The notes beneath the pieces are model-generated. The model was not told the DNA's origin and did not search any database. It saw only the letters and a program-made list of their open reading frames with translations. 64,000 nucleotides of DNA, from positions 1,860,001 through 1,924,000 of the forward strand of contig NZ_WBXN01000004.1 in the NCBI RefSeq assembly GCF_008973465.1, written 5' to 3'. Positions 1 to 64,000 of this stretch are shown piece after piece. The translations under genes were made by a program, and so were the position numbers. This DNA is from Streptomyces sp. SS1-1. Lineage in GTDB: Bacteria; Actinomycetota; Actinomycetes; Streptomycetales; Streptomycetaceae. Position 1 is the stretch's first letter. Every line of letters starts with the position of its first letter.

Positions 1-1076
1 ACGCTGCCGAGGGAGCCGAAGGACGGACGGCTCTCGGGCTGCGGCCGGGCCGGCACCGGGGCGGGCTCCTCGCGGCGCGCCGGGGACGACGAGGCCGAGC
101 CGAGGACGTTGTCCCGGCGGGCCGGCGGCTGGCCACCGTCGAAGCCGGCCGCGATCACGGTGACCCGCACTTCGTCGCCGAGGGCGTCGTCGATGACCGC
201 GCCGAAGATGATGTTGGCCTCGGGGTGGGCGGCCTCGCTGACCAGTTGGGCGGCCTCGTTGATCTCGAACAGGCCGAGGTCGGAGCCGCCGGAGATGGAG
301 AGCAGGACGCCGCGGGCGCCGTCGATGGACGCCTCGAGCAGCGGCGAGGAGATCGCCATCTCGGCCGCGGCCACCGCGCGGTCGTCGCCGCGCGCCGAGC
401 CGATCCCCATGAGAGCCGAACCGGCCTCGGACATGACCGACTTGACGTCGGCGAAGTCGAGGTTGATCAGGCCCGGCGTGGTGATCAGGTCGGTGATGCC
501 CTGGACACCGGAGAGCAGGACCTGGTCGGCCGACTTGAAGGCGTCCAGGACGGAGACCTGGCGGTCCGAGATGGACAGCAGCCGGTCGTTCGGGATGACG
601 ATGAGGGTGTCGACCTCTTCGCGCAGTTCCGCGATGCCGTCCTCGGCCTGGTTGGCGCGGCGCCGGCCCTCGAAGGTGAACGGGCGTGTGACCACGCCGA
701 TGGTGAGCGCGCCCAGGGAGCGGGCGATGTTGGCCACGACGGGCGCGCCGCCGGTGCCGGTGCCGCCGCCTTCACCGGCCGTCACGAAGACCATGTCGGC
801 CCCCTTGAGGACCTCCTCGATCTCCTCGCGGTGGTCCTCGGCGGCCTTGCGGCCCACGGCCGGGTTCGCTCCGGCGCCGAGTCCGCGGGTGAGTTCGCGG
901 CCGACGTCGAGCTTGACGTCGGCGTCGCTCATCAACAGAGCTTGCGCGTCGGTGTTGATGGCGATGAACTCGACGCCCTTGAGACCGACCTCGATCATCC
1001 GGTTGATGGCATTGACACCACCGCCGCCGACACCGATGACTTTGATGACTGCGAGGTAGTTCTGCGGTGCTGCCAC
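1..1076 (-). CDS. ftsZ: Cell division protein FtsZ (3' end off the window)
   Basis: Tubulin-like GTPase that polymerises into the Z ring at sporulation septa and vegetative cross-walls. About 358 residues from the N-terminus ([10 protein letters not shown]) are present; the last 40 or so codons lie beyond the left edge. The tubulin signature GGGTGTG is at residues 103-109 and the T7-loop motif NLDFAD at 205-210, so GTP binding and inter-subunit hydrolysis look intact. The visible C-terminal part is the Pro/Ser/Arg-rich linker. Start is the GTG at 1076, with an AGAGG about 9 nt upstream. It is the last gene of the dcw cluster seen here and has its own long 287-nt leader, fitting the multiple ftsZ promoters known in Streptomyces. 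Identity is near certain. Confidence 0.98.
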
Positions 1077-1363
1077 GTCGAAGGCCTCTCGCCTCGAGTT
1101 ACGGGTCACCGGAGGACGGAAGCGCTGCGCTTCGCGAACCCGGCGACTGATGCCGAATGGGACGGTCCATAGCGCCGACCCGAACCCTAACCCTGAAGTT
1201 TAGGGTTACCAGTGTGTCTGTTCCCTGAAGTCTTCTGAACAGGACACTAAGTCGACAAGTGGCGCACGTTCAACGAACACGCCGAACCTCCCGTTTTTCT
1301 TTTCACCCTATGTGATCAGCCGTGTCGCTGCCCAACCAGGGTGCTGGCCTGCGCGGATGTGCG
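1077..1363 (-). promoter_or_regulatory. ftsQ-ftsZ intergenic region, likely ftsZ promoters
   Basis: A 287-nt gap inside an otherwise tightly packed cluster. In Streptomyces this gap carries several ftsZ promoters, one induced in sporulating hyphae. It holds an inverted repeat (1183-1190 and 1199-1206, AACCCTAA/TTAGGGTT) and two GACAC pentamers, the core of the sporulation regulator WhiA site: 1243-1247 on the plus strand and 1214-1218 on the minus strand. I could not fix a -35/-10 pair with confidence. No ORF in the gap looks real. Confidence 0.6.
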
Positions 1364-2161
1364 TCAACTCCCTGATGACGCTGGGGCCGTGGGGACGCTG
1401 ACGTCGAAGTGCCGCGCACGCGGGGAGGCTTTCATGAGAGCGTGGAGTGTGCGAGCCTTCGCCGCGCCGTTCTCGCCGCTGCCCCAGGCCACGGTCGTGC
1501 CGCCGGTCAGGACGAGCGAGATGTCGTCGTAGGAACGGACCTTGACGAGCTGGGTGCCCCGTGCGACGGACGCCGGGAGGGCGCCCGCGACCCGCACCGC
1601 CTCGCGCACCAGCCGGGCCTCGCCGAAGCGCCGCAGGCTCGCCGCGGCGGAACTCGACCGGGAGACCGTCAATTCCAGCGCGGGGACGCCTTTCGGGGCC
1701 TCGGGGACCGTGGCGAACCGGACGCCCTTCCTGTCCACTTCGACGAACTTTCCGCCGCTTCGCACGATGAGGACAGGCGTACGTTCCACCACGTTCAGGG
1801 CGATTCCGTGCGGCCAGTCGCGCACCACCTCGACCTCGTCGATCCGCGGGAGTTCGCGGCGCAGACGCGCCTCGATCGCCCCGGTGTCGACCGAGACGAG
1901 TGGCGCGCCCACGGGCACGTCGGCCGTCTCTCGCACCTGCTCCGGCGTCAGAACCCGGGTCCCGGACACCGGCACCCGCTCGACCCGCAGCCACGAGGAA
2001 CCGTAGAGCAGCCAGACGGAACCGGCGCCCAGGAGCACCAGGACGATGGAAAGAATGATGATCGTACGAAGGCGGGGCAGCCTCAACCGCCGCCGGGTGA
2101 GGGGCGGGTCGGACGACTCCTGCTGGCGTTCACCGCGCTCGGCGGTCGTCGATCCGGCCAC
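1364..2161 (-). CDS. ftsQ: Cell division protein FtsQ (DivIB)
   Basis: Bitopic divisome protein that links FtsL/DivIC to the rest of the septal machinery. It has 265 aa: a basic cytoplasmic tail (residues 1-32), one membrane segment (about 33-53), a POTRA domain directly after it (about 56-125, starting LRVERVPVSGTRVLTPEQV), then a beta domain ending in a Ser/Ala-rich tail. Length and layout are normal for actinobacterial FtsQ. It follows murG by 23 nt. In most bacteria murC sits at this point of the cluster; here it is absent, as is usual in Streptomyces. Identity rests on domain layout plus position between murG and ftsZ. Confidence 0.95.
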   Translation of the reverse strand: MAGSTTAERGERQQESSDPPLTRRRLRLPRLRTIIILSIVLVLLGAGSVWLLYGSSWLRVERVPVSGTRVLTPEQVRETADVPVGAPLVSVDTGAIEARLRRELPRIDEVEVVRDWPHGIALNVVERTPVLIVRSGGKFVEVDRKGVRFATVPEAPKGVPALELTVSRSSSAAASLRRFGEARLVREAVRVAGALPASVARGTQLVKVRSYDDISLVLTGGTTVAWGSGENGAAKARTLHALMKASPRARHFDVSVPTAPASSGS

Positions 2162-2184
2162 GCTCCCTACCCTCCGTCATACGG

Positions 2185-3279
2185 TCACTGGCGGCGGTGC
2201 GAGGCGATCGCCTCGTACACCATGCCGACGAGCAGGTCGTCGGCGTCCCGGCGGCCGAACTCGCTTGCCGCGCGGGACATCTCGTACAGCCGGTGCGGGT
2301 CGGCGAGCACGGGCAGGACGTTCTGCTGCACCCACTCGGGAGTGAGTTCCGCGTCGTCGACCAGCAGGCCGCCGCCGGCCTTGACCACCGGCTGGGCGTT
2401 CAGCCGCTGTTCGCCGTTGCCGATGGGCAGCGGGACGTAGGCGGCCGGGAGTCCGACGGCGGAGAGTTCGGCGACGGTCATCGCGCCCGCGCGGCAGAGC
2501 ATCATGTCGGCCGCGGCGTACGCGAGGTCCATCCGGTCCAGGTAACTTACCGGGATGTAGGGGGGCATCCCCGGCATCTGCTGTACGTGCGGCAGTTCGT
2601 TCTTCGGGCCGACCGCGTGCAGGATCTGGATGCCGGCCTGCTGGAGGTAGGGCGCGACCTGCTGGACGACCTCGTTGAGGCGGCGGGCGCCCTGCGAGCC
2701 GCCGGAGACCAGCAGCGTCGGCAGGTTGGGGTCGAGCCCGAACATCGCGCGGGCCTCGGGGCGGACGGCGGCCCGGTCGAGGGTGGCGATGGTGTGCCGC
2801 AGCGGGATGCCGATGTAACGGGAGTTGCGCAGCTTGCTGTCCGGGGTGGCGACGGCGACCTGGGCGGCGTAGCGCGAGCCGATCTTGTTGGCCAGGCCGG
2901 GGCGGGCGTTGGCCTCGTGGATGACGATCGGCACGCCGAGGCGCTTGGCGGCGAGGTAGCCGGGCAGGGCGACATAGCCGCCGAAGCCGACGACGGCGTC
3001 CGCCTTGGTGCGCTCCAGGATCTGCTCGGTCGCCTTGATCGTGCCGCGCAGCCGGCCCGGGACGGTGATCAGCTCGGGCGTCGGCTTGCGCGGCAGCGGC
3101 ACGGCGGGGATCAGCGCGAGCTCATAGCCCCGCTGCGGTACGAGCGTGGTCTCCAGACCGCGTTCCGTGCCCAGGGCCGTGATCCCCACGGTCGGGTCCT
3201 GCCTGCGCAGGGCGTCCGCGAGGGCGAGCGCGGGCTCGATGTGGCCGGCGGTCCCCCCACCGGCGAGTACGACATGCAC
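2185..3279 (-). CDS. murG: UDP-GlcNAc:undecaprenyl-PP-MurNAc-pentapeptide GlcNAc transferase MurG
   Basis: GT28 glycosyltransferase that converts lipid I to lipid II on the inner membrane face. It has 364 aa, the usual length. The N-terminal glycine-rich loop GGGTAGH is at residues 7-13, a second GGSQGARRLNE loop opens the C-terminal domain, and the UDP-GlcNAc region with GAMTVAEL follows. Start is a GTG at 3279; the upstream ftsW stop is only 6 nt away, so translation is probably coupled. Its product feeds the FtsW/FtsI synthase pair encoded in the same cluster. Confidence 0.97.
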   Translation of the reverse strand: MHVVLAGGGTAGHIEPALALADALRRQDPTVGITALGTERGLETTLVPQRGYELALIPAVPLPRKPTPELITVPGRLRGTIKATEQILERTKADAVVGFGGYVALPGYLAAKRLGVPIVIHEANARPGLANKIGSRYAAQVAVATPDSKLRNSRYIGIPLRHTIATLDRAAVRPEARAMFGLDPNLPTLLVSGGSQGARRLNEVVQQVAPYLQQAGIQILHAVGPKNELPHVQQMPGMPPYIPVSYLDRMDLAYAAADMMLCRAGAMTVAELSAVGLPAAYVPLPIGNGEQRLNAQPVVKAGGGLLVDDAELTPEWVQQNVLPVLADPHRLYEMSRAASEFGRRDADDLLVGMVYEAIASHRRQ

Positions 3280-3285
3280 CGAAAT

Positions 3286-4647
3286 TCACCGCTCTCCGGA
3301 CGAGCGCGCCGCCGAGGCACGCCGTCGCATCGTGTTCCATCTCCGAGGCCCCTGAACAAGCCCGGCGCCTCCCGCACGCTTTTTACCAAAGCGTGGTTGC
3401 CGTACGGAAAGCGCTGCCCGCGCAGCGGGCTCGTCGCGCGCGAACGCGATCAGCAGCCCGATGGCGAACATGGTCGGCAGCAGGGCGGATCCTCCGTAGG
3501 AGAACAGCGGGAGGGGGACACCGGCGATCGGCAGCAGGCCGAGCACCGCACCGATGTTGATCACGGCTTGCGCGGTGATCCAGGTGGTCACACCTCCCGC
3601 GGCATACCTGACGAAGGGGTCCTCCGTGCGTCCGGCCACGCGGATACCCGCATAGCCTAGAGCCGCGAACAGACCCAGCACCGACAGCGTCCCCGCCAGG
3701 CCCAGTTCCTCACCGGTGACGGCGAAGATGAAGTCCGTGTGGGCTTCGGGGAGTTGGCCCCATTTCTCCACACTCGCACCGAGCCCGGAACCGAAGATCC
3801 CGCCGGACGCGAGCGCGTAGATGCCGTGCACGGCCTGCCAGCAGTCGACGGGCCCGGCCTGGGGCTCGGTCGCGCCGAGGCACTGCAGGCGGGCCATCCG
3901 GTTCGCGCTGGTCTTGATCAGCAGCAGGCCGATCGCGCCGGCGACGGACAGCACCCCGACGAACAGCCGGGTCGGCGCGCCCGCCAGCCACAGCAGGCCG
4001 AACAGGATCGCGGACAGGATGATCGCGGTGCCCATGTCGCCGCCGAGCATGATCAGCCCGAGCAGCATGAAGGCGACCGGCACCAGCGGCACCAGCATGT
4101 GCTTCCACTGGGCCAGCAGCTTCTTGTCCTGCTTGCGGGCGATCAGGTCGGCGCCCCACAGCACCAGCGCCAGCTTGCCGAACTCGCTGGGCTGGATCTG
4201 GAAGGAGCCGCCGAGGGCGATCCAGTTCTGGTTGCCGTTGACCGCGACTCCTATCCCGGGGACCTGTACCAGCGCCATCAGGAAGACGGCGCCCGCGAGG
4301 ATCGGGTAGGCCAGCGCGCGGTGCAGCTTCACCGGCATCCGGGAGGCGGCGAACAGCAGCCCGGCGCCGATCGCCGCGGCCAGCAGCTGCTTGCGGAAGA
4401 AGTACGAGCCGGGCAGCGACATCTGCAGCGCGGTGATCTGGGAGGCCGAGTAGACCATCACCAGGCCCAGCACGGTGATCAGGAGGCTGCCGCCGAAGAT
4501 CAGGTAGTAGGCGGTCAGCGGCCGGTCCCAGGCCCGGCGCAGCCGCTTGACGAGCCGCCGTACGGCGTTGTCGCGCACCGGGCGCGCGGCCGCCGGGCGC
4601 CGTACGGTCCGCTGGACGGGGGGCCGTCCGGTACGGCTACCGGGCAT
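3286..4647 (-). CDS. ftsW: SEDS-family septal peptidoglycan glycosyltransferase FtsW
   Basis: Polytopic SEDS protein that polymerises lipid II at the septum together with the transpeptidase FtsI. It has 453 aa, with a basic Pro/Arg-rich N-terminal extension (about 45 residues), roughly ten membrane segments, and a long basic cytoplasmic C-tail. SEDS landmarks include the PSEFGKLALV stretch and GEELGLAGT with the following extracellular loop. In Streptomyces ftsW is needed for sporulation septation rather than growth. A 100-nt gap (4648-4747) separates it from murD, one of the wider gaps in the cluster; I see no clear promoter there. Confidence 0.96.
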   Translation of the reverse strand: MPGSRTGRPPVQRTVRRPAAARPVRDNAVRRLVKRLRRAWDRPLTAYYLIFGGSLLITVLGLVMVYSASQITALQMSLPGSYFFRKQLLAAAIGAGLLFAASRMPVKLHRALAYPILAGAVFLMALVQVPGIGVAVNGNQNWIALGGSFQIQPSEFGKLALVLWGADLIARKQDKKLLAQWKHMLVPLVPVAFMLLGLIMLGGDMGTAIILSAILFGLLWLAGAPTRLFVGVLSVAGAIGLLLIKTSANRMARLQCLGATEPQAGPVDCWQAVHGIYALASGGIFGSGLGASVEKWGQLPEAHTDFIFAVTGEELGLAGTLSVLGLFAALGYAGIRVAGRTEDPFVRYAAGGVTTWITAQAVINIGAVLGLLPIAGVPLPLFSYGGSALLPTMFAIGLLIAFARDEPAARAALSVRQPRFGKKRAGGAGLVQGPRRWNTMRRRASAARSSGER

Positions 4648-4747
4648 CGGCGCTCACCGCCTCGCCAAGGGCGTACGTCCTGTCCGGCCACATCCGAGTC
4701 ACGCGTCCCTCCAAGGGTCCCGAAGCACCCGCTGTGGAGACCCGCCG

Positions 4748-6172
4748 TCAGGCGCCCGCGCCGAGTTCGCGGACCGCCGCCGCGAACGCGTCACCGCGCT
4801 GGTTGTAGTTGGCGAACATGTCCATCGAGGCACACGCCGGAGCGAGGAGCACCGTGTCGCCGGGCTGTGCGAGCCGCCGCGCCTCCTGGACTGCCGCGAG
4901 CATCGCCCCAGTGTCGGTCCGTTCGAGGTCGACGACGGGTACTTCCGGCGCGTGTCGCGCCAGGGCTTCGCGGATCAGGGCTCGATCGGCGCCCATGAGC
5001 ACGGCGCCGCGCAGCCGCGGCGCGGACTTGGCGACCAGTTCCTCGAACTCGGCGCCCTTGGCGAGCCCGCCCGCGATCCAGACGATGGACTCGTACGCCG
5101 CCAACGACGCCTCGGCGGCGTGGGTGTTGGTGGCCTTGGAGTCGTCGACGTAGGCGACGCCGTCCACGTCCGCCACGTGCGCGATGCGGTGGGCGTCCGG
5201 GGTGAAGGCCCGCAGCCCGTCCCGTACGGCCTGCGGGGGCACCCCGAAGGCGCGCGCGAGGGCCGCCGCCGCGAGGGCGTTGGCGATGTTGTGCGGGGCG
5301 GGCGGGGTGACGTCCGAGACCTCGGCGAGCTCCTGGGCGTTCTTGTGCCGGTCCTCCACGAAGGCGCGGTCGACGAGGATGCCCTCGACGACGCCGAGTT
5401 GGGAGGGGGCCGGGGTGCCGAGGGTGAAGCCGATGGCCCGGCAGCCCTCCTCGACGTCCGCCTCGCGCACCAGGTCCTCGGTGGCCTTGTCGGACGCGTT
5501 GTAGACGCAGGCGACCCGATTGCCCTCGTAGACACGGCCCTTGTCGGCGGCGTACGCCTCCATGGAGCCGTGCCAGTCGAGGTGGTCGGGCGCCAGGTTC
5601 AGCACGGCGGCGGAGTGGGCGCGCAGCGACGGCGCCCAGTGCAGCTGGTAGCTGGAGAGTTCGACCGCGAGGACGTCGTACTTCTCGTCGCCGAGAACGG
5701 CGTCGAGCAGCGAGACGCCGATGTTGCCCACCGCCGCCGTGCGCAGGCCGGCCGCGCGCAGGATGGCGGCGAGCATCTGGACGGTGGTGGTCTTGCCGTT
5801 GGTGCCGGTGACGGCGAGCCAGGGGGCCGCGTCCGGGCCCCGCAGCCGCCAGGCGAGTTCGACGTCGCCCCAGATCTCCACGCCGGCCGCGCGGGCCGCC
5901 TCGAACAGCGGCTTGTCCGGCTTCCAGCCGGGCGCGGTGACGACGAGTTCGGTGCCGTCGGGCAGGGTCGCCCCGTCGCCGAGCCGCACGGTGACGCCCA
6001 GCGCCTCCAGTTCGGCGGCCTGGGCGCGGGCCCGGTCGTCGTCGCCGTCGTTGACGACGGTGACGTGCGCGCCGAGGCCGTGCAGCACCTTGGCCGCCGG
6101 GATGCCGGAGACGCCGAGCCCGGCGACGGTGACGTTCTTCCCCTGCCAGTCGGTCACTTGTCCGCTGCCCAT
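4748..6172 (-). CDS. murD: UDP-N-acetylmuramoylalanine--D-glutamate ligase MurD
   Basis: Cytoplasmic ATP-dependent ligase adding D-Glu to UDP-MurNAc-L-Ala. It has 474 aa from the ATG at 6172; the Mur-ligase P-loop GTNGKTT is at about residues 123-129, followed by the central-domain motif NLAPDHLDWHGS and the C-terminal DDSKATN. The frame stays open upstream through mraY on a shadow frame, but homology begins only at MGSGQVTDWQ. A GTG at 6157 that overlaps the mraY stop (GTGA) is an alternative start 5 codons in; neither start has a strong ribosome binding site. Overlap with mraY by 19 nt (or 4 nt) implies translational coupling. Confidence 0.96.
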   Translation of the reverse strand: MGSGQVTDWQGKNVTVAGLGVSGIPAAKVLHGLGAHVTVVNDGDDDRARAQAAELEALGVTVRLGDGATLPDGTELVVTAPGWKPDKPLFEAARAAGVEIWGDVELAWRLRGPDAAPWLAVTGTNGKTTTVQMLAAILRAAGLRTAAVGNIGVSLLDAVLGDEKYDVLAVELSSYQLHWAPSLRAHSAAVLNLAPDHLDWHGSMEAYAADKGRVYEGNRVACVYNASDKATEDLVREADVEEGCRAIGFTLGTPAPSQLGVVEGILVDRAFVEDRHKNAQELAEVSDVTPPAPHNIANALAAAALARAFGVPPQAVRDGLRAFTPDAHRIAHVADVDGVAYVDDSKATNTHAAEASLAAYESIVWIAGGLAKGAEFEELVAKSAPRLRGAVLMGADRALIREALARHAPEVPVVDLERTDTGAMLAAVQEARRLAQPGDTVLLAPACASMDMFANYNQRGDAFAAAVRELGAGA

Positions 6173-7227
6173 CCCGCGTAGAAGAGACCCAGTCCGACGA
6201 TCACACAGATGCCCTGGATGATCCAGAAACGGACCACGACAAGGACTTCGGACCAGCCTTTGAGTTCGAAGTGGTGCTGCAGTGGCGCCATACGGAAGAC
6301 GCGCTTGCCGGTGAGGCGGAACGAACCGACCTGGATGACCACCGACATGGTGATGAGCACGAACAGGCCGCCGAGGATGGCGAGCAGCAGTTCGGTGCGC
6401 GAGCAGATGGCGAGACCGGCGAGCGCGCCACCGAGGGCCAGCGAACCGGTGTCGCCCATAAAGATCTTGGCGGGTGACGTGTTCCACCACAGGAAGCCGA
6501 GGCAGGCGCCCATCAACGCCGAGGAGACGACGGCGAGATCGAGTGGATCGCGCACCTCGTAGCAGGCGCCCGGGTTGGTCAGGGTCCCCGCATTGGCGCA
6601 GGACTCCTGGAACTGCCAGACGCCGATGAACGTGTAGGCGCCGAAGACGAGCACGGAGGCGCCGGTGGCGAGGCCGTCCAGACCGTCGGTCAGGTTCACG
6701 CCGTTGGACATCGCCAGGATCATGAACAGCGCCCAGACGACGAACAGCACCGGGCCGATGGACCAGCCGAAGTCCTGCACGAAGGAGAGCTTGGTGGACG
6801 CCGGGGTGTTGCCGCGGTTGTCCGCGAACTGCAGCGACAGGACGGCGAAGGCGATACCGCCGAGCAGCTGGCCGGCCATCTTCGCCTTGGCCCGCAGACC
6901 CAGCGAACGGCGCTTGACGATCTTGATGTAGTCGTCGAGGAAGCCGACCAGGCCCATGCCGGCCATCAGGCCGATCACGAGGATGCCGGAGAACGTCGGC
7001 GGCTTGCCGGTGATCAGCTTCGACAGGAAGTACGCGGCGATCGTCGCCAGGATGAACGCGATACCACCCATGGTCGGCGTACCGCGCTTGCTGTGGTGCT
7101 CGCGCGGGCCGTCGTCCCGGATGTACTGGCCGTAGCCCTTGCGGGCCAGCAGCTTGATCAGCAGCGGAGTGCCGACCAGGGTCAGGAACAGACCGATGAC
7201 ACCCGAGAACAGGATCTGATTCATCAT
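6154..7227 (-). CDS. mraY: Phospho-MurNAc-pentapeptide transferase MraY
   Basis: Integral membrane enzyme that transfers phospho-MurNAc-pentapeptide to undecaprenyl phosphate, giving lipid I. It has 357 aa and about ten membrane helices. Catalytic landmarks are GFLDDYIK (the paired Asp that bind Mg) and NLTDGLDGLA, plus the HHFELKGW region near the C-terminus. Its ATG overlaps the murF stop by 4 nt (ATGA), and its own stop is inside the murD start region. Identity and start (MMNQILFSG) are secure. Confidence 0.97.
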   Translation of the reverse strand: MMNQILFSGVIGLFLTLVGTPLLIKLLARKGYGQYIRDDGPREHHSKRGTPTMGGIAFILATIAAYFLSKLITGKPPTFSGILVIGLMAGMGLVGFLDDYIKIVKRRSLGLRAKAKMAGQLLGGIAFAVLSLQFADNRGNTPASTKLSFVQDFGWSIGPVLFVVWALFMILAMSNGVNLTDGLDGLATGASVLVFGAYTFIGVWQFQESCANAGTLTNPGACYEVRDPLDLAVVSSALMGACLGFLWWNTSPAKIFMGDTGSLALGGALAGLAICSRTELLLAILGGLFVLITMSVVIQVGSFRLTGKRVFRMAPLQHHFELKGWSEVLVVVRFWIIQGICVIVGLGLFYAGWAADK

Positions 7228-8639
7228 CGGGCGGCGACCTCACCCTCGGTACCGCCCGCGAGCAGCGCCTCGGCGACGCTCTCCAGACCGACCGAACGGG
7301 ACGCCTTCACGAGCACGACGTCCCCTGGGCGCAACTCGCTGCGCAACAGGTCGACCGCCGCCTGTGCGTCGGACACGTGCACCGACTCCTCACCCCACGA
7401 ACCCTCGTTATATGCGCCCAGTTGCAGCCAGGACGCTTCCCTGCCCCCGACCGCGACGAGCTTGCCGACATTGAGCCGGACGGCGAGCCGTCCGACCGCG
7501 TCGTGCTCGGCGAGCGCCTCGTCCCCGAGCTCGGCCATCTTGCCGAGCACCGCCCACGTACGACGCCCCTTGCCCATCGCCGCGAGGGCGCGCAGAGCGG
7601 CTCGCATGGACTCGGGGTTCGCGTTGTAGGCGTCGTTGACGACCGTCACGCCGTCCGGGCGCTCGGTGACCTCCATCCGCCAGCGGGAGAGGGAGCCCGC
7701 CTCGGAGAGCGCGGTGGCGATCTCTTCCGCGGACATGCCCAGCTCATGGGCGACGGCGGCCGCGGCGAGCGCGTTCGACACGTGGTGCTCACCGTACAGG
7801 CGCATGGTCACATCGCTGCACCCGGAGGGTGTGTGAAGGACGAACGAGGGCTGTCCGCTGTCCGTGAGTCGCACGTTCTCGGCGCGAACGTCCGCTTCGT
7901 CGGACTCTCCGAAAAGGACCACCTTCGCCTTCGTACGGGAGGTCATGGCCCGCACGAGAGGGTCGTCGGCGTTGAGGACCGCGATGCCGCCCTCCTCGGC
8001 CGGGGGGAGGCTCTCGACGAGTTCGCCCTTCGCCTGGGCGATCTGCTCACGGCCGCCGAACTCGCCGATGTGCGCGGTGCCGACGTTGAGCACCAGGCCG
8101 ACCTTGGGCGGGGTCAGTTCGGTCAGGTAGCGGATGTGGCCGATGCCCCGCGCGCCCATCTCCAGCACCAGGAAGCGGGTCTCCTCGGTGGCGCTGAGGG
8201 CGGTGAGGGGCAGCCCGATCTCGTTGTTGAGCGAGCCCGGCGTGAACACGGTCGGCGCCTTGTGGCGGAGCACCTGGGCGATGAGGTCCTTGGTGCTGGT
8301 CTTGCCGGCGGAGCCGGTCAGGGCGACGAGGGTCGCGCCGAGCCGGCGGACGACGTGGCGGGCGAGGGCGCCGAGTGCCTTCTGTACGTCCGGTACGACG
8401 ATCGCGGGCACGCCCACCGGGCGTGAGCCGAGGACGGCGGCGGCGCCGGCCGCCACGACCGCCTCGGCGTAGTCGTGGCCGTCGGCGCGCTCGCCGACGA
8501 AGGCGACGAAGAGACTGCCGGGCTCCACCTCACGGGAGTCCCGGACGACGGATCCGGTGACCTGGACCGACGGATCCGGTATGTCGTACGTCTGCCCGCC
8601 GACGACTTCTGCGATCTCGGCGAGAGAGAGGGCGATCAC
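7224..8639 (-). CDS. murF: UDP-MurNAc-tripeptide--D-alanyl-D-alanine ligase MurF
   Basis: Adds D-Ala-D-Ala to the UDP-MurNAc-tripeptide, completing the cytoplasmic pentapeptide precursor. It has 471 aa: N-terminal substrate domain with DSREVEPGSLFVAF, P-loop GSAGKTST at 109-116, central NVGTAHIGEF, and C-terminal NDAYNANPESM, all MurF-specific. Start is a GTG at 8639, 4 nt after the murE stop. A CAGGGA ribosome binding site lies inside the end of murE. An out-of-frame ATG at 8647 stops after three codons, so it is not the start. Confidence 0.97.
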   Translation of the reverse strand: MIALSLAEIAEVVGGQTYDIPDPSVQVTGSVVRDSREVEPGSLFVAFVGERADGHDYAEAVVAAGAAAVLGSRPVGVPAIVVPDVQKALGALARHVVRRLGATLVALTGSAGKTSTKDLIAQVLRHKAPTVFTPGSLNNEIGLPLTALSATEETRFLVLEMGARGIGHIRYLTELTPPKVGLVLNVGTAHIGEFGGREQIAQAKGELVESLPPAEEGGIAVLNADDPLVRAMTSRTKAKVVLFGESDEADVRAENVRLTDSGQPSFVLHTPSGCSDVTMRLYGEHHVSNALAAAAVAHELGMSAEEIATALSEAGSLSRWRMEVTERPDGVTVVNDAYNANPESMRAALRALAAMGKGRRTWAVLGKMAELGDEALAEHDAVGRLAVRLNVGKLVAVGGREASWLQLGAYNEGSWGEESVHVSDAQAAVDLLRSELRPGDVVLVKASRSVGLESVAEALLAGGTEGEVAAR

Positions 8640-8643
8640 AAGT

Positions 8644-10308
8644 TCATCCCTGGGTCTTCTTGATGGCTTCGCGCAGCACCTGGCGGTCGTCGAAGGGACG
8701 CACCACCCCGGCGATGTCCTGGCCCTGCTCGTGGCCCTTGCCCGCGATCAGCACGGTGTCCCCGGGCTGCGCGCGGGCGACGGCGGCGGCGATCGCGGCG
8801 GCCCGGTCCTCGAAGACCTGCACCTCGCCGCGCTCGTGCGCCGGCACCGAGGCGGCGCCCCGGAGCATGGCCGCGAGGATCGCGAGCGGGTCCTCGGAGC
8901 GGGGGTTGTCGGAGGTCAGGACGGCGGTGTCGGCGAGCCGCGCGGCGGCCGCGCCCATCGGCTCCCGTTTCGTCCTGTCCCGGTCGCCGCCGCAGCCGAG
9001 CACCACGTGCACCTTGCCCTCGGTGACTTTGCGCAGGGCCTTGAGGACGGACTCGACGGCGTCGGTCTTGTGGGCGTAGTCCACGACCGCGAGGTACGGC
9101 TGTCCCTCGTCCACGCGCTCCAGCCGGCCCGGCACGCCCGGTACGGCGGCGATGCCGTCGGCGGCGGTCTGCGGGTCGAGGCCGGCCGCGGCGAGGGCGA
9201 CGATCGCGGCGAGGGTGTTCGCCACGTTGAAGGGGCCGGCCAGCGGCGAGGTGGCCGCGATCCGCTCGTCCTTCGGGCCGATCACCGTGAACGTGGCGTC
9301 CATGGGGCCGATCCGGACGTCCTCGGCACGCCAGTCGGCGTCCGGGTGCCCCTCGGCGGAGAAGGTGACGACCGGGACGCCGGCCTCCTTCACGAGCCGG
9401 CGGCCGTACTCGTCGTCGAGGTTGACCACGCCGAGCCGGCTGCGCGCCGGGGTGAACAGCTGCGCCTTGGCCTGGAAGTAGTCCTCCATGCCGGAGTGGA
9501 ACTCCATGTGCTCCGGGCTGAGGTTGGTGAAGACGGCGATGTCGAAGACACAGCCGTCGACCCGCCCGAGCACCAGGGCGTGGCTGGAGACCTCCATGGC
9601 GACCGCCTCGACGCCGCGTTCGCGCATGACGGCGAACAGGGCCTGGAGGTCGGTGGCTTCCGGGGTGGTGCGCTCGGACTTGATCCGCTCGTCGCCGATG
9701 CGCATCTCGACCGTGCCGATGAGGCCGGTCGAACGGGCCGTCCTGAGGCCGCCCTCGACGAGGTAGGCGGTGGTGGTCTTGCCCGAGGTGCCGGTGATGC
9801 CGATCTGGAGCAGATCGCGGCCCGGCCGGCCGTAGATGGTGGCCGCGAGTTCGCCCATCCGGCCGCGCGGGTCGTCGACGACGAGGACCGGCAGGCCGGT
9901 CGCGGCGGCGCGTTCGGCGCCGGTCGGGTCGGTCAGCACGGCGGCCGCGCCGAGGCCGGCGGCCTGGGTCACGAAGTCGGCGCCGTGCAGGCGGGCGCCC
10001 GGCAGGGCGGCGTACAGGTCGCCGGGGCGGACGGCACGCGAGTCATGGGTGATGCCCGTGATCTCGACGGAGCCGTCCCGCTGTGCCGGCGTGGCGGCAC
10101 CCAGCTGATCGGCGAGTTCCGCCAGGGGTGTGGCGGCGACCTGTACCGGCCTGGGCGGTCCCGGATACGTCACGGGGTGCCCCTTCTGGGTGGTTTGGGA
10201 CTGATCAGCGTGTGGCACGGCGGTGAGCGTACCGGGCGTACCCCCTTGCGGGCGAAGTGAGGGGCGGGGGGTGCCGTGGTTCCCGGGGTCGGGGGTGATC
10301 GTTGTCAC
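8644..10308 (-). CDS. murE: UDP-MurNAc-L-alanyl-D-glutamate--diaminopimelate ligase MurE
   Basis: Cytoplasmic Mur ligase adding the third-position diamino acid; in Streptomyces this is LL-DAP. It has 554 aa from the GTG at 10308. The P-loop GTSGKTTT, the signature NLSPEHMEFHSG and the DAP-binding DNPR motif (within TSDNPRSEDP) are all present. The first 45 or so residues are low-complexity Pro/Gly/Gln and precede the catalytic fold, so a downstream start such as VPHADQS or VTYPGPP is possible. The gene lies 36 nt after ftsI. The DNPR motif does not by itself distinguish LL- from meso-DAP. Confidence 0.96.
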   Translation of the reverse strand: MTTITPDPGNHGTPRPSLRPQGGTPGTLTAVPHADQSQTTQKGHPVTYPGPPRPVQVAATPLAELADQLGAATPAQRDGSVEITGITHDSRAVRPGDLYAALPGARLHGADFVTQAAGLGAAAVLTDPTGAERAAATGLPVLVVDDPRGRMGELAATIYGRPGRDLLQIGITGTSGKTTTAYLVEGGLRTARSTGLIGTVEMRIGDERIKSERTTPEATDLQALFAVMRERGVEAVAMEVSSHALVLGRVDGCVFDIAVFTNLSPEHMEFHSGMEDYFQAKAQLFTPARSRLGVVNLDDEYGRRLVKEAGVPVVTFSAEGHPDADWRAEDVRIGPMDATFTVIGPKDERIAATSPLAGPFNVANTLAAIVALAAAGLDPQTAADGIAAVPGVPGRLERVDEGQPYLAVVDYAHKTDAVESVLKALRKVTEGKVHVVLGCGGDRDRTKREPMGAAAARLADTAVLTSDNPRSEDPLAILAAMLRGAASVPAHERGEVQVFEDRAAAIAAAVARAQPGDTVLIAGKGHEQGQDIAGVVRPFDDRQVLREAIKKTQG

Positions 10309-10344
10309 GGGGCGGTTCCTGGCTGCTCGGTGCTGATCAGATGG

Positions 10345-12315
10345 TCAGGGTTTGTAGGAGACCGGAAGGCTGGCGGGCTTGGCCCCGGTCGGCGGGACCT
10401 GGAGGGTCTTCAGCGCGAACTCCATGACCTGCTTGTAGATGGGGCCGCAGATCTGGCCGCCGAAGTAGTTGCCCTGGGTGGCGTTCTGGATGGCGCAGTA
10501 GACGGTGATCCGGGGCTTGTCCGCGGGTGCGAACCCGGCGAACGACGACGTGTAGCCGCGGTACTTGCCGGTGGCCGGATCCACTCGGTTCGCCGTACCC
10601 GTCTTGCCCGCGACGCGGTAGCCGGGGATGCGCGCCTTGGTGCCGGTGCCCTCGCGGTCGTCCACGACGGACTCCAGCATCCGGGCGAGCGTCTTCGCCG
10701 TCTTCGCGCTGATCACCCGGGTCTTCCGGGGCTCGGGCGCCTCGGTGAACTGCCCGTCGGGGCTCTTGGTGCCGCGGACGAGCGTCGGCTCCACGCGGAC
10801 GCCGCCGTTGGCGATCGTCGAGTAGATGGACGCCGCCTGCATGGCGTTGAGGGAGAGGCCCTGGCCGAAAGGAATCGTGTACTGCTGCGACGTCGACCAC
10901 TTGGCGGGGGCGGCCAGGATGCCCGGTGTCTCGCCGGGGAAGCCGAGCCCGGTGTAGCTGCCGAGGCCGAACTTGCGCAGGTAGTCGTAGAGGACCTTGT
11001 TGGCCTTCGGCTGGGTCTTGCCGAGCTGGCCGGTGGCGAGGATCGTGCCGATGTTGCTCGACTTGGCGAGGACGCCGTTGAGCGTGAGGTGCCAGGTCTC
11101 GTGGTCGATGTCGTCCTTGAAGAGACGGTCGCCGCGGTGCAGCCGGTTCGGTACGACGACATGGGTGCCGGGGGTGGCCACGCCCTCCTCCAGCACGGCG
11201 GCCATCGACATGATCTTGGCGGTGGAGCCGGGCTCGTAGGCGTCCTGCAGGGCCGCGTTGCCCATGTTGGCGCCGCTGGCCTCGGACAGGTCGTTGGGGT
11301 CGAACCCGGGCGCGTTGGCCATGGCGAGGACCTCGCCGGTGCGGGTGTCCTGGACGATGACGTACCCGCGGTCGGCCTTGGACTTCTCGACCTGTTCGGT
11401 GATCGCGTTCTGCGCGGCCCACTGGATGTCGCGGTCGATGGTGAGCTCGACGTCGCTGCCGGGCACGGCCGGCGTCTCGGTGGCGTTGACGGTGGGGACC
11501 TGCCGCCCGCCGGACTGGGCGTAGCGGATCTCGCCGTCCTTGCCGGACAGCTCCTTGTTCAGCTGCTGCTCGACCCCGCCGCCGCCCTTGCCGTCGGCGT
11601 TGACCCAGCCCAGTATCCCGGCGGCGAGGTCGCCGTTGGGGTACACGCGCTTGCTGCTGGCGACCGACAGGACGCCGCCGAGGACGTTCACCGTGGCCTT
11701 GTCGGCCTCGGACTTGGTGGCCAGCGCCGTCTTCAGGTCCTTGATCTGCTTCCAGACCTGCGGGGTCTGACGGCTGGCCAGCAGGGTGTAGCGCAGGTTC
11801 TTGTTCGCGGGCCGGAGCTTCCTGACGATCGCGTCCTGCTCCTGGCCGAGGATCGGCGCGAGCAGGGCGGCCGCCTGCTCGGGGCCGTCGTCGACGCCGA
11901 GCTGCTCGCGGGTGAACAGGGTGGGGTCGGCCGTGATGTCGTACGCGTCGACGCTGGTCGCGAGGGCCACGCCGTTGCGGTCGGTGATGCCGCCGCGCTC
12001 GGCGGCCAGGGTGTAGCCGACGTAGCGGTTCTTCTGGGCCTTGGCGGCGTACGTGCTCGCGTCGACGCCCTGCACCTGGAGCAGGCGCACCACGAAGGCG
12101 CTCAGCACGAGGGTCAGGGCCAGGCCGACCATGCGCAGCCGGGGCCGGGGGCTGCCGAGCCGGATGGCGCCCTGGGCGCCGGGGCGGGGCCGGGCCGGGC
12201 GGCGGGCCGGGCGCGCGCCGGGTCCCGGGCGCCGCTGGGCGCCGCCGGAGCGGGCGGGCTTCGCGGGTCCGGGCACACGGCGGCGCGGCGGTTCCCTGTC
12301 GGACACTTCCGTCAC
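10345..12315 (-). CDS. ftsI: Septal peptidoglycan transpeptidase FtsI (PBP3)
   Basis: Class B penicillin-binding protein that cross-links septal peptidoglycan with FtsW. It has 656 aa: a Pro/Arg-rich cytoplasmic tail (1-60), one membrane anchor (about 62-82), a PBP dimerisation domain, and a transpeptidase domain with all three motifs: S364-T-A-K367, S419-S-N421 and K571-T-G-T574. The GTG start overlaps the ftsL stop by 4 nt (GTGA). In Streptomyces ftsI is needed mainly for sporulation septa. The unusually basic, low-complexity N-terminal tail is typical of actinobacteria. Confidence 0.97.
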   Translation of the reverse strand: MTEVSDREPPRRRVPGPAKPARSGGAQRRPGPGARPARRPARPRPGAQGAIRLGSPRPRLRMVGLALTLVLSAFVVRLLQVQGVDASTYAAKAQKNRYVGYTLAAERGGITDRNGVALATSVDAYDITADPTLFTREQLGVDDGPEQAAALLAPILGQEQDAIVRKLRPANKNLRYTLLASRQTPQVWKQIKDLKTALATKSEADKATVNVLGGVLSVASSKRVYPNGDLAAGILGWVNADGKGGGGVEQQLNKELSGKDGEIRYAQSGGRQVPTVNATETPAVPGSDVELTIDRDIQWAAQNAITEQVEKSKADRGYVIVQDTRTGEVLAMANAPGFDPNDLSEASGANMGNAALQDAYEPGSTAKIMSMAAVLEEGVATPGTHVVVPNRLHRGDRLFKDDIDHETWHLTLNGVLAKSSNIGTILATGQLGKTQPKANKVLYDYLRKFGLGSYTGLGFPGETPGILAAPAKWSTSQQYTIPFGQGLSLNAMQAASIYSTIANGGVRVEPTLVRGTKSPDGQFTEAPEPRKTRVISAKTAKTLARMLESVVDDREGTGTKARIPGYRVAGKTGTANRVDPATGKYRGYTSSFAGFAPADKPRITVYCAIQNATQGNYFGGQICGPIYKQVMEFALKTLQVPPTGAKPASLPVSYKP

Positions 12316-12860
12316 CTGCCGGGGGTCGGGTACGGGGAGGGCTGTGCGTCGGAGGGGTACGGGGCCGGGGTGGGCGTGCCCTGCGGCGAGCCGTCCGCCG
12401 GGGCGGGCTCGGCGGGTTCCGCGCCGGGTGCCGCCGGGTCGCCGGCGAGGGCCTCGGGGGCGAGCACGAGCGGGTCCCGGGCGGCGGCGGGATCGACGGC
12501 GGCGGCGCTGGGGACGCCCTTGACGGTGCCGTCGGGGCCGAGGAACGCGGGGTCGCCGCCGGGCACCATGCCGAGTTCCCGGGCCCGGCGCTGCAGGGCG
12601 TCGGGCGCGGAGTAGGCGTCGATGTCGCGTTGCAGGGACTGCTCCTCGTCGGTGAGGGACTTCGTGTCCCGTTCGAGGTCGTCCAGCCGGAACGCGCCCT
12701 CGCTGAGGGCGGAGTTCAGCACGAGCAGCCCGATGAGTCCGCCGCCGAGGAGGAGGACGACGAGCAGGACGAAGGGGGCGCGGGCGGCTCGTCCGGCCCC
12801 GGCGGGCAGGAGCCGGGCGAGCCGGGCCGCCCGGCCTCTCAGTTCGGGTTTCCTGCTCAC
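12312..12860 (-). CDS. ftsL: Cell division protein FtsL
   Basis: Small bitopic divisome protein that pairs with DivIC/FtsQ. It has 182 aa from the GTG at 12860, which has a GGAGGG ribosome binding site 4 nt upstream and is the only in-frame start after rsmH. Layout: basic tail (1-27), membrane segment (about 28-49), a heptad-like coiled coil (about 58-95), then a long Pro/Ala-rich extracytoplasmic tail of about 85 residues that FtsL of other phyla lacks. The start overlaps a 27-codon ORF by 4 nt and the stop overlaps ftsI by 4 nt. Identification rests on topology and position, since FtsL sequences diverge quickly. Confidence 0.9.
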   Translation of the reverse strand: MSRKPELRGRAARLARLLPAGAGRAARAPFVLLVVLLLGGGLIGLLVLNSALSEGAFRLDDLERDTKSLTDEEQSLQRDIDAYSAPDALQRRARELGMVPGGDPAFLGPDGTVKGVPSAAAVDPAAARDPLVLAPEALAGDPAAPGAEPAEPAPADGSPQGTPTPAPYPSDAQPSPYPTPGR

Positions 12861-12940
12861 GCGCCCTCCCCGCTGCGGTGCTCCGGCCCGGTGGCGTGCC
12901 GTCCGGGACCGGGCGTCCGCCCCTGCCTGCCGTCCGTCAT
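12857..12940 (-). CDS. Candidate 27-codon ORF bridging rsmH and ftsL
   Basis: The ATG at 12940 overlaps the rsmH stop (ATGA), and the TGA at 12859-12857 overlaps the ftsL GTG start (GTGA). It fills the 76-nt gap exactly with an uninterrupted frame. The predicted peptide is Gly/Arg/Pro-rich (starts [10 protein letters not shown], ends SGEGA) with no recognisable domain. It may serve to pass terminating ribosomes from rsmH to ftsL rather than make a functional peptide. Two perfect stop-start overlaps are suggestive, but an 84-nt open frame is easy to get by chance at this GC content. Confidence 0.35.
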
Positions 12941-13932
12941 TCGATGGACTCCCTGATGCGCTCGGCGCCGCGCAGCCGTGCCGGTGCGGCACGGCGGTTC
13001 TCGGCGACCTCTTCCTCCGTGGGAAGTTCGGCACCGCGTGTCAGCAGCTTGAGCCGGGGCTGGTAGCGCTCGGGCACGACGGGCAGCCCGGGCGGGGCGG
13101 TATTGGCGGCGCCGGCCGCGAGGACCTGCTTGACGAGCCGGTCCTCCAGCGAGTGGTACGACAGCACGGCGATCCGCCCGCCCACGGCGAGGGCGTCCAC
13201 GGCGGCCGGGATGGCCCGCTCCAGGACGGACAGCTCGCCGTTGACCTCGATGCGCAGCGCCTGGAAGGTGCGCTTGGCCGGGTTGCCGCCGGTGCGCTTG
13301 GCGGCCTGCGGCAGCGCGTCCCGGATGAGCTCCACGAGCCGGGCGCTGTTGGTGAACGGCTCCTTGTCGCGTTCGCGCACCACGGCCGCCACGATCCGCT
13401 TGGCCTGCTTCTCCTCGCCGTAGGCGCGCAGGATGCGGACGAGCTCGCCGGGCGGGTAGGTGTTCAGGACCTCGGCGGCGCTGATCCCGGTGGTCTGGTC
13501 CATACGCATGTCGAGCGGGGCGTCCTGGGCGTAGGCGAAGCCCCGGTCGGCCTCGTCGAGCTGCATGGAGGAGACGCCGAGGTCGAACAGGACGCCCTGG
13601 ACGCGCGGGATGCCGAGGCGGGCGAGGACGTCGGGGAGTTCGTCGTAGACGGCGTGCACGAGGCGGGCGCGCTCGCCGTAGGGGGCGAGCCGTTCGCCGG
13701 ACAGGCGCAGCGCCTCGGTGTCCCGGTCGAGCGCGACGAGCCGGGCCTCGGGGAAGCGCCGGAGCAGGGCCTCGCTGTGCCCGCCGAGCCCGAGGGTGCA
13801 GTCGACGACGACGGCTCCCGGCTCCTCCAGGGCGGGGGCCAGCAGGTCGAGGCACCGCTGGAGCATGACCGGGATGTGCCGGTCCTCCCGTCGCCCGCCG
13901 TCCGTGTTCGGAAGCGCTTCGCGCCCTGTCAC
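12937..13932 (-). CDS. rsmH: 16S rRNA (cytosine-1402-N4)-methyltransferase RsmH (MraW)
   Basis: SAM-dependent methyltransferase acting on C1402 of 16S rRNA and nearly always the head of dcw clusters. It has 331 aa: the N-terminal HIPVMLQ, SAM loop [14 protein letters not shown] (about 44-57), [19 protein letters not shown], and the C-terminal signature ([13 protein letters not shown]...[13 protein letters not shown]) are typical. The GTG start at 13932 has a GAGAGG about 10 nt upstream. mraZ, which often precedes rsmH, is not present upstream. It is the first gene of the cluster behind the promoter at 14149-14176. Confidence 0.96.
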
Positions 13933-14148
13933 TCTTGGGCCCTCTCAGATCCGGCGGCGCACGCACCGCCGGGTCTCCCGCCGCTCGTGAAGGGGAGGTC
14001 TGCCGGCGCCTGGAGCGTCAGCCGACCGGGAGCGGGAGGAGGCCGAGCCGTACGTACGCGCCGCGCACGCGGGGAGGTCTCCGGAAAGTCGCCGGAGCCT
14101 CCGGGGTTTGCTGTCCAGCAGGGGGAGTCTCGCCTCCCGCTTCGCGTC

Positions 14149-14176
14149 ACTTTAGTCCACGGTGTCGCGCGGTCAA
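14149..14176 (-). promoter_or_regulatory. Probable dcw (rsmH) promoter
   Basis: On the minus strand a TTGACC -35 (14176-14171) is separated by 16 nt from a TAAAGT -10 (14154-14149), a good sigma-HrdB-type match, about 220 nt upstream of rsmH. The spacer contains GACAC (14166-14162), the WhiA core pentamer. The rest of the 420-nt gene-free stretch 13933-14352 holds a small hairpin (14079-14084/14092-14097) in the rsmH leader and the promoter-proximal side of the divergent carbonic anhydrase gene; nothing else is evident. Confidence 0.6.
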
Positions 14177-14352
14177 TCAACCGGCCTGCGCGTCGCCGAC
14201 CGAGGTCACGATGACGCCGCGCGGACGGCGAAACCGCCCGTATGGGGGCACTCACACCACCCCTGTGGGTTAGCTCACAACAAGCCTCGATGGCGTCCTT
14301 TGTCCCCTCTCACGACAGGACCGGTGCGGACGTGACCAGTAACGTCATGGGT

Positions 14353-14901
14353 ATGACGACTTCCGCATCGGTACCCGCCGGCTCCGACGACGCGATAGAC
14401 CGCACGGGGACGGTCACCGACCGCCTCGTCGACGCCAACGCGCAGTACGCGTCCGAGTTCTCGGACCCGGGCATGGACGCGCGTCCGGTCCTGCAGGTGG
14501 CCGTCGTGGCCTGCATGGACGCCCGTCTCGACCTGCACGCCGCGCTGGGTCTGGAGCTCGGCGACTGTCACACCATCCGCAACGCGGGCGGTGTCGTCAC
14601 CGACGACGTGATCCGCTCGCTCACCATCAGCCAGCGGGCCCTCGGCACCCGCAGCATCGTCCTGATCCACCACACCAACTGCGGTCTGGAGTCCCTCACG
14701 GAGGAGTTCCGGCACGAGCTGGAGATGGAGGTCGGCCAGCGCCCGGCGTGGGCGGTGGAGTCCTTCCGGGACGTCGACCAGGACGTCCGTCAGTCGATGC
14801 GGCGGGTGCGCACCTCGCCGTTCCTGCTGCACAAGGACGATGTGCGCGGCTTCGTCTTCGATGTGAAGACGGGCCTGCTGCGCGAGGTCGAGGCGGCCTG
14901 A
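14353..14901 (+). CDS. Beta-class carbonic anhydrase
   Basis: Zinc enzyme interconverting CO2 and bicarbonate in the cytoplasm. It has 182 aa from ATG 14353. Zinc ligands of the beta class are C54 (in CMDARLD), H107 and C110 (HHTNCG), and the catalytic Asp/Arg dyad is D56/R58. The short length fits the small bacterial clade of the family. Start: a TAACGT hexamer at 14340-14345 ends 7 nt before the ATG, suggesting a leaderless mRNA; the alternative GTG at 14332 has only a distant AGGA. It stands alone, divergent from the dcw cluster. Confidence 0.88.
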   Translation: MTTSASVPAGSDDAIDRTGTVTDRLVDANAQYASEFSDPGMDARPVLQVAVVACMDARLDLHAALGLELGDCHTIRNAGGVVTDDVIRSLTISQRALGTRSIVLIHHTNCGLESLTEEFRHELEMEVGQRPAWAVESFRDVDQDVRQSMRRVRTSPFLLHKDDVRGFVFDVKTGLLREVEAA

Positions 14902-15180
14902 GCCGGCGCCGGGCCCACCTCGCGTGATACCGCGGGCACCCCTGGTGACCATCGGTTTCACCTGTCGTTCCACTGTCGATTTCGCGCTCCAGCGCGTACA
15001 AAGACCCCTAAGACCGACATATCGCAGGCAGTTGTCCACAGTCGAGTGACACGAATCGGTAACGGCAGCAAGAATGCGAGTGTGGCAGCACGCGGAACGT
15101 TTCACGCGTGGTGTCCGTGTTCCAGGGGAGGGCCGGTCCGCCGTGTGTCGGCCCGGGAAGAACGGGCCGAGGAGGGCCGG

Positions 15181-16220
<1,040 letters not shown>

Positions 16221-16224
<4 letters not shown>

Positions 16225-17588
16225 CCTCCGACGAGGCCGGCCCGGCCGACGCGGACCGCGGTGACCGCAGCGGGGTCCGCACGGCACTGGCCGGTCTGAC
16301 GACGCGCGGGCGGTCGTTCCTCGCCGCGGGCGTCGCGGCCGCCGTCTGCGCCTATGTGCTCGGCCAGAGCGATCTGCTGCGCGTCGGGCTGCTGCTCGCC
16401 GTGCTGCCGCTCGTCTGCGCGGCCGTGCTGTACCGCACCCGCTACCGGGTCGCGGCCAGCCGGCGCCTGTCCCCCGCGCGCGTGCCGGCGGGCAGCGAGG
16501 CCCGGGTGCACCTGGGCATCGAGAACGTCTCCCGGCTGCCCACCGGACTGCTGATGCTCCAGGACCGGGTGCCGTACGTCCTCGGGCCCCGGCCCCGCTT
16601 CGTGCTGGACCGGGTGGAGGCGGGCGGGCGGCGCGAGGTGTCCTACCGGGTGCGCTCGGACCTGCGCGGCCGCTATCCGCTGGGCCCGCTGCAGCTGCGG
16701 CTGAGCGACCCGTTCGGCATGTGCGAGCTGACCCGCTCCTTCTCGGCGCACGACGACCTCACCGTCGTCCCGCGCGTGGAGGCGCTGCCGCCGGTCCGCT
16801 TCGGCGGCGAGGCGAAGGGCTACGGCGACGGACGGCAGCGCTCCCTGGCGCTGGCCGGCGAGGACGACGTGATCCCGCGCGGCTACCGCTACGGCGACGA
16901 CCTGCGCCGGGTGCACTGGCGCTCCACCGCCCGCTACGGCGAACTCATGGTGCGCCGCGAGGAGCAGCCGCAGCGTTCCCGCTGCACCGTGCTGCTGGAC
17001 ACCCGGGGCGACGCCTACCAGGGCGCGGGCCCCGACTCGGCGTTCGAGTGGGCCGTCTCGGGCGCGGCGTCCGTGCTGGTGCACATGCTGGAGCGGGGCT
17101 TCTCCGTGCGGCTGCTGACCGACACCGGCTCGTCGGTGCCCGGCGAGGGCGCGGACGGGTTCGCCGGTGCCAGCCAGGAGTCGGCGGACGCCGCCGGGCT
17201 GATGATGGACACCCTCGCGGTGATCGACCACTCCGACGGCAGCGGCCTGTCGCGCGCGTACGACGTGCTGCGCGGCGGCAACGAGGGACTGCTGGTCGCC
17301 TTTCTCGGCGACCTCGACGAGGAGCAGGCGGCGGTGGCCGCCCGGATGCGGCAGCGCAGCGGCGGCGCGATCGCCTTCGTGCTGGACAGCGGGACGTGGA
17401 TGCGGGAGGCGACGGACGTCCCCGGGCCCCTGACCTCCCGGCAGGAGGAGCGGCTGCATCTGCTGCGCGACGCCGGCTGGACGGTCCTGGCCGTGCCGCG
17501 CGGCGTCTCGCTGGAACAGATGTGGCGGCAGGCGGACCGGGAGCGCGGCGGGCTCACCGCGGCCGGTGGCGGGGAGGCATGGCGATGA
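16221..17588 (+). CDS. DUF58 domain membrane protein
   Basis: 455 aa; two N-terminal membrane segments (about 30-75) followed by a soluble part with the DUF58 signature (GDDLRRVHW, then ARYGELMVRREEQ) and a VWA-like C-terminal half. Such proteins almost always sit with MoxR ATPases and a membrane transglutaminase, as here. The ATG overlaps the moxR stop (ATGA), and the next gene again overlaps by ATGA, so the three are one translational unit. Molecular function of the family is not settled; a role in envelope complex assembly is inference. Confidence 0.88.
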
Positions 17589-19969
17589 GCGGGCGGACAC
17601 GGATGGCGTTGTGCGCCGCGGCGGCCACCCTGATGGCGTCCTGCGCCCTGCTGCCGCTGGTCACGTCGGTGAGCTGGCTGGTGCAGGCGGCGCTGCTGCT
17701 GGCGATCCAGACCGGCGTCGGCATGCTGACCCGGCGGGTGCCGCTGGCCCGGCCGCTGACCGTGGCGACCCAGGCCGTCGTCGCGCTGGCGCTGCTGACG
17801 CTGGCGTTCGCGAGCAGCCAGGCCGTGCTCGGGATCGTCCCCGGGCCGGAGGCGTTCCGGCACTTCGGGGATCTGCTGCAGTCGGGCGGCGAGGACGTCG
17901 GCCACTACTCGGCCCCCGCCCCGCTCACGCCGGGCATCCGGCTGATGCTGGTCGGCGGTGTCCTGGTCATCGGGCTCGCGGTGGACGCCGTCGCGGTGAC
18001 GTTCCGCAGCGCCGCGCCGGCCGGGCTGCCGCTGCTCGCGCTGTACTCGGTGGCGGCCGGGCTGTCCGACGGGGCGGCGGACGGGCTGTGGTTCGTGGTC
18101 GCCGCCGTCGGCTATCTGATGCTGCTGCTGGCCGAGGGACGCGACCGGCTCTCGCAGTGGGGCCGCGTCTTCAGCGGGGCCCCGCGCCACCCCGGCGCGG
18201 CGCCGGGCGCGGCGGTGGCGCCGGTGCGCACCGGACGGCGGATCGGGGTGGTCGCGCTGGGCATCGCCCTGGTCGTGCCGCTGGCCCTGCCCGCCATGAA
18301 CGGCGGCCTGCTCGGCCCGGCGGGCACGGGGATCGGCCCCGGCAGCGGGACCGGCGGGACGATCTCCGCCGTGAACCCGCTGGTGTCGCTGCGCGACAGC
18401 CTGAACGTGGAGGAGGACCGCCAGGTCCTGTCCCTGCGGACCGACACCACCGACATCTCCAACATGTACCTGCGGATCGTGTCCCTCGACGACTTCGACG
18501 GCACCACGTGGCAGCCGTCCAAGCGGACCATCGAGGCGGTGCCCGACCCGTTCCCGACGCCCTTCGGGCTGGGTCCCGACATCAAGCGCACCGAGGTCGC
18601 GACGACCGTCCGGGCCGCCGACTGGTACGCGCAGAACTGGCTGCCGATGCCGTACCCGCCGAGCGGGGTGCAGATCCCCGGCGACTGGCGGTACGAGCCG
18701 CTCGGCATGACGGTCGTCGGTGACCGCCGGCAGACCACGCGCGGCGTCACCTACACCGTGCGCTCCCTGGACGTGCGCCCGACGGCCAAGCAGCTGGAGG
18801 ACGCGCCCGAGGCGCCGACCGCGCTGCGGCGCGAGTTCACGCAGCTGCCCGACTCGCTGCCGGACGTGGTCGCCCGCACCGCGCGCGAGGTCACCGAGGG
18901 CGCGACCAGCCGGTACGACCAGGCGGTCAAGCTGCAGGACTACTTCTCGCTGACCGGCGGGTTCCAGTACGACACCGACGTCAAGGTGGGCAACGGCCCG
19001 GGGGCGATCGCCCGCTTCCTGAAGGACAAGGAGGGCTTCTGCGTCCACTTCTCCTTCGCGATGGCGGCGATGGCCCGCTCGCTGGACATCCCGGCCCGGG
19101 TCGCGGTGGGCTTCGCGCCCGGCACCCCGCAGGGCGACGGCACGGTGTCGGTCGGGCTCAGGGACGCGCACGCCTGGCCCGAGCTGTACTTCGAGGGCGT
19201 GGGCTGGACCCGCTTCGAGCCGACCCCGACCCGTGGTTCGGTGCCGTCGTACACCCTGCCCGACACGTCCAGCAGCGCGCAGCCGGACGAGGCGCGGCCC
19301 TCGCAGTCGGCGAGCGAGGCGCCTGCGGCGTCCGCGTCGGAGAGCGACTCGTGCGCGGGCCGGCGCCCGGAGCTGTGCGCGAGCGAGTCCCCGGCGCTGG
19401 CCCTGGGGTCGGACGACGACGGACCGCGCTGGTACCTGGCGCTGGCCTGGGCGCTCGGCGGGCTGCTGGCCCTGCTGATCCCGCTGTCGCCGGCGCTGTG
19501 GCGGCTGCGGACCCGGGCGGTCCGGCTCGGCGGGCACGGCCGCTCGGACGAGGAGACGGCCCTGCACACCCTGGCGGTCTGGCAGGAACTCACCGACACA
19601 GCGTGGGACTTCGGGATCGCGCCGGACGACAGCCGGACACCGCGCACGACGGCGGCCCGGATCGTCCGGCTCGGCCGGCTCGATCCTCCGGCGGCGGAGG
19701 CCGTCCACCGCATCGCGGACGCGGTGGAGCAGGTCCTCTACGCACCGAGTCCGCGCCCGGTGGCCGGACTGGCGCAGGACGTCCGCGGGGTGCGTGCCGA
19801 TCTCATGTCGAAGGTGAGCTGGACGACCCGGGTACGGGCGCTGCTCGCACCGCGTTCGACCGTGCGGGTGGTGTGGGCCCTGTCGGATCGCTGGGCGGCG
19901 GTGCGGCAGCGTGCCGCGGCGGCCCGGCCGACCTGGCGCCGGCCGTCCACGCCTGGTCAGCGGGGGTGA
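17585..19969 (+). CDS. Membrane transglutaminase-like protein (TgpA type)
   Basis: 794 aa from ATG 17585. About six to seven N-terminal membrane helices are followed by an extracytoplasmic transglutaminase fold with C486 (in EGFCVHFS), H529 (DAHAWPE) and an acidic third position in TRFEPTP, so the Cys-His-acid triad is present. A Ser/Ala/Glu-rich linker, one more membrane segment and a DUF4129-like cytoplasmic tail follow. The start is favoured over ATG 17579 because GGAGG (17573-17577) lies 7 nt upstream of 17585 but only 1 nt from 17579, and 17585 gives an ATGA overlap. Probable role: acting on surface protein or peptide amide groups, by family analogy. Confidence 0.88.
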   Translation: MSGRTRMALCAAAATLMASCALLPLVTSVSWLVQAALLLAIQTGVGMLTRRVPLARPLTVATQAVVALALLTLAFASSQAVLGIVPGPEAFRHFGDLLQSGGEDVGHYSAPAPLTPGIRLMLVGGVLVIGLAVDAVAVTFRSAAPAGLPLLALYSVAAGLSDGAADGLWFVVAAVGYLMLLLAEGRDRLSQWGRVFSGAPRHPGAAPGAAVAPVRTGRRIGVVALGIALVVPLALPAMNGGLLGPAGTGIGPGSGTGGTISAVNPLVSLRDSLNVEEDRQVLSLRTDTTDISNMYLRIVSLDDFDGTTWQPSKRTIEAVPDPFPTPFGLGPDIKRTEVATTVRAADWYAQNWLPMPYPPSGVQIPGDWRYEPLGMTVVGDRRQTTRGVTYTVRSLDVRPTAKQLEDAPEAPTALRREFTQLPDSLPDVVARTAREVTEGATSRYDQAVKLQDYFSLTGGFQYDTDVKVGNGPGAIARFLKDKEGFCVHFSFAMAAMARSLDIPARVAVGFAPGTPQGDGTVSVGLRDAHAWPELYFEGVGWTRFEPTPTRGSVPSYTLPDTSSSAQPDEARPSQSASEAPAASASESDSCAGRRPELCASESPALALGSDDDGPRWYLALAWALGGLLALLIPLSPALWRLRTRAVRLGGHGRSDEETALHTLAVWQELTDTAWDFGIAPDDSRTPRTTAARIVRLGRLDPPAAEAVHRIADAVEQVLYAPSPRPVAGLAQDVRGVRADLMSKVSWTTRVRALLAPRSTVRVVWALSDRWAAVRQRAAAARPTWRRPSTPGQRG

Positions 19970-20109
19970 CGGCGGGCTGAGCCGGGGGCACGGCGCCGGG
20001 TGACCGCGGGAGCGGGCGGCCCGGCGCCCCCGGCATCAGGCGTGCGGGGCGGCCCGCGCGCCGAAGGAGCCGGGGGCTTCGAGGGCACACGTCAGGGTTC
20101 GAGGCATGC

Positions 20110-20147
20110 GTCAGGGGGTGACCACCGTCCGGTGGTCACCCCCTGAC
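20110..20147. terminator. Bidirectional hairpin terminator
   Basis: A perfect 17-bp inverted repeat (20110-20126 and 20131-20147) with a 4-nt loop, between the transglutaminase gene ending at 19969 and the convergent DUF3040 gene ending at 20167. There is no T tract on either side, which is normal for Streptomyces terminators. The 197-nt gap holds nothing else. Confidence 0.85.
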
Positions 20148-20166
20148 ATCGTCATGAGAGCCGCGG

Positions 20167-20559
20167 CTAGTGGCCGCCCTGCTCGTCTCGGCGGCGCTGC
20201 CAGCGCTGCTCGATCCTGTCCATCACGGAGCGCCTCTGCCGGGCCGACCGGCCTGGGTGCGGGCCGCCCGCGGGCTGCTCGCCCGGCTTGGGGGCCTTGC
20301 GCCAGCCGGTCACGGCGAGGACCGCACAGCCAAGCATCACCAGGAAGCCCACGACACTGAGCCACACCTGCTTGGCGACCATTCCAGCCATGAGGAGCGC
20401 GATACCTACGAGGAAGCCCGCGACCGCCTGGTAGACCCGTCGCCGGGTGTACGTGCGCAGCCCGCTTCCCTCAAGCGCTGTCGCGAACTTCGGATCTTCG
20501 GCGTACAGCGCTCGCTCCATCTGCTCGAGCATGCGCTGCTCGTGCTCCGAGAGCGGCAC
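20167..20559 (-). CDS. DUF3040 small membrane protein
   Basis: 130 aa, actinobacteria-specific family. The N-terminus MPLSEHEQRMLEQMERALYA is the family hallmark, followed by two adjacent membrane segments (about 44-63 and 66-84) and a basic, Arg/Gln-rich cytoplasmic tail. The GTG start is preceded by GGAGGA with good spacing. In Streptomyces this gene is constantly found near the dcw cluster, so a role in growth or division is reasonable but not shown by sequence. The 288-nt gap downstream of the methyltransferase (20560-20847) has no recognisable element. Confidence 0.85.
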   Translation of the reverse strand: MPLSEHEQRMLEQMERALYAEDPKFATALEGSGLRTYTRRRVYQAVAGFLVGIALLMAGMVAKQVWLSVVGFLVMLGCAVLAVTGWRKAPKPGEQPAGGPHPGRSARQRRSVMDRIEQRWQRRRDEQGGH

Positions 20560-20847
20560 GGAGTCCTCCTCATCGTGCAGTCGCCGGGGCGACCCGGGGG
20601 GTCCCTTCAGGATAGGCAGGGAATCGCCCCCGTGAAACCCGCCCCTCTACGCCAATTGGCCAACCGGGCCCCGGCATGGCGCCCCGGCTCGCTGAGATCT
20701 ACTTTCCCCAGCGGCCGACCCGTCATGCCGGAACGGTCTCCCTCGATCATACGGCGCCGGGCGCCCGGACGGGGGGCCTGTGGCGTACTCCATGTGCGGC
20801 CAAGTCCCTGATCAAGGCATGCCCGGCGGGGTGAACGCGGTGGCCGC

Positions 20848-21672
20848 TCAGGCCCCGGCCGTCTCCGGCGTCTCGCCGAGCACATGGAGCTGGGTGGCCA
20901 CCGAGTGGAACGCGGGCAGCTCGGCCGCCGCCTCCTCCAGCTTCAGCAGCGCCTCCAGCGCACCGGGCTCGGTGTCCACCAGGACGCCCGGCACGAGGTC
21001 GGCGAAGACCCGCACCCCGTGCACGGCGCCGACCCGCAGGCCCGCGCCCTCGACGAGTCCGGTGAGCTGCCCGGCGGTGAAGCGCCGGGGCACCGGGTCG
21101 CCCTGGCCCCAGCGGCCGTCGGGGTCCTCCAGGGCCCGCTTGGCCTCCGTGAAGTGGCCGGCGAGGGCCCGGGAGAGCACCGCTCCGCCGAGCCCCGCGG
21201 CGAGCAGGCTGAGCACGCCCTCGGCGCGCAGCGCGGCCACCGCGTTGCGCAGGCCCTCGGCGGGGTCGTCGACGTACTCCAGCACTCCGTGGCACAGCAC
21301 GACGTCGTACGCGCCGCGCTCGGCGACGTCGAACAGGCCATGGGCGTCGCCCTGGACGCCCTGCACCCGGTCGGCGACGTCGGCCTCGGCGGCCCGCCGC
21401 TCCAGGGCGAAGAGCGCGTTGGGGCTGGGGTCGACGACGGTGACGCGGTGGCCCAGGCGGGCCAGGGGCACGGCGAAGTTGCCGCTGCCGCCCCCGGTGT
21501 CCAGGACGTCCAGCGCGGGGCGGCCGGTGGCCTTGACCCGGCGGTCCAGGGCCTCCTGGAGGACCTCCCAGACCACGGCGGTGCGCAGGCCGGCGCGGGG
21601 CCGGGAGGGGCCGGAGCGCGGTGTCCCCTGGGGGTGCTGGGCGGAGACGGGCGGGCGCATCGGGTCCGACAC
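20848..21672 (-). CDS. Class I SAM-dependent methyltransferase
   Basis: 274 aa with a Rossmann-fold SAM-binding core: motif I DVLDTGGGSGNFAVPLA, acidic motif II VTVVDPS, and motif IV VVLCHGVLEYVDDP. The fold resembles small-molecule or tRNA wobble (CmoA/CmoM-like) methyltransferases, but the substrate cannot be read from sequence. The GTG at 21672 has a GAGGAG upstream. The N-terminal 25 residues are Pro/Gly-rich and probably disordered. It reads towards the DUF3040 gene on the same strand but is separated by 288 nt, so they may not be one operon. Confidence 0.85.
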   Translation of the reverse strand: MSDPMRPPVSAQHPQGTPRSGPSRPRAGLRTAVVWEVLQEALDRRVKATGRPALDVLDTGGGSGNFAVPLARLGHRVTVVDPSPNALFALERRAAEADVADRVQGVQGDAHGLFDVAERGAYDVVLCHGVLEYVDDPAEGLRNAVAALRAEGVLSLLAAGLGGAVLSRALAGHFTEAKRALEDPDGRWGQGDPVPRRFTAGQLTGLVEGAGLRVGAVHGVRVFADLVPGVLVDTEPGALEALLKLEEAAAELPAFHSVATQLHVLGETPETAGA

Positions 21673-21931
21673 GGCGATTGACTCCTCGGCGCGGGACCGC
21701 CGTCTGCACGGCGGAGCGAACGGTCTGCCTCACCGGGCCGGATGACGGGCGCGGGAAGGCTGCAGGCTTCTCCCACCCTATTGCCTCCGGGGTGCCGGAC
21801 GGCCATCGCGGTGCCGGGCACCCCGGGCGTCCCGCCCACCGGACTCCCCGCCGCGTCCCCCACCGCACTCCCCCGCCGACCAGGGCCGCCGCATGTCCCG
21901 GGCGGTCCGCGCCGGCGCGGGTCCGGGGGTC

Positions 21932-22498
21932 TCACCCCGCGTCCGGCATCTCCGTGGAGCGTGGGGGGCCGGCCGGGTCGGCGTCGGTGTCCTGGCGGGG
22001 CTGGGGCAGGACCGGCTGGAGCACCAGCATCCGCTCGACGAGGCGCAGGAACACCGCCACGTCGCGGATGAGGTCGTCGGCGTCCCGGTGGCCGGCGGCG
22101 CCCCTGATGCCGGCCTCGGCGCGGGCGCGGCGCTCGGCGCCCGAGGCGAACAGCGCGCTCCACTCGGTGAGTTCGGGCGCTATCTCGGGGAGCACTTCCC
22201 AGGCGCTCCGGATCCTGGCCCGGCGCCTGGGCGTGGGCTCCGGGCGGCCGCGCGCGGCGAGCACGGCGGCGGCGACGCGCAGGGCGGCCAGGTGGGCCGT
22301 GGCGTAGCGCTCGTTGGGGGTCTCGAGGACGGTGGCCTCGTCCAGCCCGGCGCGGGCCTGGGCGAGCAGGTCGAGGGCGGCGGGCGGGGCCGTGGCCTTG
22401 CGGAGCACGGGGTGGACGTCGCCGGCGGGGCCGGTCAGCGAGGGGGCAGGGCCGATGGCGCGGCGCCGGCGGGCGGCGGCTGCGTGCGAGCTGGCCAT
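21932..22498 (-). CDS. SAV_6107-family HEPN domain protein
   Basis: 188 aa. The central helical region matches the actinobacterial SAV_6107 HEPN family. It contains R64-YATA-H69, an Rx4H motif of the type that forms the active site in HEPN ribonucleases; whether this one is catalytic is unknown. The tail (about 165-188) is Pro/Asp-rich. An AGGAGG stands 6 nt before the ATG at 22498. It is divergent from the ABC/YhgE operon across a 171-nt gap. No antitoxin-like partner gene is adjacent. The 259-nt downstream gap shows nothing notable. Confidence 0.75.
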   Translation of the reverse strand: MASSHAAAARRRRAIGPAPSLTGPAGDVHPVLRKATAPPAALDLLAQARAGLDEATVLETPNERYATAHLAALRVAAAVLAARGRPEPTPRRRARIRSAWEVLPEIAPELTEWSALFASGAERRARAEAGIRGAAGHRDADDLIRDVAVFLRLVERMLVLQPVLPQPRQDTDADPAGPPRSTEMPDAG

Positions 22499-22599
22499 GA
22501 CGAACCTCCTGTCGTCTGTGTGACGGCATGCCCCGATACGGGTTGCCGTATGTGCCCATCGTGGGGTACGGCACTGACAATCCGTTCCGACCTGGGGTT

Positions 22600-22646
22600 T
22601 TGCCTCGCTCGCAAGTTCGGGCTACCTTTTGCACTGACCAGTCAGT
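22600..22646 (+). promoter_or_regulatory. Promoter with TetR-type operator for the ABC/YhgE operon
   Basis: TTGCCT (22600-22605), a 17-nt spacer and TACCTT (22623-22628) form a plausible promoter with a start near 22635. The palindrome ACTGAC-CA-GTCAGT (22633-22646) lies over that start, a typical TetR operator position. A further half-site ACTGAC is at 22573-22578. The TetR gene at the end of the same operon is the obvious candidate repressor. Confidence 0.65.
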
Positions 22647-22669
22647 TCAAAAGGGATGAGGGGGCGGGG

Positions 22670-23464
22670 ATGGGGGGAACCGTGACAGCCGACGGCGTCA
22701 CGGCCCGGAATCTCGGGCTTCGGGGACCGCGCGGATGGGCGTTCCGCGCGGTCTCCTTCGAGGCCGGGCCCGGTTCGCTGATCACGATCGAGGGGCCGTC
22801 CGGCAGCGGCCGTACCTGTCTTCTGCTGGCCCTGACGGGCCGTATGAAACCCACCGAGGGCACCGCGTCGGTGGACGGGACGGAACTGCCCCGCCGGATG
22901 GCGGCGGTGCGGCGCGTCAGCGCCCTCGCCCATGTGCCCGGGGTGACCGACCTCGACCCGGCCCTGACCGTCGGCGAGCACCTGCGCGAGCGCGCGCTGC
23001 TCCAGTCACGGTTCGGCGACTCGCTGCGCGCGCTGCTGCGCCCGCGCCAGGAGGGGCGCGCGGCGCGACGGAAGCGGATCGAGGACGCCCTGACGGCGGC
23101 GGGCCTGGACCTGGAGTCCCTGCCCAAGGGCCCGCGCACCGCCGTACGCGACCTGGAGCGCTCCGAGGCGCTGCGGCTGTCCCTGGCCCTCGCGCTCATC
23201 GCACGCCCGCGCGTGCTGGGCGTCGACGACACCGACATGAAGCTCTCGGACGCCGAACGGGCCGAGGTGTGGGCGCTGCTGAAGTCGATCGCCGAGGCCG
23301 GGACCACGGTCCTCGCGGTGTGCAGCGAGGCCCCCGACGGCACCGTGCGGGTGTCCACCGTGCCCGCGGACGAGGCCGCCGGCACCGAGACCGGGACCGA
23401 CGAGGACGACGAGGACGACGGGAAGGAGGCCGCCGATGCGCTCGCCGAGGCTGGCCGCGCTTGA
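22670..23464 (+). CDS. Degenerate ABC-type ATP-binding protein
   Basis: 264 aa with the overall fold of an ABC transporter nucleotide-binding domain, but key motifs depart from consensus. The Walker A is GPSGSGRT (42-49), with R48 where Lys is nearly invariant; the signature LSGGQ is replaced by LERSE (162-166); and the Walker B ends VLGVDDTD (182-189), lacking the catalytic Glu. The C-terminus is an Asp/Glu-rich tail. It overlaps the following YhgE gene by 29 nt, so the two are co-translated. Start ATG 22670; GTG 22682 is an alternative. ATP hydrolysis is doubtful; a structural or regulatory role with the membrane partner is inference. Confidence 0.8.
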   Translation: MGGTVTADGVTARNLGLRGPRGWAFRAVSFEAGPGSLITIEGPSGSGRTCLLLALTGRMKPTEGTASVDGTELPRRMAAVRRVSALAHVPGVTDLDPALTVGEHLRERALLQSRFGDSLRALLRPRQEGRAARRKRIEDALTAAGLDLESLPKGPRTAVRDLERSEALRLSLALALIARPRVLGVDDTDMKLSDAERAEVWALLKSIAEAGTTVLAVCSEAPDGTVRVSTVPADEAAGTETGTDEDDEDDGKEAADALAEAGRA

Positions 23465-25520
23465 GCTGCGGCGGTTCGGCCGGGGAAAGCTCCCCCGTGC
23501 CGCGCTGGTCGCCCTGCTGGTGCTGCCCCTGCTGTACGGCGCGCTGTACCTGTGGTCCTTCTGGGACCCGTACGGCCGTCTCGACCGCATCCCCGTCGCC
23601 CTGGTGAACGAGGACAAGGGGGCGTCCGTGAGCGGGAAGAAGCTCACGGCCGGCGACGACATCACCGAAGGGCTGCACGAGAGCGACGTCTTCGACTGGC
23701 GCGAGGTGAGTGCCGCCGAGGCCGAGAAGGGCGTCGAGGACGGCACGTACTACCTGTCGCTGACCATGCCGTCCGACTTCAGCGAGCGGATCGCCTCCAG
23801 CGCCGGGAAGAGCCCGGAGACGGGCGCCCTCCAGGTGCGGACGAACGACGCCAACAACTACATCGTCGGGCAGATCTCGCGGACGGTGTTCAGCGAGGTG
23901 CGCGACGCCGCGTCCACCAAGGCGTCCCGGTCGTTCCTGGACCGGATCTTCGTGTCGTTCTCCGACATCCACGGCGAGACCGTGAAGGCCGCGAACGGCG
24001 CCGACAAGCTGGAAGGCGGCATCGGCGAGGCCGAGAAGGGCTCCAAGGACCTCGCCAAGGGCCTCAAGGACGCCAAGGACGGCAGCGGCAAGCTGTCGTC
24101 GGGCCTGAAGAAGCTCGACAAGGGCGCGCGGGACCTGGAGAACGGCTCGCGGCGGGTCGCCGCCGGCACGCAGACGCTGGCGGACAAGGTCAACGCCGTC
24201 GACAAGAAAGTCGGCCCGTTCCTCGCGGACAACGAGAAGACCATCGGCGACACCGCCCGGCTGGTCTCCGACACCTCGGGCGCCCTCCGCAACAACCTCG
24301 ACGACCTGGTCGAGCGCGCCCCCGCCGCCGCCAAGGGCGCCCACGCCGCCTCCGGTGTGCTCGACACCGTCTACCGGGCGCGCTGCGAGGACCCCGTCCT
24401 GCCGGACCCGGTCTGCGCCGATCTGAAGAAGGCCAGGCAGTCCGCGACGGACGTGGCGACCATCGCGGACGATCTGAACACCCTGATCGCCGACCAGCAC
24501 GGCGACCTGAAGAAGCTCGACAAGAACCTCGCCACGCTCCAGAAGCAGGCCGACGCCCTCGCCGAGCGCGCGCCCCACCTCTCGGAGGACCTCGACGACG
24601 CCGTCAGCCGCATCAACAAGCTGAACGACGGGGCCGCGAAGGTCGCCGCCGGCGCCAAGAAGCTGCACACCGGGCTCGGCACGGCGAAGTCCGGCGCCGT
24701 GGACCTGGACACCGGCGTGGGCCGGCTGAAGTCGGGCGCGTACGACCTGAGCGGCGGCATGTACAAGCTGGTCGACGGCTCCGGCAAGCTGTCGAACGGG
24801 CTGCACGAGGGCGCCGGGAAGATCCCCGACTACGACAAGAAGGACCGCGACCAGCGCACCGAGGTGATGGCCGACCCGGTCCAGCTCGTCTCCCGGGACC
24901 TGCACAAGGCCCCCAACTACGGCACCGGCTTCGCCCCGTACTTCATCCCGCTGTCCCTGTGGGTGGGCGCGATGGTGGCGTACATGCTAATCGCGCCGAT
25001 GAACCGGCGCGCGCTCGCCGCCGGCGCCTCGGCGTGGCGGATCGCGCTGGCGGGCTGGCTGCCGGTGGTCGCCCTCGGAGTGCTGCAGACGGTGGCGCTG
25101 ATGTCGGTGCTGCACTGGGCGATCGGGCTCCAGATGGCGCGGGCGGCCGGGACGGTGGGCTTCCTGTTCCTGGTGACGGCGTGCTTCGCGGCGATCGTGC
25201 AGTGGCTGAACGCCCGCTTCGGCGCGGCGGGCCGGATCCTCGTCCTGGCGCTGCTGATGCTCCAGCTGACGTCCGCGGGCGGCACCTACCCGGTGCAGAC
25301 CAGCCCGGGCTTCTTCAACGCCCTGCACCCGTTCCTGCCGATGACGTACGTCGTCGAGGCGCTGCGCCGGCTCATCACGGGCGGCGGGCTGCAGCCGGTG
25401 TGGACCGGATGCCTGGTCCTGGCCGCGTTCACGGCCGGCGCCCTGGCGCTGACCGCGCTGGCGGCCCGCCGCCGGCAGGTGTGGACGCTCGACCGGCTGC
25501 ACCCGGAGCTGAGCCTGTGA
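23436..25520 (+). CDS. YhgE/Pip-domain membrane protein
   Basis: 694 aa. One N-terminal membrane segment (about 20-41) is followed by a long extracytoplasmic region of helical, Lys/Asp/Gly-rich repeats (for example LSSGLKKLDKGARDLENG), then five to six C-terminal membrane helices of the ABC-2 permease type. This is the layout of YhgE/Pip (phage-infection-protein-like) proteins, which include the EsaA-like group and are often linked to export or antibiotic tolerance. It is encoded with an ABC-like ATPase upstream and a TetR regulator downstream, suggesting an inducible exporter whose substrate is unknown. Confidence 0.85.
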   Translation: MRSPRLAALELRRFGRGKLPRAALVALLVLPLLYGALYLWSFWDPYGRLDRIPVALVNEDKGASVSGKKLTAGDDITEGLHESDVFDWREVSAAEAEKGVEDGTYYLSLTMPSDFSERIASSAGKSPETGALQVRTNDANNYIVGQISRTVFSEVRDAASTKASRSFLDRIFVSFSDIHGETVKAANGADKLEGGIGEAEKGSKDLAKGLKDAKDGSGKLSSGLKKLDKGARDLENGSRRVAAGTQTLADKVNAVDKKVGPFLADNEKTIGDTARLVSDTSGALRNNLDDLVERAPAAAKGAHAASGVLDTVYRARCEDPVLPDPVCADLKKARQSATDVATIADDLNTLIADQHGDLKKLDKNLATLQKQADALAERAPHLSEDLDDAVSRINKLNDGAAKVAAGAKKLHTGLGTAKSGAVDLDTGVGRLKSGAYDLSGGMYKLVDGSGKLSNGLHEGAGKIPDYDKKDRDQRTEVMADPVQLVSRDLHKAPNYGTGFAPYFIPLSLWVGAMVAYMLIAPMNRRALAAGASAWRIALAGWLPVVALGVLQTVALMSVLHWAIGLQMARAAGTVGFLFLVTACFAAIVQWLNARFGAAGRILVLALLMLQLTSAGGTYPVQTSPGFFNALHPFLPMTYVVEALRRLITGGGLQPVWTGCLVLAAFTAGALALTALAARRRQVWTLDRLHPELSL

Positions 25521-25543
25521 GCGGGCGCGGGACAATCGGGGCC

Positions 25544-26173
25544 ATGGAAAGCAGCAGCGCCGCGTCGGGCGGCAGCACGCGCCGTGAGGCCACCCGGCAG
25601 AAGCTCTACGAGGCGGCCGTCACGCTCATCGCCGAGCAGGGCTTCTCCGCCACCACGGTGGACGAGATCGCCGAGCGCGCCGGGGTGGCGAAGGGCACCG
25701 TCTACTACAACTTCGCCAGCAAGTCGGTCCTCTTCGAGGAGTTGCTGCGGCACGGGGTCGGGCTTCTCACAGCCTCCCTGCGGGACGCGGCCGAGACGAC
25801 CGCCCGCGAGGGCGGGACCAAGGTGGACGCGCTGGACGCGATGATCCGCGCGGGCCTGGTCTTCATCGACCGCTACCCGTCGTTCACCCAGCTCTACGTC
25901 GCCGAGCTGTGGCGGACCAACCGCGCGTGGCAGTCCACGCTGATGGTGGTCCGGCAGCAGGCCGTGGCGGTCGTCGAGGGCGTGCTGCGCGAGGGCGTGG
26001 AGGGCGGTGAGTTCAGCGACGAGATCGACGTCCCGCTGACCGCCGCCGCCCTGGTCGGCATGGTGCTGGTGGCCGCGCTGGACTGGAAGTCCTTCCAGCC
26101 GGAGCGCTCCCTGGAGGATGTCCACGCGGCGCTGTCCCGGCTGCTGCAGGGCCGGGTGAGCGGGCGCGGCTGA
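25544..26173 (+). CDS. TetR/AcrR-family transcriptional regulator
   Basis: 209 aa; N-terminal helix-turn-helix (about 14-60) with the TetR pattern AVTLIAEQGFSATTVDEIAERAGVA-KGTVYYNF, then an all-helical ligand domain. The start is taken as ATG 25544; a GTG at 25517 that overlaps the yhgE stop (GTGA) would add 9 residues and couple translation. As the last gene of the ABC/YhgE operon it most likely represses its own operon through the palindrome at 22633-22646, induced by the transporter's substrate. The ligand is not predictable. Confidence 0.9.
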   Translation: MESSSAASGGSTRREATRQKLYEAAVTLIAEQGFSATTVDEIAERAGVAKGTVYYNFASKSVLFEELLRHGVGLLTASLRDAAETTAREGGTKVDALDAMIRAGLVFIDRYPSFTQLYVAELWRTNRAWQSTLMVVRQQAVAVVEGVLREGVEGGEFSDEIDVPLTAAALVGMVLVAALDWKSFQPERSLEDVHAALSRLLQGRVSGRG

Positions 26174-26230
26174 GGGGCCCGCCCCCGGCACGCGTGGAGA
26201 GAGCGCACACGACAGCGCACACACGAAAGC

Positions 26231-26278
26231 GCCGGTCCCGTGACGGCCGCGTCCCCCGCGGGCCGTCACCGGACCGGC
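26231..26278. terminator. Long hairpin terminator after the tetR operon
   Basis: Imperfect 48-nt dyad: arms 26231-26248 and 26261-26278 pair over 17 of 18 positions (one C:C mismatch) around a C-rich 12-nt loop. It begins 57 nt after the tetR stop. The 413-nt gene-free stretch 26174-26586 also contains C-homopolymer runs (around 26300-26350), a putative MacR site and the DUF4126 promoter. Confidence 0.75.
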
Positions 26279-26515
26279 GCCTCCTCGTGCGCCCCCGTAC
26301 CCCCCCCCGTTCCCCCCTGGACCCCCGTTCGGTCCGTCCCCCGGGTCCCCCGGTCTCGCTCCCGCCGACGCCGGGCCGGCGGAAGGAGCGGATCCGGGGC
26401 AGCTCCGTTCCGGCGCCCCGTGTCGCCGGTGCCGGAGCCGGTCCCCTTCTCCGTGCCTCCACTCTCCCGTCCGGGCAGGTCGCGGCCCATCCGCGCGCGT
26501 ACTCATCTCGCCGCC

Positions 26516-26531
26516 TAGGTACGGGTACTCA
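26516..26531. promoter_or_regulatory. Candidate MacR operator
   Basis: The sequence TAGGTACGGGTACTCA matches the recalled MacR consensus TGAGTAC-nn-GTACTCA at 12 of 14 specified positions, with the right half perfect. A second GTACTCA half-site is at 26499-26505, 26 bp upstream in the same orientation. The site ends 19 bp before the -35 of the DUF4126 gene, an activator-like position. A MacR-like regulator is encoded in this window at 48465-49157. Confidence 0.45.
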
Positions 26532-26550
26532 GAGCTGTGCGTCCGGCCCC

Positions 26551-26579
26551 ATGACCTGCCGTCGCCTACTGGCTACGAT
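26551..26579 (+). promoter_or_regulatory. Promoter of the DUF4126 gene, leaderless
   Basis: ATGACC (26551-26556), a 17-nt spacer and TACGAT (26574-26579); the expected start falls at 26586-26587, on the GTG start codon. The upstream ATG at 26551 is thus part of the -35 box, not a start. Confidence 0.6.
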
Positions 26580-26586
26580 CCCCTGC

Positions 26587-27204
26587 GTGTCCGTACTCCC
26601 CCTGGTGTTCACAAGCGGCTGGGCCAGCGGCGTCAACGCGTACGCGGTGGTGCTGCTCCTCGGCATATTCGGCGCGACCGGACTGAGCGACGACGTCCCC
26701 GAGGCCCTTCAGCGGCCGGACGTGCTGATCGCGGCCGGTGTGCTCTTCCTGTGCGAGGCGATCGCCGACAAGATCCCGTACGTGGACTCGGCCTGGGACA
26801 CGGCGCACACCGTGATCCGCCCGGTGTCCGGCGCGGTCGTCGCCGCGCTGCTCGCCGGCCAGAGCGGATCGGTGCCGGAGCTGGCGGCGGGCGCGCTCGG
26901 CGGTTCCACGGCCCTGGTCAGCCATCTGGTCAAGGCCGGGACGCGGATGGCGGTCAACAGTTCCCCGGAACCGTTCAGCAACATCGTGGTGAGCCTCGCC
27001 GAGGACCTCGGGGTGGCCGCGCTCATCACCTTCGCGATCTTCCACCCCGTCGCCGCCGCCGTGATCGCGGGCGCGCTGCTGCTGGCCGGGGTGCTGCTGC
27101 TGTACTTCCTGGTCTCGCGCATCCGCCGCTTCCTGCGGCGCCGGGCCGAGCGGCGCGCCGAGAAGCGGCTCGCCCGCCCCGCCGTGACCCAGCGCCCCGG
27201 CTGA
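26587..27204 (+). CDS. DUF4126 family membrane protein
   Basis: 205 aa from the GTG at 26587 (VSVLPLVFTSGWASGVNAY). Multiple hydrophobic segments, an N-terminal TSGWASGVNAYAV family signature, and conserved SAWDTAHTVIRPV and GTRMAVNSSPEPFSNI loops; the C-terminal 25 residues are Arg-rich and cytoplasmic. The family has no known biochemical function. The start was set by the promoter: a -10 box ends 7 nt before this GTG, so the mRNA is probably leaderless. A near-consensus MacR site upstream suggests control by the MacRS two-component system, whose known targets are mainly membrane proteins. Confidence 0.82.
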   Translation: MSVLPLVFTSGWASGVNAYAVVLLLGIFGATGLSDDVPEALQRPDVLIAAGVLFLCEAIADKIPYVDSAWDTAHTVIRPVSGAVVAALLAGQSGSVPELAAGALGGSTALVSHLVKAGTRMAVNSSPEPFSNIVVSLAEDLGVAALITFAIFHPVAAAVIAGALLLAGVLLLYFLVSRIRRFLRRRAERRAEKRLARPAVTQRPG

Positions 27205-27259
27205 GCTGCGACGGAGCCCGGCGGTCCGGTTGTCGGCGGCGGCCGATAAGGTCCCCTCC

Positions 27260-28762
27260 ATGGCACGGATTGCGGTGATCGGCGCCGGGATGGGCGCCCT
27301 GGCGGCGGCGGCCCGGCTGGCCGTCGCGGGCCACCGGGTGACGGTGTACGAGCGGACGGAGACGTACGGCGGAGCGGTGCGCCGCTTCGAGCGCGACGGC
27401 TTCGCCTTCGACACGGGCCCCGGCCTGCTCCCGCTGCCCGCCGTGTACCGCGACCTGTTCGTCAAGACCGGCAAGGAGCCCCTGGAGGAGTGCGTCGACC
27501 TCGTCCAGGTCGACCCCTCCGCGCGGCACCTCTTCGCGGACGGCTCCGCCGCCGCGCTGCCGAACGCCTCACGCGCGGGCGTCGTCTCGGCCCTGGACGA
27601 GGCTCTGGGCGCCGGGGCCGGGCGCCGCTGGGGCGACTTCCTGGTCCGGGCCCGCGAGACCTGGGACCGCACGCGCAGACCGCTGCTGGAGGAGCCCCTG
27701 TGGCCCAACTGGCAGGTCCTGGCCGGGCGTGAGCCCTACCCGTCGGTGCCCCACAAGCGGCTGCTGCGCACCCGCCGCGCGGGCACCCTCGCCGAGGTCG
27801 GCGCCTGGGAGCTGCGCGACCCCCGGCTGACCGCCCTCCTGGAGAGCCACGCGCTCGCGTACGGCCTCGATCCCCGCGAGGTCCCGGCGAACGCGGCGGT
27901 GCTGCCGTACATGGAGCACGCCTTCGGGACCTGGTATGTGCGCGGTGGCATGCGGGAGTTGGCGCGAGCCGTCCACGAGCGGTGCGTGGCCCGCCGGGTC
28001 GCGTTCCACTTCGGCGCGGAGGTCGCGGCGATCCTGGAGCGGGACGGCCGGGTGTCGGGGCTGGAGCTGGCCGACGGGACGGCGGTGGAGGCCGACGTCG
28101 TGGTGAGCGGCGTCGCGCCCGGTGTGCTGGACCGGCTCGCGCGGGGCACGGCGGTGCGCGGCGAGGGCGAGGTCCCGCCGAGGCGCGGGGCCCCGAGCCG
28201 GCTGACGGTGCTGCTGGCCCTGCGGGGCGGCCGCCCGGACGGCACGGCGCATCGCACGGTGGTGCACGCCGAGGACCGGGAGGCGGAGCTGGAGGCCCTG
28301 TTCGGGCCCGCCGCGGGCATGGCGCCGCGCCCCACGGTCACGGTGCTGCGGCCCGGCGACCCGGCCCTGGTGCCGGACGCCGGTCATGAGGCGGTCACGC
28401 TCGTGGCGACGGTACCGGCCGGCGGCGCCTCCGCCGAGGAGACGGCCCGGCGCGCGGACGATCTGGTGACGGTCGCCGGGCGGGCGGTCCCCGATCTGCG
28501 GGAGCGTCTGCTGTGGCGCGAGGTCCTGACCCCGGCCGACGTCGAGGAGGCGACGGGCGCGGAGGGCGGCGCCGTCCCGGCCCCGGCGCTGGCCACGGCG
28601 GACGGACGGATGCTGCACGCGGCCAACAGCACAGATCTGACAGGGCTGTTCACGGTCGGCGGCTGGTCGCACCCCGGCGGCGGGCTGCCGCACGCGGGCA
28701 TGTCCGGCGCGCTGGTGGCCGGGCTGATCGTGGAGGGTCCGGGGTTCCAGGGCTCGCGATGA
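27260..28762 (+). CDS. FAD-dependent oxidoreductase, phytoene-desaturase-like
   Basis: 500 aa flavoprotein of the amine oxidase/phytoene desaturase superfamily. The N-terminal dinucleotide-binding motif GAGMGALAAAARLA (8-21) ends with an acidic residue at 31 (VYERTETYGG), and the C-terminal FAD loop is FTVGGWSHPGGGLPHAGMSGALVAG. No carotenoid genes are nearby, so the CrtI-like label describes the fold only; substrate unknown. A TAAGGT hexamer (27247-27252) ends 7 nt before ATG 27260, suggesting a leaderless start. It converges with the next gene with a 19-nt gap. Confidence 0.85.
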   Translation: MARIAVIGAGMGALAAAARLAVAGHRVTVYERTETYGGAVRRFERDGFAFDTGPGLLPLPAVYRDLFVKTGKEPLEECVDLVQVDPSARHLFADGSAAALPNASRAGVVSALDEALGAGAGRRWGDFLVRARETWDRTRRPLLEEPLWPNWQVLAGREPYPSVPHKRLLRTRRAGTLAEVGAWELRDPRLTALLESHALAYGLDPREVPANAAVLPYMEHAFGTWYVRGGMRELARAVHERCVARRVAFHFGAEVAAILERDGRVSGLELADGTAVEADVVVSGVAPGVLDRLARGTAVRGEGEVPPRRGAPSRLTVLLALRGGRPDGTAHRTVVHAEDREAELEALFGPAAGMAPRPTVTVLRPGDPALVPDAGHEAVTLVATVPAGGASAEETARRADDLVTVAGRAVPDLRERLLWREVLTPADVEEATGAEGGAVPAPALATADGRMLHAANSTDLTGLFTVGGWSHPGGGLPHAGMSGALVAGLIVEGPGFQGSR

Positions 28763-28781
28763 GCCCCGGCGGGCGGACCCG

Positions 28782-29738
28782 TCAGAAACGGTACTGCTCG
28801 TCGTAACCGGGGCCCTGCTGCTGCCCGTTGCCCTGGTAGGGGTACTGCTGCTGCTCGGGCGGGAGCTCGGCGCCGTACTCGTCGGTGCGCTGCTGCGGGA
28901 CCCAGACTCCGCCGGGCGGGGTGCCCTCGGGGTAGGTGCCGGTGGCGTACGGGTCCTGCCCGTAGTTCTGCTGGCCGTACTGCTGCTGCCCGTAGGCGTC
29001 GTAGGAGGCGCCGCCGTAGGTCTGCGTGCCGATGTACGGGTCGGAGTAGGCGGCGTACTGCTGCTGGCCGTTCGCGTCGTAGCCGTACTGCTGCTGGTCG
29101 TACCCGGTGTAGCCGTCGTACCCGTAGCTCTGGTCGGCGGTGGCGTACTGCTCCTGGGACTGGCCGGCGTCGGCGTAGCCCTGCTGCTGGGCTGCGGCGT
29201 AGGCGGCGTCGCTGTACACGCCGTAGGAGCCGGTGTCCTCGGGAAGGGGCTGCGGCTCGTAGACGGCGGTCGACTCGGCGGCCGCTTCCCGGCCGCCGCG
29301 CGCGGGCGTGAACACGTCGTCGCGGTCGTAGTCGTCGGTGCCGTAACCGGCGTGGTCGCGGCCGTAGTCGGGGCCGTCGTCCGCGTAGCCGTCGCCGGCC
29401 TCCAGGTCGGAGACCTCCAGGGTCGGTTCCTGCCGGTCGTCGTGCTCGTCGTGGCGGCGCTTGGAGCCCAGGGGGCCGAGGGCCGGCGCGGAGACCGCCC
29501 AGCCGGCGGAGAAGCCGCGGCGGAACGACAGCGTGACGTAGGTCTGCCCGATGGCGAAGGTGGCGGCGCCCACGCCGATGATGACCACGGATCGCGTGAG
29601 CACGCCGAGGACGACGGCGAGGAAGCCGACGAAGGCGACCAGCCGCCAGCGCAGCCGCGCCTTGTACTGCAGCAGCACCTCGCCGAGCAGCCACAGCGCG
29701 ACGACGCCGAACGCGATGTAGAGGACCGTCAAGCCCAT
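28782..29738 (-). CDS. Membrane protein with Tyr/Gln/Gly-rich low-complexity tail
   Basis: 318 aa. Two N-terminal membrane segment groups (about 2-20 and 33-70) are followed by a short basic stretch (KRRHDEHDD) and a long acidic-then-Tyr/Gln/Gly/Ala-rich tail (about 100-318) full of YGQQQYGQQNYG-like runs. The tail resembles prion-like or phase-separating domains and is predicted to be disordered and cytoplasmic or surface-exposed depending on topology. It begins with GAGAGGGG before ATG 29738. No functional family is recognised with confidence. Confidence 0.75.
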   Translation of the reverse strand: MGLTVLYIAFGVVALWLLGEVLLQYKARLRWRLVAFVGFLAVVLGVLTRSVVIIGVGAATFAIGQTYVTLSFRRGFSAGWAVSAPALGPLGSKRRHDEHDDRQEPTLEVSDLEAGDGYADDGPDYGRDHAGYGTDDYDRDDVFTPARGGREAAAESTAVYEPQPLPEDTGSYGVYSDAAYAAAQQQGYADAGQSQEQYATADQSYGYDGYTGYDQQQYGYDANGQQQYAAYSDPYIGTQTYGGASYDAYGQQQYGQQNYGQDPYATGTYPEGTPPGGVWVPQQRTDEYGAELPPEQQQYPYQGNGQQQGPGYDEQYRF

Positions 29739-29795
29739 GTACGCCCCTCTCCCAGTGGCCGCCTACGCAGTGTGACGTATATCAGGACGACCGGT

Positions 29796-30719
29796 CTAGG
29801 CCTGCGGTGGGTGGTGCAGGCCCAGGTTCTCGTGGATTTCCAGTGTCGCCGTGGAGTTGTTGAGCGTGATGAAGTGCAGTCCGGGCACTCCCTCGGCCAG
29901 AAGCCGTGCGCAGAACTCGGTGGCGAACTCGATACCGATGGAGCGTACCGCCGCGGGATCGTCCTTCGCTGTGAGGATCCGCTCTCTCAGGGCGTCCGGG
30001 AACGACGCGTTGGTGAGCGAGGGGATCCGTTCGAGCGTCCGGACGGATCCGATGGGCATGATCTCCGGGATGATCGGGGTGTCGCAGCCGGCGGCGGCGA
30101 CCCGGTCGCGCAGCCGCAGGTAGTCCTCCGGGTCGAAGAACATCTGCGTGATCGCGTAGTCCGCGCCGGCCCGGCACTTGTCCACGAAGTGCCGGACGTC
30201 GGTCTCCGGGTCGGCGGAGCGCGGGTGCATCGCCGGGAAGGCGGCGACGCCGACGCAGAAGTCCCCGGACGCCTTGATCAGTTCGACGAGTTCGGCGGCG
30301 TAGGTGAGGCCGCGGGGGTGCGCCACCCAGTCGCCCAGCGGGTCGCCGGGCGGGTCGCCGCGCAGGGCCAGCATGTTGCGGATCCCGGCGTCGGCGTACT
30401 GCCCGATGATGTTCCGCAGGTCGGCCACCGAGTGGTCGACGGCGGTGAGGTGGGCGATCGGCGTGAGCGTGGTGTCGGAGGCGATGGCCTCGGTCGCCTT
30501 GACGGTGCCGGCGCGCGTGGAGCCCCCGGCGCCGTACGTCACGGAGACGAAGTCGGGCCGGACGGCCTCGACCCTGCGCAGCGCGTTCCACAGGTTCCGC
30601 TCGCCCTTGGGGGTCTTGGGGGCGTAGAACTCGAAGGAATACGTCGTCTTGCCGGTCGCGAGCATCTCGCGCACGGTACGAGCGTGGTCCGACCTGATGG
30701 ATGCGGTGCCGAGGGCCAT
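29796..30719 (-). CDS. metF: 5,10-methylenetetrahydrofolate reductase MetF
   Basis: Reduces 5,10-methylene-THF to 5-methyl-THF for methionine synthesis. It has 307 aa, a normal FAD-containing TIM barrel: [13 protein letters not shown] near the N-terminus, [21 protein letters not shown] (FAD-binding loop) and [15 protein letters not shown]. The ATG at 30719 has no Shine-Dalgarno sequence; instead a TAACCT -10 lies 6 nt upstream with TTGGGG at -35, pointing to a leaderless transcript. The same place next to Rv2175c-like and PASTA-kinase genes is seen in mycobacteria. Confidence 0.96.
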
Positions 30720-30725
30720 ACCCGC

Positions 30726-30754
30726 AGGTTAACCAGGGGTACCCGGTCCCCCAA
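30726..30754 (-). promoter_or_regulatory. metF promoter, leaderless
   Basis: Minus strand TTGGGG (30754-30749), a 17-nt spacer, then TAACCT (30731-30726), 6 nt before the ATG, placing the start site on or next to the start codon. Confidence 0.5.
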
Positions 30755-30921
30755 CCGGACGCCGGACATTTGCCCGATTTGTCGGGCCCGTGTCCACCCC
30801 TTGGACAGATCGCGGCCGAAAAGCACCCCGAACCCCCTCCAAGATCCCCACCCGCCCACCATCCGAGACAACCCGGCGCCGAAAATGAGACGCCGGTTCA
30901 GGCGCCGGTGCAGACGCCGGT

Positions 30922-31569
30922 TCAGTCCTGCCGCAGCCGCTTCGCGAACTCGGCGGCGGCGGCACCGGGGTCGTCCGCCTCCGTGAGGGCCCGGACGACG
31001 ACGACCCGGCGGGCCCCGGCCTCCAGCACCTGGTCGAGATTGCCGAGGTCGATGCCGCCGATGGCGAACCAGGGGCGCTCGGTGCCGAGGGCGGCGGTGT
31101 GGCGGACCAGGCCGAGACCGGGGGCGGGCCGGCCGGGCTTGGTCGGGGTGGGCCAGCAGGGGCCGGTGCAGAAGTAGTCGACGCCCTCCTGGACGGCGGC
31201 CGCGTCGGCCTCCTCCTCGCTGTGCGTGGAGCGGCCGATCAGGACGTCGGGGCCGAGGATCGCCCGGGCCGCGGGGACGGGCAGGTCGCCCTGCCCGAGG
31301 TGCAGGACGCCGGCGCCGGCGGCATGGGCCACGTCGGCCCGGTCGTTGACGGCGAGGAGTTTGCCGTGCCGGGCGCACGCCTCGGCGAGGACCCGCAGAT
31401 GCTCCAGCTCCTCGGCGGCCTCCATGCCCTTGTCGCGCAGCTGCACGATGTCGACGCCACCGGCGAGCACGGCGTCCAGGAACTCCGCGAGGTCGCCCTG
31501 GCGCCTGCGGGCGTCGGTGCACAGATAGAGCCGGGCGTCGGCGAGTCGCGCGCGGGCGGTGTCGGACAT
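30922..31569 (-). CDS. thiE: Thiamine phosphate synthase ThiE
   Basis: Couples the thiazole and pyrimidine phosphates to make thiamine phosphate. It has 215 aa from ATG 31569 and is a single TIM barrel: QLRDKG (about 43-48), [29 protein letters not shown] and the phosphate-binding FAIGGI. A CAGGGGGC is a plausible ribosome binding site; an open frame continues upstream but is not family sequence. It lies apart from thiO-thiS-thiG (3.8 kb away, other strand). I looked for a TPP riboswitch in its leader and found none. Confidence 0.95.
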
Positions 31570-31649
31570 GCGGGGCCCCCTGGGGTCGGTGGTGCCGGGG
31601 TCCGGACGGGTGCCGGACGCCTGGCACGGTACCCGGGGCCCTCCGCCGG

Positions 31650-31711
31650 GGTCCTGCGCAGGGCACGGGTGCACCGCGGGGGTCCTGTGGAGGGCACGGG
31701 TGCGCCGCGGG
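31650..31711. repeat. Two-copy 31-bp tandem repeat
   Basis: Units 31650-31680 and 31681-31711 agree at 28 of 31 positions (start GGTCCTG, end CCGCGGG). They lie in the 249-nt gap between the thiE start and the end of the Rv2175c-like gene. No coding or regulatory function is evident. Confidence 0.7.
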
Positions 31712-31818
31712 GCGCGCGATGCGGATGCCGCGCCCCGGGCGTACGCCCGCCGGCCGGTGTTCCGGGCCGCGTGTCGTCCGCGGCGCGGGTCCGGCCGGAC
31801 GGGCCGGGTGCGGTCGGG

Positions 31819-32184
31819 TCAGACGGCGAGCGCCTGGGCGCGGCGCTTCACCTCCGTGCCGCGGTTCTCGCTGAGGGCCTGCGCGGGCGTGCCGGGCAGG
31901 GAGGGGTCGGGAGTGAAGAGCCACTCCAGCATCTCTTCGTCGGTGAAGCCGTCGTCCCGCAGGAGCGTCAGGGTCCCGGTCAGGCCCTTGACGACCTTGT
32001 CCCCGTCGATGAAGGCGGCGGGGACGTGCAGCGCGCGGTTCTCACCCCGGCGTACGGCGATGAGCTGGCCCTCCTTGACCAGCTGCCGGACACGGGTCAC
32101 CTCGACGCCGAGCATCTCGGCGATGTCGGGAAGGGTGAGCCAGGCGGGGACGAGAGCATCGATCTTTGCGTCAATCTCGGTCAC
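31819..32184 (-). CDS. Rv2175c-family DNA-binding protein
   Basis: 121 aa from GTG 32184 (VTEIDAKIDALVPAWL). It contains a winged helix-turn-helix like segment (LPDIAEMLGVEVTRVRQLVKEGQL) and a C-terminal half typical of the family (TLTLLRDDGFTDEEMLEWLF). In M. tuberculosis Rv2175c is a nucleoid-associated DNA-binding protein phosphorylated by the neighbouring kinase PknL; a PASTA kinase gene lies 5.4 kb away here. The target DNA is not known. An ATG or GTG further upstream could extend it by 8 residues, but homologues begin here. Confidence 0.88.
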   Translation of the reverse strand: MTEIDAKIDALVPAWLTLPDIAEMLGVEVTRVRQLVKEGQLIAVRRGENRALHVPAAFIDGDKVVKGLTGTLTLLRDDGFTDEEMLEWLFTPDPSLPGTPAQALSENRGTEVKRRAQALAV

Positions 32185-32260
32185 GGGAACAAGCCTGCCA
32201 TCTGGCACCGACAGTCGGAAGTCAGGCCGGTCCGGCCGGGCGCCGCCGCGCCCCGGAGCG

Positions 32261-33478
32261 TCACGCCGTCGCCGCCTTCAGGGGCCGCGCGGGGTCGGCC
32301 AGCAGCGAGGCGTCCATCGGTGTGCCCGCCTCGATCAGCCGCCGTCCCTGGGCGAGGTCCCGGGGCCGGCCCACCGCCAGGAGGGCGGCCAGCCGCCCTT
32401 CCCGCAGCCAGCACACCGACCAGGCGGGGCCCGCCGGGTCGCCGCGCCACAGCAGGGTGTCGGCGCCCGGGTGGTGTCCGGCGTACTGCACGAACCGGCC
32501 GAACTGCTCGGACCAGAAGTAGGGCACGGGGTCGTAGCGCGCGGTGGTCTCGCCGAGGATGCCGGCGGCGACCGTGCGCGGCCCCTGGAGGGCGTTGTCC
32601 CAGTGGTGGACCAGCAGCCGCTCGCCGTAGCGCCCGGAGGGGAAGGAGGCGCAGTCGCCGACCGCGTACACGTCCGGCGCCGAGGTGCGCAGCCGGTCGT
32701 CGGCCAGCACCTCGCCGTGCGCGCCGAGCGCGATGTCCGAGCCGGTGAGCCAGGCGGTGGCGGGCCGGGCCCCGATGCCGACGACGACGGCGCCGGCGGG
32801 CACGCGCGTGCCGTCGTCCAGGACGACCGCTCCGGCCTCGACGCGCTCCACGCGCGTGCCGGTGCGCAGGACGGCACCGCTGTCCGCGTACCAGGCGGCC
32901 ATCGGCGCGGCGACCTCGGCGGGCAGGGCGCCCGCGAGCGGCCGTTCGGCGGCCTCCACGACGGTGACCGCGCAGCCGGCCTCGCGGGCGGCGGTGGTGA
33001 ACTCGGCGCCGATCCAGCCGGCGCCGACGACCACGACGTCGTGCTGCCGGGCGAGCACCGGGCGCAGCCGTTCGGCGTCGTCCAGGGTGCGCAGCAGGTG
33101 CACGCCGGGGACGCCCTCGGTGCCGGGCAGCCGCAGGGGTTCGGCACCGGTGGCGAGGACCAGCACGTCGTACGGGACGGGCCCGGTCTCGGTGTCCAGG
33201 ACGCGGTCGGCGGTGCGGACGCCCAGCACCTCGCAGCCGAGGCGGAGTTCGACGCCGAGCGCCTCGAAGTCGACGTCGAACGCGGAGCCCTCGGCCGTGC
33301 CGAGCAGCACGGCCTTGGACAGGGGCGGGCGGTCGTAGGGCTGGTGGGCCTCGGCGCCGATCAGGGTGATCGTCCCGGCGAAGCCCTTCTCCCGCAGGGC
33401 GACCGCCGTCTGCACACCGGCCATGCCGGCGCCGGCGACGACCACGGACCGCGGTGACTGGGTGGTTGGCTCGCTCAC
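32261..33478 (-). CDS. FAD/NAD(P)-dependent pyridine nucleotide-disulfide-type reductase
   Basis: 405 aa, resembling ferredoxin/rubredoxin reductases. There are two dinucleotide folds: the FAD-binding VVVAGAGMAGVQTA near residue 12 and the NAD(P)-binding VVVVGAGWIGAEF, plus the second FAD motif VYAVGDCAS. No CxxC redox pair follows the FAD domain, so it is not a thioredoxin-type enzyme. The electron acceptor is unknown. The start GTG 33478 has a TATGGT hexamer 6 nt upstream and no ribosome binding site, suggesting leaderless translation. Confidence 0.86.
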   Translation of the reverse strand: MSEPTTQSPRSVVVAGAGMAGVQTAVALREKGFAGTITLIGAEAHQPYDRPPLSKAVLLGTAEGSAFDVDFEALGVELRLGCEVLGVRTADRVLDTETGPVPYDVLVLATGAEPLRLPGTEGVPGVHLLRTLDDAERLRPVLARQHDVVVVGAGWIGAEFTTAAREAGCAVTVVEAAERPLAGALPAEVAAPMAAWYADSGAVLRTGTRVERVEAGAVVLDDGTRVPAGAVVVGIGARPATAWLTGSDIALGAHGEVLADDRLRTSAPDVYAVGDCASFPSGRYGERLLVHHWDNALQGPRTVAAGILGETTARYDPVPYFWSEQFGRFVQYAGHHPGADTLLWRGDPAGPAWSVCWLREGRLAALLAVGRPRDLAQGRRLIEAGTPMDASLLADPARPLKAATA

Positions 33479-33501
33479 CCGATCACCATAGACACTCGTC
33501 G

Positions 33502-34695
33502 TCAGCTCGGGTTCCGGCCCCGCCCGCGGCGCGCGACGGCGAGCGTGCCCGCACCCGCGACCACCACCGCGGCGGCCACGCCCGTGAGGGGCAGCGTCGA
33601 GGAGCCGGTGTCCGCCAGTTCGCCGCCCCCCGTGGTTCCGGCGCCACCGGTCGACGTCGACCCGCCGGCCGTGCCACCCGCCGAGCCGCCTGTCGAGCCA
33701 CCCGTCGAGCCGGTCGTCCCTCCGCCCGTCACGTCCAGCGTGATGTCGGCCTTGTCGTTGGACCTGTCGGGGTCGAACGAGCGGTGTTCGGGGCTCAGCG
33801 CGATCGAGCCCTTGGCGCCGGCGATCCGCTTGTCGATCCTCAGCTTGAACGTGTAGGCCAGGTGGGCGTCCTCCTCCATGTTCAGACCGAAGTGCGAGGG
33901 GCAGTGATACGTCCCGCCCTTGTCGTGGCAGTAGTAGTCGCGCTTGACGACCGAGGTTCCGGCGGGAAGCCTGATCAGGATCTGGACGCCCGACACCCCG
34001 TCCTCCTCCAGGAGCCAGGCGGGCCCGGCGTTGGCGAACGCCACCTTCATCGTCACCGTGTCGCCGACCTTCCCGCTCAACGCGGTACCCGTCACCTGCT
34101 GGTCGGCCGTGTTGACGGTGGTGACCGGCACGCGGACGTACTGCGCGGAACCCGCGCCCCCGGCCGGCCCCTCGACCAGTCCCACGGCCGGCGCGGTCCC
34201 CTGCTCCGACGGCTCCCCGTTCTCGTCGTCCGACGGGGCGGACCCGTACCCGATCCGCAGCCGCAGCCTGTCGTTGTAGGCGCGGTCCAGTGCCTTGACC
34301 CGGAGAGGCTTCTCGGGCGTGAGGACGGCGCCCGGCTCCACCGGCTGGTCGTACGCGCACGTCGCGGTCCAGTACTCGGGCATCTCGTCGTAGGACCTGA
34401 CGTGCTGCACACGGCAGTTGGAGGGGACGTCCACGAAATCGAGCCCCCGGGTGACGGAGTAGGAGACCCACGCCTTCTCGGCGGTCACGGTGCCCTTGTT
34501 CGCCACGGTGACCGGCAGGTCGAACGTGTCCCCCGGCCGCAGCCCATGGACCGGCTCGACGCCTCCGAGGACCAGGTCGGGTTCGGCTTCCTCGCCGAAG
34601 GCGGCGGGAGCCGCGGCCAGCACGATCAGGCCGGCGGCGCCGAGGGCGCCGGCGACGGCACGGGAGGCGCGGCGGTGGTACGGGAGTGTCGGCAT
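33502..34695 (-). CDS. Sortase-anchored surface protein
   Basis: 397 aa from ATG 34695 (AGAGGA upstream). N-terminal signal peptide (basic start, then AGALGAAGLIVLAAAPAAFG, likely cut near residue 33), two Ig-like/DUF11-like beta domains, a Gly/Ser/Thr wall-spanning linker, then the sorting signal: LADTG (360-364), LPLTG (368-372), a hydrophobic segment and a basic RRGRGR tail. LAxTG is the motif used by Streptomyces class E sortases. Two Cys pairs suggest disulfides. Ligand and role are unknown; no sortase gene lies in the window. Confidence 0.82.
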   Translation of the reverse strand: MPTLPYHRRASRAVAGALGAAGLIVLAAAPAAFGEEAEPDLVLGGVEPVHGLRPGDTFDLPVTVANKGTVTAEKAWVSYSVTRGLDFVDVPSNCRVQHVRSYDEMPEYWTATCAYDQPVEPGAVLTPEKPLRVKALDRAYNDRLRLRIGYGSAPSDDENGEPSEQGTAPAVGLVEGPAGGAGSAQYVRVPVTTVNTADQQVTGTALSGKVGDTVTMKVAFANAGPAWLLEEDGVSGVQILIRLPAGTSVVKRDYYCHDKGGTYHCPSHFGLNMEEDAHLAYTFKLRIDKRIAGAKGSIALSPEHRSFDPDRSNDKADITLDVTGGGTTGSTGGSTGGSAGGTAGGSTSTGGAGTTGGGELADTGSSTLPLTGVAAAVVVAGAGTLAVARRGRGRNPS

Positions 34696-34819
34696 GGAGA
34701 CATCCTCTGCTGGGACGCGGGAGGCGGACGGCGCCTTCCGGGGGAACGGCCCTTCTCCGGTTGGACCCTCGCGGATCTCCGACGGTTGTACGCCCGGCGC
34801 CTTCTCCGCCGTACCGCCG

Positions 34820-35164
34820 TCAGGACGCGGGCACCTGCTCGACGACACTGGTGCCGCTGCCCGCCTGCGACTCCCACTCCCAGGTCTCCGTCAGGCGCAC
34901 GCGCCCGTCGGGGAGTTCGCCCACCGTGGACACGCAGTGGCCCGAGGAGGTCGTGCCGTCCCGCTTGAGCTGCACGTACCGGAAGTCCAGCCGGTCGCCG
35001 TCCCGGGTGCCGACAAGGTGCCCGCGCACGACGTCGCCGCCGGTGTACTCGGCCCAGACCACGCCGTCCCGCTCGTGGTAGGTGAACCGGGTGCGCGTCC
35101 CCACCTGCCCCGGCGCCTGGTCGGCGACGGGGGCGAGGACGAGACCGTCGAGCGAGCGGGCCAT
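34820..35164 (-). CDS. Conserved actinobacterial hypothetical protein
   Basis: 114 aa from ATG 35164 with AGGGAG upstream. It is soluble, beta-rich and contains repeated aromatic/acidic strands (TRTRFTYHERDGVVWAEYTGGDVVRGHLVGT and RLTETWEWES). The pattern suggests a small beta-barrel, but I recognise no named family. It is transcribed divergently from the thiamine operon, whose riboswitch begins 59 nt away. The intact frame, normal codon use and ribosome binding site make it a real gene. Confidence 0.75.
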   Translation of the reverse strand: MARSLDGLVLAPVADQAPGQVGTRTRFTYHERDGVVWAEYTGGDVVRGHLVGTRDGDRLDFRYVQLKRDGTTSSGHCVSTVGELPDGRVRLTETWEWESQAGSGTSVVEQVPAS

Positions 35165-35178
35165 GCGGGGAGGCTCCC

Positions 35179-35208
35179 TTACCGATACCTGGGGCTGCGG
35201 GCTAGGGT
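35179..35208 (+). promoter_or_regulatory. Promoter of thiO-thiS-thiG
   Basis: TTACCG (35179-35184), an 18-nt spacer, then TAGGGT (35203-35208); the start site is expected near 35215, just before the TPP riboswitch. Confidence 0.5.
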
Positions 35209-35222
35209 GGCCACCGTAGAGC

Positions 35223-35312
35223 ACTCGCGGGAGCCCGGACGCACCGGGCTGAGAGGGAGGCTGGCGGCCTCCGACCGTACGAACCTGATCCGGGTCATGC
35301 CGGCGAAGGGAG
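35223..35312 (+). promoter_or_regulatory. TPP riboswitch (THI element)
   Basis: The conserved aptamer blocks appear in order: the 5' stem region around GGGAGCCC, CTGAGA (35249-35254), a variable hairpin, ACCTGATC (35283-35290), and the 3' GCCGGCGAAGGGAG (35299-35312). The last block pairs in stem P1 and is followed by GGGG, the ribosome binding site for thiO at 35326. When TPP is bound, the site should be sequestered, giving translational control of thiamine synthesis genes. Confidence 0.95.
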
Positions 35313-35325
35313 GGGCTGGACGCCC

Positions 35326-36486
35326 ATGTCCTCACGTACGTCAGACGTCCTCGTCGTCGGGGGCGGGATCATCGGCCTGGTCACGGCGTGGCGGGCCGCG
35401 CAACGCGGGTTCGCCACGTCCGTGGTGGACCCGGAGCCGGGCGGCGGGGCCGCCCAGGTGGCGGCCGGGATGCTGGCCGCCGTCACCGAACTCCACTACG
35501 GCGAGCAGACGCTGCTGGGGCTCACCCTCGAATCGGCCCGCCGCTACCCGGACTTCGCGGCCGAGCTGACCGACCTCACCGGGCACGCCCTCGGCTATCG
35601 CCGCTGCGGCACGCTCGCCGTCGCCCTGGACGCGGACGACCGCGCCCACCTGCGGGAGCTGCACGCCCTGCAGACCCGTTCGGGGCTGGACTCCGCGTGG
35701 CTGACCGGCCGGGAATGCCGGCGTCTGGAGCCGATGCTCGCGCCCGGTGTGCGCGGCGGGCTGCGGGTGGACGGCGACCACCAGATCGACCCCCGGCGGC
35801 TGGCCGGGGCGCTGCTGGAGGCGTGCGAGCGCGCCGGTGTGACCTTCCACCGGGCCTGGGCCGAGCGCCTGGACCTCACGGCGGACCGGGCGGCGGGGGT
35901 CACCACCACGGACGGCACGGCGCTGCGCGCGGACCGGGTGGTCCTCGCGGCGGGCAGCCTGAGCGGCCGGCTCGCGGGCGTCCCGGACGACGTACGGCCG
36001 CCCGTGCGGCCCGTGAAGGGGCAGGTGCTGCGGCTGACCGTGCCGAGGGGCCTCGCGCCGTTCCTGAGCCGTACCGTGCGCGCGATGGTCCGGGGCAGCC
36101 AGGTGTACCTGGTGCCGCGCGAGAGCGGGGAGCTGGTCGTCGGGGCGACGAGCGAGGAGCTGGGCTGGGACACGACGGTGACCGCGGGCGGCGTGTACGA
36201 GCTGCTGCGCGACGCCCACGAGCTGGTGCCCGGCATCACCGAGCTGCCGCTGACCGAGACCCGGGCGGGCCTGCGCCCGGCCTCCCCCGACAACGCGCCG
36301 CTGCTCGGCCCGACCGCCCTCGACGGGCTGCTGCTGGCCACCGGTCACCACCGCAACGGCGTGCTGCTGGCGCCGGTCACCGGCGACGTCCTCGCGCATG
36401 TCCTGGCCACCGGTGAACTGCCGGACGCGGCCCGCGACTTCACTCCGCTGCGGTTCGCCGCCGTCCCCCAGGAGCAGCCGGCATGA
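35326..36486 (+). CDS. thiO: Glycine oxidase ThiO
   Basis: FAD-dependent oxidase converting glycine to iminoglycine (dehydroglycine) for thiazole assembly in thiamine synthesis. It has 386 aa: N-terminal VLVVGGGIIGLVTAWRA FAD loop, DAO-family core (GGLRVDGDHQIDPRRLAGAL) and C-terminal GLRPASPDNAPLLG plus GHHRNGVLLAP. It is the first gene of a coupled operon: its stop overlaps the thiS start (ATGA). The ATG sits 13 nt after the riboswitch. ThiO rather than ThiH is expected in this aerobic organism. Confidence 0.95.
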   Translation: MSSRTSDVLVVGGGIIGLVTAWRAAQRGFATSVVDPEPGGGAAQVAAGMLAAVTELHYGEQTLLGLTLESARRYPDFAAELTDLTGHALGYRRCGTLAVALDADDRAHLRELHALQTRSGLDSAWLTGRECRRLEPMLAPGVRGGLRVDGDHQIDPRRLAGALLEACERAGVTFHRAWAERLDLTADRAAGVTTTDGTALRADRVVLAAGSLSGRLAGVPDDVRPPVRPVKGQVLRLTVPRGLAPFLSRTVRAMVRGSQVYLVPRESGELVVGATSEELGWDTTVTAGGVYELLRDAHELVPGITELPLTETRAGLRPASPDNAPLLGPTALDGLLLATGHHRNGVLLAPVTGDVLAHVLATGELPDAARDFTPLRFAAVPQEQPA

Positions 36487-36683
36487 ACATCTCGCTCAAC
36501 GGGGAGCGGCGCCGTGTCGACCCCGGCACCGCGCTCGACGCCGCCGTCCGGCTGCTCACGGCGGCCCCCTCCGGGGTGGCCGCCGCCCTCAACGAGACCG
36601 TCGTCCCGCGCGCGCAGTGGCCGTCGACGCCGCTGCGCGAGGGCGACCGCGTCGAGGTCCTGACCGCCGTCCAAGGAGGCTGA
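36483..36683 (+). CDS. thiS: Sulfur carrier protein ThiS
   Basis: 66 aa beta-grasp (ubiquitin-like) protein that carries sulfur as a C-terminal thiocarboxylate for ThiG. It ends in the required Gly-Gly (VQGG). The start overlaps the thiO stop by 4 nt; thiG follows after 3 nt. Adenylation would be by a ThiF/MoeB-like enzyme encoded elsewhere. Confidence 0.96.
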   Translation: MNISLNGERRRVDPGTALDAAVRLLTAAPSGVAAALNETVVPRAQWPSTPLREGDRVEVLTAVQGG

Positions 36684-37481
<798 letters not shown>

Positions 37482-37599
37482 ACGTACGTTCGATGAAGGC
37501 ATCCGGAGGCTGAGTCGTCCGTCACAGGACGGTCGCAGTCCCGCCCCGATCCCGGCCGGACCGGACGGGGTGTCGGTGACGGCTCGTACACTCACCTGC

Positions 37600-39531
37600 G
37601 TGGATACGACCCTTCAGGACCCTCTGGTCGGGCAGGTGCTCGACGGCCGCTATCGCGTGGACGCGCGGATCGCGGTCGGCGGGATGGCCACGGTCTACCG
37701 GGCCCTGGACACCCGCCTCGACCGCGTGCTCGCGCTCAAGGTGATGCATCCGGCGCTGGCGGCGGACGGGGCGTTCGTCGAGCGGTTCATCCGGGAGGCG
37801 AAGTCCGTCGCCCGGCTGGCCCATCCGAACGTGGTCCAGGTCTTCGACCAGGGCACCGACGGGTCGTACGTCTATCTCGCGATGGAGTACATCGCGGGCT
37901 GCACCCTGCGGGACGTCCTGCGCGAGCGCGGGGCGCTCCAGCCGCGGGCCGCGCTCGACATCCTGGAGCCGGTGCTCGCCGCGCTCGGCGCCGCCCACCG
38001 CGCGGGCTTCGTGCACCGGGACATGAAGCCGGAGAACGTCCTGATAGGGGACGACGGCCGGGTCAAGGTCGCCGACTTCGGCCTGGTGCGCTCGGTGGAC
38101 ACCGTGACCAGCACCACCGGGGCCGTCCTCGGCACCGTCTCGTACCTCGCGCCCGAGCAGATGGAGCAGCCGGGCGCGGCCGACGCCCGTGTCGACGTGT
38201 ACGCGTGCGGTGTCGTCCTGTACGAGATGCTGACCGGCGAGAAGCCGCATGACGGGGACTCCCCCGCCGTGGTGCTCTACAAGCATCTGCACGACGACGT
38301 CCCGCCGCCCTCCGCGGTGGTGCCGGGCCTGGCCTACGAGCTCGACGAGCTGGTCGCCTCCGCCACCGCCCGCACCCCGGAGGTCCGTCCGTACGACGCC
38401 GTGGCCCTGCTCGCGCAGGCCCGTGTGGCGCGCGCGGCGCTCACCGACGAGCAACTGGACGCGATGCCCCCGCAGGCCCTGTCCGACGGGCATGACAACG
38501 CCGACGACCGCACGAGCGTGATCCCGCGCGGGCTGACCGTGGCCCGGCCGCTGCCGGTCGACGGGGACGAGCCCGTGCACCGCACCAGCCGGCTGGAGAT
38601 GCCGCCGCCCCCGCCCACCGGGCCGCCCCGCGCGCGGGGCCCGCGCCGGCCGCGCAGCCCGCTGGTCGTGGTGGCCGCCGTGCTGCTGGCCCTGGGCCTG
38701 GGCGGGGGCATCTGGTACATCAACTCCGGCCAGTTCACCGAGGTGCCGCCGCTGCTGTCGAAGACCGAGGCGCAGGCCCGGGACCGGCTGGAGCAGGACG
38801 GGCTCGACGTCGGCAAGGTGCGGCGCGCGTACAGCGACACCTTCGACCGCGGCACGGTCGTCAGCACGGACCCGAAGCCGGGCGCCCGCATCCGGCAGAA
38901 CGACGCCGTGGACCTGGTCGTCTCCCTCGGCCCGAAGACGGTGAAGGTGCCCGACCTGCGGGACCGCCCGCTCGCCGAGGCGCGGGCCGCGCTGAAGGAG
39001 CGCGGCCTGGAGCCGGGCATGGTGACGCGCGAGTTCGACGACGAGGTCGCGCGCGGCTCCGTGATCTCCTCGTCCCCCGGCGACGGCTCCACCGTCCGCT
39101 CGGGTGCCGCGGTCGCGCTCACCGTCAGCAAGGGCAGCCCGGTCGACATCCCGGACGTCACCGGCGAGAGTGTGGAGGACGCGCGGGCCGAGCTCCAGGA
39201 GGCCGGTCTGAAGGTCAAGATCGCACCCGCCCGGGTCAACTCCGAGTTCGACGCGGGCCGCGTCGCCCGGCAGTCGCCCGGCGAGGGCGCGCAGGCGGCC
39301 GAGGGCGACACCGTGACGCTGACCCTCTCCAAGGGCCCCGAGATGATCGAGGTCCCGGACGTGGTCGGTGACAGCGTCGACGACGCCAAGGACCAGCTGC
39401 AGGCCGCCGGCTTCGAGGTCGACGAAAACCGCGGGCTGCTCGGCCTGTTCGGGGACACGGTCAAGAAGCAGTCCGTGAAGGGCGGCGACAAGGCGCCGAA
39501 GGGGTCGACGATCACCATCACGATCAGGTGA
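37600..39531 (+). CDS. PASTA-domain Ser/Thr protein kinase (PknL/PknB-like)
   Basis: 643 aa from GTG 37600. A cytoplasmic Hanks-type kinase domain (about 18-285: GGMATVYRA loop, catalytic K47, HRD 139-141, DFG 159-161, APEQ), a basic juxtamembrane linker, one membrane helix (about 354-374), and four extracellular PASTA repeats (about 380-643) that bind muropeptides or lipid II. It would couple wall status to phosphorylation of division or regulatory proteins. A TACACT box ends 7 nt before the GTG, so the mRNA is probably leaderless. The Rv2175c-like gene nearby is a candidate substrate, as in mycobacteria. Confidence 0.93.
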   Translation: MDTTLQDPLVGQVLDGRYRVDARIAVGGMATVYRALDTRLDRVLALKVMHPALAADGAFVERFIREAKSVARLAHPNVVQVFDQGTDGSYVYLAMEYIAGCTLRDVLRERGALQPRAALDILEPVLAALGAAHRAGFVHRDMKPENVLIGDDGRVKVADFGLVRSVDTVTSTTGAVLGTVSYLAPEQMEQPGAADARVDVYACGVVLYEMLTGEKPHDGDSPAVVLYKHLHDDVPPPSAVVPGLAYELDELVASATARTPEVRPYDAVALLAQARVARAALTDEQLDAMPPQALSDGHDNADDRTSVIPRGLTVARPLPVDGDEPVHRTSRLEMPPPPPTGPPRARGPRRPRSPLVVVAAVLLALGLGGGIWYINSGQFTEVPPLLSKTEAQARDRLEQDGLDVGKVRRAYSDTFDRGTVVSTDPKPGARIRQNDAVDLVVSLGPKTVKVPDLRDRPLAEARAALKERGLEPGMVTREFDDEVARGSVISSSPGDGSTVRSGAAVALTVSKGSPVDIPDVTGESVEDARAELQEAGLKVKIAPARVNSEFDAGRVARQSPGEGAQAAEGDTVTLTLSKGPEMIEVPDVVGDSVDDAKDQLQAAGFEVDENRGLLGLFGDTVKKQSVKGGDKAPKGSTITITIR

Positions 39532-39598
39532 GGCCGCTGATCGGGCGGCGGGACGGCCGGGTGACCGGGCCGTTCCCGCCGCATGACACCCTGGACGG

Positions 39599-40516
39599 GT
39601 GAGAAGCAAGCAGTCCGGCACCCCCCTCCCCCGCCCCTCCGGCACCCCCCTCCCCGGCCCCTCCCGCAACCCCGTCGGCGGTCATGTCCCGGTGGCCGGC
39701 GGCCTCAGCTCCGTCGGTCTCTCCTACGCCCGCGACCTGAAGGCCGAGACGGTCCAGGTCTTCGTCGCCAACCCCCGCGGCTGGGCGACCCCGCCCGGCA
39801 ACCCGCGCCAGGACGAGGAGTTCCGCGCGGCCTGCGCCGCCGAGGAGATACCGGCGTACGTGCACGCCCCCTACCTGATCAACTTCGGCTCGCACACCGA
39901 GGCGACCGTCGAGCGGTCCGTGGAGTCGCTGCGGCACTCGCTGCGGCGCGGCCGGGAGATCGGGGCGCTCGGCGTGGTCGTGCACACGGGCAGCGCGACC
40001 GGCGGCAGGGACCGCTCGGTGGCCCTGCGGCAGGTCCGCGAGCACCTGCTGCCGCTGCTGGACGAGCTGACCCACGACGACGACCCGTTCCTGCTGCTGG
40101 AGTCCACCGCCGGGCAGGGCTCCTCGCTGTGCTCGCGGACCTGGGACTTCGGGCCGTACTTCGAGGCCCTGGACGCCCATCCGATGCTCGGCGTCTGCCT
40201 GGACACCTGTCACATCTACGCGGCCGGCCACGACCTCACCGGCCCCTCCGGGATGCACCAGACCCTGGACCTGCTGGTGGACACGGTCGGTGAGGGCCGG
40301 CTGAAGCTGATCCACGCCAACGACTCCAAGGACGTCGTCGGCGCGCACAAGGACCGGCACGAGAACATCGGCGCGGGGCACATCGGCGAGGACCCGTTCC
40401 GCGCGCTGATGACCCACCCGGCGACGGCGGGCGTCCCGCTGATCATCGAGACGCCCGGCGGCAAGGAAGGGCACGCGGCGGACGTGGAGCGGCTGAAGAA
40501 ACTCCGCGACGGCTGA
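39599..40516 (+). CDS. nfo: Deoxyribonuclease IV / AP endonuclease
   Basis: 305 aa TIM-barrel endonuclease IV for apurinic-site repair. Zinc ligands are visible in order: HAPYLIN, VVHTGS, LLESTAGQG, CLDTCHIYAAG, IHANDSK, KDRHENIG and IIETPG. The GTG at 39599 begins the frame; the first 25 residues are a Pro-rich low-complexity extension encoded by a 24-bp tandem repeat and precede the conserved barrel (VGGHVPVAGGL). The true start could be downstream, but no better in-frame start before the barrel is evident. Confidence 0.92.
   Translation: MRSKQSGTPLPRPSGTPLPGPSRNPVGGHVPVAGGLSSVGLSYARDLKAETVQVFVANPRGWATPPGNPRQDEEFRAACAAEEIPAYVHAPYLINFGSHTEATVERSVESLRHSLRRGREIGALGVVVHTGSATGGRDRSVALRQVREHLLPLLDELTHDDDPFLLLESTAGQGSSLCSRTWDFGPYFEALDAHPMLGVCLDTCHIYAAGHDLTGPSGMHQTLDLLVDTVGEGRLKLIHANDSKDVVGAHKDRHENIGAGHIGEDPFRALMTHPATAGVPLIIETPGGKEGHAADVERLKKLRDG
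39614..39661 (+). repeat. 24-bp tandem repeat inside nfo
   Basis: Two units (39614-39637, 39638-39661) differ at one base and encode SGTPLPRP and SGTPLPGP in the N-terminal extension. Likely slippage-prone and variable between strains. Confidence 0.7.
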
Positions 40517-40528
40517 CCCGGATGGGGA

Positions 40529-40545
40529 ATACCCCCAGGGGGTAT
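40529..40545. promoter_or_regulatory. CsoR-type operator
   Basis: Perfect 17-nt palindrome ATACCCCC-A-GGGGGTAT, 46 nt upstream of the DUF4396 start. This is the G/C-tract form with flanking TA bounded by AT that copper sensors of the CsoR family bind in Streptomyces and other Gram-positives. The related RcnR/FrmR-type sensors recognise similar tracts, so nickel, cobalt or formaldehyde control cannot be excluded. Confidence 0.65.
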
Positions 40546-40591
40546 GTGGTTCCGGTGGAGCGAGAGACGGAACCACGCGTCAGGGGGCGTC

Positions 40592-41083
40592 ATGGAACAC
40601 GAAGCGCACGCGTCACACGGTCATCACCATCACGAGGGCATGACCGCCGGCGGTGGGTGGGAGACCGCCGTCCGGGCCACCCTGCACTGCCTCACCGGGT
40701 GCGCCATCGGCGAGGTGCTGGGCATGGTGATCGGCACCGCGCTCGGCTGGGGCACCGTGGTGACCCTGGTCCTGGCGGTCGCGCTCGCCTTCCTGTTCGG
40801 CTACACGCTCACCCTGCGCGGCGTCGTGAAGGCCGGCCTCGGGCTGGGCGCCGCCGTGAAGGTGGCGCTGGCGGCGGACACCCTGTCCATCGCGGTGATG
40901 GAGCTGGTCGACAACGGCGTGGTCGTACTGTGGCCGGGCGCGATGGACGCCGGGCTCGGCGACCCGCTGTTCTGGTGGGTGCTGGCGATCGCGCTGGCCG
41001 TCGCCTTCGTCCTCACCACTCCGGTGAACAAGTGGATGATCGGCCGCGGCCGGGGGCACGCGGTGGTGCACCAGTACCACTGA
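40592..41083 (+). CDS. DUF4396 membrane protein with His-rich N-terminus
   Basis: 163 aa from ATG 40592 with GGGGG upstream. The N-terminus is His-rich (MEHEAHASHGHHHHEG), followed by four membrane segments; the first carries HCLTGC, a possible metal-binding His/Cys group. The C-terminus ends VVHQYH. DUF4396 has no assigned function. The His cluster plus an upstream CsoR-like operator point to copper (or similar metal) handling, which is inference. It converges with the sulfite-oxidase-like gene with a 35-nt gap. Confidence 0.85.
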   Translation: MEHEAHASHGHHHHEGMTAGGGWETAVRATLHCLTGCAIGEVLGMVIGTALGWGTVVTLVLAVALAFLFGYTLTLRGVVKAGLGLGAAVKVALAADTLSIAVMELVDNGVVVLWPGAMDAGLGDPLFWWVLAIALAVAFVLTTPVNKWMIGRGRGHAVVHQYH

Positions 41084-41118
41084 CGGCCCGGTGCCACTGG
41101 GCCCGTCCACGCCAGGAG

Positions 41119-41751
41119 TCAGAGCCCTGGGCCGTCCCCGGGCTCCTCCTGGTAGGAGTAGCGCTGCTCGCGCCACGGGTCGCCGATGTTGTGGTAGCCG
41201 CGCTCCTCCCAGAAGCCGCGCCGATCGGCGGTCATGTACTCCACGCCGCGGACCCACTTGGGCCCCTTCCAGGCGTACAGATGGGGGACGACCAGCCGCA
41301 GCGGGAAGCCGTGCTCGGCGGTCAGCAGCTCGCCGTCCCGGTGGGTGGCGAAGATCGCGCGCTCGGAGGCGAAGTCGGCCAGCCGCAGGTTGGAGCTGAA
41401 GCCGTACTCGGCCCACACCATGACATGGGTAACGGCCGCCGCGGGCGGCGCGATCTCGAGGATCGTGCGCGCCGGGATGCCGCCCCACTCGGCGCCCAGC
41501 ATGCTGAACTTCGTCACGCAGTGCAGGTCGGCGACGAGGCTGGTGTACGGCAGGGCCGTGAACTCCTCGTGGGTCCAGCTGTGCTTCTCGCCGTCGGCGG
41601 TGGCGCCGAAGACCCGGAAGTCCCAGCGTTCGGGACGGAACTTGGGCACCGGGCCGTAGTGCGTGACGGGCCACCCGCGCTGGATGCGCTGCCCCGGCGG
41701 GAGCTCGGAGTGTGCTGCTGCCCCACCTTCGCGCTCCACCGGCTGACCCAT
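41119..41751 (-). CDS. Sulfite-oxidase-like molybdopterin enzyme
   Basis: 210 aa single-domain member of the sulfite oxidase (YedY-like, archaeal/bacterial) group. The molybdenum-ligating Cys is in DLHCVTKFSM; the pterin-binding GFPLRLVVPHLYAWKGPKWV is also typical. It lacks a Tat signal and the dimerisation domain, so it may be cytoplasmic. The substrate is not known. The ATG at 41751 has a GGAGG only 1 nt away; a CAGGAT hexamer 6 nt upstream suggests a leaderless mRNA instead. It is divergent from bacterioferritin. Confidence 0.88.
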   Translation of the reverse strand: MGQPVEREGGAAAHSELPPGQRIQRGWPVTHYGPVPKFRPERWDFRVFGATADGEKHSWTHEEFTALPYTSLVADLHCVTKFSMLGAEWGGIPARTILEIAPPAAAVTHVMVWAEYGFSSNLRLADFASERAIFATHRDGELLTAEHGFPLRLVVPHLYAWKGPKWVRGVEYMTADRRGFWEERGYHNIGDPWREQRYSYQEEPGDGPGL

Positions 41752-41832
41752 GCCTCCATCCTGACAGACCCGGGACGGTGCACCCGACCACACCCCCCAC
41801 CGAACCGTACAAAACCGACTAAGCCTGAACTT

Positions 41833-41843
41833 ACTTACTAAGT
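41833..41843. promoter_or_regulatory. Small palindrome in the bfr promoter region
   Basis: ACTTA-C-TAAGT, within an AT-rich stretch unusual for this genome, in the 174-nt gap between the divergent sulfite-oxidase-like and bacterioferritin genes. It may be an operator or promoter element. It does not match the iron-box consensus. Confidence 0.35.
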
Positions 41844-41925
41844 GAAGACTTACTGGACGATCTTCGCGTCCGGTGGAATCATGCGCCGCATCCTGCCAGT
41901 CCCCCGCGTGGAAGGAGCCCGTGCG

Positions 41926-42402
41926 ATGCAGGGCGACCCCGAGGTCCTCGAATTCCTCAACGAGCAGCTCACCGGTGAGCTCACCGCGATCAACCAGTAC
42001 TGGCTGCACTACCGCATCCAGGACAACAACGGCTGGACGAAGCTCGCGAAGTACACGCGGGAAGAGTCCATCGACGAGATGAAGCACGCGGACAAGCTCA
42101 CCGAGCGCATCCTCATGCTGGACGGCCTGCCGAACTACCAGCGGCTCTTCCATGTGCGGGTGGGCCAGACGGTCACCGAGATGTTCCAGGCCGACCGTCA
42201 GGTGGAGGTGGAGGCGATCGACCGCCTCAAGCGCGGCATCGACGTGATGCGCTCCAAGGGCGACGTGACGTCCGCGAACATCTTCGAGGAGATCCTGGCG
42301 GACGAGGAGCACCACATCGACTATCTGGACACCCAGCTGGAGCTCATCGACAAGCTCGGCGAGGCGCTCTACATCGCCCAGCAGATCGAGCAGCCGAGCT
42401 AG
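41926..42402 (+). CDS. bfr: Bacterioferritin
   Basis: 158 aa ferritin-like 24-mer subunit for iron storage. The di-iron ferroxidase ligands fit the family (E in LTGELTAINQYW, ESIDEMKHADK with E and H, later ADEEHHIDYL), and the Met in DEMKH is the axial haem ligand that distinguishes bacterioferritin from ferritin. GAAGGAG is 8 nt before ATG 41926. The convergent bfd gene ends 20 nt away. Storage and release of iron are thus encoded tail to tail. Confidence 0.96.
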   Translation: MQGDPEVLEFLNEQLTGELTAINQYWLHYRIQDNNGWTKLAKYTREESIDEMKHADKLTERILMLDGLPNYQRLFHVRVGQTVTEMFQADRQVEVEAIDRLKRGIDVMRSKGDVTSANIFEEILADEEHHIDYLDTQLELIDKLGEALYIAQQIEQPS

Positions 42403-42421
42403 GACCCGCCGGTCCGCCGGG

Positions 42422-42646
42422 CTAGGCGGCGTCCTCGAGATCGGAGACGACCGACTCACCGCGGTCGGCGAGTTCACGGCGGGGGCAGGCGCCCCGGCCG
42501 AGCAGCGCCTGGATACGGCGCACGCACGACCCGCAGTCGGTACCGGCCTTGCAGGCGGAGGCGACCTGGCGGGGGGTGCAGGCGCCGTTCTCCGCGTGCT
42601 TCTTGACCTGCTGCTCGGTGATGCCGAAGCAACTGCAGACGTACAC
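42422..42646 (-). CDS. bfd: Bacterioferritin-associated ferredoxin
   Basis: 74 aa [2Fe-2S] protein that reduces bacterioferritin to release iron. Four ligand cysteines: CSC near the N-terminus and CKAGTDCGSC (CxC...CxxC spacing of the BFD fold). I choose GTG 42646 (MYVCSCFGIT) because GGGAGG lies 8 nt upstream; the GTG at 42655 would abut that site with no spacing. The C-terminal 20 residues are an acidic tail. The upstream iron box suggests derepression in iron starvation. Confidence 0.9.
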   Translation of the reverse strand: MYVCSCFGITEQQVKKHAENGACTPRQVASACKAGTDCGSCVRRIQALLGRGACPRRELADRGESVVSDLEDAA

Positions 42647-42690
42647 GCGGTTCACCTCCCGGCGGGGTCGAAGTGCACTCCCCTGTTCGG

Positions 42691-42709
42691 TGAGGCAAAC
42701 CTAACCTTA
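42691..42709 (-). promoter_or_regulatory. Iron box (DmdR/IdeR type) before bfd
   Basis: On the minus strand TAAGGTTAGGTTTGCCTCA matches the 19-bp consensus TTAGGTTAGGCTAACCTAA at 14 positions and includes the -10-like TAGGTT. It lies 45 nt upstream of the bfd start. Confidence 0.65.
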
Positions 42710-42737
42710 CCCGTCGCGGCAGGAGCGGAAAAGTGGT

Positions 42738-42769
42738 GTGGGGCGCGGATCGTGTGATCCGCGCCCCAC
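42738..42769 (-). terminator. Terminator after aroH
   Basis: Perfect 14-bp stem (42738-42751 and 42756-42769) with a GTGT loop, 20 nt downstream of the DAHP synthase stop on the minus strand. No T tract. Confidence 0.85.
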
Positions 42770-42788
42770 CGCCCCATGATCGGGAAGA

Positions 42789-44141
42789 TCACTGGTCGCG
42801 GTACATCTCCGCGACGAGGAACGCCAGGTCGAGCGACTGGCTGCGGTTGAGCCGCGGGTCGCAGGCCGTCTCGTAGCGCTGGTGCAGATCGTCGACGAAG
42901 ATCTCGTCGCCGCCGCCCACGCACTCGGTGACGTCGTCGCCGGTGAGCTCCACGTGGATGCCGCCCGGGTGGGTGCCCAGCGACTTGTGGACCTCGAAGA
43001 AGCCCTTGACCTCGTCCAGCACGTCGTCGAAGCGGCGGGTCTTGTGCCCGGAGGCCGCCTCGTAGGTGTTGCCGTGCATCGGGTCGGTGATCCAGGCGAC
43101 GGTGGCACCCGAGGCGGTGACCTTCTCGACCAGCTCGGGGAGCTTGTCCCGGATCTTGTCGGCGCCCATGCGGACGATGAAGGTCAGCCGGCCCGGCTCG
43201 CGCTCCGGGTCGAGACGGTCGATGTACTGCAGCGCCTCCTCGGCCGTCGTCGACGGGCCGAGCTTGATGCCGATGGGGTTGCGGATCTTCGAGGCGAACT
43301 CGATGTGCGCGCCGTCCAGCTGCCGGGTGCGCTCACCGATCCACACCATGTGCCCGGAGACGTCGTACAGCCGGCCGGTGCGGGAGTCGACCCGGGTCAG
43401 CGCGGACTCGTAGTCGAGCAGCAGCGCCTCGTGCGAGGCGTAGAACTCGACGGTCTTGAACTCCTCCGGGTCGGCCCCGCAGGCGTGCATGAAGTTGAGC
43501 GCCTGGTCGATCTCGCGGGCCAGCTGCTCGTAGCGCTGACCGGACGGGGACGACTTCACGAAGTCCTGGTTCCAGGCGTGCACCTGGCGAAGGTCGGCGT
43601 AGCCGCCGGTGGTGAAGGCGCGCACCAGGTTGAGCGTGGAGGCGGACGCGTTGTACATCCGCTTCAGCCGCTCGGGGTCCGGGACGCGGGCCTCCTCGGT
43701 GAAGTCGAAGCCGTTGACGGAGTCGCCGCGGTAGGTCGGCAGGGTGACGCCGTCGCGGGTCTCGGTCGGCTTGGAGCGCGGCTTGGAGTACTGGCCGGCG
43801 ATCCGGCCGACCTTCACGACCGGCACCGAGGCGGCGTACGTCAGCACGGCGCCCATCTGGAGGAGGGTCTTGAGCTTGTTGCGGATGTGATCGGCGGACA
43901 CCGCGTCGAACGCCTCGGCGCAGTCGCCGCCCTGGAGGAGGAACGCCTCTCCCTTGGCGACGGCCGCCAGACGGGCGCGCAGCTGGTCGCACTCGCCCGC
44001 GAAGACGAGCGGCGGATACGACTCGAGGTCCGCGATCACTGCGCGCAGAGCCTCGGGGTCGGGGTACTCGGGCTGCTGCGCCGCGGGCAGGTTTCGCCAG
44101 GTGTTGCCAGCGCTCGCGCTGGTCTTAGCGTTCACGGTCAC
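42789..44141 (-). CDS. aroH: 3-deoxy-7-phosphoheptulonate (DAHP) synthase, class II
   Basis: First step of the shikimate pathway, condensing PEP and erythrose-4-phosphate. It has 450 aa, the class II length typical of actinobacteria: LLQGGDCAEAF (metal Cys), GRIAGQYSKPRSKPTE, FYASHEALLLDYE, GERTRQLDGAHIEF, RMGADKIRDKLP and WITDPMHGNTYEA. The start GTG 44141 has a TAATGT box 7 nt upstream (leaderless); GTG 44135 with GGGAG is an alternative. It is divergent from trpE, so early and branch-point enzymes of aromatic synthesis share one 96-nt promoter region. Confidence 0.96.
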   Translation of the reverse strand: MTVNAKTSASAGNTWRNLPAAQQPEYPDPEALRAVIADLESYPPLVFAGECDQLRARLAAVAKGEAFLLQGGDCAEAFDAVSADHIRNKLKTLLQMGAVLTYAASVPVVKVGRIAGQYSKPRSKPTETRDGVTLPTYRGDSVNGFDFTEEARVPDPERLKRMYNASASTLNLVRAFTTGGYADLRQVHAWNQDFVKSSPSGQRYEQLAREIDQALNFMHACGADPEEFKTVEFYASHEALLLDYESALTRVDSRTGRLYDVSGHMVWIGERTRQLDGAHIEFASKIRNPIGIKLGPSTTAEEALQYIDRLDPEREPGRLTFIVRMGADKIRDKLPELVEKVTASGATVAWITDPMHGNTYEAASGHKTRRFDDVLDEVKGFFEVHKSLGTHPGGIHVELTGDDVTECVGGGDEIFVDDLHQRYETACDPRLNRSQSLDLAFLVAEMYRDQ

Positions 44142-44237
44142 GCTCCCAACATTACGGGGTCGTGTCGGGCGTCCCGGCCCATGCCCAGCAATTGAGACAC
44201 GGGGTACACCAGTCGGACATGCGGTAGCGTGCCAGGC

Positions 44238-44294
44238 ATGTTCGCGCACTCGATCCAGAACTGGTGGTGGACCGCTCATCCGGCGGCCCGCTGA
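44238..44294 (+). CDS. trpL: trp leader peptide
   Basis: 18-codon ORF (MFAHSIQN then WWW then TAHPAAR) with three consecutive Trp codons at codons 9-11. Low charged tRNA-Trp would stall the ribosome there and stop formation of the terminator at 44315-44341. TAGCGT (44225-44230) lies 7 nt before the ATG, so the leader itself looks leaderless. Trp attenuation is known upstream of the trpEG gene in S. venezuelae. Confidence 0.92.
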   Translation: MFAHSIQNWWWTAHPAAR

Positions 44295-44314
44295 CTGCGC
44301 GTATCCAGACTTCG

Positions 44315-44341
44315 CGAAGGCCGCCCGAGGGGCGGCCTTCG
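44315..44341 (+). terminator. trp attenuator hairpin
   Basis: 12-bp GC-rich stem (44315-44326 with 44330-44341) with a 3-nt GAG loop, followed by TGTTT, 21 nt after the leader peptide stop and 46 nt before the trpE start. Confidence 0.88.
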
Positions 44342-44386
44342 GTGTTTCCCGGGGTCCGTTCCTCCCAGCGAGAAGGAACCGGACCC

Positions 44387-46267
44387 ATGCACCTGCTCGA
44401 CCTGCTCGACGATCCCCGCCCGTTCGCCCTGCTGCGCCGTCGCGCGCCGGGCCACGACGAGAACACCGTGGAGGTCCTCCTCGGCCCCGTCGCCGCCCGC
44501 GACCGGCTGGCCGACCTCCCCGACGAGGGCCTGGCGCTCGTGCCGTTCCGGCAGATCCGCGAGCGCGGCTTCGACGTCCGCGACGACGGCACCCCGCTGC
44601 TGGTGCTGACGCCCGAGGAGTCGCACACCGTGCCGCTGGCCGACGCCCTGGCGCAGCTCCCCGCGCACGAGGTGCGGGTCGACGGCGGCGGCTTCGACGT
44701 CGGCGACGAGGAGTACGCGGAGATCGTCGGACGGGTCCTCGACGAGGAGATCGGGCGGGGCGAGGGCGCCAACTTCGTGATCCGGCGGACGTACGAGGGT
44801 CACATCGACGGGTTCTCGCGCGCCGACGCGCTCGCGCTGTTCCGGCGGCTGCTCGAGGGCGAACGGGGCGCGTACTGGACGTTCGTCGTCCACACCGGTG
44901 ACCGCACGCTGGTCGGGGCCAGCCCCGAGGTGCATGTGCGGATGTCGGGCGGCACGGTCGTGATGAACCCGATCAGCGGGACGTACCGCTATCCGGCGGG
45001 GGGCCCGGCCCCCGAGCACCTGCTGGACTTCCTCGCCGACGGCAAGGAGATCGAGGAGCTGTCGATGGTGGTCGACGAGGAGCTGAAGATGATGTGCACC
45101 GTCGGCGACATGGGCGGGGTCGTCGTCGGGCCCCGGCTGAAGGAGATGGCGCACCTCGCGCACACCGAGTACGAGCTGCGCGGGAGGTCCTCGCTGGACG
45201 CGCGGGAGGTGCTGCGGGAGACCATGTTCGCGGCGACCGTGACCGGCTCCCCCGTGCAGAACGCCTGCCGGGTCATCGAGCGGCACGAGTCCGGCGGGCG
45301 CGGCTACTACGCGGGCGCGCTGGCCCTGCTCGGCAGGGACTCCGGCGGGGCGCAGACCCTGGACTCCCCCATCCTGATCCGCACCGCCGACATCGACGCC
45401 GGCGGGCGGCTGCGGGTGCCGGTCGGCGCCACGCTGGTGCGCGGCTCGGACCCGGCGGGCGAGGTCGCCGAGACCCACGCGAAGGCGGCCGGGGTGCTGG
45501 CGGCCCTGGGGGTGGGGCCGTCCCGGCCGCGTACCGGGCACGCGCGCGTGCGGCTCGCCGACGACCCGCGGGTGCGGGCCGCGCTGGACGGGCGCCGGGC
45601 GTCGCTGGCGCCGTTCTGGCTGCGGATGCAGGAGCGGGGCGACGCGCTCACCGGGGACGCCCTGGTGGTCGACGGCGAGGACACCTTCACCGCGATGCTC
45701 GCGCACGTGCTGCGCTCCGGCGGCCTGGAGGTGAGCGTCCGGCGCTACGACGAGCCGGGGCTGCGGGAGGCGGTGCTCGCGCACGAGGGGCCGGTGGTGC
45801 TCGGTCCCGGCCCCGGTGACCCCTGCGACCTGTCCGACCCGAAGATGCGCTTCCTGCGGGACCTGACGGCCGAGGTCGTACGGCACCACCGGCACGGCGT
45901 GCTCGGCGTCTGCCTCGGCCATGAGCTGATCGCCGCCGAGCTGGGCCTGGACATCGTGCGCAAGGACGTGCCGTACCAGGGCGCGCAGACCACGGTCGAC
46001 CTGTTCGGGCGGCCGGAGACGGTCGGCTTCTACAACAGCTTCGTGGCGCGCTGCGACGACGAGGCGCTCCAGGAGCTGGCCGCGCACGGCGTCGAGGTGA
46101 GCCGGGCGGAGAACGGGGAGGTGCACGCCCTGCGCGGTCCCGGCTTCGCGGGGGTGCAGTTCCACCCCGAGTCGGTGCTGACGCTGAACGGCGCCGCGGT
46201 CGTCCGGGAGCTGGTGGGTCAGCTGCGCGGGACCAGCACGTTCTCGGAGCGGCGGCCCGCGGTGTAG
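44387..46267 (+). CDS. trpE: Fused anthranilate synthase (TrpE-TrpG)
   Basis: 626 aa. The N-terminal chorismate-binding domain (about 1-410; VIRRTYEGHIDGFSRADALA, GASPEVHVRMSGGTVVMNPISGT, GEIEELSMVVDEELKMM-like stretch) is fused to a C-terminal glutamine amidotransferase (GVCLGHE nucleophile, FHPES His-Glu). It makes anthranilate from chorismate and glutamine. The fused order resembles PhzE-type and Streptomyces trpEG proteins; with a Trp-codon leader upstream, a primary role in tryptophan synthesis is most likely. AAGGA precedes ATG 44387. Its last 49 nt overlap the convergent dehydrogenase gene. Confidence 0.94.
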   Translation: MHLLDLLDDPRPFALLRRRAPGHDENTVEVLLGPVAARDRLADLPDEGLALVPFRQIRERGFDVRDDGTPLLVLTPEESHTVPLADALAQLPAHEVRVDGGGFDVGDEEYAEIVGRVLDEEIGRGEGANFVIRRTYEGHIDGFSRADALALFRRLLEGERGAYWTFVVHTGDRTLVGASPEVHVRMSGGTVVMNPISGTYRYPAGGPAPEHLLDFLADGKEIEELSMVVDEELKMMCTVGDMGGVVVGPRLKEMAHLAHTEYELRGRSSLDAREVLRETMFAATVTGSPVQNACRVIERHESGGRGYYAGALALLGRDSGGAQTLDSPILIRTADIDAGGRLRVPVGATLVRGSDPAGEVAETHAKAAGVLAALGVGPSRPRTGHARVRLADDPRVRAALDGRRASLAPFWLRMQERGDALTGDALVVDGEDTFTAMLAHVLRSGGLEVSVRRYDEPGLREAVLAHEGPVVLGPGPGDPCDLSDPKMRFLRDLTAEVVRHHRHGVLGVCLGHELIAAELGLDIVRKDVPYQGAQTTVDLFGRPETVGFYNSFVARCDDEALQELAAHGVEVSRAENGEVHALRGPGFAGVQFHPESVLTLNGAAVVRELVGQLRGTSTFSERRPAV

Positions 46268-47214
46268 TCGAGGACGTTGCGCACGGTGGTGTCGACGATC
46301 TGACCGACGGCGTCCCGGGTGTAGTACGCCTGGTGCGAGGTGACCAGGACGTTCGGGAAGGTGACCAGGCGGGCCAGGGTGTCGTCCTCGATGGCCTGGA
46401 GCGACTTGTCGAGGAAGAACAGACCGGCCTCGGCCTCGTAGACGTCGAGGCCGACCCCGGTGAAGCGGCCCTCGCGCAGTTCGGCGACGAGGGCCGCGGT
46501 GTCGATGAGGCCGCCCCGGCTGGAGTTCACGAGGATCGCGTCGTCCTTCATGATCTTCAGCGCGTCCGCGTCGATCAGCCGGCTGGTCTCGGGCATCAGG
46601 GGGACGTGCAGGCTGATCAGGTCGGACTCGGCGAGCAGCCGCTCCTTGGGGACGTACTTCATGCCGAGCTGCATACAGGCGGGGTTCTCGGCGACGTCCC
46701 AGCCGAGCAGTTTCATGCCGAAGCCGTGGGCGATGCGGGCGAAGGCCTCGCCGATCTTCCCGGTGCCGAGGACGCCCGCGGTGCGGCCGTGCAGATCGCG
46801 GCCCATCAGTCCGTCGAGGCGGAAGTCGAAGTCACGCGTGCGCGTGGAGGCGCGCACGATCCGGCGGTTGACGGCCATGGCGAGGGTCCACGCGAACTCG
46901 GCCACCGAGTAGGGCGAGTAGTACGAGACCCGGGCGACGGTCATGCCGAGGTCGCCGGCGACGCCGAGGTCGATGTTGTTGAAGCCGGTGGAGCGCTGGG
47001 CGACCATCCGGGTGCCGCCGTCCGCGAGGGCCCGCAGCACGGAGGCGCCCAGGTCGCAGTTGACGCTGGTGCAGACGATCTCGTGGCCCGCCGCGATGGG
47101 GGCGGTGTCCTCGTTGAGGAAGACGTCCAGGCAGCGGACCGTGTGGTGGTCCCTGAACGCCTGCTCGATGAGGGGCTTCTCGTCGGCCTGCACGCCGAAG
47201 GCGACGATCTCCAA
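46219..47214 (-). CDS. D-2-hydroxyacid dehydrogenase (D-lactate dehydrogenase-like)
   Basis: 331 aa NAD-dependent enzyme, close to fermentative D-lactate dehydrogenases (LdhA type). Motifs: GTGKIGEAFARI (NAD loop), catalytic R in NSSRGGLIDT, E in LDVYEAE, H in TSHQAYYT. I set the start at TTG 47214 (MEIVAFGVQADEK), preceded by GGGAG 5-6 nt upstream, since homologues start at this point. Opening the frame to 47262 would run through a palindrome and add residues foreign to the family. Convergent with trpE, overlapping 49 nt at the 3' ends. Confidence 0.88.
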   Translation of the reverse strand: MEIVAFGVQADEKPLIEQAFRDHHTVRCLDVFLNEDTAPIAAGHEIVCTSVNCDLGASVLRALADGGTRMVAQRSTGFNNIDLGVAGDLGMTVARVSYYSPYSVAEFAWTLAMAVNRRIVRASTRTRDFDFRLDGLMGRDLHGRTAGVLGTGKIGEAFARIAHGFGMKLLGWDVAENPACMQLGMKYVPKERLLAESDLISLHVPLMPETSRLIDADALKIMKDDAILVNSSRGGLIDTAALVAELREGRFTGVGLDVYEAEAGLFFLDKSLQAIEDDTLARLVTFPNVLVTSHQAYYTRDAVGQIVDTTVRNVLDYTAGRRSENVLVPRS

Positions 47215-47236
47215 GGCTGCTCCCGCTCCGTAGGGC

Positions 47237-47261
47237 TGTGGGCCGCAATATACGGCCCACA
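47237..47261. promoter_or_regulatory. 25-bp palindrome upstream of the dehydrogenase gene
   Basis: TGTGGGCCG-CAATATA-CGGCCCACA: perfect 9-bp arms and a 7-nt AT-rich centre that includes a minus-strand TATATT. It lies between the pfkA stop (47297) and the TTG start. It could be an operator over the promoter or a pfkA terminator. It does not match the Rex redox operator as recalled. Confidence 0.55.
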
Positions 47262-47296
47262 ACCCCTCGCCGCCGGGCGGGCGGGCGCGGTGGCGG

Positions 47297-48325
47297 TCAG
47301 CCGAAGAAGACGCCGGCCTCGGCGTACAGCTCGGCGTCGACCGTCTTCAGCTTCGCCGTCGCCTCGGCGATGGGGACGCGCACGATGTCCGTGCCGCGCA
47401 GCGCGACCATCTTTCCGAAGTCGCCGTCGCGGACCGCCTCGATCGCGTGCAGTCCGAAGCGGGTGGCGAGCCAGCGGTCGAAGGCGCTCGGGGTGCCGCC
47501 GCGCTGGATGTGGCCGAGGACGGTGGTGCGGGCCTCCTTGCCGGTCCGCTTCTCGATCTCCTTGGCCAGCCACTCGCCGACCCCGGAGAGCCGCACGTGC
47601 CCGAAGGAGTCGAGCGACTCGTCCTTGAGCACCATGTCGCCGTCCTTGGGCATGGCGCCCTCGGCGACCACCACGATCGGGGCGTACGACGCCTTGAAGC
47701 GGGAGGTGATCCAGGCGCAGACCTTGTCGACGTCGAAGCGCTGCTCGGGGATGAGGATGACGTTGGCGCCGCCCGCCAGCCCGGAGTGCAGGGCGATCCA
47801 GCCGGCGTGACGGCCCATCACCTCGCAGACCAGCACGCGCATGTGGGACTCGGCGGTGGTGTGCAGCCGGTCGATGGCCTCCGTCGCGATGCCGACGGCG
47901 GTGTCGAAGCCGAAGGTGTAGTCGGTGGCGGACAGGTCGTTGTCGATGGTCTTCGGCACGCCGACGCAGGGCACGCCGTACTCGTCGGACAGCCGGGCGG
48001 CGACCCCGAGGGTGTCCTCGCCGCCGATGGCGATGAGCGCCTGGACCTCCTGCTTGGCGAGGTTGTCCTTGATGCGCCGGATGCCGTCCTGTTCCTTGAG
48101 GGGGTTGGTGCGCGAGGAGCCGAGGATGGTGCCGCCGCGGGGCAGGATGCCGCGCACGGCGGGGATGTCGAGACGGACGGTGTCGTTCTCGAGCGGACCT
48201 CGCCAGCCGTCCCGGAAGCCCACGAAGTCGTAGCCGTACTCCTGTACGCCCTTGCGGACGACGGCCCGGATGACGGCGTTGAGACCGGGGCAGTCGCCGC
48301 CTCCGGTCAGTACTCCGACCCGCAT
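47297..48325 (-). CDS. pfkA: 6-phosphofructokinase (residues of PPi-dependent type)
   Basis: 342 aa PfkA-family enzyme: GGGDCPGLNAVIR, GSSRTNP, GGEDT (101-105), PKTIDND (124-130) with the catalytic Asp, and GHIQRGGTPSAFDR. The residue after GGE is D104, and K125 corresponds to E. coli residue 124. In ATP-dependent PFKs both are Gly; the Asp/Lys pair is the mark of PPi-dependent enzymes. I therefore keep the phosphoryl donor open. GAAGGGA lies 7 nt before ATG 48325. The 139-nt gap upstream separates it from macR-like. Confidence 0.93.
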   Translation of the reverse strand: MRVGVLTGGGDCPGLNAVIRAVVRKGVQEYGYDFVGFRDGWRGPLENDTVRLDIPAVRGILPRGGTILGSSRTNPLKEQDGIRRIKDNLAKQEVQALIAIGGEDTLGVAARLSDEYGVPCVGVPKTIDNDLSATDYTFGFDTAVGIATEAIDRLHTTAESHMRVLVCEVMGRHAGWIALHSGLAGGANVILIPEQRFDVDKVCAWITSRFKASYAPIVVVAEGAMPKDGDMVLKDESLDSFGHVRLSGVGEWLAKEIEKRTGKEARTTVLGHIQRGGTPSAFDRWLATRFGLHAIEAVRDGDFGKMVALRGTDIVRVPIAEATAKLKTVDAELYAEAGVFFG

Positions 48326-48433
48326 GGAAATGTCCCTTCGCCGCGGTTGCCTGGTGAGGCCACGCTAATGGTGAGCCACGTCACACAGCGATGGGTCGGA
48401 CCGGCAATTCCGGTGAACGGCCGGGGATTCGGC

Positions 48434-48448
48434 TTGACGGCTCGTCAA
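48434..48448. terminator. Short hairpin after the response regulator gene
   Basis: TTGACG-GCT-CGTCAA with flanking C/G pairs, 17 nt beyond the response regulator stop on the minus strand. A weak terminator or the upstream part of the pfkA promoter region. Confidence 0.3.
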
Positions 48449-48464
48449 ACCGGCGACGCGCGGT

Positions 48465-49157
48465 TCACTCGTCGTCGAGGCCCCGCTCTATCGCGTACCG
48501 CACGAGCTCCACCCGGTTGTGCAGCTGGAGCTTGCCGAGGGTGTTCTGCACGTGGTTCTGCACCGTGCGGTGGGAGATGACGAGGCGTTCGGCGATCTGC
48601 TTGTAGCTCAGGCCCTTCGCGACCAGGCGCAGCACCTCGGTCTCCCGCTCGGTCAGCTGCGGGGCGCCCGCCCGGCCGGTCTCCTGCGCGGGCGGCGCCG
48701 GCTCGGCGGCCAGCCTGCGGTACTCGCCGAGGACCAGCCCGGCCAGGCCCGGCGTGAACACCGGGTCGCCGACGGCCGTCCGGCGGACCGCGTCCAGCAG
48801 CTCCTCGGTCGACGCCGACTTCAGCAGATAGCCGGTCGCACCCGACTTCACGGCCTCCAGCACGTCGGCGTGCTCGCCGCTCGCGGACAGCACGAGGACG
48901 CGCAGCGCGGGGTTGTGCGCGACGAGTTCCTTGCAGACCTGCACACCGGGCTTGGCGGGCAGGTTGAGGTCGAGCACCAGGACGTCGGGGCCGGCGGCCT
49001 TGGCGCGGCGCACCGCCTGCTCGCCGTCGCCCGCGGTGGCGACGACCTCGAAGCCGGACGCGCCCAGGTCGCGGGCGACCGCGTCGCGCCACATCGGGTG
49101 GTCGTCGACCACCATCACCCTGATGGGCTCCCGCCGGCCGTCCATGCCGTCCGTCAT
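48465..49157 (-). CDS. macR: NarL/LuxR response regulator, MacR-like
   Basis: 230 aa: receiver domain with acidic pair D18-D19, phospho-acceptor D63 and K113, then a LuxR-type helix-turn-helix (LTERETEVLRLVAKGLSYKQIAERLVISHRTVQNHV). It is coupled to the kinase gene by an ATGA overlap. Position and composition match MacR of S. coelicolor (SCO2120, recalled), which controls membrane proteins important for aerial growth and antibiotic production and binds TGAGTAC-nn-GTACTCA. The gene symbol rests on synteny plus domain layout. Confidence 0.85.
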   Translation of the reverse strand: MTDGMDGRREPIRVMVVDDHPMWRDAVARDLGASGFEVVATAGDGEQAVRRAKAAGPDVLVLDLNLPAKPGVQVCKELVAHNPALRVLVLSASGEHADVLEAVKSGATGYLLKSASTEELLDAVRRTAVGDPVFTPGLAGLVLGEYRRLAAEPAPPAQETGRAGAPQLTERETEVLRLVAKGLSYKQIAERLVISHRTVQNHVQNTLGKLQLHNRVELVRYAIERGLDDE

Positions 49158-50389
49158 CGCTGTTCCGCCTTCCCCCGTGAGGCACTGCCGGCCTTCGGTA
49201 CCTTCAGTTCCACTTCGGTGCCCTGCCCCGGCACCGAGATGACCTCGGCGGTGCCGCCGAGGTCGCGCAGCCGTCCCCGGATCGACTGGGCGACGCCGAG
49301 CCGGCCCTCGCCCTCGGCCTCGGCGAGCCGGCCCTCGGGGATGCCGGGGCCGTCGTCCCGGACGGTGACGAGCACCTCGCCGGGCTCGTCCTCGACGAGG
49401 ATCCACGCGCGCGCCTCGGCCCCGGCGTGCGCGCGCACGTTGTCCAGGGCGGCCCCGACGGCGGCCGTCAGCTCCCGCGCGGCGGCCCGGGGCAGCGGCA
49501 CGGGCGCCCCGGGCTCCGCGAGGACGACCCGCGCGCCGGCGTACGGGGCGAGCAGCGACCGCAGGTCCACCGGCCCGCCGTCGCCCTCGTCGTCCGGCAC
49601 CTCCACGACCCGGACGACAGCGCCCTCGGTCGCGTCCTCCGACACCCGGGACACCGGCACCAGGCCGCCGGAGACCAGGGTGCGCAGGGCCACCTCCTGT
49701 TCGCCCGCCATCCGGCCGAGCTCGGCCGCCTCGCCGCCGATGACGGCGCCGCGCCGTTGCACCATCGCCAGCACCTGCAGCACGCTGTCGTGGATGTCCC
49801 GGGCCAGCCGCTCCCGTTCACGGGTGGCCGCCTCGATCTCCAGGGCGCGGGCCAGGGTGCGCTCGGAGGCGCGGGCGACCTCGACGACGTAGCCGATGGC
49901 GATGGACGCGATCCAGACGAGCAGCACCATGTGGATGGTGTCGCGGGTGGGCACCCCGGCGCGCTCGGCGAGGTTGGCGACGGCGACCAGCGTGGAGGCG
50001 AAGGCGGCCCAGCGCCAGCCGCCCTTGATGGCGAAGGCCAGCACGGCGCCCGCCGTCCAGATCGACGGCAGGGTGGGCGCCCCGGCGTCGATCCGCTCGG
50101 GCGACTCCGCGATCCGGGTCAGCAGGATGCCGACGACGGCGACGGACAGGTCCACGGCCAGGAAGGGCCGGGTGCAGCTCGCCGCGTTGGCGACCCTCGG
50201 CAGGGTGGCCAGCGTCCACACGACCAGGACGGCGTAGTAGCCGAGGGCCACCCAGGGGCGGGCCACCTGGTCGTGCGCGCTGACGAACAGGCCGATCGCG
50301 TAGACCATGGTCAGTACGCGGTACCCGGCGAGCGCGCGCCACAGCGGCTGCTCGACCGACATCCTCATGACCCGCTCACGGCTGGCCAC
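49154..50389 (-). CDS. macS: Sensor histidine kinase, MacS-like
   Basis: 411 aa. An N-terminal membrane module of about six helices (20-165), then a HisKA_3 dimerisation domain with the phospho-acceptor H200 (RDIHDSVLQVLAMV) and an HATPase domain (VGAALDNVRAHA, VRDDGPGIP, GRLGVAQSIRGRL). The start is probably GTG 50389 or an in-frame ATG about 7-10 codons later. It lies directly upstream of the MacR-like regulator, which it should phosphorylate. The signal is unknown; a hydrophobic sensor without a large external loop suggests membrane stress. Confidence 0.85.
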   Translation of the reverse strand: MASRERVMRMSVEQPLWRALAGYRVLTMVYAIGLFVSAHDQVARPWVALGYYAVLVVWTLATLPRVANAASCTRPFLAVDLSVAVVGILLTRIAESPERIDAGAPTLPSIWTAGAVLAFAIKGGWRWAAFASTLVAVANLAERAGVPTRDTIHMVLLVWIASIAIGYVVEVARASERTLARALEIEAATRERERLARDIHDSVLQVLAMVQRRGAVIGGEAAELGRMAGEQEVALRTLVSGGLVPVSRVSEDATEGAVVRVVEVPDDEGDGGPVDLRSLLAPYAGARVVLAEPGAPVPLPRAAARELTAAVGAALDNVRAHAGAEARAWILVEDEPGEVLVTVRDDGPGIPEGRLAEAEGEGRLGVAQSIRGRLRDLGGTAEVISVPGQGTEVELKVPKAGSASRGKAEQR

Positions 50390-50422
50390 GCCCCCACCCC
50401 CTGTGTGCCGGACCGGCCGCCC

Positions 50423-51175
50423 CTACCGGGCCCCGGGACGCTCCCCGTCCGGCTGCTTCGTCTTCTTCGCCTGTTCCTTCTCGGCCTTGGCGGCCTCCGC
50501 GATCTGCCGCTTGGCGGCGGTCGCGTACATGTCGACGTACTCCTGGCCGGAGAGCTTCATGATCTCGTACATGACCTCGTCGGTCAGCGCCCGCAGGACG
50601 AACCGGTCGTGCTCCATGCCCTGGTACCGGCTGAAGTCCATCGGCCTGCCGATCCGGATGCCCGGCCGCATCAGCTTGGGCATGACCTGTCCGGGCGGCT
50701 GGATCTTCTCGGTGTCGATCATGGCGACGGGGATGACCGGCGCCCCGGTGGCGAGCGCCACGCGCGCGAGGCCGCCCGGCTTGCCCCGGTAGAGCCGTCC
50801 GTCGGGCGAGCGGGTGCCCTCCGGGTAGATCCCGAACAGCTCGCCCCGCTCGAGCACCTCTATGCCGCTCCTGATGGCCGCCTCACCCGCGCCGCGCCCG
50901 CCCGAGCGGTCCACCGGCAGCTGGCCGACGCCCTTGAAGAACGCCGCCGTCAGCCGGCCCTTGACCCCCGGGGTGGTGAAGTACTCGGCCTTCGCGATGA
51001 ACGTCACCTTGCGGTCGAGGACCACGGGCAGGAAGAACGAGTCGGAGAACGACAGGTGGTTGCTGGCCAGGATCGCGGGCCCCTCGGCGGGAACGTTCTC
51101 CAGGCCCTCCACCCAGGGCCGGAAGGCGACCTTCAACGGTCCCCCGATGGCCACCTTCATCGCGCCGTACAACAA
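50423..51175 (-). CDS. 1-acyl-sn-glycerol-3-phosphate acyltransferase family protein
   Basis: 250 aa PlsC-like acyltransferase, likely for phosphatidic acid synthesis or a related lipid acylation. Motif I NHLSFSD (H40, D45) and motif III YPEGTRSPDG are intact, with the VPVAMIDT block behind. The start is TTG 51175 with AGGAGG 7 nt upstream, a good spacing; ATG 51160 is an alternative. The C-terminus is a Lys/Ala-rich helix. The syntenic mycobacterial gene is Rv2182c. Confidence 0.88.
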   Translation of the reverse strand: MLYGAMKVAIGGPLKVAFRPWVEGLENVPAEGPAILASNHLSFSDSFFLPVVLDRKVTFIAKAEYFTTPGVKGRLTAAFFKGVGQLPVDRSGGRGAGEAAIRSGIEVLERGELFGIYPEGTRSPDGRLYRGKPGGLARVALATGAPVIPVAMIDTEKIQPPGQVMPKLMRPGIRIGRPMDFSRYQGMEHDRFVLRALTDEVMYEIMKLSGQEYVDMYATAAKRQIAEAAKAEKEQAKKTKQPDGERPGAR

Positions 51176-51241
51176 CCCTGTGCCTCCTGTGTGTGTGGAG
51201 GAGACCTTAACCCGGAGGGCGGCCGAAGGACCCGACGGCCC

Positions 51242-51280
51242 TGGTCGGTGTCAGTGCGGTCGCGTACGGTGAACCTCACC
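51242..51280 (+). promoter_or_regulatory. Putative promoter with small palindrome before the hydrolase gene
   Basis: TGGTCG (51242-51247), a 17-nt spacer, TACGGT (51265-51270), and a GGTGA-ACC-TCACC palindrome at 51268-51280. The start site would fall within it, so a repressor may act here. Weak match. Confidence 0.3.
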
Positions 51281-51366
51281 GGGCTGTACCGACACGTGGC
51301 CGCCGCGTGAGCCGATGTCGTCGTGCACGTCCATGCCGTCCCTCCTCACGAACGGGAGACCGTAAG

Positions 51367-52146
51367 GTGCCGGTCCTTCCTGGAGCCGAGCCGTACCGCC
51401 ACGAGGGCACCGAGATCGGGGTCCTCCTGTGCCACGGGTTCACCGGCTCCCCGCAGTCGCTGCGCCCCTGGGCGGAGCATCTCGCCGCGCGCGGGTACAC
51501 CGTCTCGGTGCCGCTGCTGCCGGGGCACGGCACGCGCTGGGAGGACCTGCGGATCACCGGCTGGCAGGACTGGTACGCCGAGGTCGACCGCGAGCTGCGC
51601 GCCCTGCGCGACCGCTGCTCCCGGGTCTTCACCGGCGGTCTGTCCCTGGGCGGCGCCCTGGCGCTGCGGCTGGCCGCCCGGCACGGCCGGGACGTGGCCG
51701 GAGTGGTGGCGGTGAACCCGGCGAACCGGGTGCACGGCCTGGCCGCGCGCACCCTGCCGGTCACCCGCCACCTGGTGCGCACGGTCCCCGGGATCGCCGG
51801 TGACCTCGCGAAGGAGGGTGCCGTGGAGGTCGGCTACGACCGGGTGCCGCTGCACGCGGCGCACTCCCTGCGGTCCTTCCTCCGCCTGGTCGACGGCGAG
51901 CTGCCGCAGGTCACGCAGCCCCTGCTGCTCCTGCGCAGCGGACAGGACCGGGTGGTGCCCGCGGCGGACTCGGCCCGGATCCTCAGCCGGGTGTCGTCCA
52001 CCGACGTGACGGAGATCGCGCTGGAACAGAGCCGTCATGTCGCGACGTTGGACCATGACGCGGACCGGATCCACGAGGAGAGCCTCGCATTCATCGGCCG
52101 GCTCGCGACCGGTGCCGGCAAGGAAGGGACGACCGCACGTGGCTGA
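51367..52146 (+). CDS. Alpha/beta hydrolase (carboxylesterase/monoacylglycerol lipase-like)
   Basis: 259 aa serine hydrolase: oxyanion region CHGFTGSP (about 22-29), nucleophile S93 in GLSLGG, Asp in SGQDRVVP and His in SRHVATLDHD. The compact size and motif set resemble Est30-type carboxylesterases and bacterial monoacylglycerol lipases. GGGAG lies 8 nt before GTG 51367. The following gene overlaps its end by 8 nt, so they are co-translated. Being next to an acyltransferase suggests lipid turnover. Confidence 0.88.
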   Translation: MPVLPGAEPYRHEGTEIGVLLCHGFTGSPQSLRPWAEHLAARGYTVSVPLLPGHGTRWEDLRITGWQDWYAEVDRELRALRDRCSRVFTGGLSLGGALALRLAARHGRDVAGVVAVNPANRVHGLAARTLPVTRHLVRTVPGIAGDLAKEGAVEVGYDRVPLHAAHSLRSFLRLVDGELPQVTQPLLLLRSGQDRVVPAADSARILSRVSSTDVTEIALEQSRHVATLDHDADRIHEESLAFIGRLATGAGKEGTTARG

Positions 52147-52780
52147 GCACGACTCCGGCTCCGACCGCGACAGACACGAGGAGCGCGAGCCCGACGAGCA
52201 GCATGTCCCGTTCGACGAGGACGCCGCCTGGGCCGCGATCGTCGCCGGGTACGGCGAGGAGCCGACGGACCCGCCCGGGACCAAGCCGTTCAAGTCGGTC
52301 GAGGACCTGGCGCTGCTCGAACCGGGCACCAACGACGCCCCGGCCGGCGCCGCGGACGCCGAGCCGCAGGGCGAGCGCGCCGAGCCCGGCGACACCGCCG
52401 TGAAGGACGACAAGGGCACGGGCGACACCCCGGTGCGCCCGCTGGGCGCCTCCGTCTCCTTCGCGCCCGGCGTCGGCCCCCGCGACTACAGCGTGCCCGA
52501 GCCGTCGGAGGACGACTTCGACGCCGACGACGAGGGCCACTTCGTCCCGCCGGAGCCGCCGCCGCTGCCCGAGGCGGACGTGACCGCGAAGTTCGCCTGG
52601 CTGGCCGTGGTCGGCGGGCCGGTCCTGCTGCTGCTCATCGTCCTGTTCGGCTGGGACATGACGTGGTGGCTGGCCACGCTCAGCATCGGCGGCTTCCTCG
52701 GCGGCTTCGCCACGCTGGTGATGCGGATGAAGACGGACGACGAGGACGGCGACGACCCCGGCCGGGGCGCCGTCGTCTGA
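52139..52780 (+). CDS. Membrane protein with acidic N-terminal region
   Basis: 213 aa from GTG 52139 (GGAAGGGA upstream). A long acidic, disordered cytoplasmic stretch (about 1-150, rich in Asp/Glu/Pro) precedes two membrane segments (about 155-172 and 177-195) and a short Asp-rich tail. Family not recognised; conserved in Streptomyces by recall of its position. It is translationally coupled to the hydrolase by an 8-nt overlap. Confidence 0.75.
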   Translation: MAEHDSGSDRDRHEEREPDEQHVPFDEDAAWAAIVAGYGEEPTDPPGTKPFKSVEDLALLEPGTNDAPAGAADAEPQGERAEPGDTAVKDDKGTGDTPVRPLGASVSFAPGVGPRDYSVPEPSEDDFDADDEGHFVPPEPPPLPEADVTAKFAWLAVVGGPVLLLLIVLFGWDMTWWLATLSIGGFLGGFATLVMRMKTDDEDGDDPGRGAVV

Positions 52781-52802
52781 CCGGGCGCCCGCCGCCCCGC
52801 CC

Positions 52803-53558
52803 TCAGCCCTTCGGCTCGGCGGGCACCTTGAGGGCGGCGAGGACCGGCAGATGGTCCGTGGCCGCCCGCAGGTCGTCCACCGTCACCCCGGGCTGGTCCA
52901 GCGGCACCCCGCAGCCGAGCACCTCCACGCCCTCGGTGGCGAAGATCGCGTCGATGCGCTGATGCGGGTCGAACGGTGTCGAGGTGTGCTCGCCGCCCCA
53001 GGGCGCGGTCGCCCAGCAGTCCTGGAGGTTCCCGGCGAGCCGGCGGAAGGCGCGCCCGGTGGGCCGGTCGTTCAGATCGCCCCCGGCGACGGCGTGCTCC
53101 ACACCGAGCGCGGCCAGCCGGTCCAGCAGCATGCCGGCCTGTTCCAGACGCTCGTCGGAGTGCAGGGAGAGGTGGCAGCTGAGGACGCCGAGGCGGGCGC
53201 CGCCGAAGCGGACCACGGCGGTGGCGAAGCCGCGCCGGTGATGTCCGGGGACCAGCGGCAGCAGCACATCCTCGGTGCGTTCCACGGTGGCCCGCAGTCC
53301 GCACAGGATCGCCGGTCCGGCGGCGGTGGCCCCACCGGTGAGGATGACGAGGTCGGCGGCGCGGGCCAGCCGGGCGAGCTTCTTGCGCCAGCGGAAGAAC
53401 CGCGGCGCCTCCTGGACGAGGACCAGGTCGGGGGCGCAGGCGCGGATCACGCGGGCGAGGGCCGCGGTGTCGTCGCGCAGGGAGCGGACGTTGTAGCTGA
53501 GGACGCGGAGGGTGGCGGAACCGTCGGGGTCGGTGCGGGACTCGGGGAGCAGCGCCAT
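52803..53558 (-). CDS. Endonuclease/exonuclease/phosphatase family protein
   Basis: 251 aa EEP-fold enzyme: RVLSYNVRSL, LVQEAP (metal Glu), CHLSLHSDERL, GGDLNDRPTG, RIDAIFATEG and TDHLPVLA give the complete active-site set. It could act on DNA, sphingolipid-like or phosphoester substrates; the sequence does not decide. I choose ATG 53558 because a TACATT -10 (53571-53566) ends 7 nt before it; the earlier TTG 53567 would lie in that box. Confidence 0.87.
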   Translation of the reverse strand: MALLPESRTDPDGSATLRVLSYNVRSLRDDTAALARVIRACAPDLVLVQEAPRFFRWRKKLARLARAADLVILTGGATAAGPAILCGLRATVERTEDVLLPLVPGHHRRGFATAVVRFGGARLGVLSCHLSLHSDERLEQAGMLLDRLAALGVEHAVAGGDLNDRPTGRAFRRLAGNLQDCWATAPWGGEHTSTPFDPHQRIDAIFATEGVEVLGCGVPLDQPGVTVDDLRAATDHLPVLAALKVPAEPKG

Positions 53559-53697
53559 GCCGATCAATGTACGCCCGACGGCTCGGGGCGCGGGGTCATG
53601 GCGGCGGCCTGTCCCAGGCCGGTCGCGCAGGTCCCCGCGCCCCGGAGCGGTGGCGCGTGCGGTCCGCCCTCAGGGGTGTCCCGGAGGGCGTACCGCG

Positions 53698-54651
53698 TCA
53701 CATGATCGGGTCGGGCTCGCGGGCCAGGTCGGCGGCGCCCACCAGTCCGGCCTTGTTGCCGAGCTGCGCGGCGATGACGTCGGCGACCGGGCGCCAGTTG
53801 CCGCCCACCAGCCAGCGCTTGTACGACTTGCGGATGGGGTCGAGGACCAGTTCGCCCTCGTCGGAGAGGCCGCCGCCGACGATGAACGCGGACGGGTCGA
53901 ACAGCGAGGCCAGGTCGGCGAGGCCGGCGCCGGCCCAGCGGGCGAGCTCCCGGTAGGAGTCGACGGCGACCGGGTCGCCCTGCCGGGCGGCCATGGAGAT
54001 GTGCTTGCCCTCGATGCCGTCGGGGCTGCCGTCGCCCAGGCCGAGCAGGATCTCCGCGTTCTCCGGGGTGGCGTTGGCGCGCTGCTTGGCGTAGCGCACG
54101 AGGGCACGGCCGGAGGCGTACTGCTCCCAGCAGCCCTGGCTGCCGCAGCCGCACAGCAGGCCGTCCGGCACCATGCGGATGTGGCCGAACTCGGCGGCCA
54201 CGCCGAAGTGCCCGCGGCGCAGCTTGTTGCCGATGATGATGCCGCCGCCGAGGCCGGTGCCCAGCGTGATGCAGATGACGTTGCGGTGGCCCTTGCCCGC
54301 GCCGAACTTGTACTCGCCCCAGGCGGCCGCGTTGGCGTCGTTCTCCACGACGACGGGGAGGCCGACGCGGGCCTCGACCTTCTCCTTCAGCGGCTCGTTG
54401 CGCCAGTCGATGTTCGGCGCGAAGTACACCTCCGAACGCTGGCGGTTGACGTATCCGGCCGCACCGATGCCCACGCCGACGATCTCGTGCCCGGCGCGCG
54501 CGCCCTCCACCGCGGAGGCGATGGCGTCCACGATGCCCTCGGGCGTACCCGGGGTCGGCACCTTGTGGGTCGAGAGGATGTTGCCTTCCTCGTCGACCAC
54601 GCCGGCCGCGATCTTCGTGCCGCCGATGTCGACGCCGATGGTGAGTCCCAT
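53698..54651 (-). CDS. glkA: Glucokinase (ROK family)
   Basis: 317 aa ATP-dependent glucose kinase. It has ROK landmarks VDIGGTKIAAG, ENDANAAAWGE, LGTGLGGGIIIGNKL, the substrate-site EFGHIRM, and the zinc motif CGCGSQGCWEQYASG. In Streptomyces GlkA phosphorylates glucose and is also the main mediator of carbon catabolite repression. GAGGGA precedes the ATG. The 130-nt gap downstream shows nothing. The DUF5304 gene upstream on the same strand is its usual partner. Confidence 0.96.
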   Translation of the reverse strand: MGLTIGVDIGGTKIAAGVVDEEGNILSTHKVPTPGTPEGIVDAIASAVEGARAGHEIVGVGIGAAGYVNRQRSEVYFAPNIDWRNEPLKEKVEARVGLPVVVENDANAAAWGEYKFGAGKGHRNVICITLGTGLGGGIIIGNKLRRGHFGVAAEFGHIRMVPDGLLCGCGSQGCWEQYASGRALVRYAKQRANATPENAEILLGLGDGSPDGIEGKHISMAARQGDPVAVDSYRELARWAGAGLADLASLFDPSAFIVGGGLSDEGELVLDPIRKSYKRWLVGGNWRPVADVIAAQLGNKAGLVGAADLAREPDPIM

Positions 54652-54769
54652 GAATCCCTCAGTTTCGGTCGAGCCCCGCTACGGCCAACCGTACCCGAGG
54701 CCCTTGCCCTCCAGTCCGCGTCGTCCGTTCGGCGGACGGTGACCCGGGCGGGCGGGGACCCGGCCGGGG

Positions 54770-55264
54770 TCAGTCGAGGTCGATCCGCTCGCCCGGGCCG
54801 GTGTCGTCGCCCCGGTCGCGGTCGTCGCGCGGGGCCCGGCCGCCGTCGTCCCCGGCGGTCCAGCGGCGTTCCTGGTTCTGGACGGCCGAGCGGTAGGCGG
54901 CGAGCAGTTCGCCGCCGGCGGCGGCGAGGTGGTCGAAGACGTCCGGGTTGCGTTCGATGACCGGTTCGACGGCGGCCTTGGCCTGCTCCACGACCTGCTT
55001 GACCACCTGCTGGGCGGCGGGTCCGGCGACCGCGCCGAGCAGCGGCGACTGCAGGGTGGAGAGCCGGTCGGCGACGGCGTCGACGAACTTGCGCAGCTCC
55101 TCGGCGGCCGAGCCGGGCGGCTGTCCGTTCGCTGCCCGGCGGCGGGCCTTCTCCTCGGCGAGGTCCTCGGCGCAGGCCGTCGCCCAGGCGTCGGCGTCGG
55201 CCGTCCGCACCTCGTCCACGGGCTCGTGCCCGTCGGCGTCGGACGGGGGGAGCTCTTCGCTCAT
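54770..55264 (-). CDS. DUF5304 protein linked to glucokinase
   Basis: 164 aa, soluble and helical with acidic ends; AGGAG 6 nt before ATG 55264. It matches the position and character of S. coelicolor SCO2127, which by recall has been linked to glucokinase activity and glucose uptake; biochemical mechanism is unknown. A coiled-coil-like helix spans about 55-125 (EELRKFVDAVADRLSTL...VVEQAKAAVEP). A weak 6-bp hairpin lies downstream at 54722-54738. Confidence 0.75.
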   Translation of the reverse strand: MSEELPPSDADGHEPVDEVRTADADAWATACAEDLAEEKARRRAANGQPPGSAAEELRKFVDAVADRLSTLQSPLLGAVAGPAAQQVVKQVVEQAKAAVEPVIERNPDVFDHLAAAGGELLAAYRSAVQNQERRWTAGDDGGRAPRDDRDRGDDTGPGERIDLD

Positions 55265-55321
55265 GACGGACTCCTGACTACGGCTCGTCCCTCCGACGTT
55301 ACCCGAACGGCGGTACCCGCT

Positions 55322-56497
55322 TCACTTGGCGCGGGGCCACAGGTCCGGGTCCGGCGCGAACCGGATGCGCAGCTCGCCGTCGCGCAGCCCGGCCCCGTCC
55401 ACGGAGCACCGGCGCAGCACGGAGGGCAGCGGCACGATACGCCGGAACTGACCGGCCGTGAGGACGAGTTCGTCGCCGCGCCGGATCAGGTCGAGTTCGT
55501 CGCGCTGGGCGCCGGGCAGCGGGATGTGCCAGACGAGGACGCCGTCGTCGGCGAGCCGGTCGGTGACGGGCCACTCGACCGTGGAGGACGTCCCGTTGAC
55601 GACGGGCACCGCGAGCGCGGCGAGGTCGTCGGTGCCGCGCGGGTCGTGGCCGAGGTGGGGGACGTCGTGGACGTCGTGGGTGCCGCGCCACTCGTCGGTC
55701 ACCTTGCGCTGCTGGGCGACGGGCCCGGCGAGCCAGCTGCCGGGGCCGGCCTCCGCCTCGGGCAGCACCCGGTTGGCGACCACCGCGTCGGGCCGCAGCC
55801 CGCGCAGGGCGAGGCCGAGCTCCGCGGCGCGCACGGCGTCGGCGCCGCCCTGGCCGGGTTCGGCGACGAGCCGTACGACGGTGTCGCGGTCGGCGACGAC
55901 GGCCTCCACGGCGGCCAGCTCGACGTCCCAGCGGGCGGCGGTCTCGTACAGCCACTCCGCGGGCATCGGGACGCCGGCCAGCCGGCCGAGGACGGGGCGC
56001 AGGGCGCGGGCGGCCTGGCGTTCGGGCGGGAGCAGCCGGCGCAGGTAGCGGCGCAGTTCCTCGGGCAGGGAGAGCAGGGCGAGGGCGTGCGGGGTGGCGG
56101 GCAGGTCGACGACGAGGAGGTCGTGGGCCTCGGCGAGGGCGGCGTCGCGCAGGGCCCGCAGCAGCGCGAGCTCCTCCGCGCCGGGCAGCGGGGTGACCTC
56201 CTCGGGGTCGAGCCGGGAGGCGCCGAGCAGGTCGAGGGCGCCGGTGGCCCGCTCCTGGAAGGCGGCGAGGTCGTCGCGGAAGCCGGTGGCGGCGTCGGGG
56301 CGCCAGGCGGTGAGCCGGGGCCCGGCCTCGACGGGGGACGCGCCGGTGCGCACGCCGAGTGCCGCGCCGAGGGTGTCGGTGCGGTCGGCACTCAGCACGA
56401 GCGTGCGGGCGCCGTCGGCGGCCGCGGCGAGCGCGGTGGCCGCCGCGACGGTCGTACGGCCGCTGCCGCCCGGGCCGGTGATCAGGAGGGTGCGCAT
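55322..56497 (-). CDS. ArsA/MinD-like P-loop ATPase with Walker A Arg
   Basis: 391 aa of the ArsA (GET3-like) class. The deviant Walker A is GPGGSGRTT (8-16): R14 stands where the Lys of GKT is expected. Switch and DLPATPHALALLSLPEELRRYL features are kept, and the C-terminal segment ends in a beta-rich domain. It is syntenic with Rv2184c. Whether it hydrolyses ATP is uncertain; a scaffold or membrane-targeting role is possible. Confidence 0.8.
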   Translation of the reverse strand: MRTLLITGPGGSGRTTVAAATALAAAADGARTLVLSADRTDTLGAALGVRTGASPVEAGPRLTAWRPDAATGFRDDLAAFQERATGALDLLGASRLDPEEVTPLPGAEELALLRALRDAALAEAHDLLVVDLPATPHALALLSLPEELRRYLRRLLPPERQAARALRPVLGRLAGVPMPAEWLYETAARWDVELAAVEAVVADRDTVVRLVAEPGQGGADAVRAAELGLALRGLRPDAVVANRVLPEAEAGPGSWLAGPVAQQRKVTDEWRGTHDVHDVPHLGHDPRGTDDLAALAVPVVNGTSSTVEWPVTDRLADDGVLVWHIPLPGAQRDELDLIRRGDELVLTAGQFRRIVPLPSVLRRCSVDGAGLRDGELRIRFAPDPDLWPRAK

Positions 56498-56561
56498 AGG
56501 GGTGAACCGTAACGGACGGCGTGACCTCGTCCGGGCGCGCTGCTCCCCGGCCGGGGCGGAG

Positions 56562-57002
56562 CTACTTGGCGGACTCCACGCGCTTCTTCAGACCGGCGAG
56601 GGCCCGGTCGATGATGACCTTCTCGGCCTTGCGCTTGATCATCCCGAGCATCGGGATCTTGACGTCCACGGTGAGGACGTAGGTGACCTCGGTGGCGCCG
56701 GCGCCGGCCGGCTTGAGGAGGTAGGAGCCGTCCAGGGAGCGGAGCATCTGGGACTTGACCAGCGTCCAGGACACCTCGTGGTCGCCGGTCCAGGTGTACG
56801 CGAGCACCTGGTCGTCCTTGATCGCCCCGGCGTCCATGACGAGGCGGACCTGCTCGGCGCGGCCCTGGCCGTCGGTCGCGAGGACCTCCGCCTCCTTCAC
56901 CTCGCCGGTCCAGTCCGGGTAGCGGGCGAAGTCGGAGATGACCCCCATGACATCGGCCGGTGCCGCCTCGATCGTGATGCTCGAGCTGGTGTGTTCCGCC
57001 AT
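56562..57002 (-). CDS. SRPBCC (START-like) cyclase/dehydrase family protein
   Basis: 146 aa single START-like domain with a hydrophobic pocket fold (ITIEAAPADVMGVISDFARYPDW, YLLKPAGAGATEVTYVLTVDVKIPMLG). Start ATG 57002 has GGAGGAG 8 nt upstream; an upstream ATG lacks this spacing. It is syntenic with mycobacterial Rv2185c and sits between the ArsA-like ATPase and the phosphoesterase. Probable lipid or small hydrophobic ligand binder, by fold only. Confidence 0.85.
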   Translation of the reverse strand: MAEHTSSSITIEAAPADVMGVISDFARYPDWTGEVKEAEVLATDGQGRAEQVRLVMDAGAIKDDQVLAYTWTGDHEVSWTLVKSQMLRSLDGSYLLKPAGAGATEVTYVLTVDVKIPMLGMIKRKAEKVIIDRALAGLKKRVESAK

Positions 57003-57144
57003 CGCCGTGGCTCCTCCAGAAGCGGCCGTCAAGAAGTCGTGGTGCGCCCGCGGGCGCAGCGTGAAGGCTACCGTGCGCCGGGCCGGGCGGAGCCACCCCC
57101 ACCTGGGGGGTCGTACGGAAAGCGCCCGGGGGGCCGGAATCCGC

Positions 57145-57951
57145 TCACCACTCCAGGGCCCAGGGCTTCCCGGTGCGGGCGAAGTGGCCGACGTTCACGC
57201 ACTCGGTGCGGCCGACGCGCATGCGCCGTACGAGGGGCTGGTGGACGTGCCCGAACAGCGAGTAGCGGGGCCGGGTGCGGCGGATCGCGTCGAGCAGCGC
57301 CCGGCTGCCGCGCTCGAAGCGCCGGGCGACGGTGTCGTAGACGAGTTCCGGCACCTCCGGCGGGATGTGGGTGCACAGCACGTCCACCTCGCCGACGGCC
57401 TCGATCTTCGCTGCGTACTCCTCGTCGCTGATCTCGTAGGGCGTGCGCATCGGGGTGCGCAGGCCGCCGCCGACGAAGCCGAAGGTCCAGCCGCCGATCT
57501 CGGCCCGCTGCCCGTCCAGGACGGTGACGCCGGGTCCGGCGTACTCCGGCCACAGGGGCGGGATGTCGACGTTGCCGTAGGTGGCGTACGTCGGTGTCGG
57601 CAGGACGGAGAACATCTCGCGGTACTGCTTGCGGACCGCCTGCTCGATCACGGCGGCCCGGTCGGAGCCGACGCCGGCCCACAGCCGGGTCCCGAGCTCG
57701 CGGGCCTCGTCGAAGCGCCGCGCGGTGCGCAGCTCCACGATGCGGTCGGCGTTCTCGACGCCGAACAGGTCGGGGAAGATGCCGCGCGAGTGGTCGGCGT
57801 AGTCCAGGAAGAGCACCAGGTCGCCGAGGCAGATCAGGGCGTCCGCGCCGTCGCCGGCACGGGCCAGGTCGCGGGCGTTGCCGTGCACGTCGCTCACCAC
57901 GTGCACGCGGGTGCCCGGCGTGCGGTTGTTTCCGGTCGGTGTCGGTGCCAT
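57145..57951 (-). CDS. Calcineurin-like metallophosphoesterase
   Basis: 268 aa with the metallophosphoesterase metal-site order: D-x-H in VSDVHGN, GDLV, GNVD, THIPPE and GHVHQP. The substrate is unknown; it may be a cyclic nucleotide or phospholipid. A TACCCT hexamer 8 nt before ATG 57951 suggests a leaderless transcript. Divergent from the acyl-CoA ligase across a 296-nt gap that contains three palindromes. Confidence 0.86.
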   Translation of the reverse strand: MAPTPTGNNRTPGTRVHVVSDVHGNARDLARAGDGADALICLGDLVLFLDYADHSRGIFPDLFGVENADRIVELRTARRFDEARELGTRLWAGVGSDRAAVIEQAVRKQYREMFSVLPTPTYATYGNVDIPPLWPEYAGPGVTVLDGQRAEIGGWTFGFVGGGLRTPMRTPYEISDEEYAAKIEAVGEVDVLCTHIPPEVPELVYDTVARRFERGSRALLDAIRRTRPRYSLFGHVHQPLVRRMRVGRTECVNVGHFARTGKPWALEW

Positions 57952-58009
57952 GGCGATCAAGGGTAGGCGTGTGGGGCAGACGTGAACAGTGGCGGGCGAA
58001 CCGATGGTT

Positions 58010-58019
58010 ACTGGCCAGT
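58010..58019. promoter_or_regulatory. Palindrome ACTGGCCAGT
   Basis: Perfect 10-bp palindrome in the phosphoesterase/ligase divergent region. Function unknown; too short to assign. Confidence 0.3.
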
Positions 58020-58037
58020 CGTCCGAACGCTCGACTA

Positions 58038-58049
58038 CTGTGCGCACAG
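58038..58049. promoter_or_regulatory. Palindrome CTGTGCGCACAG
   Basis: Perfect 12-bp palindrome overlapping a possible TACTGT -10 (58036-58041). Candidate operator; no matching consensus known to me. Confidence 0.4.
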
Positions 58050-58188
58050 AAACACCAATCCGTGTGACGCAGCGAACATCTCGCCGGACCCCCCTGTCGG
58101 AGAGGCCATACCGACGGGTAACGTCCGCTCGGTCCAGTCGTGCTCAGGATTTCAACATGTGAACGCCCGAGCACTTGCCCGAGCCTTG

Positions 58189-58200
58189 GACCGATCGGTC
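58189..58200. promoter_or_regulatory. TetR-like palindrome GACCGATCGGTC
   Basis: Perfect 12-bp palindrome 48 nt upstream of the acyl-CoA ligase start. GACCG-type inverted repeats are common operators of TetR-family regulators of fatty acid and CoA-ester genes, so a fatty-acid-responsive repressor is plausible. Confidence 0.5.
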
Positions 58201-58247
58201 GCATCACACAACGTCGTGGCGCCGGCGCCCTATGAGGAGCAGCAGTC

Positions 58248-60044
58248 TTGCGCGAGTTCAGCCTTCCGGCTTTGTACGAGGTCCCTGCGGACGGCAATCT
58301 CACCGACATCGTCCGCAGAAACGCCGCGCAGCACCCGGACGTGGCCGTCATCGCCCGCAAGGTCGGCGGTGCCTGGCAGGACGTCTCGGCCACCACGTTC
58401 CTCGCCGAGGTGCACGCGGCCGCCAAGGGCCTGATCGCCGCAGGCGTCGAGCCCGGCGACCGGGTCGGCCTGATGTCCCGCACCCGCTACGAGTGGACCC
58501 TGATGGACTTCGCCATCTGGTCCGCGGGCGCGGTCACCGTGCCGGTGTACGAGACCAGCTCGCCGGAGCAGGTGCAGTGGATCCTCGGCGACTCGGGCGC
58601 CACCGCCGTCGTCACGGAGCTGGACGCCCACACCGCGGCCGTCGAGTCGGTGCGCGACCGGCTCCCCGCCCTCAAGCACGTCTGGCAGATCGACGCCGGC
58701 GGCGTCGAGGAGCTGGGCCGGCTCGGGCAGGACGTCGCCGACGCCACCGTCGAGGAGCGCGGCTCGCTCGCGAAGGCCGACGACCCGGCGACCATCGTGT
58801 ACACCTCGGGCACCACGGGCCGCCCCAAGGGCTGTGTGCTGACCCACCGCAGCTTCTTCGCCGAGTGCGGCAACATCGTGGAGCGGCTGCGGCCCCTGTT
58901 CCGCACCGGCGAGTGCTCGGTCCTGCTCTTCCTGCCGCTGGCCCACGTCTTCGGCCGCCTGGTGCAGATCGCCCCGATGATGGCGCCGATCAAGCTGGGC
59001 ACCGTCCCGGACATCAAGAACCTGACGGACGAGCTGGCCGCGTTCCGGCCGACGCTGATCCTGGGCGTCCCGCGGGTCTTCGAGAAGGTCTACAACTCGG
59101 CCCGGGCCAAGGCGCAGGCCGACGGCAAGGGCAGGATCTTCGACAAGGCGGCGGACACGGCGATCGCGTACAGCCGGGCGCTGGACACGCCGTCCGGGCC
59201 GTCCGTCGGCCTGAAGGTCAAGCACAAGGTCTTCGACAAGCTGGTCTTCAGCAAGCTGCGCGCGGTCCTCGGCGGCCGCGGCGAGTACGCGATCTCCGGC
59301 GGCGCCCCGCTGGGCGAGCGACTCGGTCACTTCTTCCGCGGCATCGGCTTCACCGTCCTGGAGGGCTACGGCCTGACCGAGTCCTGCGCGGCGACCGCGT
59401 TCAACCCGTGGGACCGCCAGAAGATCGGCACGGTCGGCCAGCCGCTGCCCGGCTCCGTGGTGCGCATCGCGGACGACGGCGAGGTGCTGCTGCACGGCGA
59501 GCACCTGTTCAAGGAGTACTGGAACAACCCGGGCGCCACCGAGGAGGCGCTGGCCGACGGCTGGTTCCACACGGGTGACATCGGCACCCTCGACGAGGAC
59601 GGCTACCTCCGGATCACCGGCCGCAAGAAGGAGATCATCGTCACCGCGGGCGGCAAGAACGTCGCCCCGGCCGTGATCGAGGACCGCATCCGCGCGCACG
59701 CGCTGGTCGCGGAGTGCATGGTCGTCGGCGACGGGCGGCCGTTCGTGGGCGCGCTCGTCACCATCGACGAGGAGTTCCTGGAGCGCTGGTGCGCCGACCA
59801 CGGCAAGCCGGCCGGTTCCACGGCGGTGTCGCTGCGCGAGGACGCGGATCTGCTCGCCGCGATCCAGTCGGCGATCGACGACGGCAACGCCGCGGTGTCG
59901 AAGGCGGAGTCGGTGCGCAAGTTCCGTATCCTGCCCGCCCAGTTCACCGAGGAGTCGGGCCATCTGACGCCGTCGCTGAAGCTCAAGCGGAACGTGGTGG
60001 CGAAGGACTTCGCCGACGAGATCGAGGCGATCTACCAGAAGTAG
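58248..60044 (+). CDS. Long-chain fatty acid--CoA ligase (FadD15-like)
   Basis: 598 aa AMP-forming enzyme activating fatty acids with ATP and CoA. Motifs: P-loop-like YTSGTTGRPKG, GYGLTESCA, GDIGTLDEDGYLRITGRKKEIIVTAGGKNVAP with the catalytic Lys region near the C-terminus. The start is TTG 58248 with GAGGAG about 8 nt upstream. The syntenic mycobacterial gene is fadD15 (Rv2187). Its own promoter region carries three palindromes. The terminator at 60066-60099 follows. Confidence 0.94.
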   Translation: MREFSLPALYEVPADGNLTDIVRRNAAQHPDVAVIARKVGGAWQDVSATTFLAEVHAAAKGLIAAGVEPGDRVGLMSRTRYEWTLMDFAIWSAGAVTVPVYETSSPEQVQWILGDSGATAVVTELDAHTAAVESVRDRLPALKHVWQIDAGGVEELGRLGQDVADATVEERGSLAKADDPATIVYTSGTTGRPKGCVLTHRSFFAECGNIVERLRPLFRTGECSVLLFLPLAHVFGRLVQIAPMMAPIKLGTVPDIKNLTDELAAFRPTLILGVPRVFEKVYNSARAKAQADGKGRIFDKAADTAIAYSRALDTPSGPSVGLKVKHKVFDKLVFSKLRAVLGGRGEYAISGGAPLGERLGHFFRGIGFTVLEGYGLTESCAATAFNPWDRQKIGTVGQPLPGSVVRIADDGEVLLHGEHLFKEYWNNPGATEEALADGWFHTGDIGTLDEDGYLRITGRKKEIIVTAGGKNVAPAVIEDRIRAHALVAECMVVGDGRPFVGALVTIDEEFLERWCADHGKPAGSTAVSLREDADLLAAIQSAIDDGNAAVSKAESVRKFRILPAQFTEESGHLTPSLKLKRNVVAKDFADEIEAIYQK

Positions 60045-60065
60045 GCGCTCCCCCGGAGACAGACA

Positions 60066-60099
60066 AGGGCGCGGTGTCCCCCTCGGGGGCCCGCGCCCT
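60066..60099. terminator. Bidirectional terminator
   Basis: 9-bp outer stem (60066-60074 with 60091-60099) and 5-bp inner C5/G5 stem between the convergent acyl-CoA ligase and GT4 genes. No T tract. Confidence 0.75.
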
Positions 60100-60119
60100 C
60101 GTGCGTCCGGCGGGACGGC

Positions 60120-61262
60120 TCAGAGCAGGGCTTCGAGCCGCTCCGCCAGCAGGTCCCAGCGCCACTTCTCCTCGACCCACGCCCGGCCCCGCTCCCCCAT
60201 CCGGGCCCGCAGTCCGGCGTCCCCGAGCAGCGTGACGATGCGGTCGGCCGCGTCCCGCGGGGAGCCGCCGGGCACCACCCAGCCGGTCTCCCCGTCCAGC
60301 ACGGCGTCCGGCGCCCCGCCGGAGTCGCCGGCCACGACCGGCAGCCCGGTCGCCGACGCCTCCAGGTAGACGATGCCGAGCCCCTCCACGTCGAGACCGC
60401 CCCGGCGGGTGCGGCACGGCATGGCGAAGACGTCACCGGCGCCGTAGTGCGCGGGCAGCTCGGACCAGGGCACGGCCCCGGTGAAGCGGACCGAGCCGGC
60501 GACACCGGTCTCCCGGGCCAGCCGGCGCAGGTCCTGCTCGTAGGGGCCGCCGCCGACGATGAGCAGCACGGTGTCCGGCTCGGCGGCCACGATGCGGGGC
60601 AGCGCCCGGATCAGGGTGTCCTGGCCCTTGCGGCGCACCAGCCGGGACACGCACACCACGACGGGCCGGTCCGTGAGCCCGAGCCGGGCCCGGACCTCGT
60701 CGCCGCCGGAGCCGGGGTGGAAGGTCTTCTCGTCGACGCCGGGCGGCAGCTGCACCATCCGCGCGGCCGCCTCGGGTGTCAGGGCCCGGGCGATCCGTGA
60801 GCGGGTGTACTCGCCGAGGTAGGTGATCGTGTCGGTGCTCTCCCCGATGCGGCCCAGCAGCTGCCGGGCGGCGGGCAGCTGCGCCCAGCCCGCCTCGTGG
60901 CCGTGGGTCGTCGCCACCAGCCGCTCGGCGCCCGCCCTGCGCAGCGCCGGCGCCATCAGGCCGAGCGGCGCCGCCGCCCCGAACCACACCGACGTGCAGC
61001 CGTGCTCCCGCAGCAGACCGGCCGCCCGCCGGGTCGCCCCCGGCGTCGGCAGCAGCATCGTCGTCCGGTCCCGGACGACCGTGAAGGGCTGCTCGGCGTC
61101 GAACGCGGCGGTGGCCTCGGCGCCCTCCCGTCCGCGCTTCCAGGTGGAGGCGTGGACGACGAGGCGCTCGGGGTCGAGCCTCAGCGCCATGTTGTGCAGG
61201 AACGCCTGGATGCCGCCGGGGCGGGGCGGGAAGTCGTTGGTGACGATCAGGGTCTTGTGCAT
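60120..61262 (-). CDS. GT4 glycosyltransferase, PimB-like mannosyltransferase
   Basis: 380 aa, two Rossmann domains of the GT-B fold: N-terminal TNDFPPRPGGIQAF, then VCVSRLVRRKGQDTLI and the donor site GLGIVYLEASATGLPVV. The locus position (next to FadD15-like and NlpC genes) matches M. tuberculosis PimB' (Rv2188c), which adds the second mannose to phosphatidylinositol mannoside; that role is inference here. ATG 61262 has a TAGGGT hexamer 8 nt upstream and no ribosome binding site, so it may be leaderless. Confidence 0.85.
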   Translation of the reverse strand: MHKTLIVTNDFPPRPGGIQAFLHNMALRLDPERLVVHASTWKRGREGAEATAAFDAEQPFTVVRDRTTMLLPTPGATRRAAGLLREHGCTSVWFGAAAPLGLMAPALRRAGAERLVATTHGHEAGWAQLPAARQLLGRIGESTDTITYLGEYTRSRIARALTPEAAARMVQLPPGVDEKTFHPGSGGDEVRARLGLTDRPVVVCVSRLVRRKGQDTLIRALPRIVAAEPDTVLLIVGGGPYEQDLRRLARETGVAGSVRFTGAVPWSELPAHYGAGDVFAMPCRTRRGGLDVEGLGIVYLEASATGLPVVAGDSGGAPDAVLDGETGWVVPGGSPRDAADRIVTLLGDAGLRARMGERGRAWVEEKWRWDLLAERLEALL

Positions 61263-61386
61263 CGCCGCCGACCCTATCGAAGCCGCCATACGCGGCCCGG
61301 CCCGGCCGCGTATGTGGCCCGTGCCCCGCCGGACAGGACATCATGTCCCTTCGAGCCGGACATCGAACGGAACGGACGGGGTTCTG

Positions 61387-62622
61387 GTGGAGACGACGGG
61401 CACGCGGCGGTCCCTGGCGTGGCTGGTGGGCGTCTGGGGTCTGACCAGGACGGCCCTGCTGCTGTTCGTGTTCAAGGTGTACGTCTTCCCCGGCCCGGAC
61501 GTCACCAGCGACGTGTCGGTGATCTACCACGGCTGGTACGAGGTCCTGCGCACCGGCGCCTTCCCGCTGGACGACGTCACCTGGCAGTACCCGCCCGCCG
61601 CCGCCCTCGCGGTCCTGGCACCCGCGCTGGTCTTCTGGCTCGACTACACCTCGGCGTTCTTCGTCCTCGCCTTCTGCGCGGACCTGGTGGTCCTGCTGCT
61701 CCTGCTGTACGCCGGACTGCGCCCGGGCCGTCTCGTCCGCGGGGCCTGGGTGTGGGTGGTCGGCGTGCCGCTGCTCGGGCCGACCGTGTACGCGCGCTAC
61801 GACGTGATGGTGACGGCGGTCGCCGTGGCCGCGCTGCTGGCCGGCGCGCGGCGGCCCGCGCTGATGGGCGCGCTGACCGCGTTCGGCGCGATGCTCAAGG
61901 TGTGGCCGGTGCTGCTGCTCGTGGCGGTCCGCCGGCGCGGGGTGTGGCTGTGGGCGGCGCTGACGGCGGGCGCCCTCGCGCTCGGGTTCGCCGTCGCCAT
62001 GCCCGGCGCGTTCGCGTTCCTGACGTTCCAGCGCGACCGGGGCACGGAGGTCGAGTCGCTGGGCGGGCTGGTCCTGCACGTCGCCCGGCAGCACGGCTGG
62101 GACGGCCAGGTGCTGCTGAACTACGGCTCGGTGGAGTTCCTCGGCCCGTACGTCGACGTCGTCAGCACGGCCGCCCTCGCCCTGAGCGCGCTCGCGTTCG
62201 GCTGGCTGCTGCTGTGGCGGCTGCGGGCGCGCCGGTTCGCGCCGCACACGCTCGCCGACGCCGCGTTCGTGGCGGTGCTGATGTTCGTCACGACCAGCCG
62301 GGTGATCAGCCCGCAGTACCTGGTGTGGCTGGTCGGTCTGGCCGCCGTGTGCCTGTGTTTCCGCGCCAGCCCGATGCGCCTGCCGGTCTCCCTGGTGCTC
62401 GCCGCGTGCCTGGCGACGGTCCTGGAGTTCCCGCTGTGGTTCGCGCACATCGTGGCGAGCGACGCCCTCGGCGTCACCCTGCTGTTCCTCCGCAACGGCC
62501 TGCTGGTCGCCGCCACCGTGCTGGCGGCCCGCGCGCTGTGGCGCTCGACGACCGGGCGGCCCGCCCCGCTGCCGGTGCCGCGGCGGACGGAACGGGCCCG
62601 TGAGACGTCCCTGCCCTCCTGA
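61387..62622 (+). CDS. GT87 polyprenol-phosphate-mannose mannosyltransferase
   Basis: 411 aa integral membrane protein, about 11 helices, DUF2029/GT87 family (GT-C fold). The first external loop contains DVSVIYHGWYEVL, with the acidic residue expected to act as base, and WQYPPAAALAVL follows. Rv2181 of mycobacteria (alpha-1,2 mannosyltransferase) is a member of the family in the same neighbourhood. The start GTG 61387 has only a weak GGACGGGG. The C-terminus is a short basic tail. Confidence 0.85.
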   Translation: METTGTRRSLAWLVGVWGLTRTALLLFVFKVYVFPGPDVTSDVSVIYHGWYEVLRTGAFPLDDVTWQYPPAAALAVLAPALVFWLDYTSAFFVLAFCADLVVLLLLLYAGLRPGRLVRGAWVWVVGVPLLGPTVYARYDVMVTAVAVAALLAGARRPALMGALTAFGAMLKVWPVLLLVAVRRRGVWLWAALTAGALALGFAVAMPGAFAFLTFQRDRGTEVESLGGLVLHVARQHGWDGQVLLNYGSVEFLGPYVDVVSTAALALSALAFGWLLLWRLRARRFAPHTLADAAFVAVLMFVTTSRVISPQYLVWLVGLAAVCLCFRASPMRLPVSLVLAACLATVLEFPLWFAHIVASDALGVTLLFLRNGLLVAATVLAARALWRSTTGRPAPLPVPRRTERARETSLPS

Positions 62623-62632
62623 GGCGCTAGGC

Positions 62633-63826
62633 TCAGCCGAACTCGGCGCGCAGATAGGCCCGCCAGTCCTCGGTGAACCGCTCCGTCGAGGTGCCGAGCA
62701 CGTCCTCCAGGGCGTCCGCCACCGCGCCCGCGCGGCCGTCGTGCGCGCCGACGGCCCGGTAGAACGCGGCGAGCCGGTCCTCGCCCCAGCGCCCGGCGAT
62801 CATCCGGCAGGCCATCCAGCCGCTCTCGTACGCCTGGGCGAGGCGCCCTGCCTCGCCGGTGAAGCCGAAGTCCGCGTCGGCGGGGAGCGCGGCGGGCACC
62901 CGTCCCTCACGGACCGCGCGGGCCAGCTCGGGCGCCGCCTGGGCCGGGGTGCGGGCGCCGCCCAGGTAGCCGATCCAGTCGGCGTAGCCCTCGGAGAGCC
63001 ACAGCGGGGTCGCGGGGGTGGTGTGGGCCCGGGTCGCCACATGGGTGGTCTCGTGGGTGAGGACGACCTGCCGGCCGAGGTCGCCGAGGACGCCGTACGC
63101 GTCCGGGTTGACGATGATCCGGTCCGCGGGGGCCTTCGCCGGGCCGCCGGTCTCACCGGTGGTGACCGCGGCGATCCCCCGGTACGAGGACTCGGGCGAG
63201 CCCAGCAGCGCCGCCATGCCGGTCAGGGACTTCGGGACGAGGACGACGACGTGCCCGGACCAGTCTCCGTCCCAGGCGCGGGACACGGCGGGCACCGCGT
63301 GGTCGGCGAGGCGCGCGAATCCGCGCAGGTCCTCGTCGGACCTGCCGACGCCCAGGACGAGGCTGTGGTCGCCGCGGACGGCCTCGATGCGGCCCTGGTC
63401 CCACAGCTGCGCGGCGGAGCCCTCGGCGGGCCGGTCCGTCTTCACGTACCAGTCGCCGTCGGTGTCCCGGCCGAGGGCGAGGGTGCGGCCGGCGGTGACG
63501 GGCGCCCGGTCGTAGCCCTCGACGCGGTAGCGCAGCTCGGCCTCGGCGACCGCCTCGTCGCCGTCCCGGCGCAGCCCGGTGACGCGGTAGGACCAGTCGG
63601 CGAGGGGCACCTCGCGCAGATGCGCGGACCAGTCGCCGGCGCCGGTGCGCAGATACGCCGTCCGGTCGTGGTGGAGGAGCGCGGCGGCCCGCCGGTCCAG
63701 CAGGTGCTGCACGTCGGCGCGGGTGCCGTCGGCGCCGGGCCGCCCGCCGCAGCCGACGAGCCCGGCGAGCAGCAGGCAGAGGGCGACGACGACCCCTGTT
63801 CCCGGCACCCGCCTGCGACCAGCCAT
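62633..63826 (-). CDS. Lipoprotein with a zinc-metalloprotease-like (HExxH) domain
   Basis: 397 aa. Lipoprotein signal with lipobox LVGC (C26), then a nuclear-transport-factor-like region (about 35-130), and a gluzincin-like domain with H258-E-T-T-H262 and downstream E279 in LSEGYADW as third zinc ligand. This makes an anchored extracellular peptidase or peptidase-like protein likely. Start ATG 63826. It lies head-to-tail next to an NlpC/P60 wall hydrolase, so a surface role is consistent. Confidence 0.85.
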   Translation of the reverse strand: MAGRRRVPGTGVVVALCLLLAGLVGCGGRPGADGTRADVQHLLDRRAAALLHHDRTAYLRTGAGDWSAHLREVPLADWSYRVTGLRRDGDEAVAEAELRYRVEGYDRAPVTAGRTLALGRDTDGDWYVKTDRPAEGSAAQLWDQGRIEAVRGDHSLVLGVGRSDEDLRGFARLADHAVPAVSRAWDGDWSGHVVVLVPKSLTGMAALLGSPESSYRGIAAVTTGETGGPAKAPADRIIVNPDAYGVLGDLGRQVVLTHETTHVATRAHTTPATPLWLSEGYADWIGYLGGARTPAQAAPELARAVREGRVPAALPADADFGFTGEAGRLAQAYESGWMACRMIAGRWGEDRLAAFYRAVGAHDGRAGAVADALEDVLGTSTERFTEDWRAYLRAEFG

Positions 63827-63858
63827 TTCCCGATCGTACGGCGGGCCGGGCGCGGAGG

Positions 63859-64000
63859 TCAGACCCTGGTGACGGTCGCCCCGGGGATCATGCCCACCGG
63901 GTCGTAGCGCACGGGCGCTCCCGGGTAGGGCGCGTGGATCACCTGGCCGTTGCCCATGTACATCCCGACGTGGCTGGCGTCGGAGCGGTAGGTGACGATG
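63859..64000 (-). CDS. NlpC/P60 peptidoglycan endopeptidase (C-terminus only)
   Basis: The last 46 codons of a gene entering from the right edge. The frame reads YRSDASHVGMYMGNGQVIHAP then PVGMIPGATVTRV-stop. SHVGMYMGNG contains the catalytic His of the NlpC/P60 cysteine peptidase fold; the Cys lies outside the window. The equivalent mycobacterial gene is Rv2190c. Confidence 0.9.
   Translation of the reverse strand, partial: IVTYRSDASHVGMYMGNGQVIHAPYPGAPVRYDPVGMIPGATVTRV

What the first reader, a model, noticed from the sequence alone, without database searches (positions are those of the whole stretch)
40529..41083. CsoR-like operator in front of a His-rich DUF4396 membrane protein
A perfect 17-nt palindrome (ATACCCCC-A-GGGGGTAT) sits 46 nt before a gene whose product starts with a HxxHASHGHHHHE-type metal-binding tail and has HCLTGC in the first membrane segment. 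CsoR-family copper sensors recognise this kind of G/C tract. DUF4396 has no known function; this would place it in copper (or nickel/cobalt) homeostasis.
Basis: partly seen in the sequence, partly recalled or inferred. Interest (0 to 1): 0.72.

Follow-up and report, generated by a model that had tools for sequence, protein, structure and literature searches.

The report
CsoR-type copper switch controlling DUF4396
A DNA palindrome that fits the published binding site of the bacterial copper sensor CsoR sits just before the gene of an uncharacterised membrane protein, and does so before most of the related Streptomyces gene copies examined, so this protein family likely helps bacteria cope with excess copper.

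Summary
ATACCCCCAGGGGGTAT (40529-40545) lies 46 nt before the ATG of a DUF4396 gene (40592-41083) and fits the published Streptomyces CsoR operator. Its core TACCC-N5-GGGTA occurs at six places in this 7.8-Mb genome: before csoR, twice before one copZ-copA pair, before a second, before this gene, and once inside a coding region. It lies within 400 bp upstream of DUF4396 in 107 of 124 Streptomyces-genus loci (downstream control 0 of 124) and in 43 of 64 named loci of other Actinomycetota. A TANNNT hexamer directly abuts it in 78 of the 107. The 9-bp spacing fits CsoR, not the sulfane-sulfur paralogue (8 bp). In Pseudomonadota 7 of 13 loci carry a CueR-type operator instead. DUF4396 also occurs fused to the domain of the secreted protein divergent from copZA. 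Copper-regulon membership is strongly supported but untested at the bench. The His-rich N-terminal tail is variable; the conserved part is HCxxGCxxGE and DTxSIxxMExxDN within a predicted four-helix protein. Best mechanism: CsoR-derepressed Cu(I) export or hand-off (moderate confidence).

The parts
40529..40545 (.). CsoR-type operator, ATACCC-N5-GGGTAT (TAC-N9-GTA)
   Evidence: rule from PMC3902906 passages; conserved in 107 of 124 loci
40545..40550 (+). position of the -10 hexamer by homology (here TGTGGT, a poor match)
   Evidence: TANNNT at this offset in 78 of 107 relatives; the window itself does not fit TANNNT
40522..40527 (+). position of the -35 hexamer by homology (here ATGGGG, a poor match)
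   Evidence: TTG at this offset in 29 of 107 relatives; no sigma-70 consensus found here
40583..40587 (+). putative ribosome-binding site GGGGG
   Evidence: read from the sequence
40592..41083 (+). DUF4396 gene, 163 aa; four predicted membrane helices at residues 19-51, 55-80, 85-113, 125-151
   Evidence: PF14342 E 3.6e-45; AlphaFold2 mean pLDDT 86.7

Best explanation
The palindrome at 40529-40545 matches the published CsoR operator and is likely where the copper sensor CsoR represses the DUF4396 gene, whose predicted four-helix membrane product would bind Cu(I) at the cytoplasmic face and pass it outward when copper is in excess. Shown by calls: the motif, its conservation, its spacing, its fixed place next to a -10-like hexamer in relatives, its company of copZA and csoR in this genome, CueR-type operators before DUF4396 operons in some Pseudomonadota, the invariant residues, and the fusions to an extracytoplasmic-type domain. 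Inferred: CsoR binding, copper derepression, both ends inside the cell, copper ligation by H32, C33, C37, E41, D96, M103, E104, D107 and the terminal histidines, and outward transfer to a partner such as the HxHP-domain protein. My confidence is about 0.93 for copper-regulon membership and about 0.4 for translocation; the figure given is for the whole statement.
For: Operator rule met. Genome-wide places are otherwise copZA, copZA, csoR and one coding site. Conserved in 107 of 124 Streptomyces-genus loci, 0 of 124 in the downstream control, about 0.04 expected from genome-wide counts. TANNNT abuts it in 78 of 107, mean 0.03 at 38 offsets further downstream. 43 of 64 other Actinomycetota loci have it and 55 of 64 have it or a copZ/copA/csoR-like gene in the fetched stretch. 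CueR-type dyad in 7 of 13 Pseudomonadota loci. H32, C33, C37, E41, D96, M103, E104, D107, H156, H160 invariant in 50 of 50 short-type sequences. Fusion to the domain of the secreted protein beside copZA1.
Against: No binding, expression or metal data. 17 of 124 loci lack the strict motif, 5 of them at the same conserved gene neighbourhood. The window's own -10 and -35 hexamers are poor and no sigma-70 consensus was found. G/C tracts are parted by one base here, whereas type 2 sites are described with two to four. Some plasmid copies have no copper neighbour. No solved structure supports a transporter fold. PF14342 is found in only 36 of 296 genomes drawn over the phylum, so it is an accessory.
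Confidence: 0.55

Rival explanations
1. The gene is in the CsoR regulon, but the protein is a membrane-anchored Cu(I) buffer, or an accessory to CopA or to the secreted HxHP-domain protein, and moves no copper itself.
For: Small size, His-rich ends, CopZ-like, CopA and DUF305/CopM neighbours, fusions to an extracytoplasmic-type domain and one CopA-DUF4396 record.
Against: Invariant acidic and sulfur residues lie within helices rather than at the ends, and the N-terminal His tail is dispensable.
Confidence: 0.38
2. The site serves the CstR-like sulfane-sulfur repressor (own genome C4:6870471), so the protein belongs to sulfur stress.
For: That repressor binds a very similar palindrome (PMC7533328 passages); on plasmid pFRL5 a sulfur operon lies a few genes away.
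Against: Its site is one base shorter. Before DUF4396 the TAC-N9-GTA form is in 107 and the N8 form in 1 of 124 loci, and 46 against 3 of the 80 named loci. csoR and both copZA have N9; 3 of the 6 N8 sites of this genome lie at the CstR-like locus (all N8 sites together, 6, do not exceed their control of 9).
Confidence: 0.03
3. The site is read by a nickel/cobalt (RcnR-type) or formaldehyde (FrmR-type) sensor.
For: Same protein superfamily; both own-genome members score weakly against the RcnR and FrmR models, below cut-off.
Against: RcnR sites are type 1, TACT-G6-N-AGTA; this is type 2. Only two members of the sensor family were found in this genome. Neighbours are copper genes.
Confidence: 0.03
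4. The palindrome is a transcription terminator of the upstream gene or a chance palindrome.
For: It begins 13 nt after the stop codon of the upstream TIM-barrel gene.
Against: No T run follows and the scan lists no terminator there; it accompanies DUF4396 also where the neighbours differ and keeps a fixed offset to a -10-like hexamer.
Confidence: 0.01

Closest known systems
CsoR operators of Streptomyces lividans: csoR, copZA1, copZA2 (PMC3902906)
   Same: ATACCC-N5-GGGTAT, TAC-N9-GTA, in front of a gene; the same motif precedes csoR and both copZA of this genome
   Different: precedes a DUF4396 gene, not among the three S. lividans targets named in the passages seen; one base rather than two to four between the G/C tracts
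Sulfane-sulfur repressor ScCsoR / CstR sites (PMC7533328)
   Same: C-tract and G-tract palindrome of the same repressor superfamily
   Different: ATACC-n6-GGTAT, one base shorter; sits at rhodanese/TauE genes
CueR/HmrR operators (PMC1526738)
   Same: found here before DUF4396 operons of Microvirga and Phenylobacterium; another copper sensor's promoter-spacer palindrome
   Different: MerR-family activator, unrelated to CsoR; not the control in this window
CopZ-CopA copper efflux
   Same: shared operator type and frequent neighbour genes
   Different: DUF4396 has no HMA or ATPase domain; only PF14342 matches

Membership tests
CsoR type 2 operator | TAC/GTA inverted repeat spanning 9 bp; ATACCC-N5-GGGTAT | tested here: met
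CsoR type 2 operator | two G/C tracts parted by two to four bases, about 11 bp between AT-rich ends | tested here: inconclusive
   11 bp between ATA and TAT, but one base between the tracts
CsoR type 2 operator | binding by apo-CsoR, release by Cu(I) | not testable with these tools
   needs a bench test
CsoR regulon | Cu-type CsoR encoded in the genome with its own operator | tested here: met
   PF02583 at C4:3391268, operator at C4:3391105; C...H...C seen, ligand role recalled
CsoR regulon | operator conserved before orthologues | tested here: met
   107 of 124 and 43 of 64 loci
CsoR regulon | copper-induced transcript | not testable with these tools
   no expression data at hand; PMC3366776 not held
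CstR-type sulfane-sulfur operator | ATACC-n6-GGTAT spacing | tested here: not met
   n7 here; 1 of 124 loci has n6
RcnR type 1 operator | TACT-G6-N-AGTA single G tract | tested here: not met
DUF4396 (PF14342) | score over the curated cut-off | tested here: met
   154.2 bits, cut-off 27
Known copper transporter folds | structural match of the predicted model to a solved transporter | tested here: inconclusive

The most novel reading that the evidence does not exclude
DUF4396 is a new family of small four-helix Cu(I) exporters or conduits that hand copper to an extracytoplasmic HxHP-domain partner, wired independently to two unrelated copper sensors: CsoR in Actinomycetota and CueR in Alphaproteobacteria.
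Probability: 0.4. Interest if true: 0.8.

Novelty: new member of a known kind. Interest (0 to 1): 0.62.

Why it matters
It gives a widespread family of unknown function a specific, testable role in copper stress, and would add a further operon to a CsoR regulon for which three CsoR-bound sites are named in S. lividans (PMC3902906 passages). In the library searched (5.39 million open papers) DUF4396 occurs in one paper, as a flank of a metal-resistance island, and PF14342 in none. If DUF4396 moves copper, it is a transporter family for which no convincing solved relative was found here.

Tried and rejected
Terminator or chance palindrome: rejected. Sulfane-sulfur repressor site: disfavoured by spacing. 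Ni/Co or formaldehyde sensor: disfavoured. The N-terminal His tail as the defining copper site: rejected as a family trait (start codons there were chosen by a simple rule). Structure: sequence search of solved structures gave one match at E 0.56; fold searches gave nothing convincing, which excludes no family. NCBIfam had no model for the window protein. PMC3366776, the main paper on the S. lividans CsoR regulon, is not held, so whether it reports this gene was not checked; the S. coelicolor and S. lividans genomes were not examined. The background rate of copZ/copA/csoR-like genes near random genes was not measured beyond the window itself (no hit in 64 kb).

Rows dropped: one search listed 128 places; 125 loci were in hand (30 returned, 95 fetched); 3 rows (two fragments and a second piece inside L132) were not fetched separately; 124 had a tblastn match (L133 had none). 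One search scanned 81 of the 109 neighbour proteins found. One search listed 120 of 1013 matches. Taxa of the 80 loci were sorted by record title.

Full report
What is there. The 17-mer ATACCCCCAGGGGGTAT is at 40529-40545 and nowhere else in the window. It starts 13 nt after the stop of a TIM-barrel gene (ends 40516) and ends 46 nt before ATG 40592 of a 163-aa protein that matches DUF4396, PF14342 (E 3.6e-45). A longer frame from ATG 40544 would overlap the operator; ATG 40592 has a G-rich ribosome site.

Match to CsoR. Abstract and passages of PMC3902906 give the S. lividans rule: a TAC/GTA inverted repeat spanning 9 bp, most conserved positions ATACCC and GGGTAT around N5, and Cu(I) abolishing binding. 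The window has ATACCC-N5-GGGTAT. One detail differs: the G/C tracts are parted by one base, where type 2 sites are described with two to four.

Own genome. TACCC-N5-GGGTA has six places in 7.8 Mb; the reversed-pattern control has two. Two lie between a 331-aa secreted-type protein and a copZ-copA pair, one before a second copZ-copA, one 163 nt before the csoR domain, one is the window's, and one is inside a coding region that I read as eccB by eye. DUF4396 is single-copy here. The csoR product has the C...H...C residues that I recall as Cu(I) ligands; the second family member (L008) lacks that His and sits by what I read as TauE and rhodanese genes.

Conservation. PF14342 was found in 107 of 150 Streptomyces-genus genomes, 106 over the cut-off. 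Of 124 loci with a tblastn match, 107 (a different 107) have the strict motif within 400 bp upstream of the domain and 0 of 124 have it in a 400-bp downstream stretch. Over the 150 genomes the motif averages 6.5 places, control 2.4, so about 0.04 of 124 would be expected. Among the 107, 55 show the window's three neighbour genes; 31 show none of the markers tried (some loci have short flanks). The 17 misses: 11 close homologues, of which 5 at the window's neighbourhood and one (L045) with a single-mismatch site; 4 distant proteins (about 25% identity); 2 fragments.

Promoter. Aligned on the palindrome, 78 of 107 have TANNNT directly after it, against a mean of 0.03 at 38 offsets further downstream; 29 have TTG at the start of a hexamer 17 bp before. 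The operator would thus fill the -35/-10 spacer and bound repressor would exclude polymerase (inference). The window's own hexamers are poor (TGTGGT, ATGGGG), and no sigma-70 consensus was found.

Copper or sulfur. The sulfane-sulfur repressor of S. coelicolor binds ATACC-n6-GGTAT (PMC7533328 passages), one base shorter. In this genome 3 of 6 such short sites lie at L008, though all six together do not exceed their control of nine; csoR, both copZA and DUF4396 have the long form. Before DUF4396 the long form is in 107 and the short form in 1 of 124 loci, and in 46 against 3 of 80 named loci.

Beyond Streptomyces. PF14342 is patchy: 36 of 296 genomes over the phylum. Of the 80 named loci kept, 64 are Actinomycetota by title: 43 have the operator, 22 a copZ-, copA- or csoR-like gene in the fetched stretch, 55 either one; 12 of the 21 without operator have such a gene, and 10 of the 43 with it. 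None of the 16 others has the CsoR motif. Of the 13 Pseudomonadota loci, 7 (six Microvirga loci, one Phenylobacterium) have CCTT-N11-AAGG within 900 bp upstream, each after TTGA; in all 175,614 bases of these loci there are 12 such places. The published CueR signal is ACCTTCCC-(5)-TGGAAGGT (PMC1526738 passages). On Kineococcus pKRAD01 a metal-sensitive regulator, an HMA protein, a P-type ATPase and DUF4396 follow each other, with one small opposite-strand gene between the last two. DUF305-like hits are in 28 of 80 loci, and the DUF305 query scores as CopM metallochaperone. Copies without a copper neighbour in the stretch shown exist.

The protein. In 50 short-type sequences H32, C33, C37, E41, D96, S99, M103, E104, D107, W128, N146, H156 and H160 are invariant. 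The N-terminal tail has from no His to many. AlphaFold2 gives four long helices, mean pLDDT 86.7; no solved fold matched convincingly. Basic residues between helices 2 and 3 and at the C-terminus suggest both ends inside (read by eye). Fused relatives add a fifth hydrophobic segment before a domain 47% identical to the secreted-type protein divergent from copZA1, which fits an inside C-terminus. Of the 120 listed proteins of fusion-like length (1013 matched), 117 carry that domain; the 120 form 66 clusters at 80% identity. One, P0121, joins a CopA part to DUF4396; it is a single record and may be an error.

Mechanism. Likely: excess Cu(I) takes CsoR off the operator, DUF4396 is made, and its intramembrane ligands pass Cu(I) from the cytoplasmic side to an outer partner. 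A buffer or CopA accessory is the main rival. The regulatory part is strongly supported by sequence; the activity is inference.

Print status. DUF4396 appears in one paper of the library, in a sentence on the flanks of a metal-resistance cluster, PF14342 in none. A search joining CsoR, Streptomyces and transport terms listed 8 of 29 papers, none titled for this family. PMC6414726 passages name S. coelicolor genes putatively repressed by CsoR, without DUF4396.

Noticed in passing
L001:1501-1562 (own genome C4:734673-734734): Two CsoR-type operators in tandem lie between copZ-copA and a divergent 331-aa secreted-type protein with HLHP and HVHP motifs; that protein's domain is the one fused to DUF4396 elsewhere.
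   Followed up: partly
L181, L192, L195, L200, L204, L210, L228: CueR-type operators (TTGACCTTCCCATGATGGGAAGG and variants) upstream of operons that hold DUF4396, in several with a small CxxC HMA-like gene first.
   Followed up: partly
L162:6655-7587 and L163:4906-5811: An F510_1955 family glycosylhydrolase lies next to DUF4396 on two actinobacterial plasmids; PMC6414726 passages call SCO6710 a glycosyl hydrolase putatively repressed by CsoR. Whether these are the same family was not checked.
   Followed up: no
L127, L128, L129: A longer DUF4396 type (284-311 aa, about 25% identical) keeps HC but lacks the ME-x2-DN residues and has no CsoR motif upstream; possibly a different function.
   Followed up: partly
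L008 and L252 (own genome C4:6870412-6873367): A CstR-like gene beside TauE and rhodanese genes has three 14-bp TACCC-N4-GGGTA sites around it, one base shorter than the CsoR sites of the same genome.
   Followed up: yes
neighbours of the 20 loci without operator or cop genes: DUF305 and DUF4142 proteins are the commonest neighbour families there (6 of 81 scanned proteins each).
   Followed up: no
P0121: A single record joins a CopA-type ATPase part in frame to DUF4396; it may be real or a draft-genome error.
   Followed up: partly
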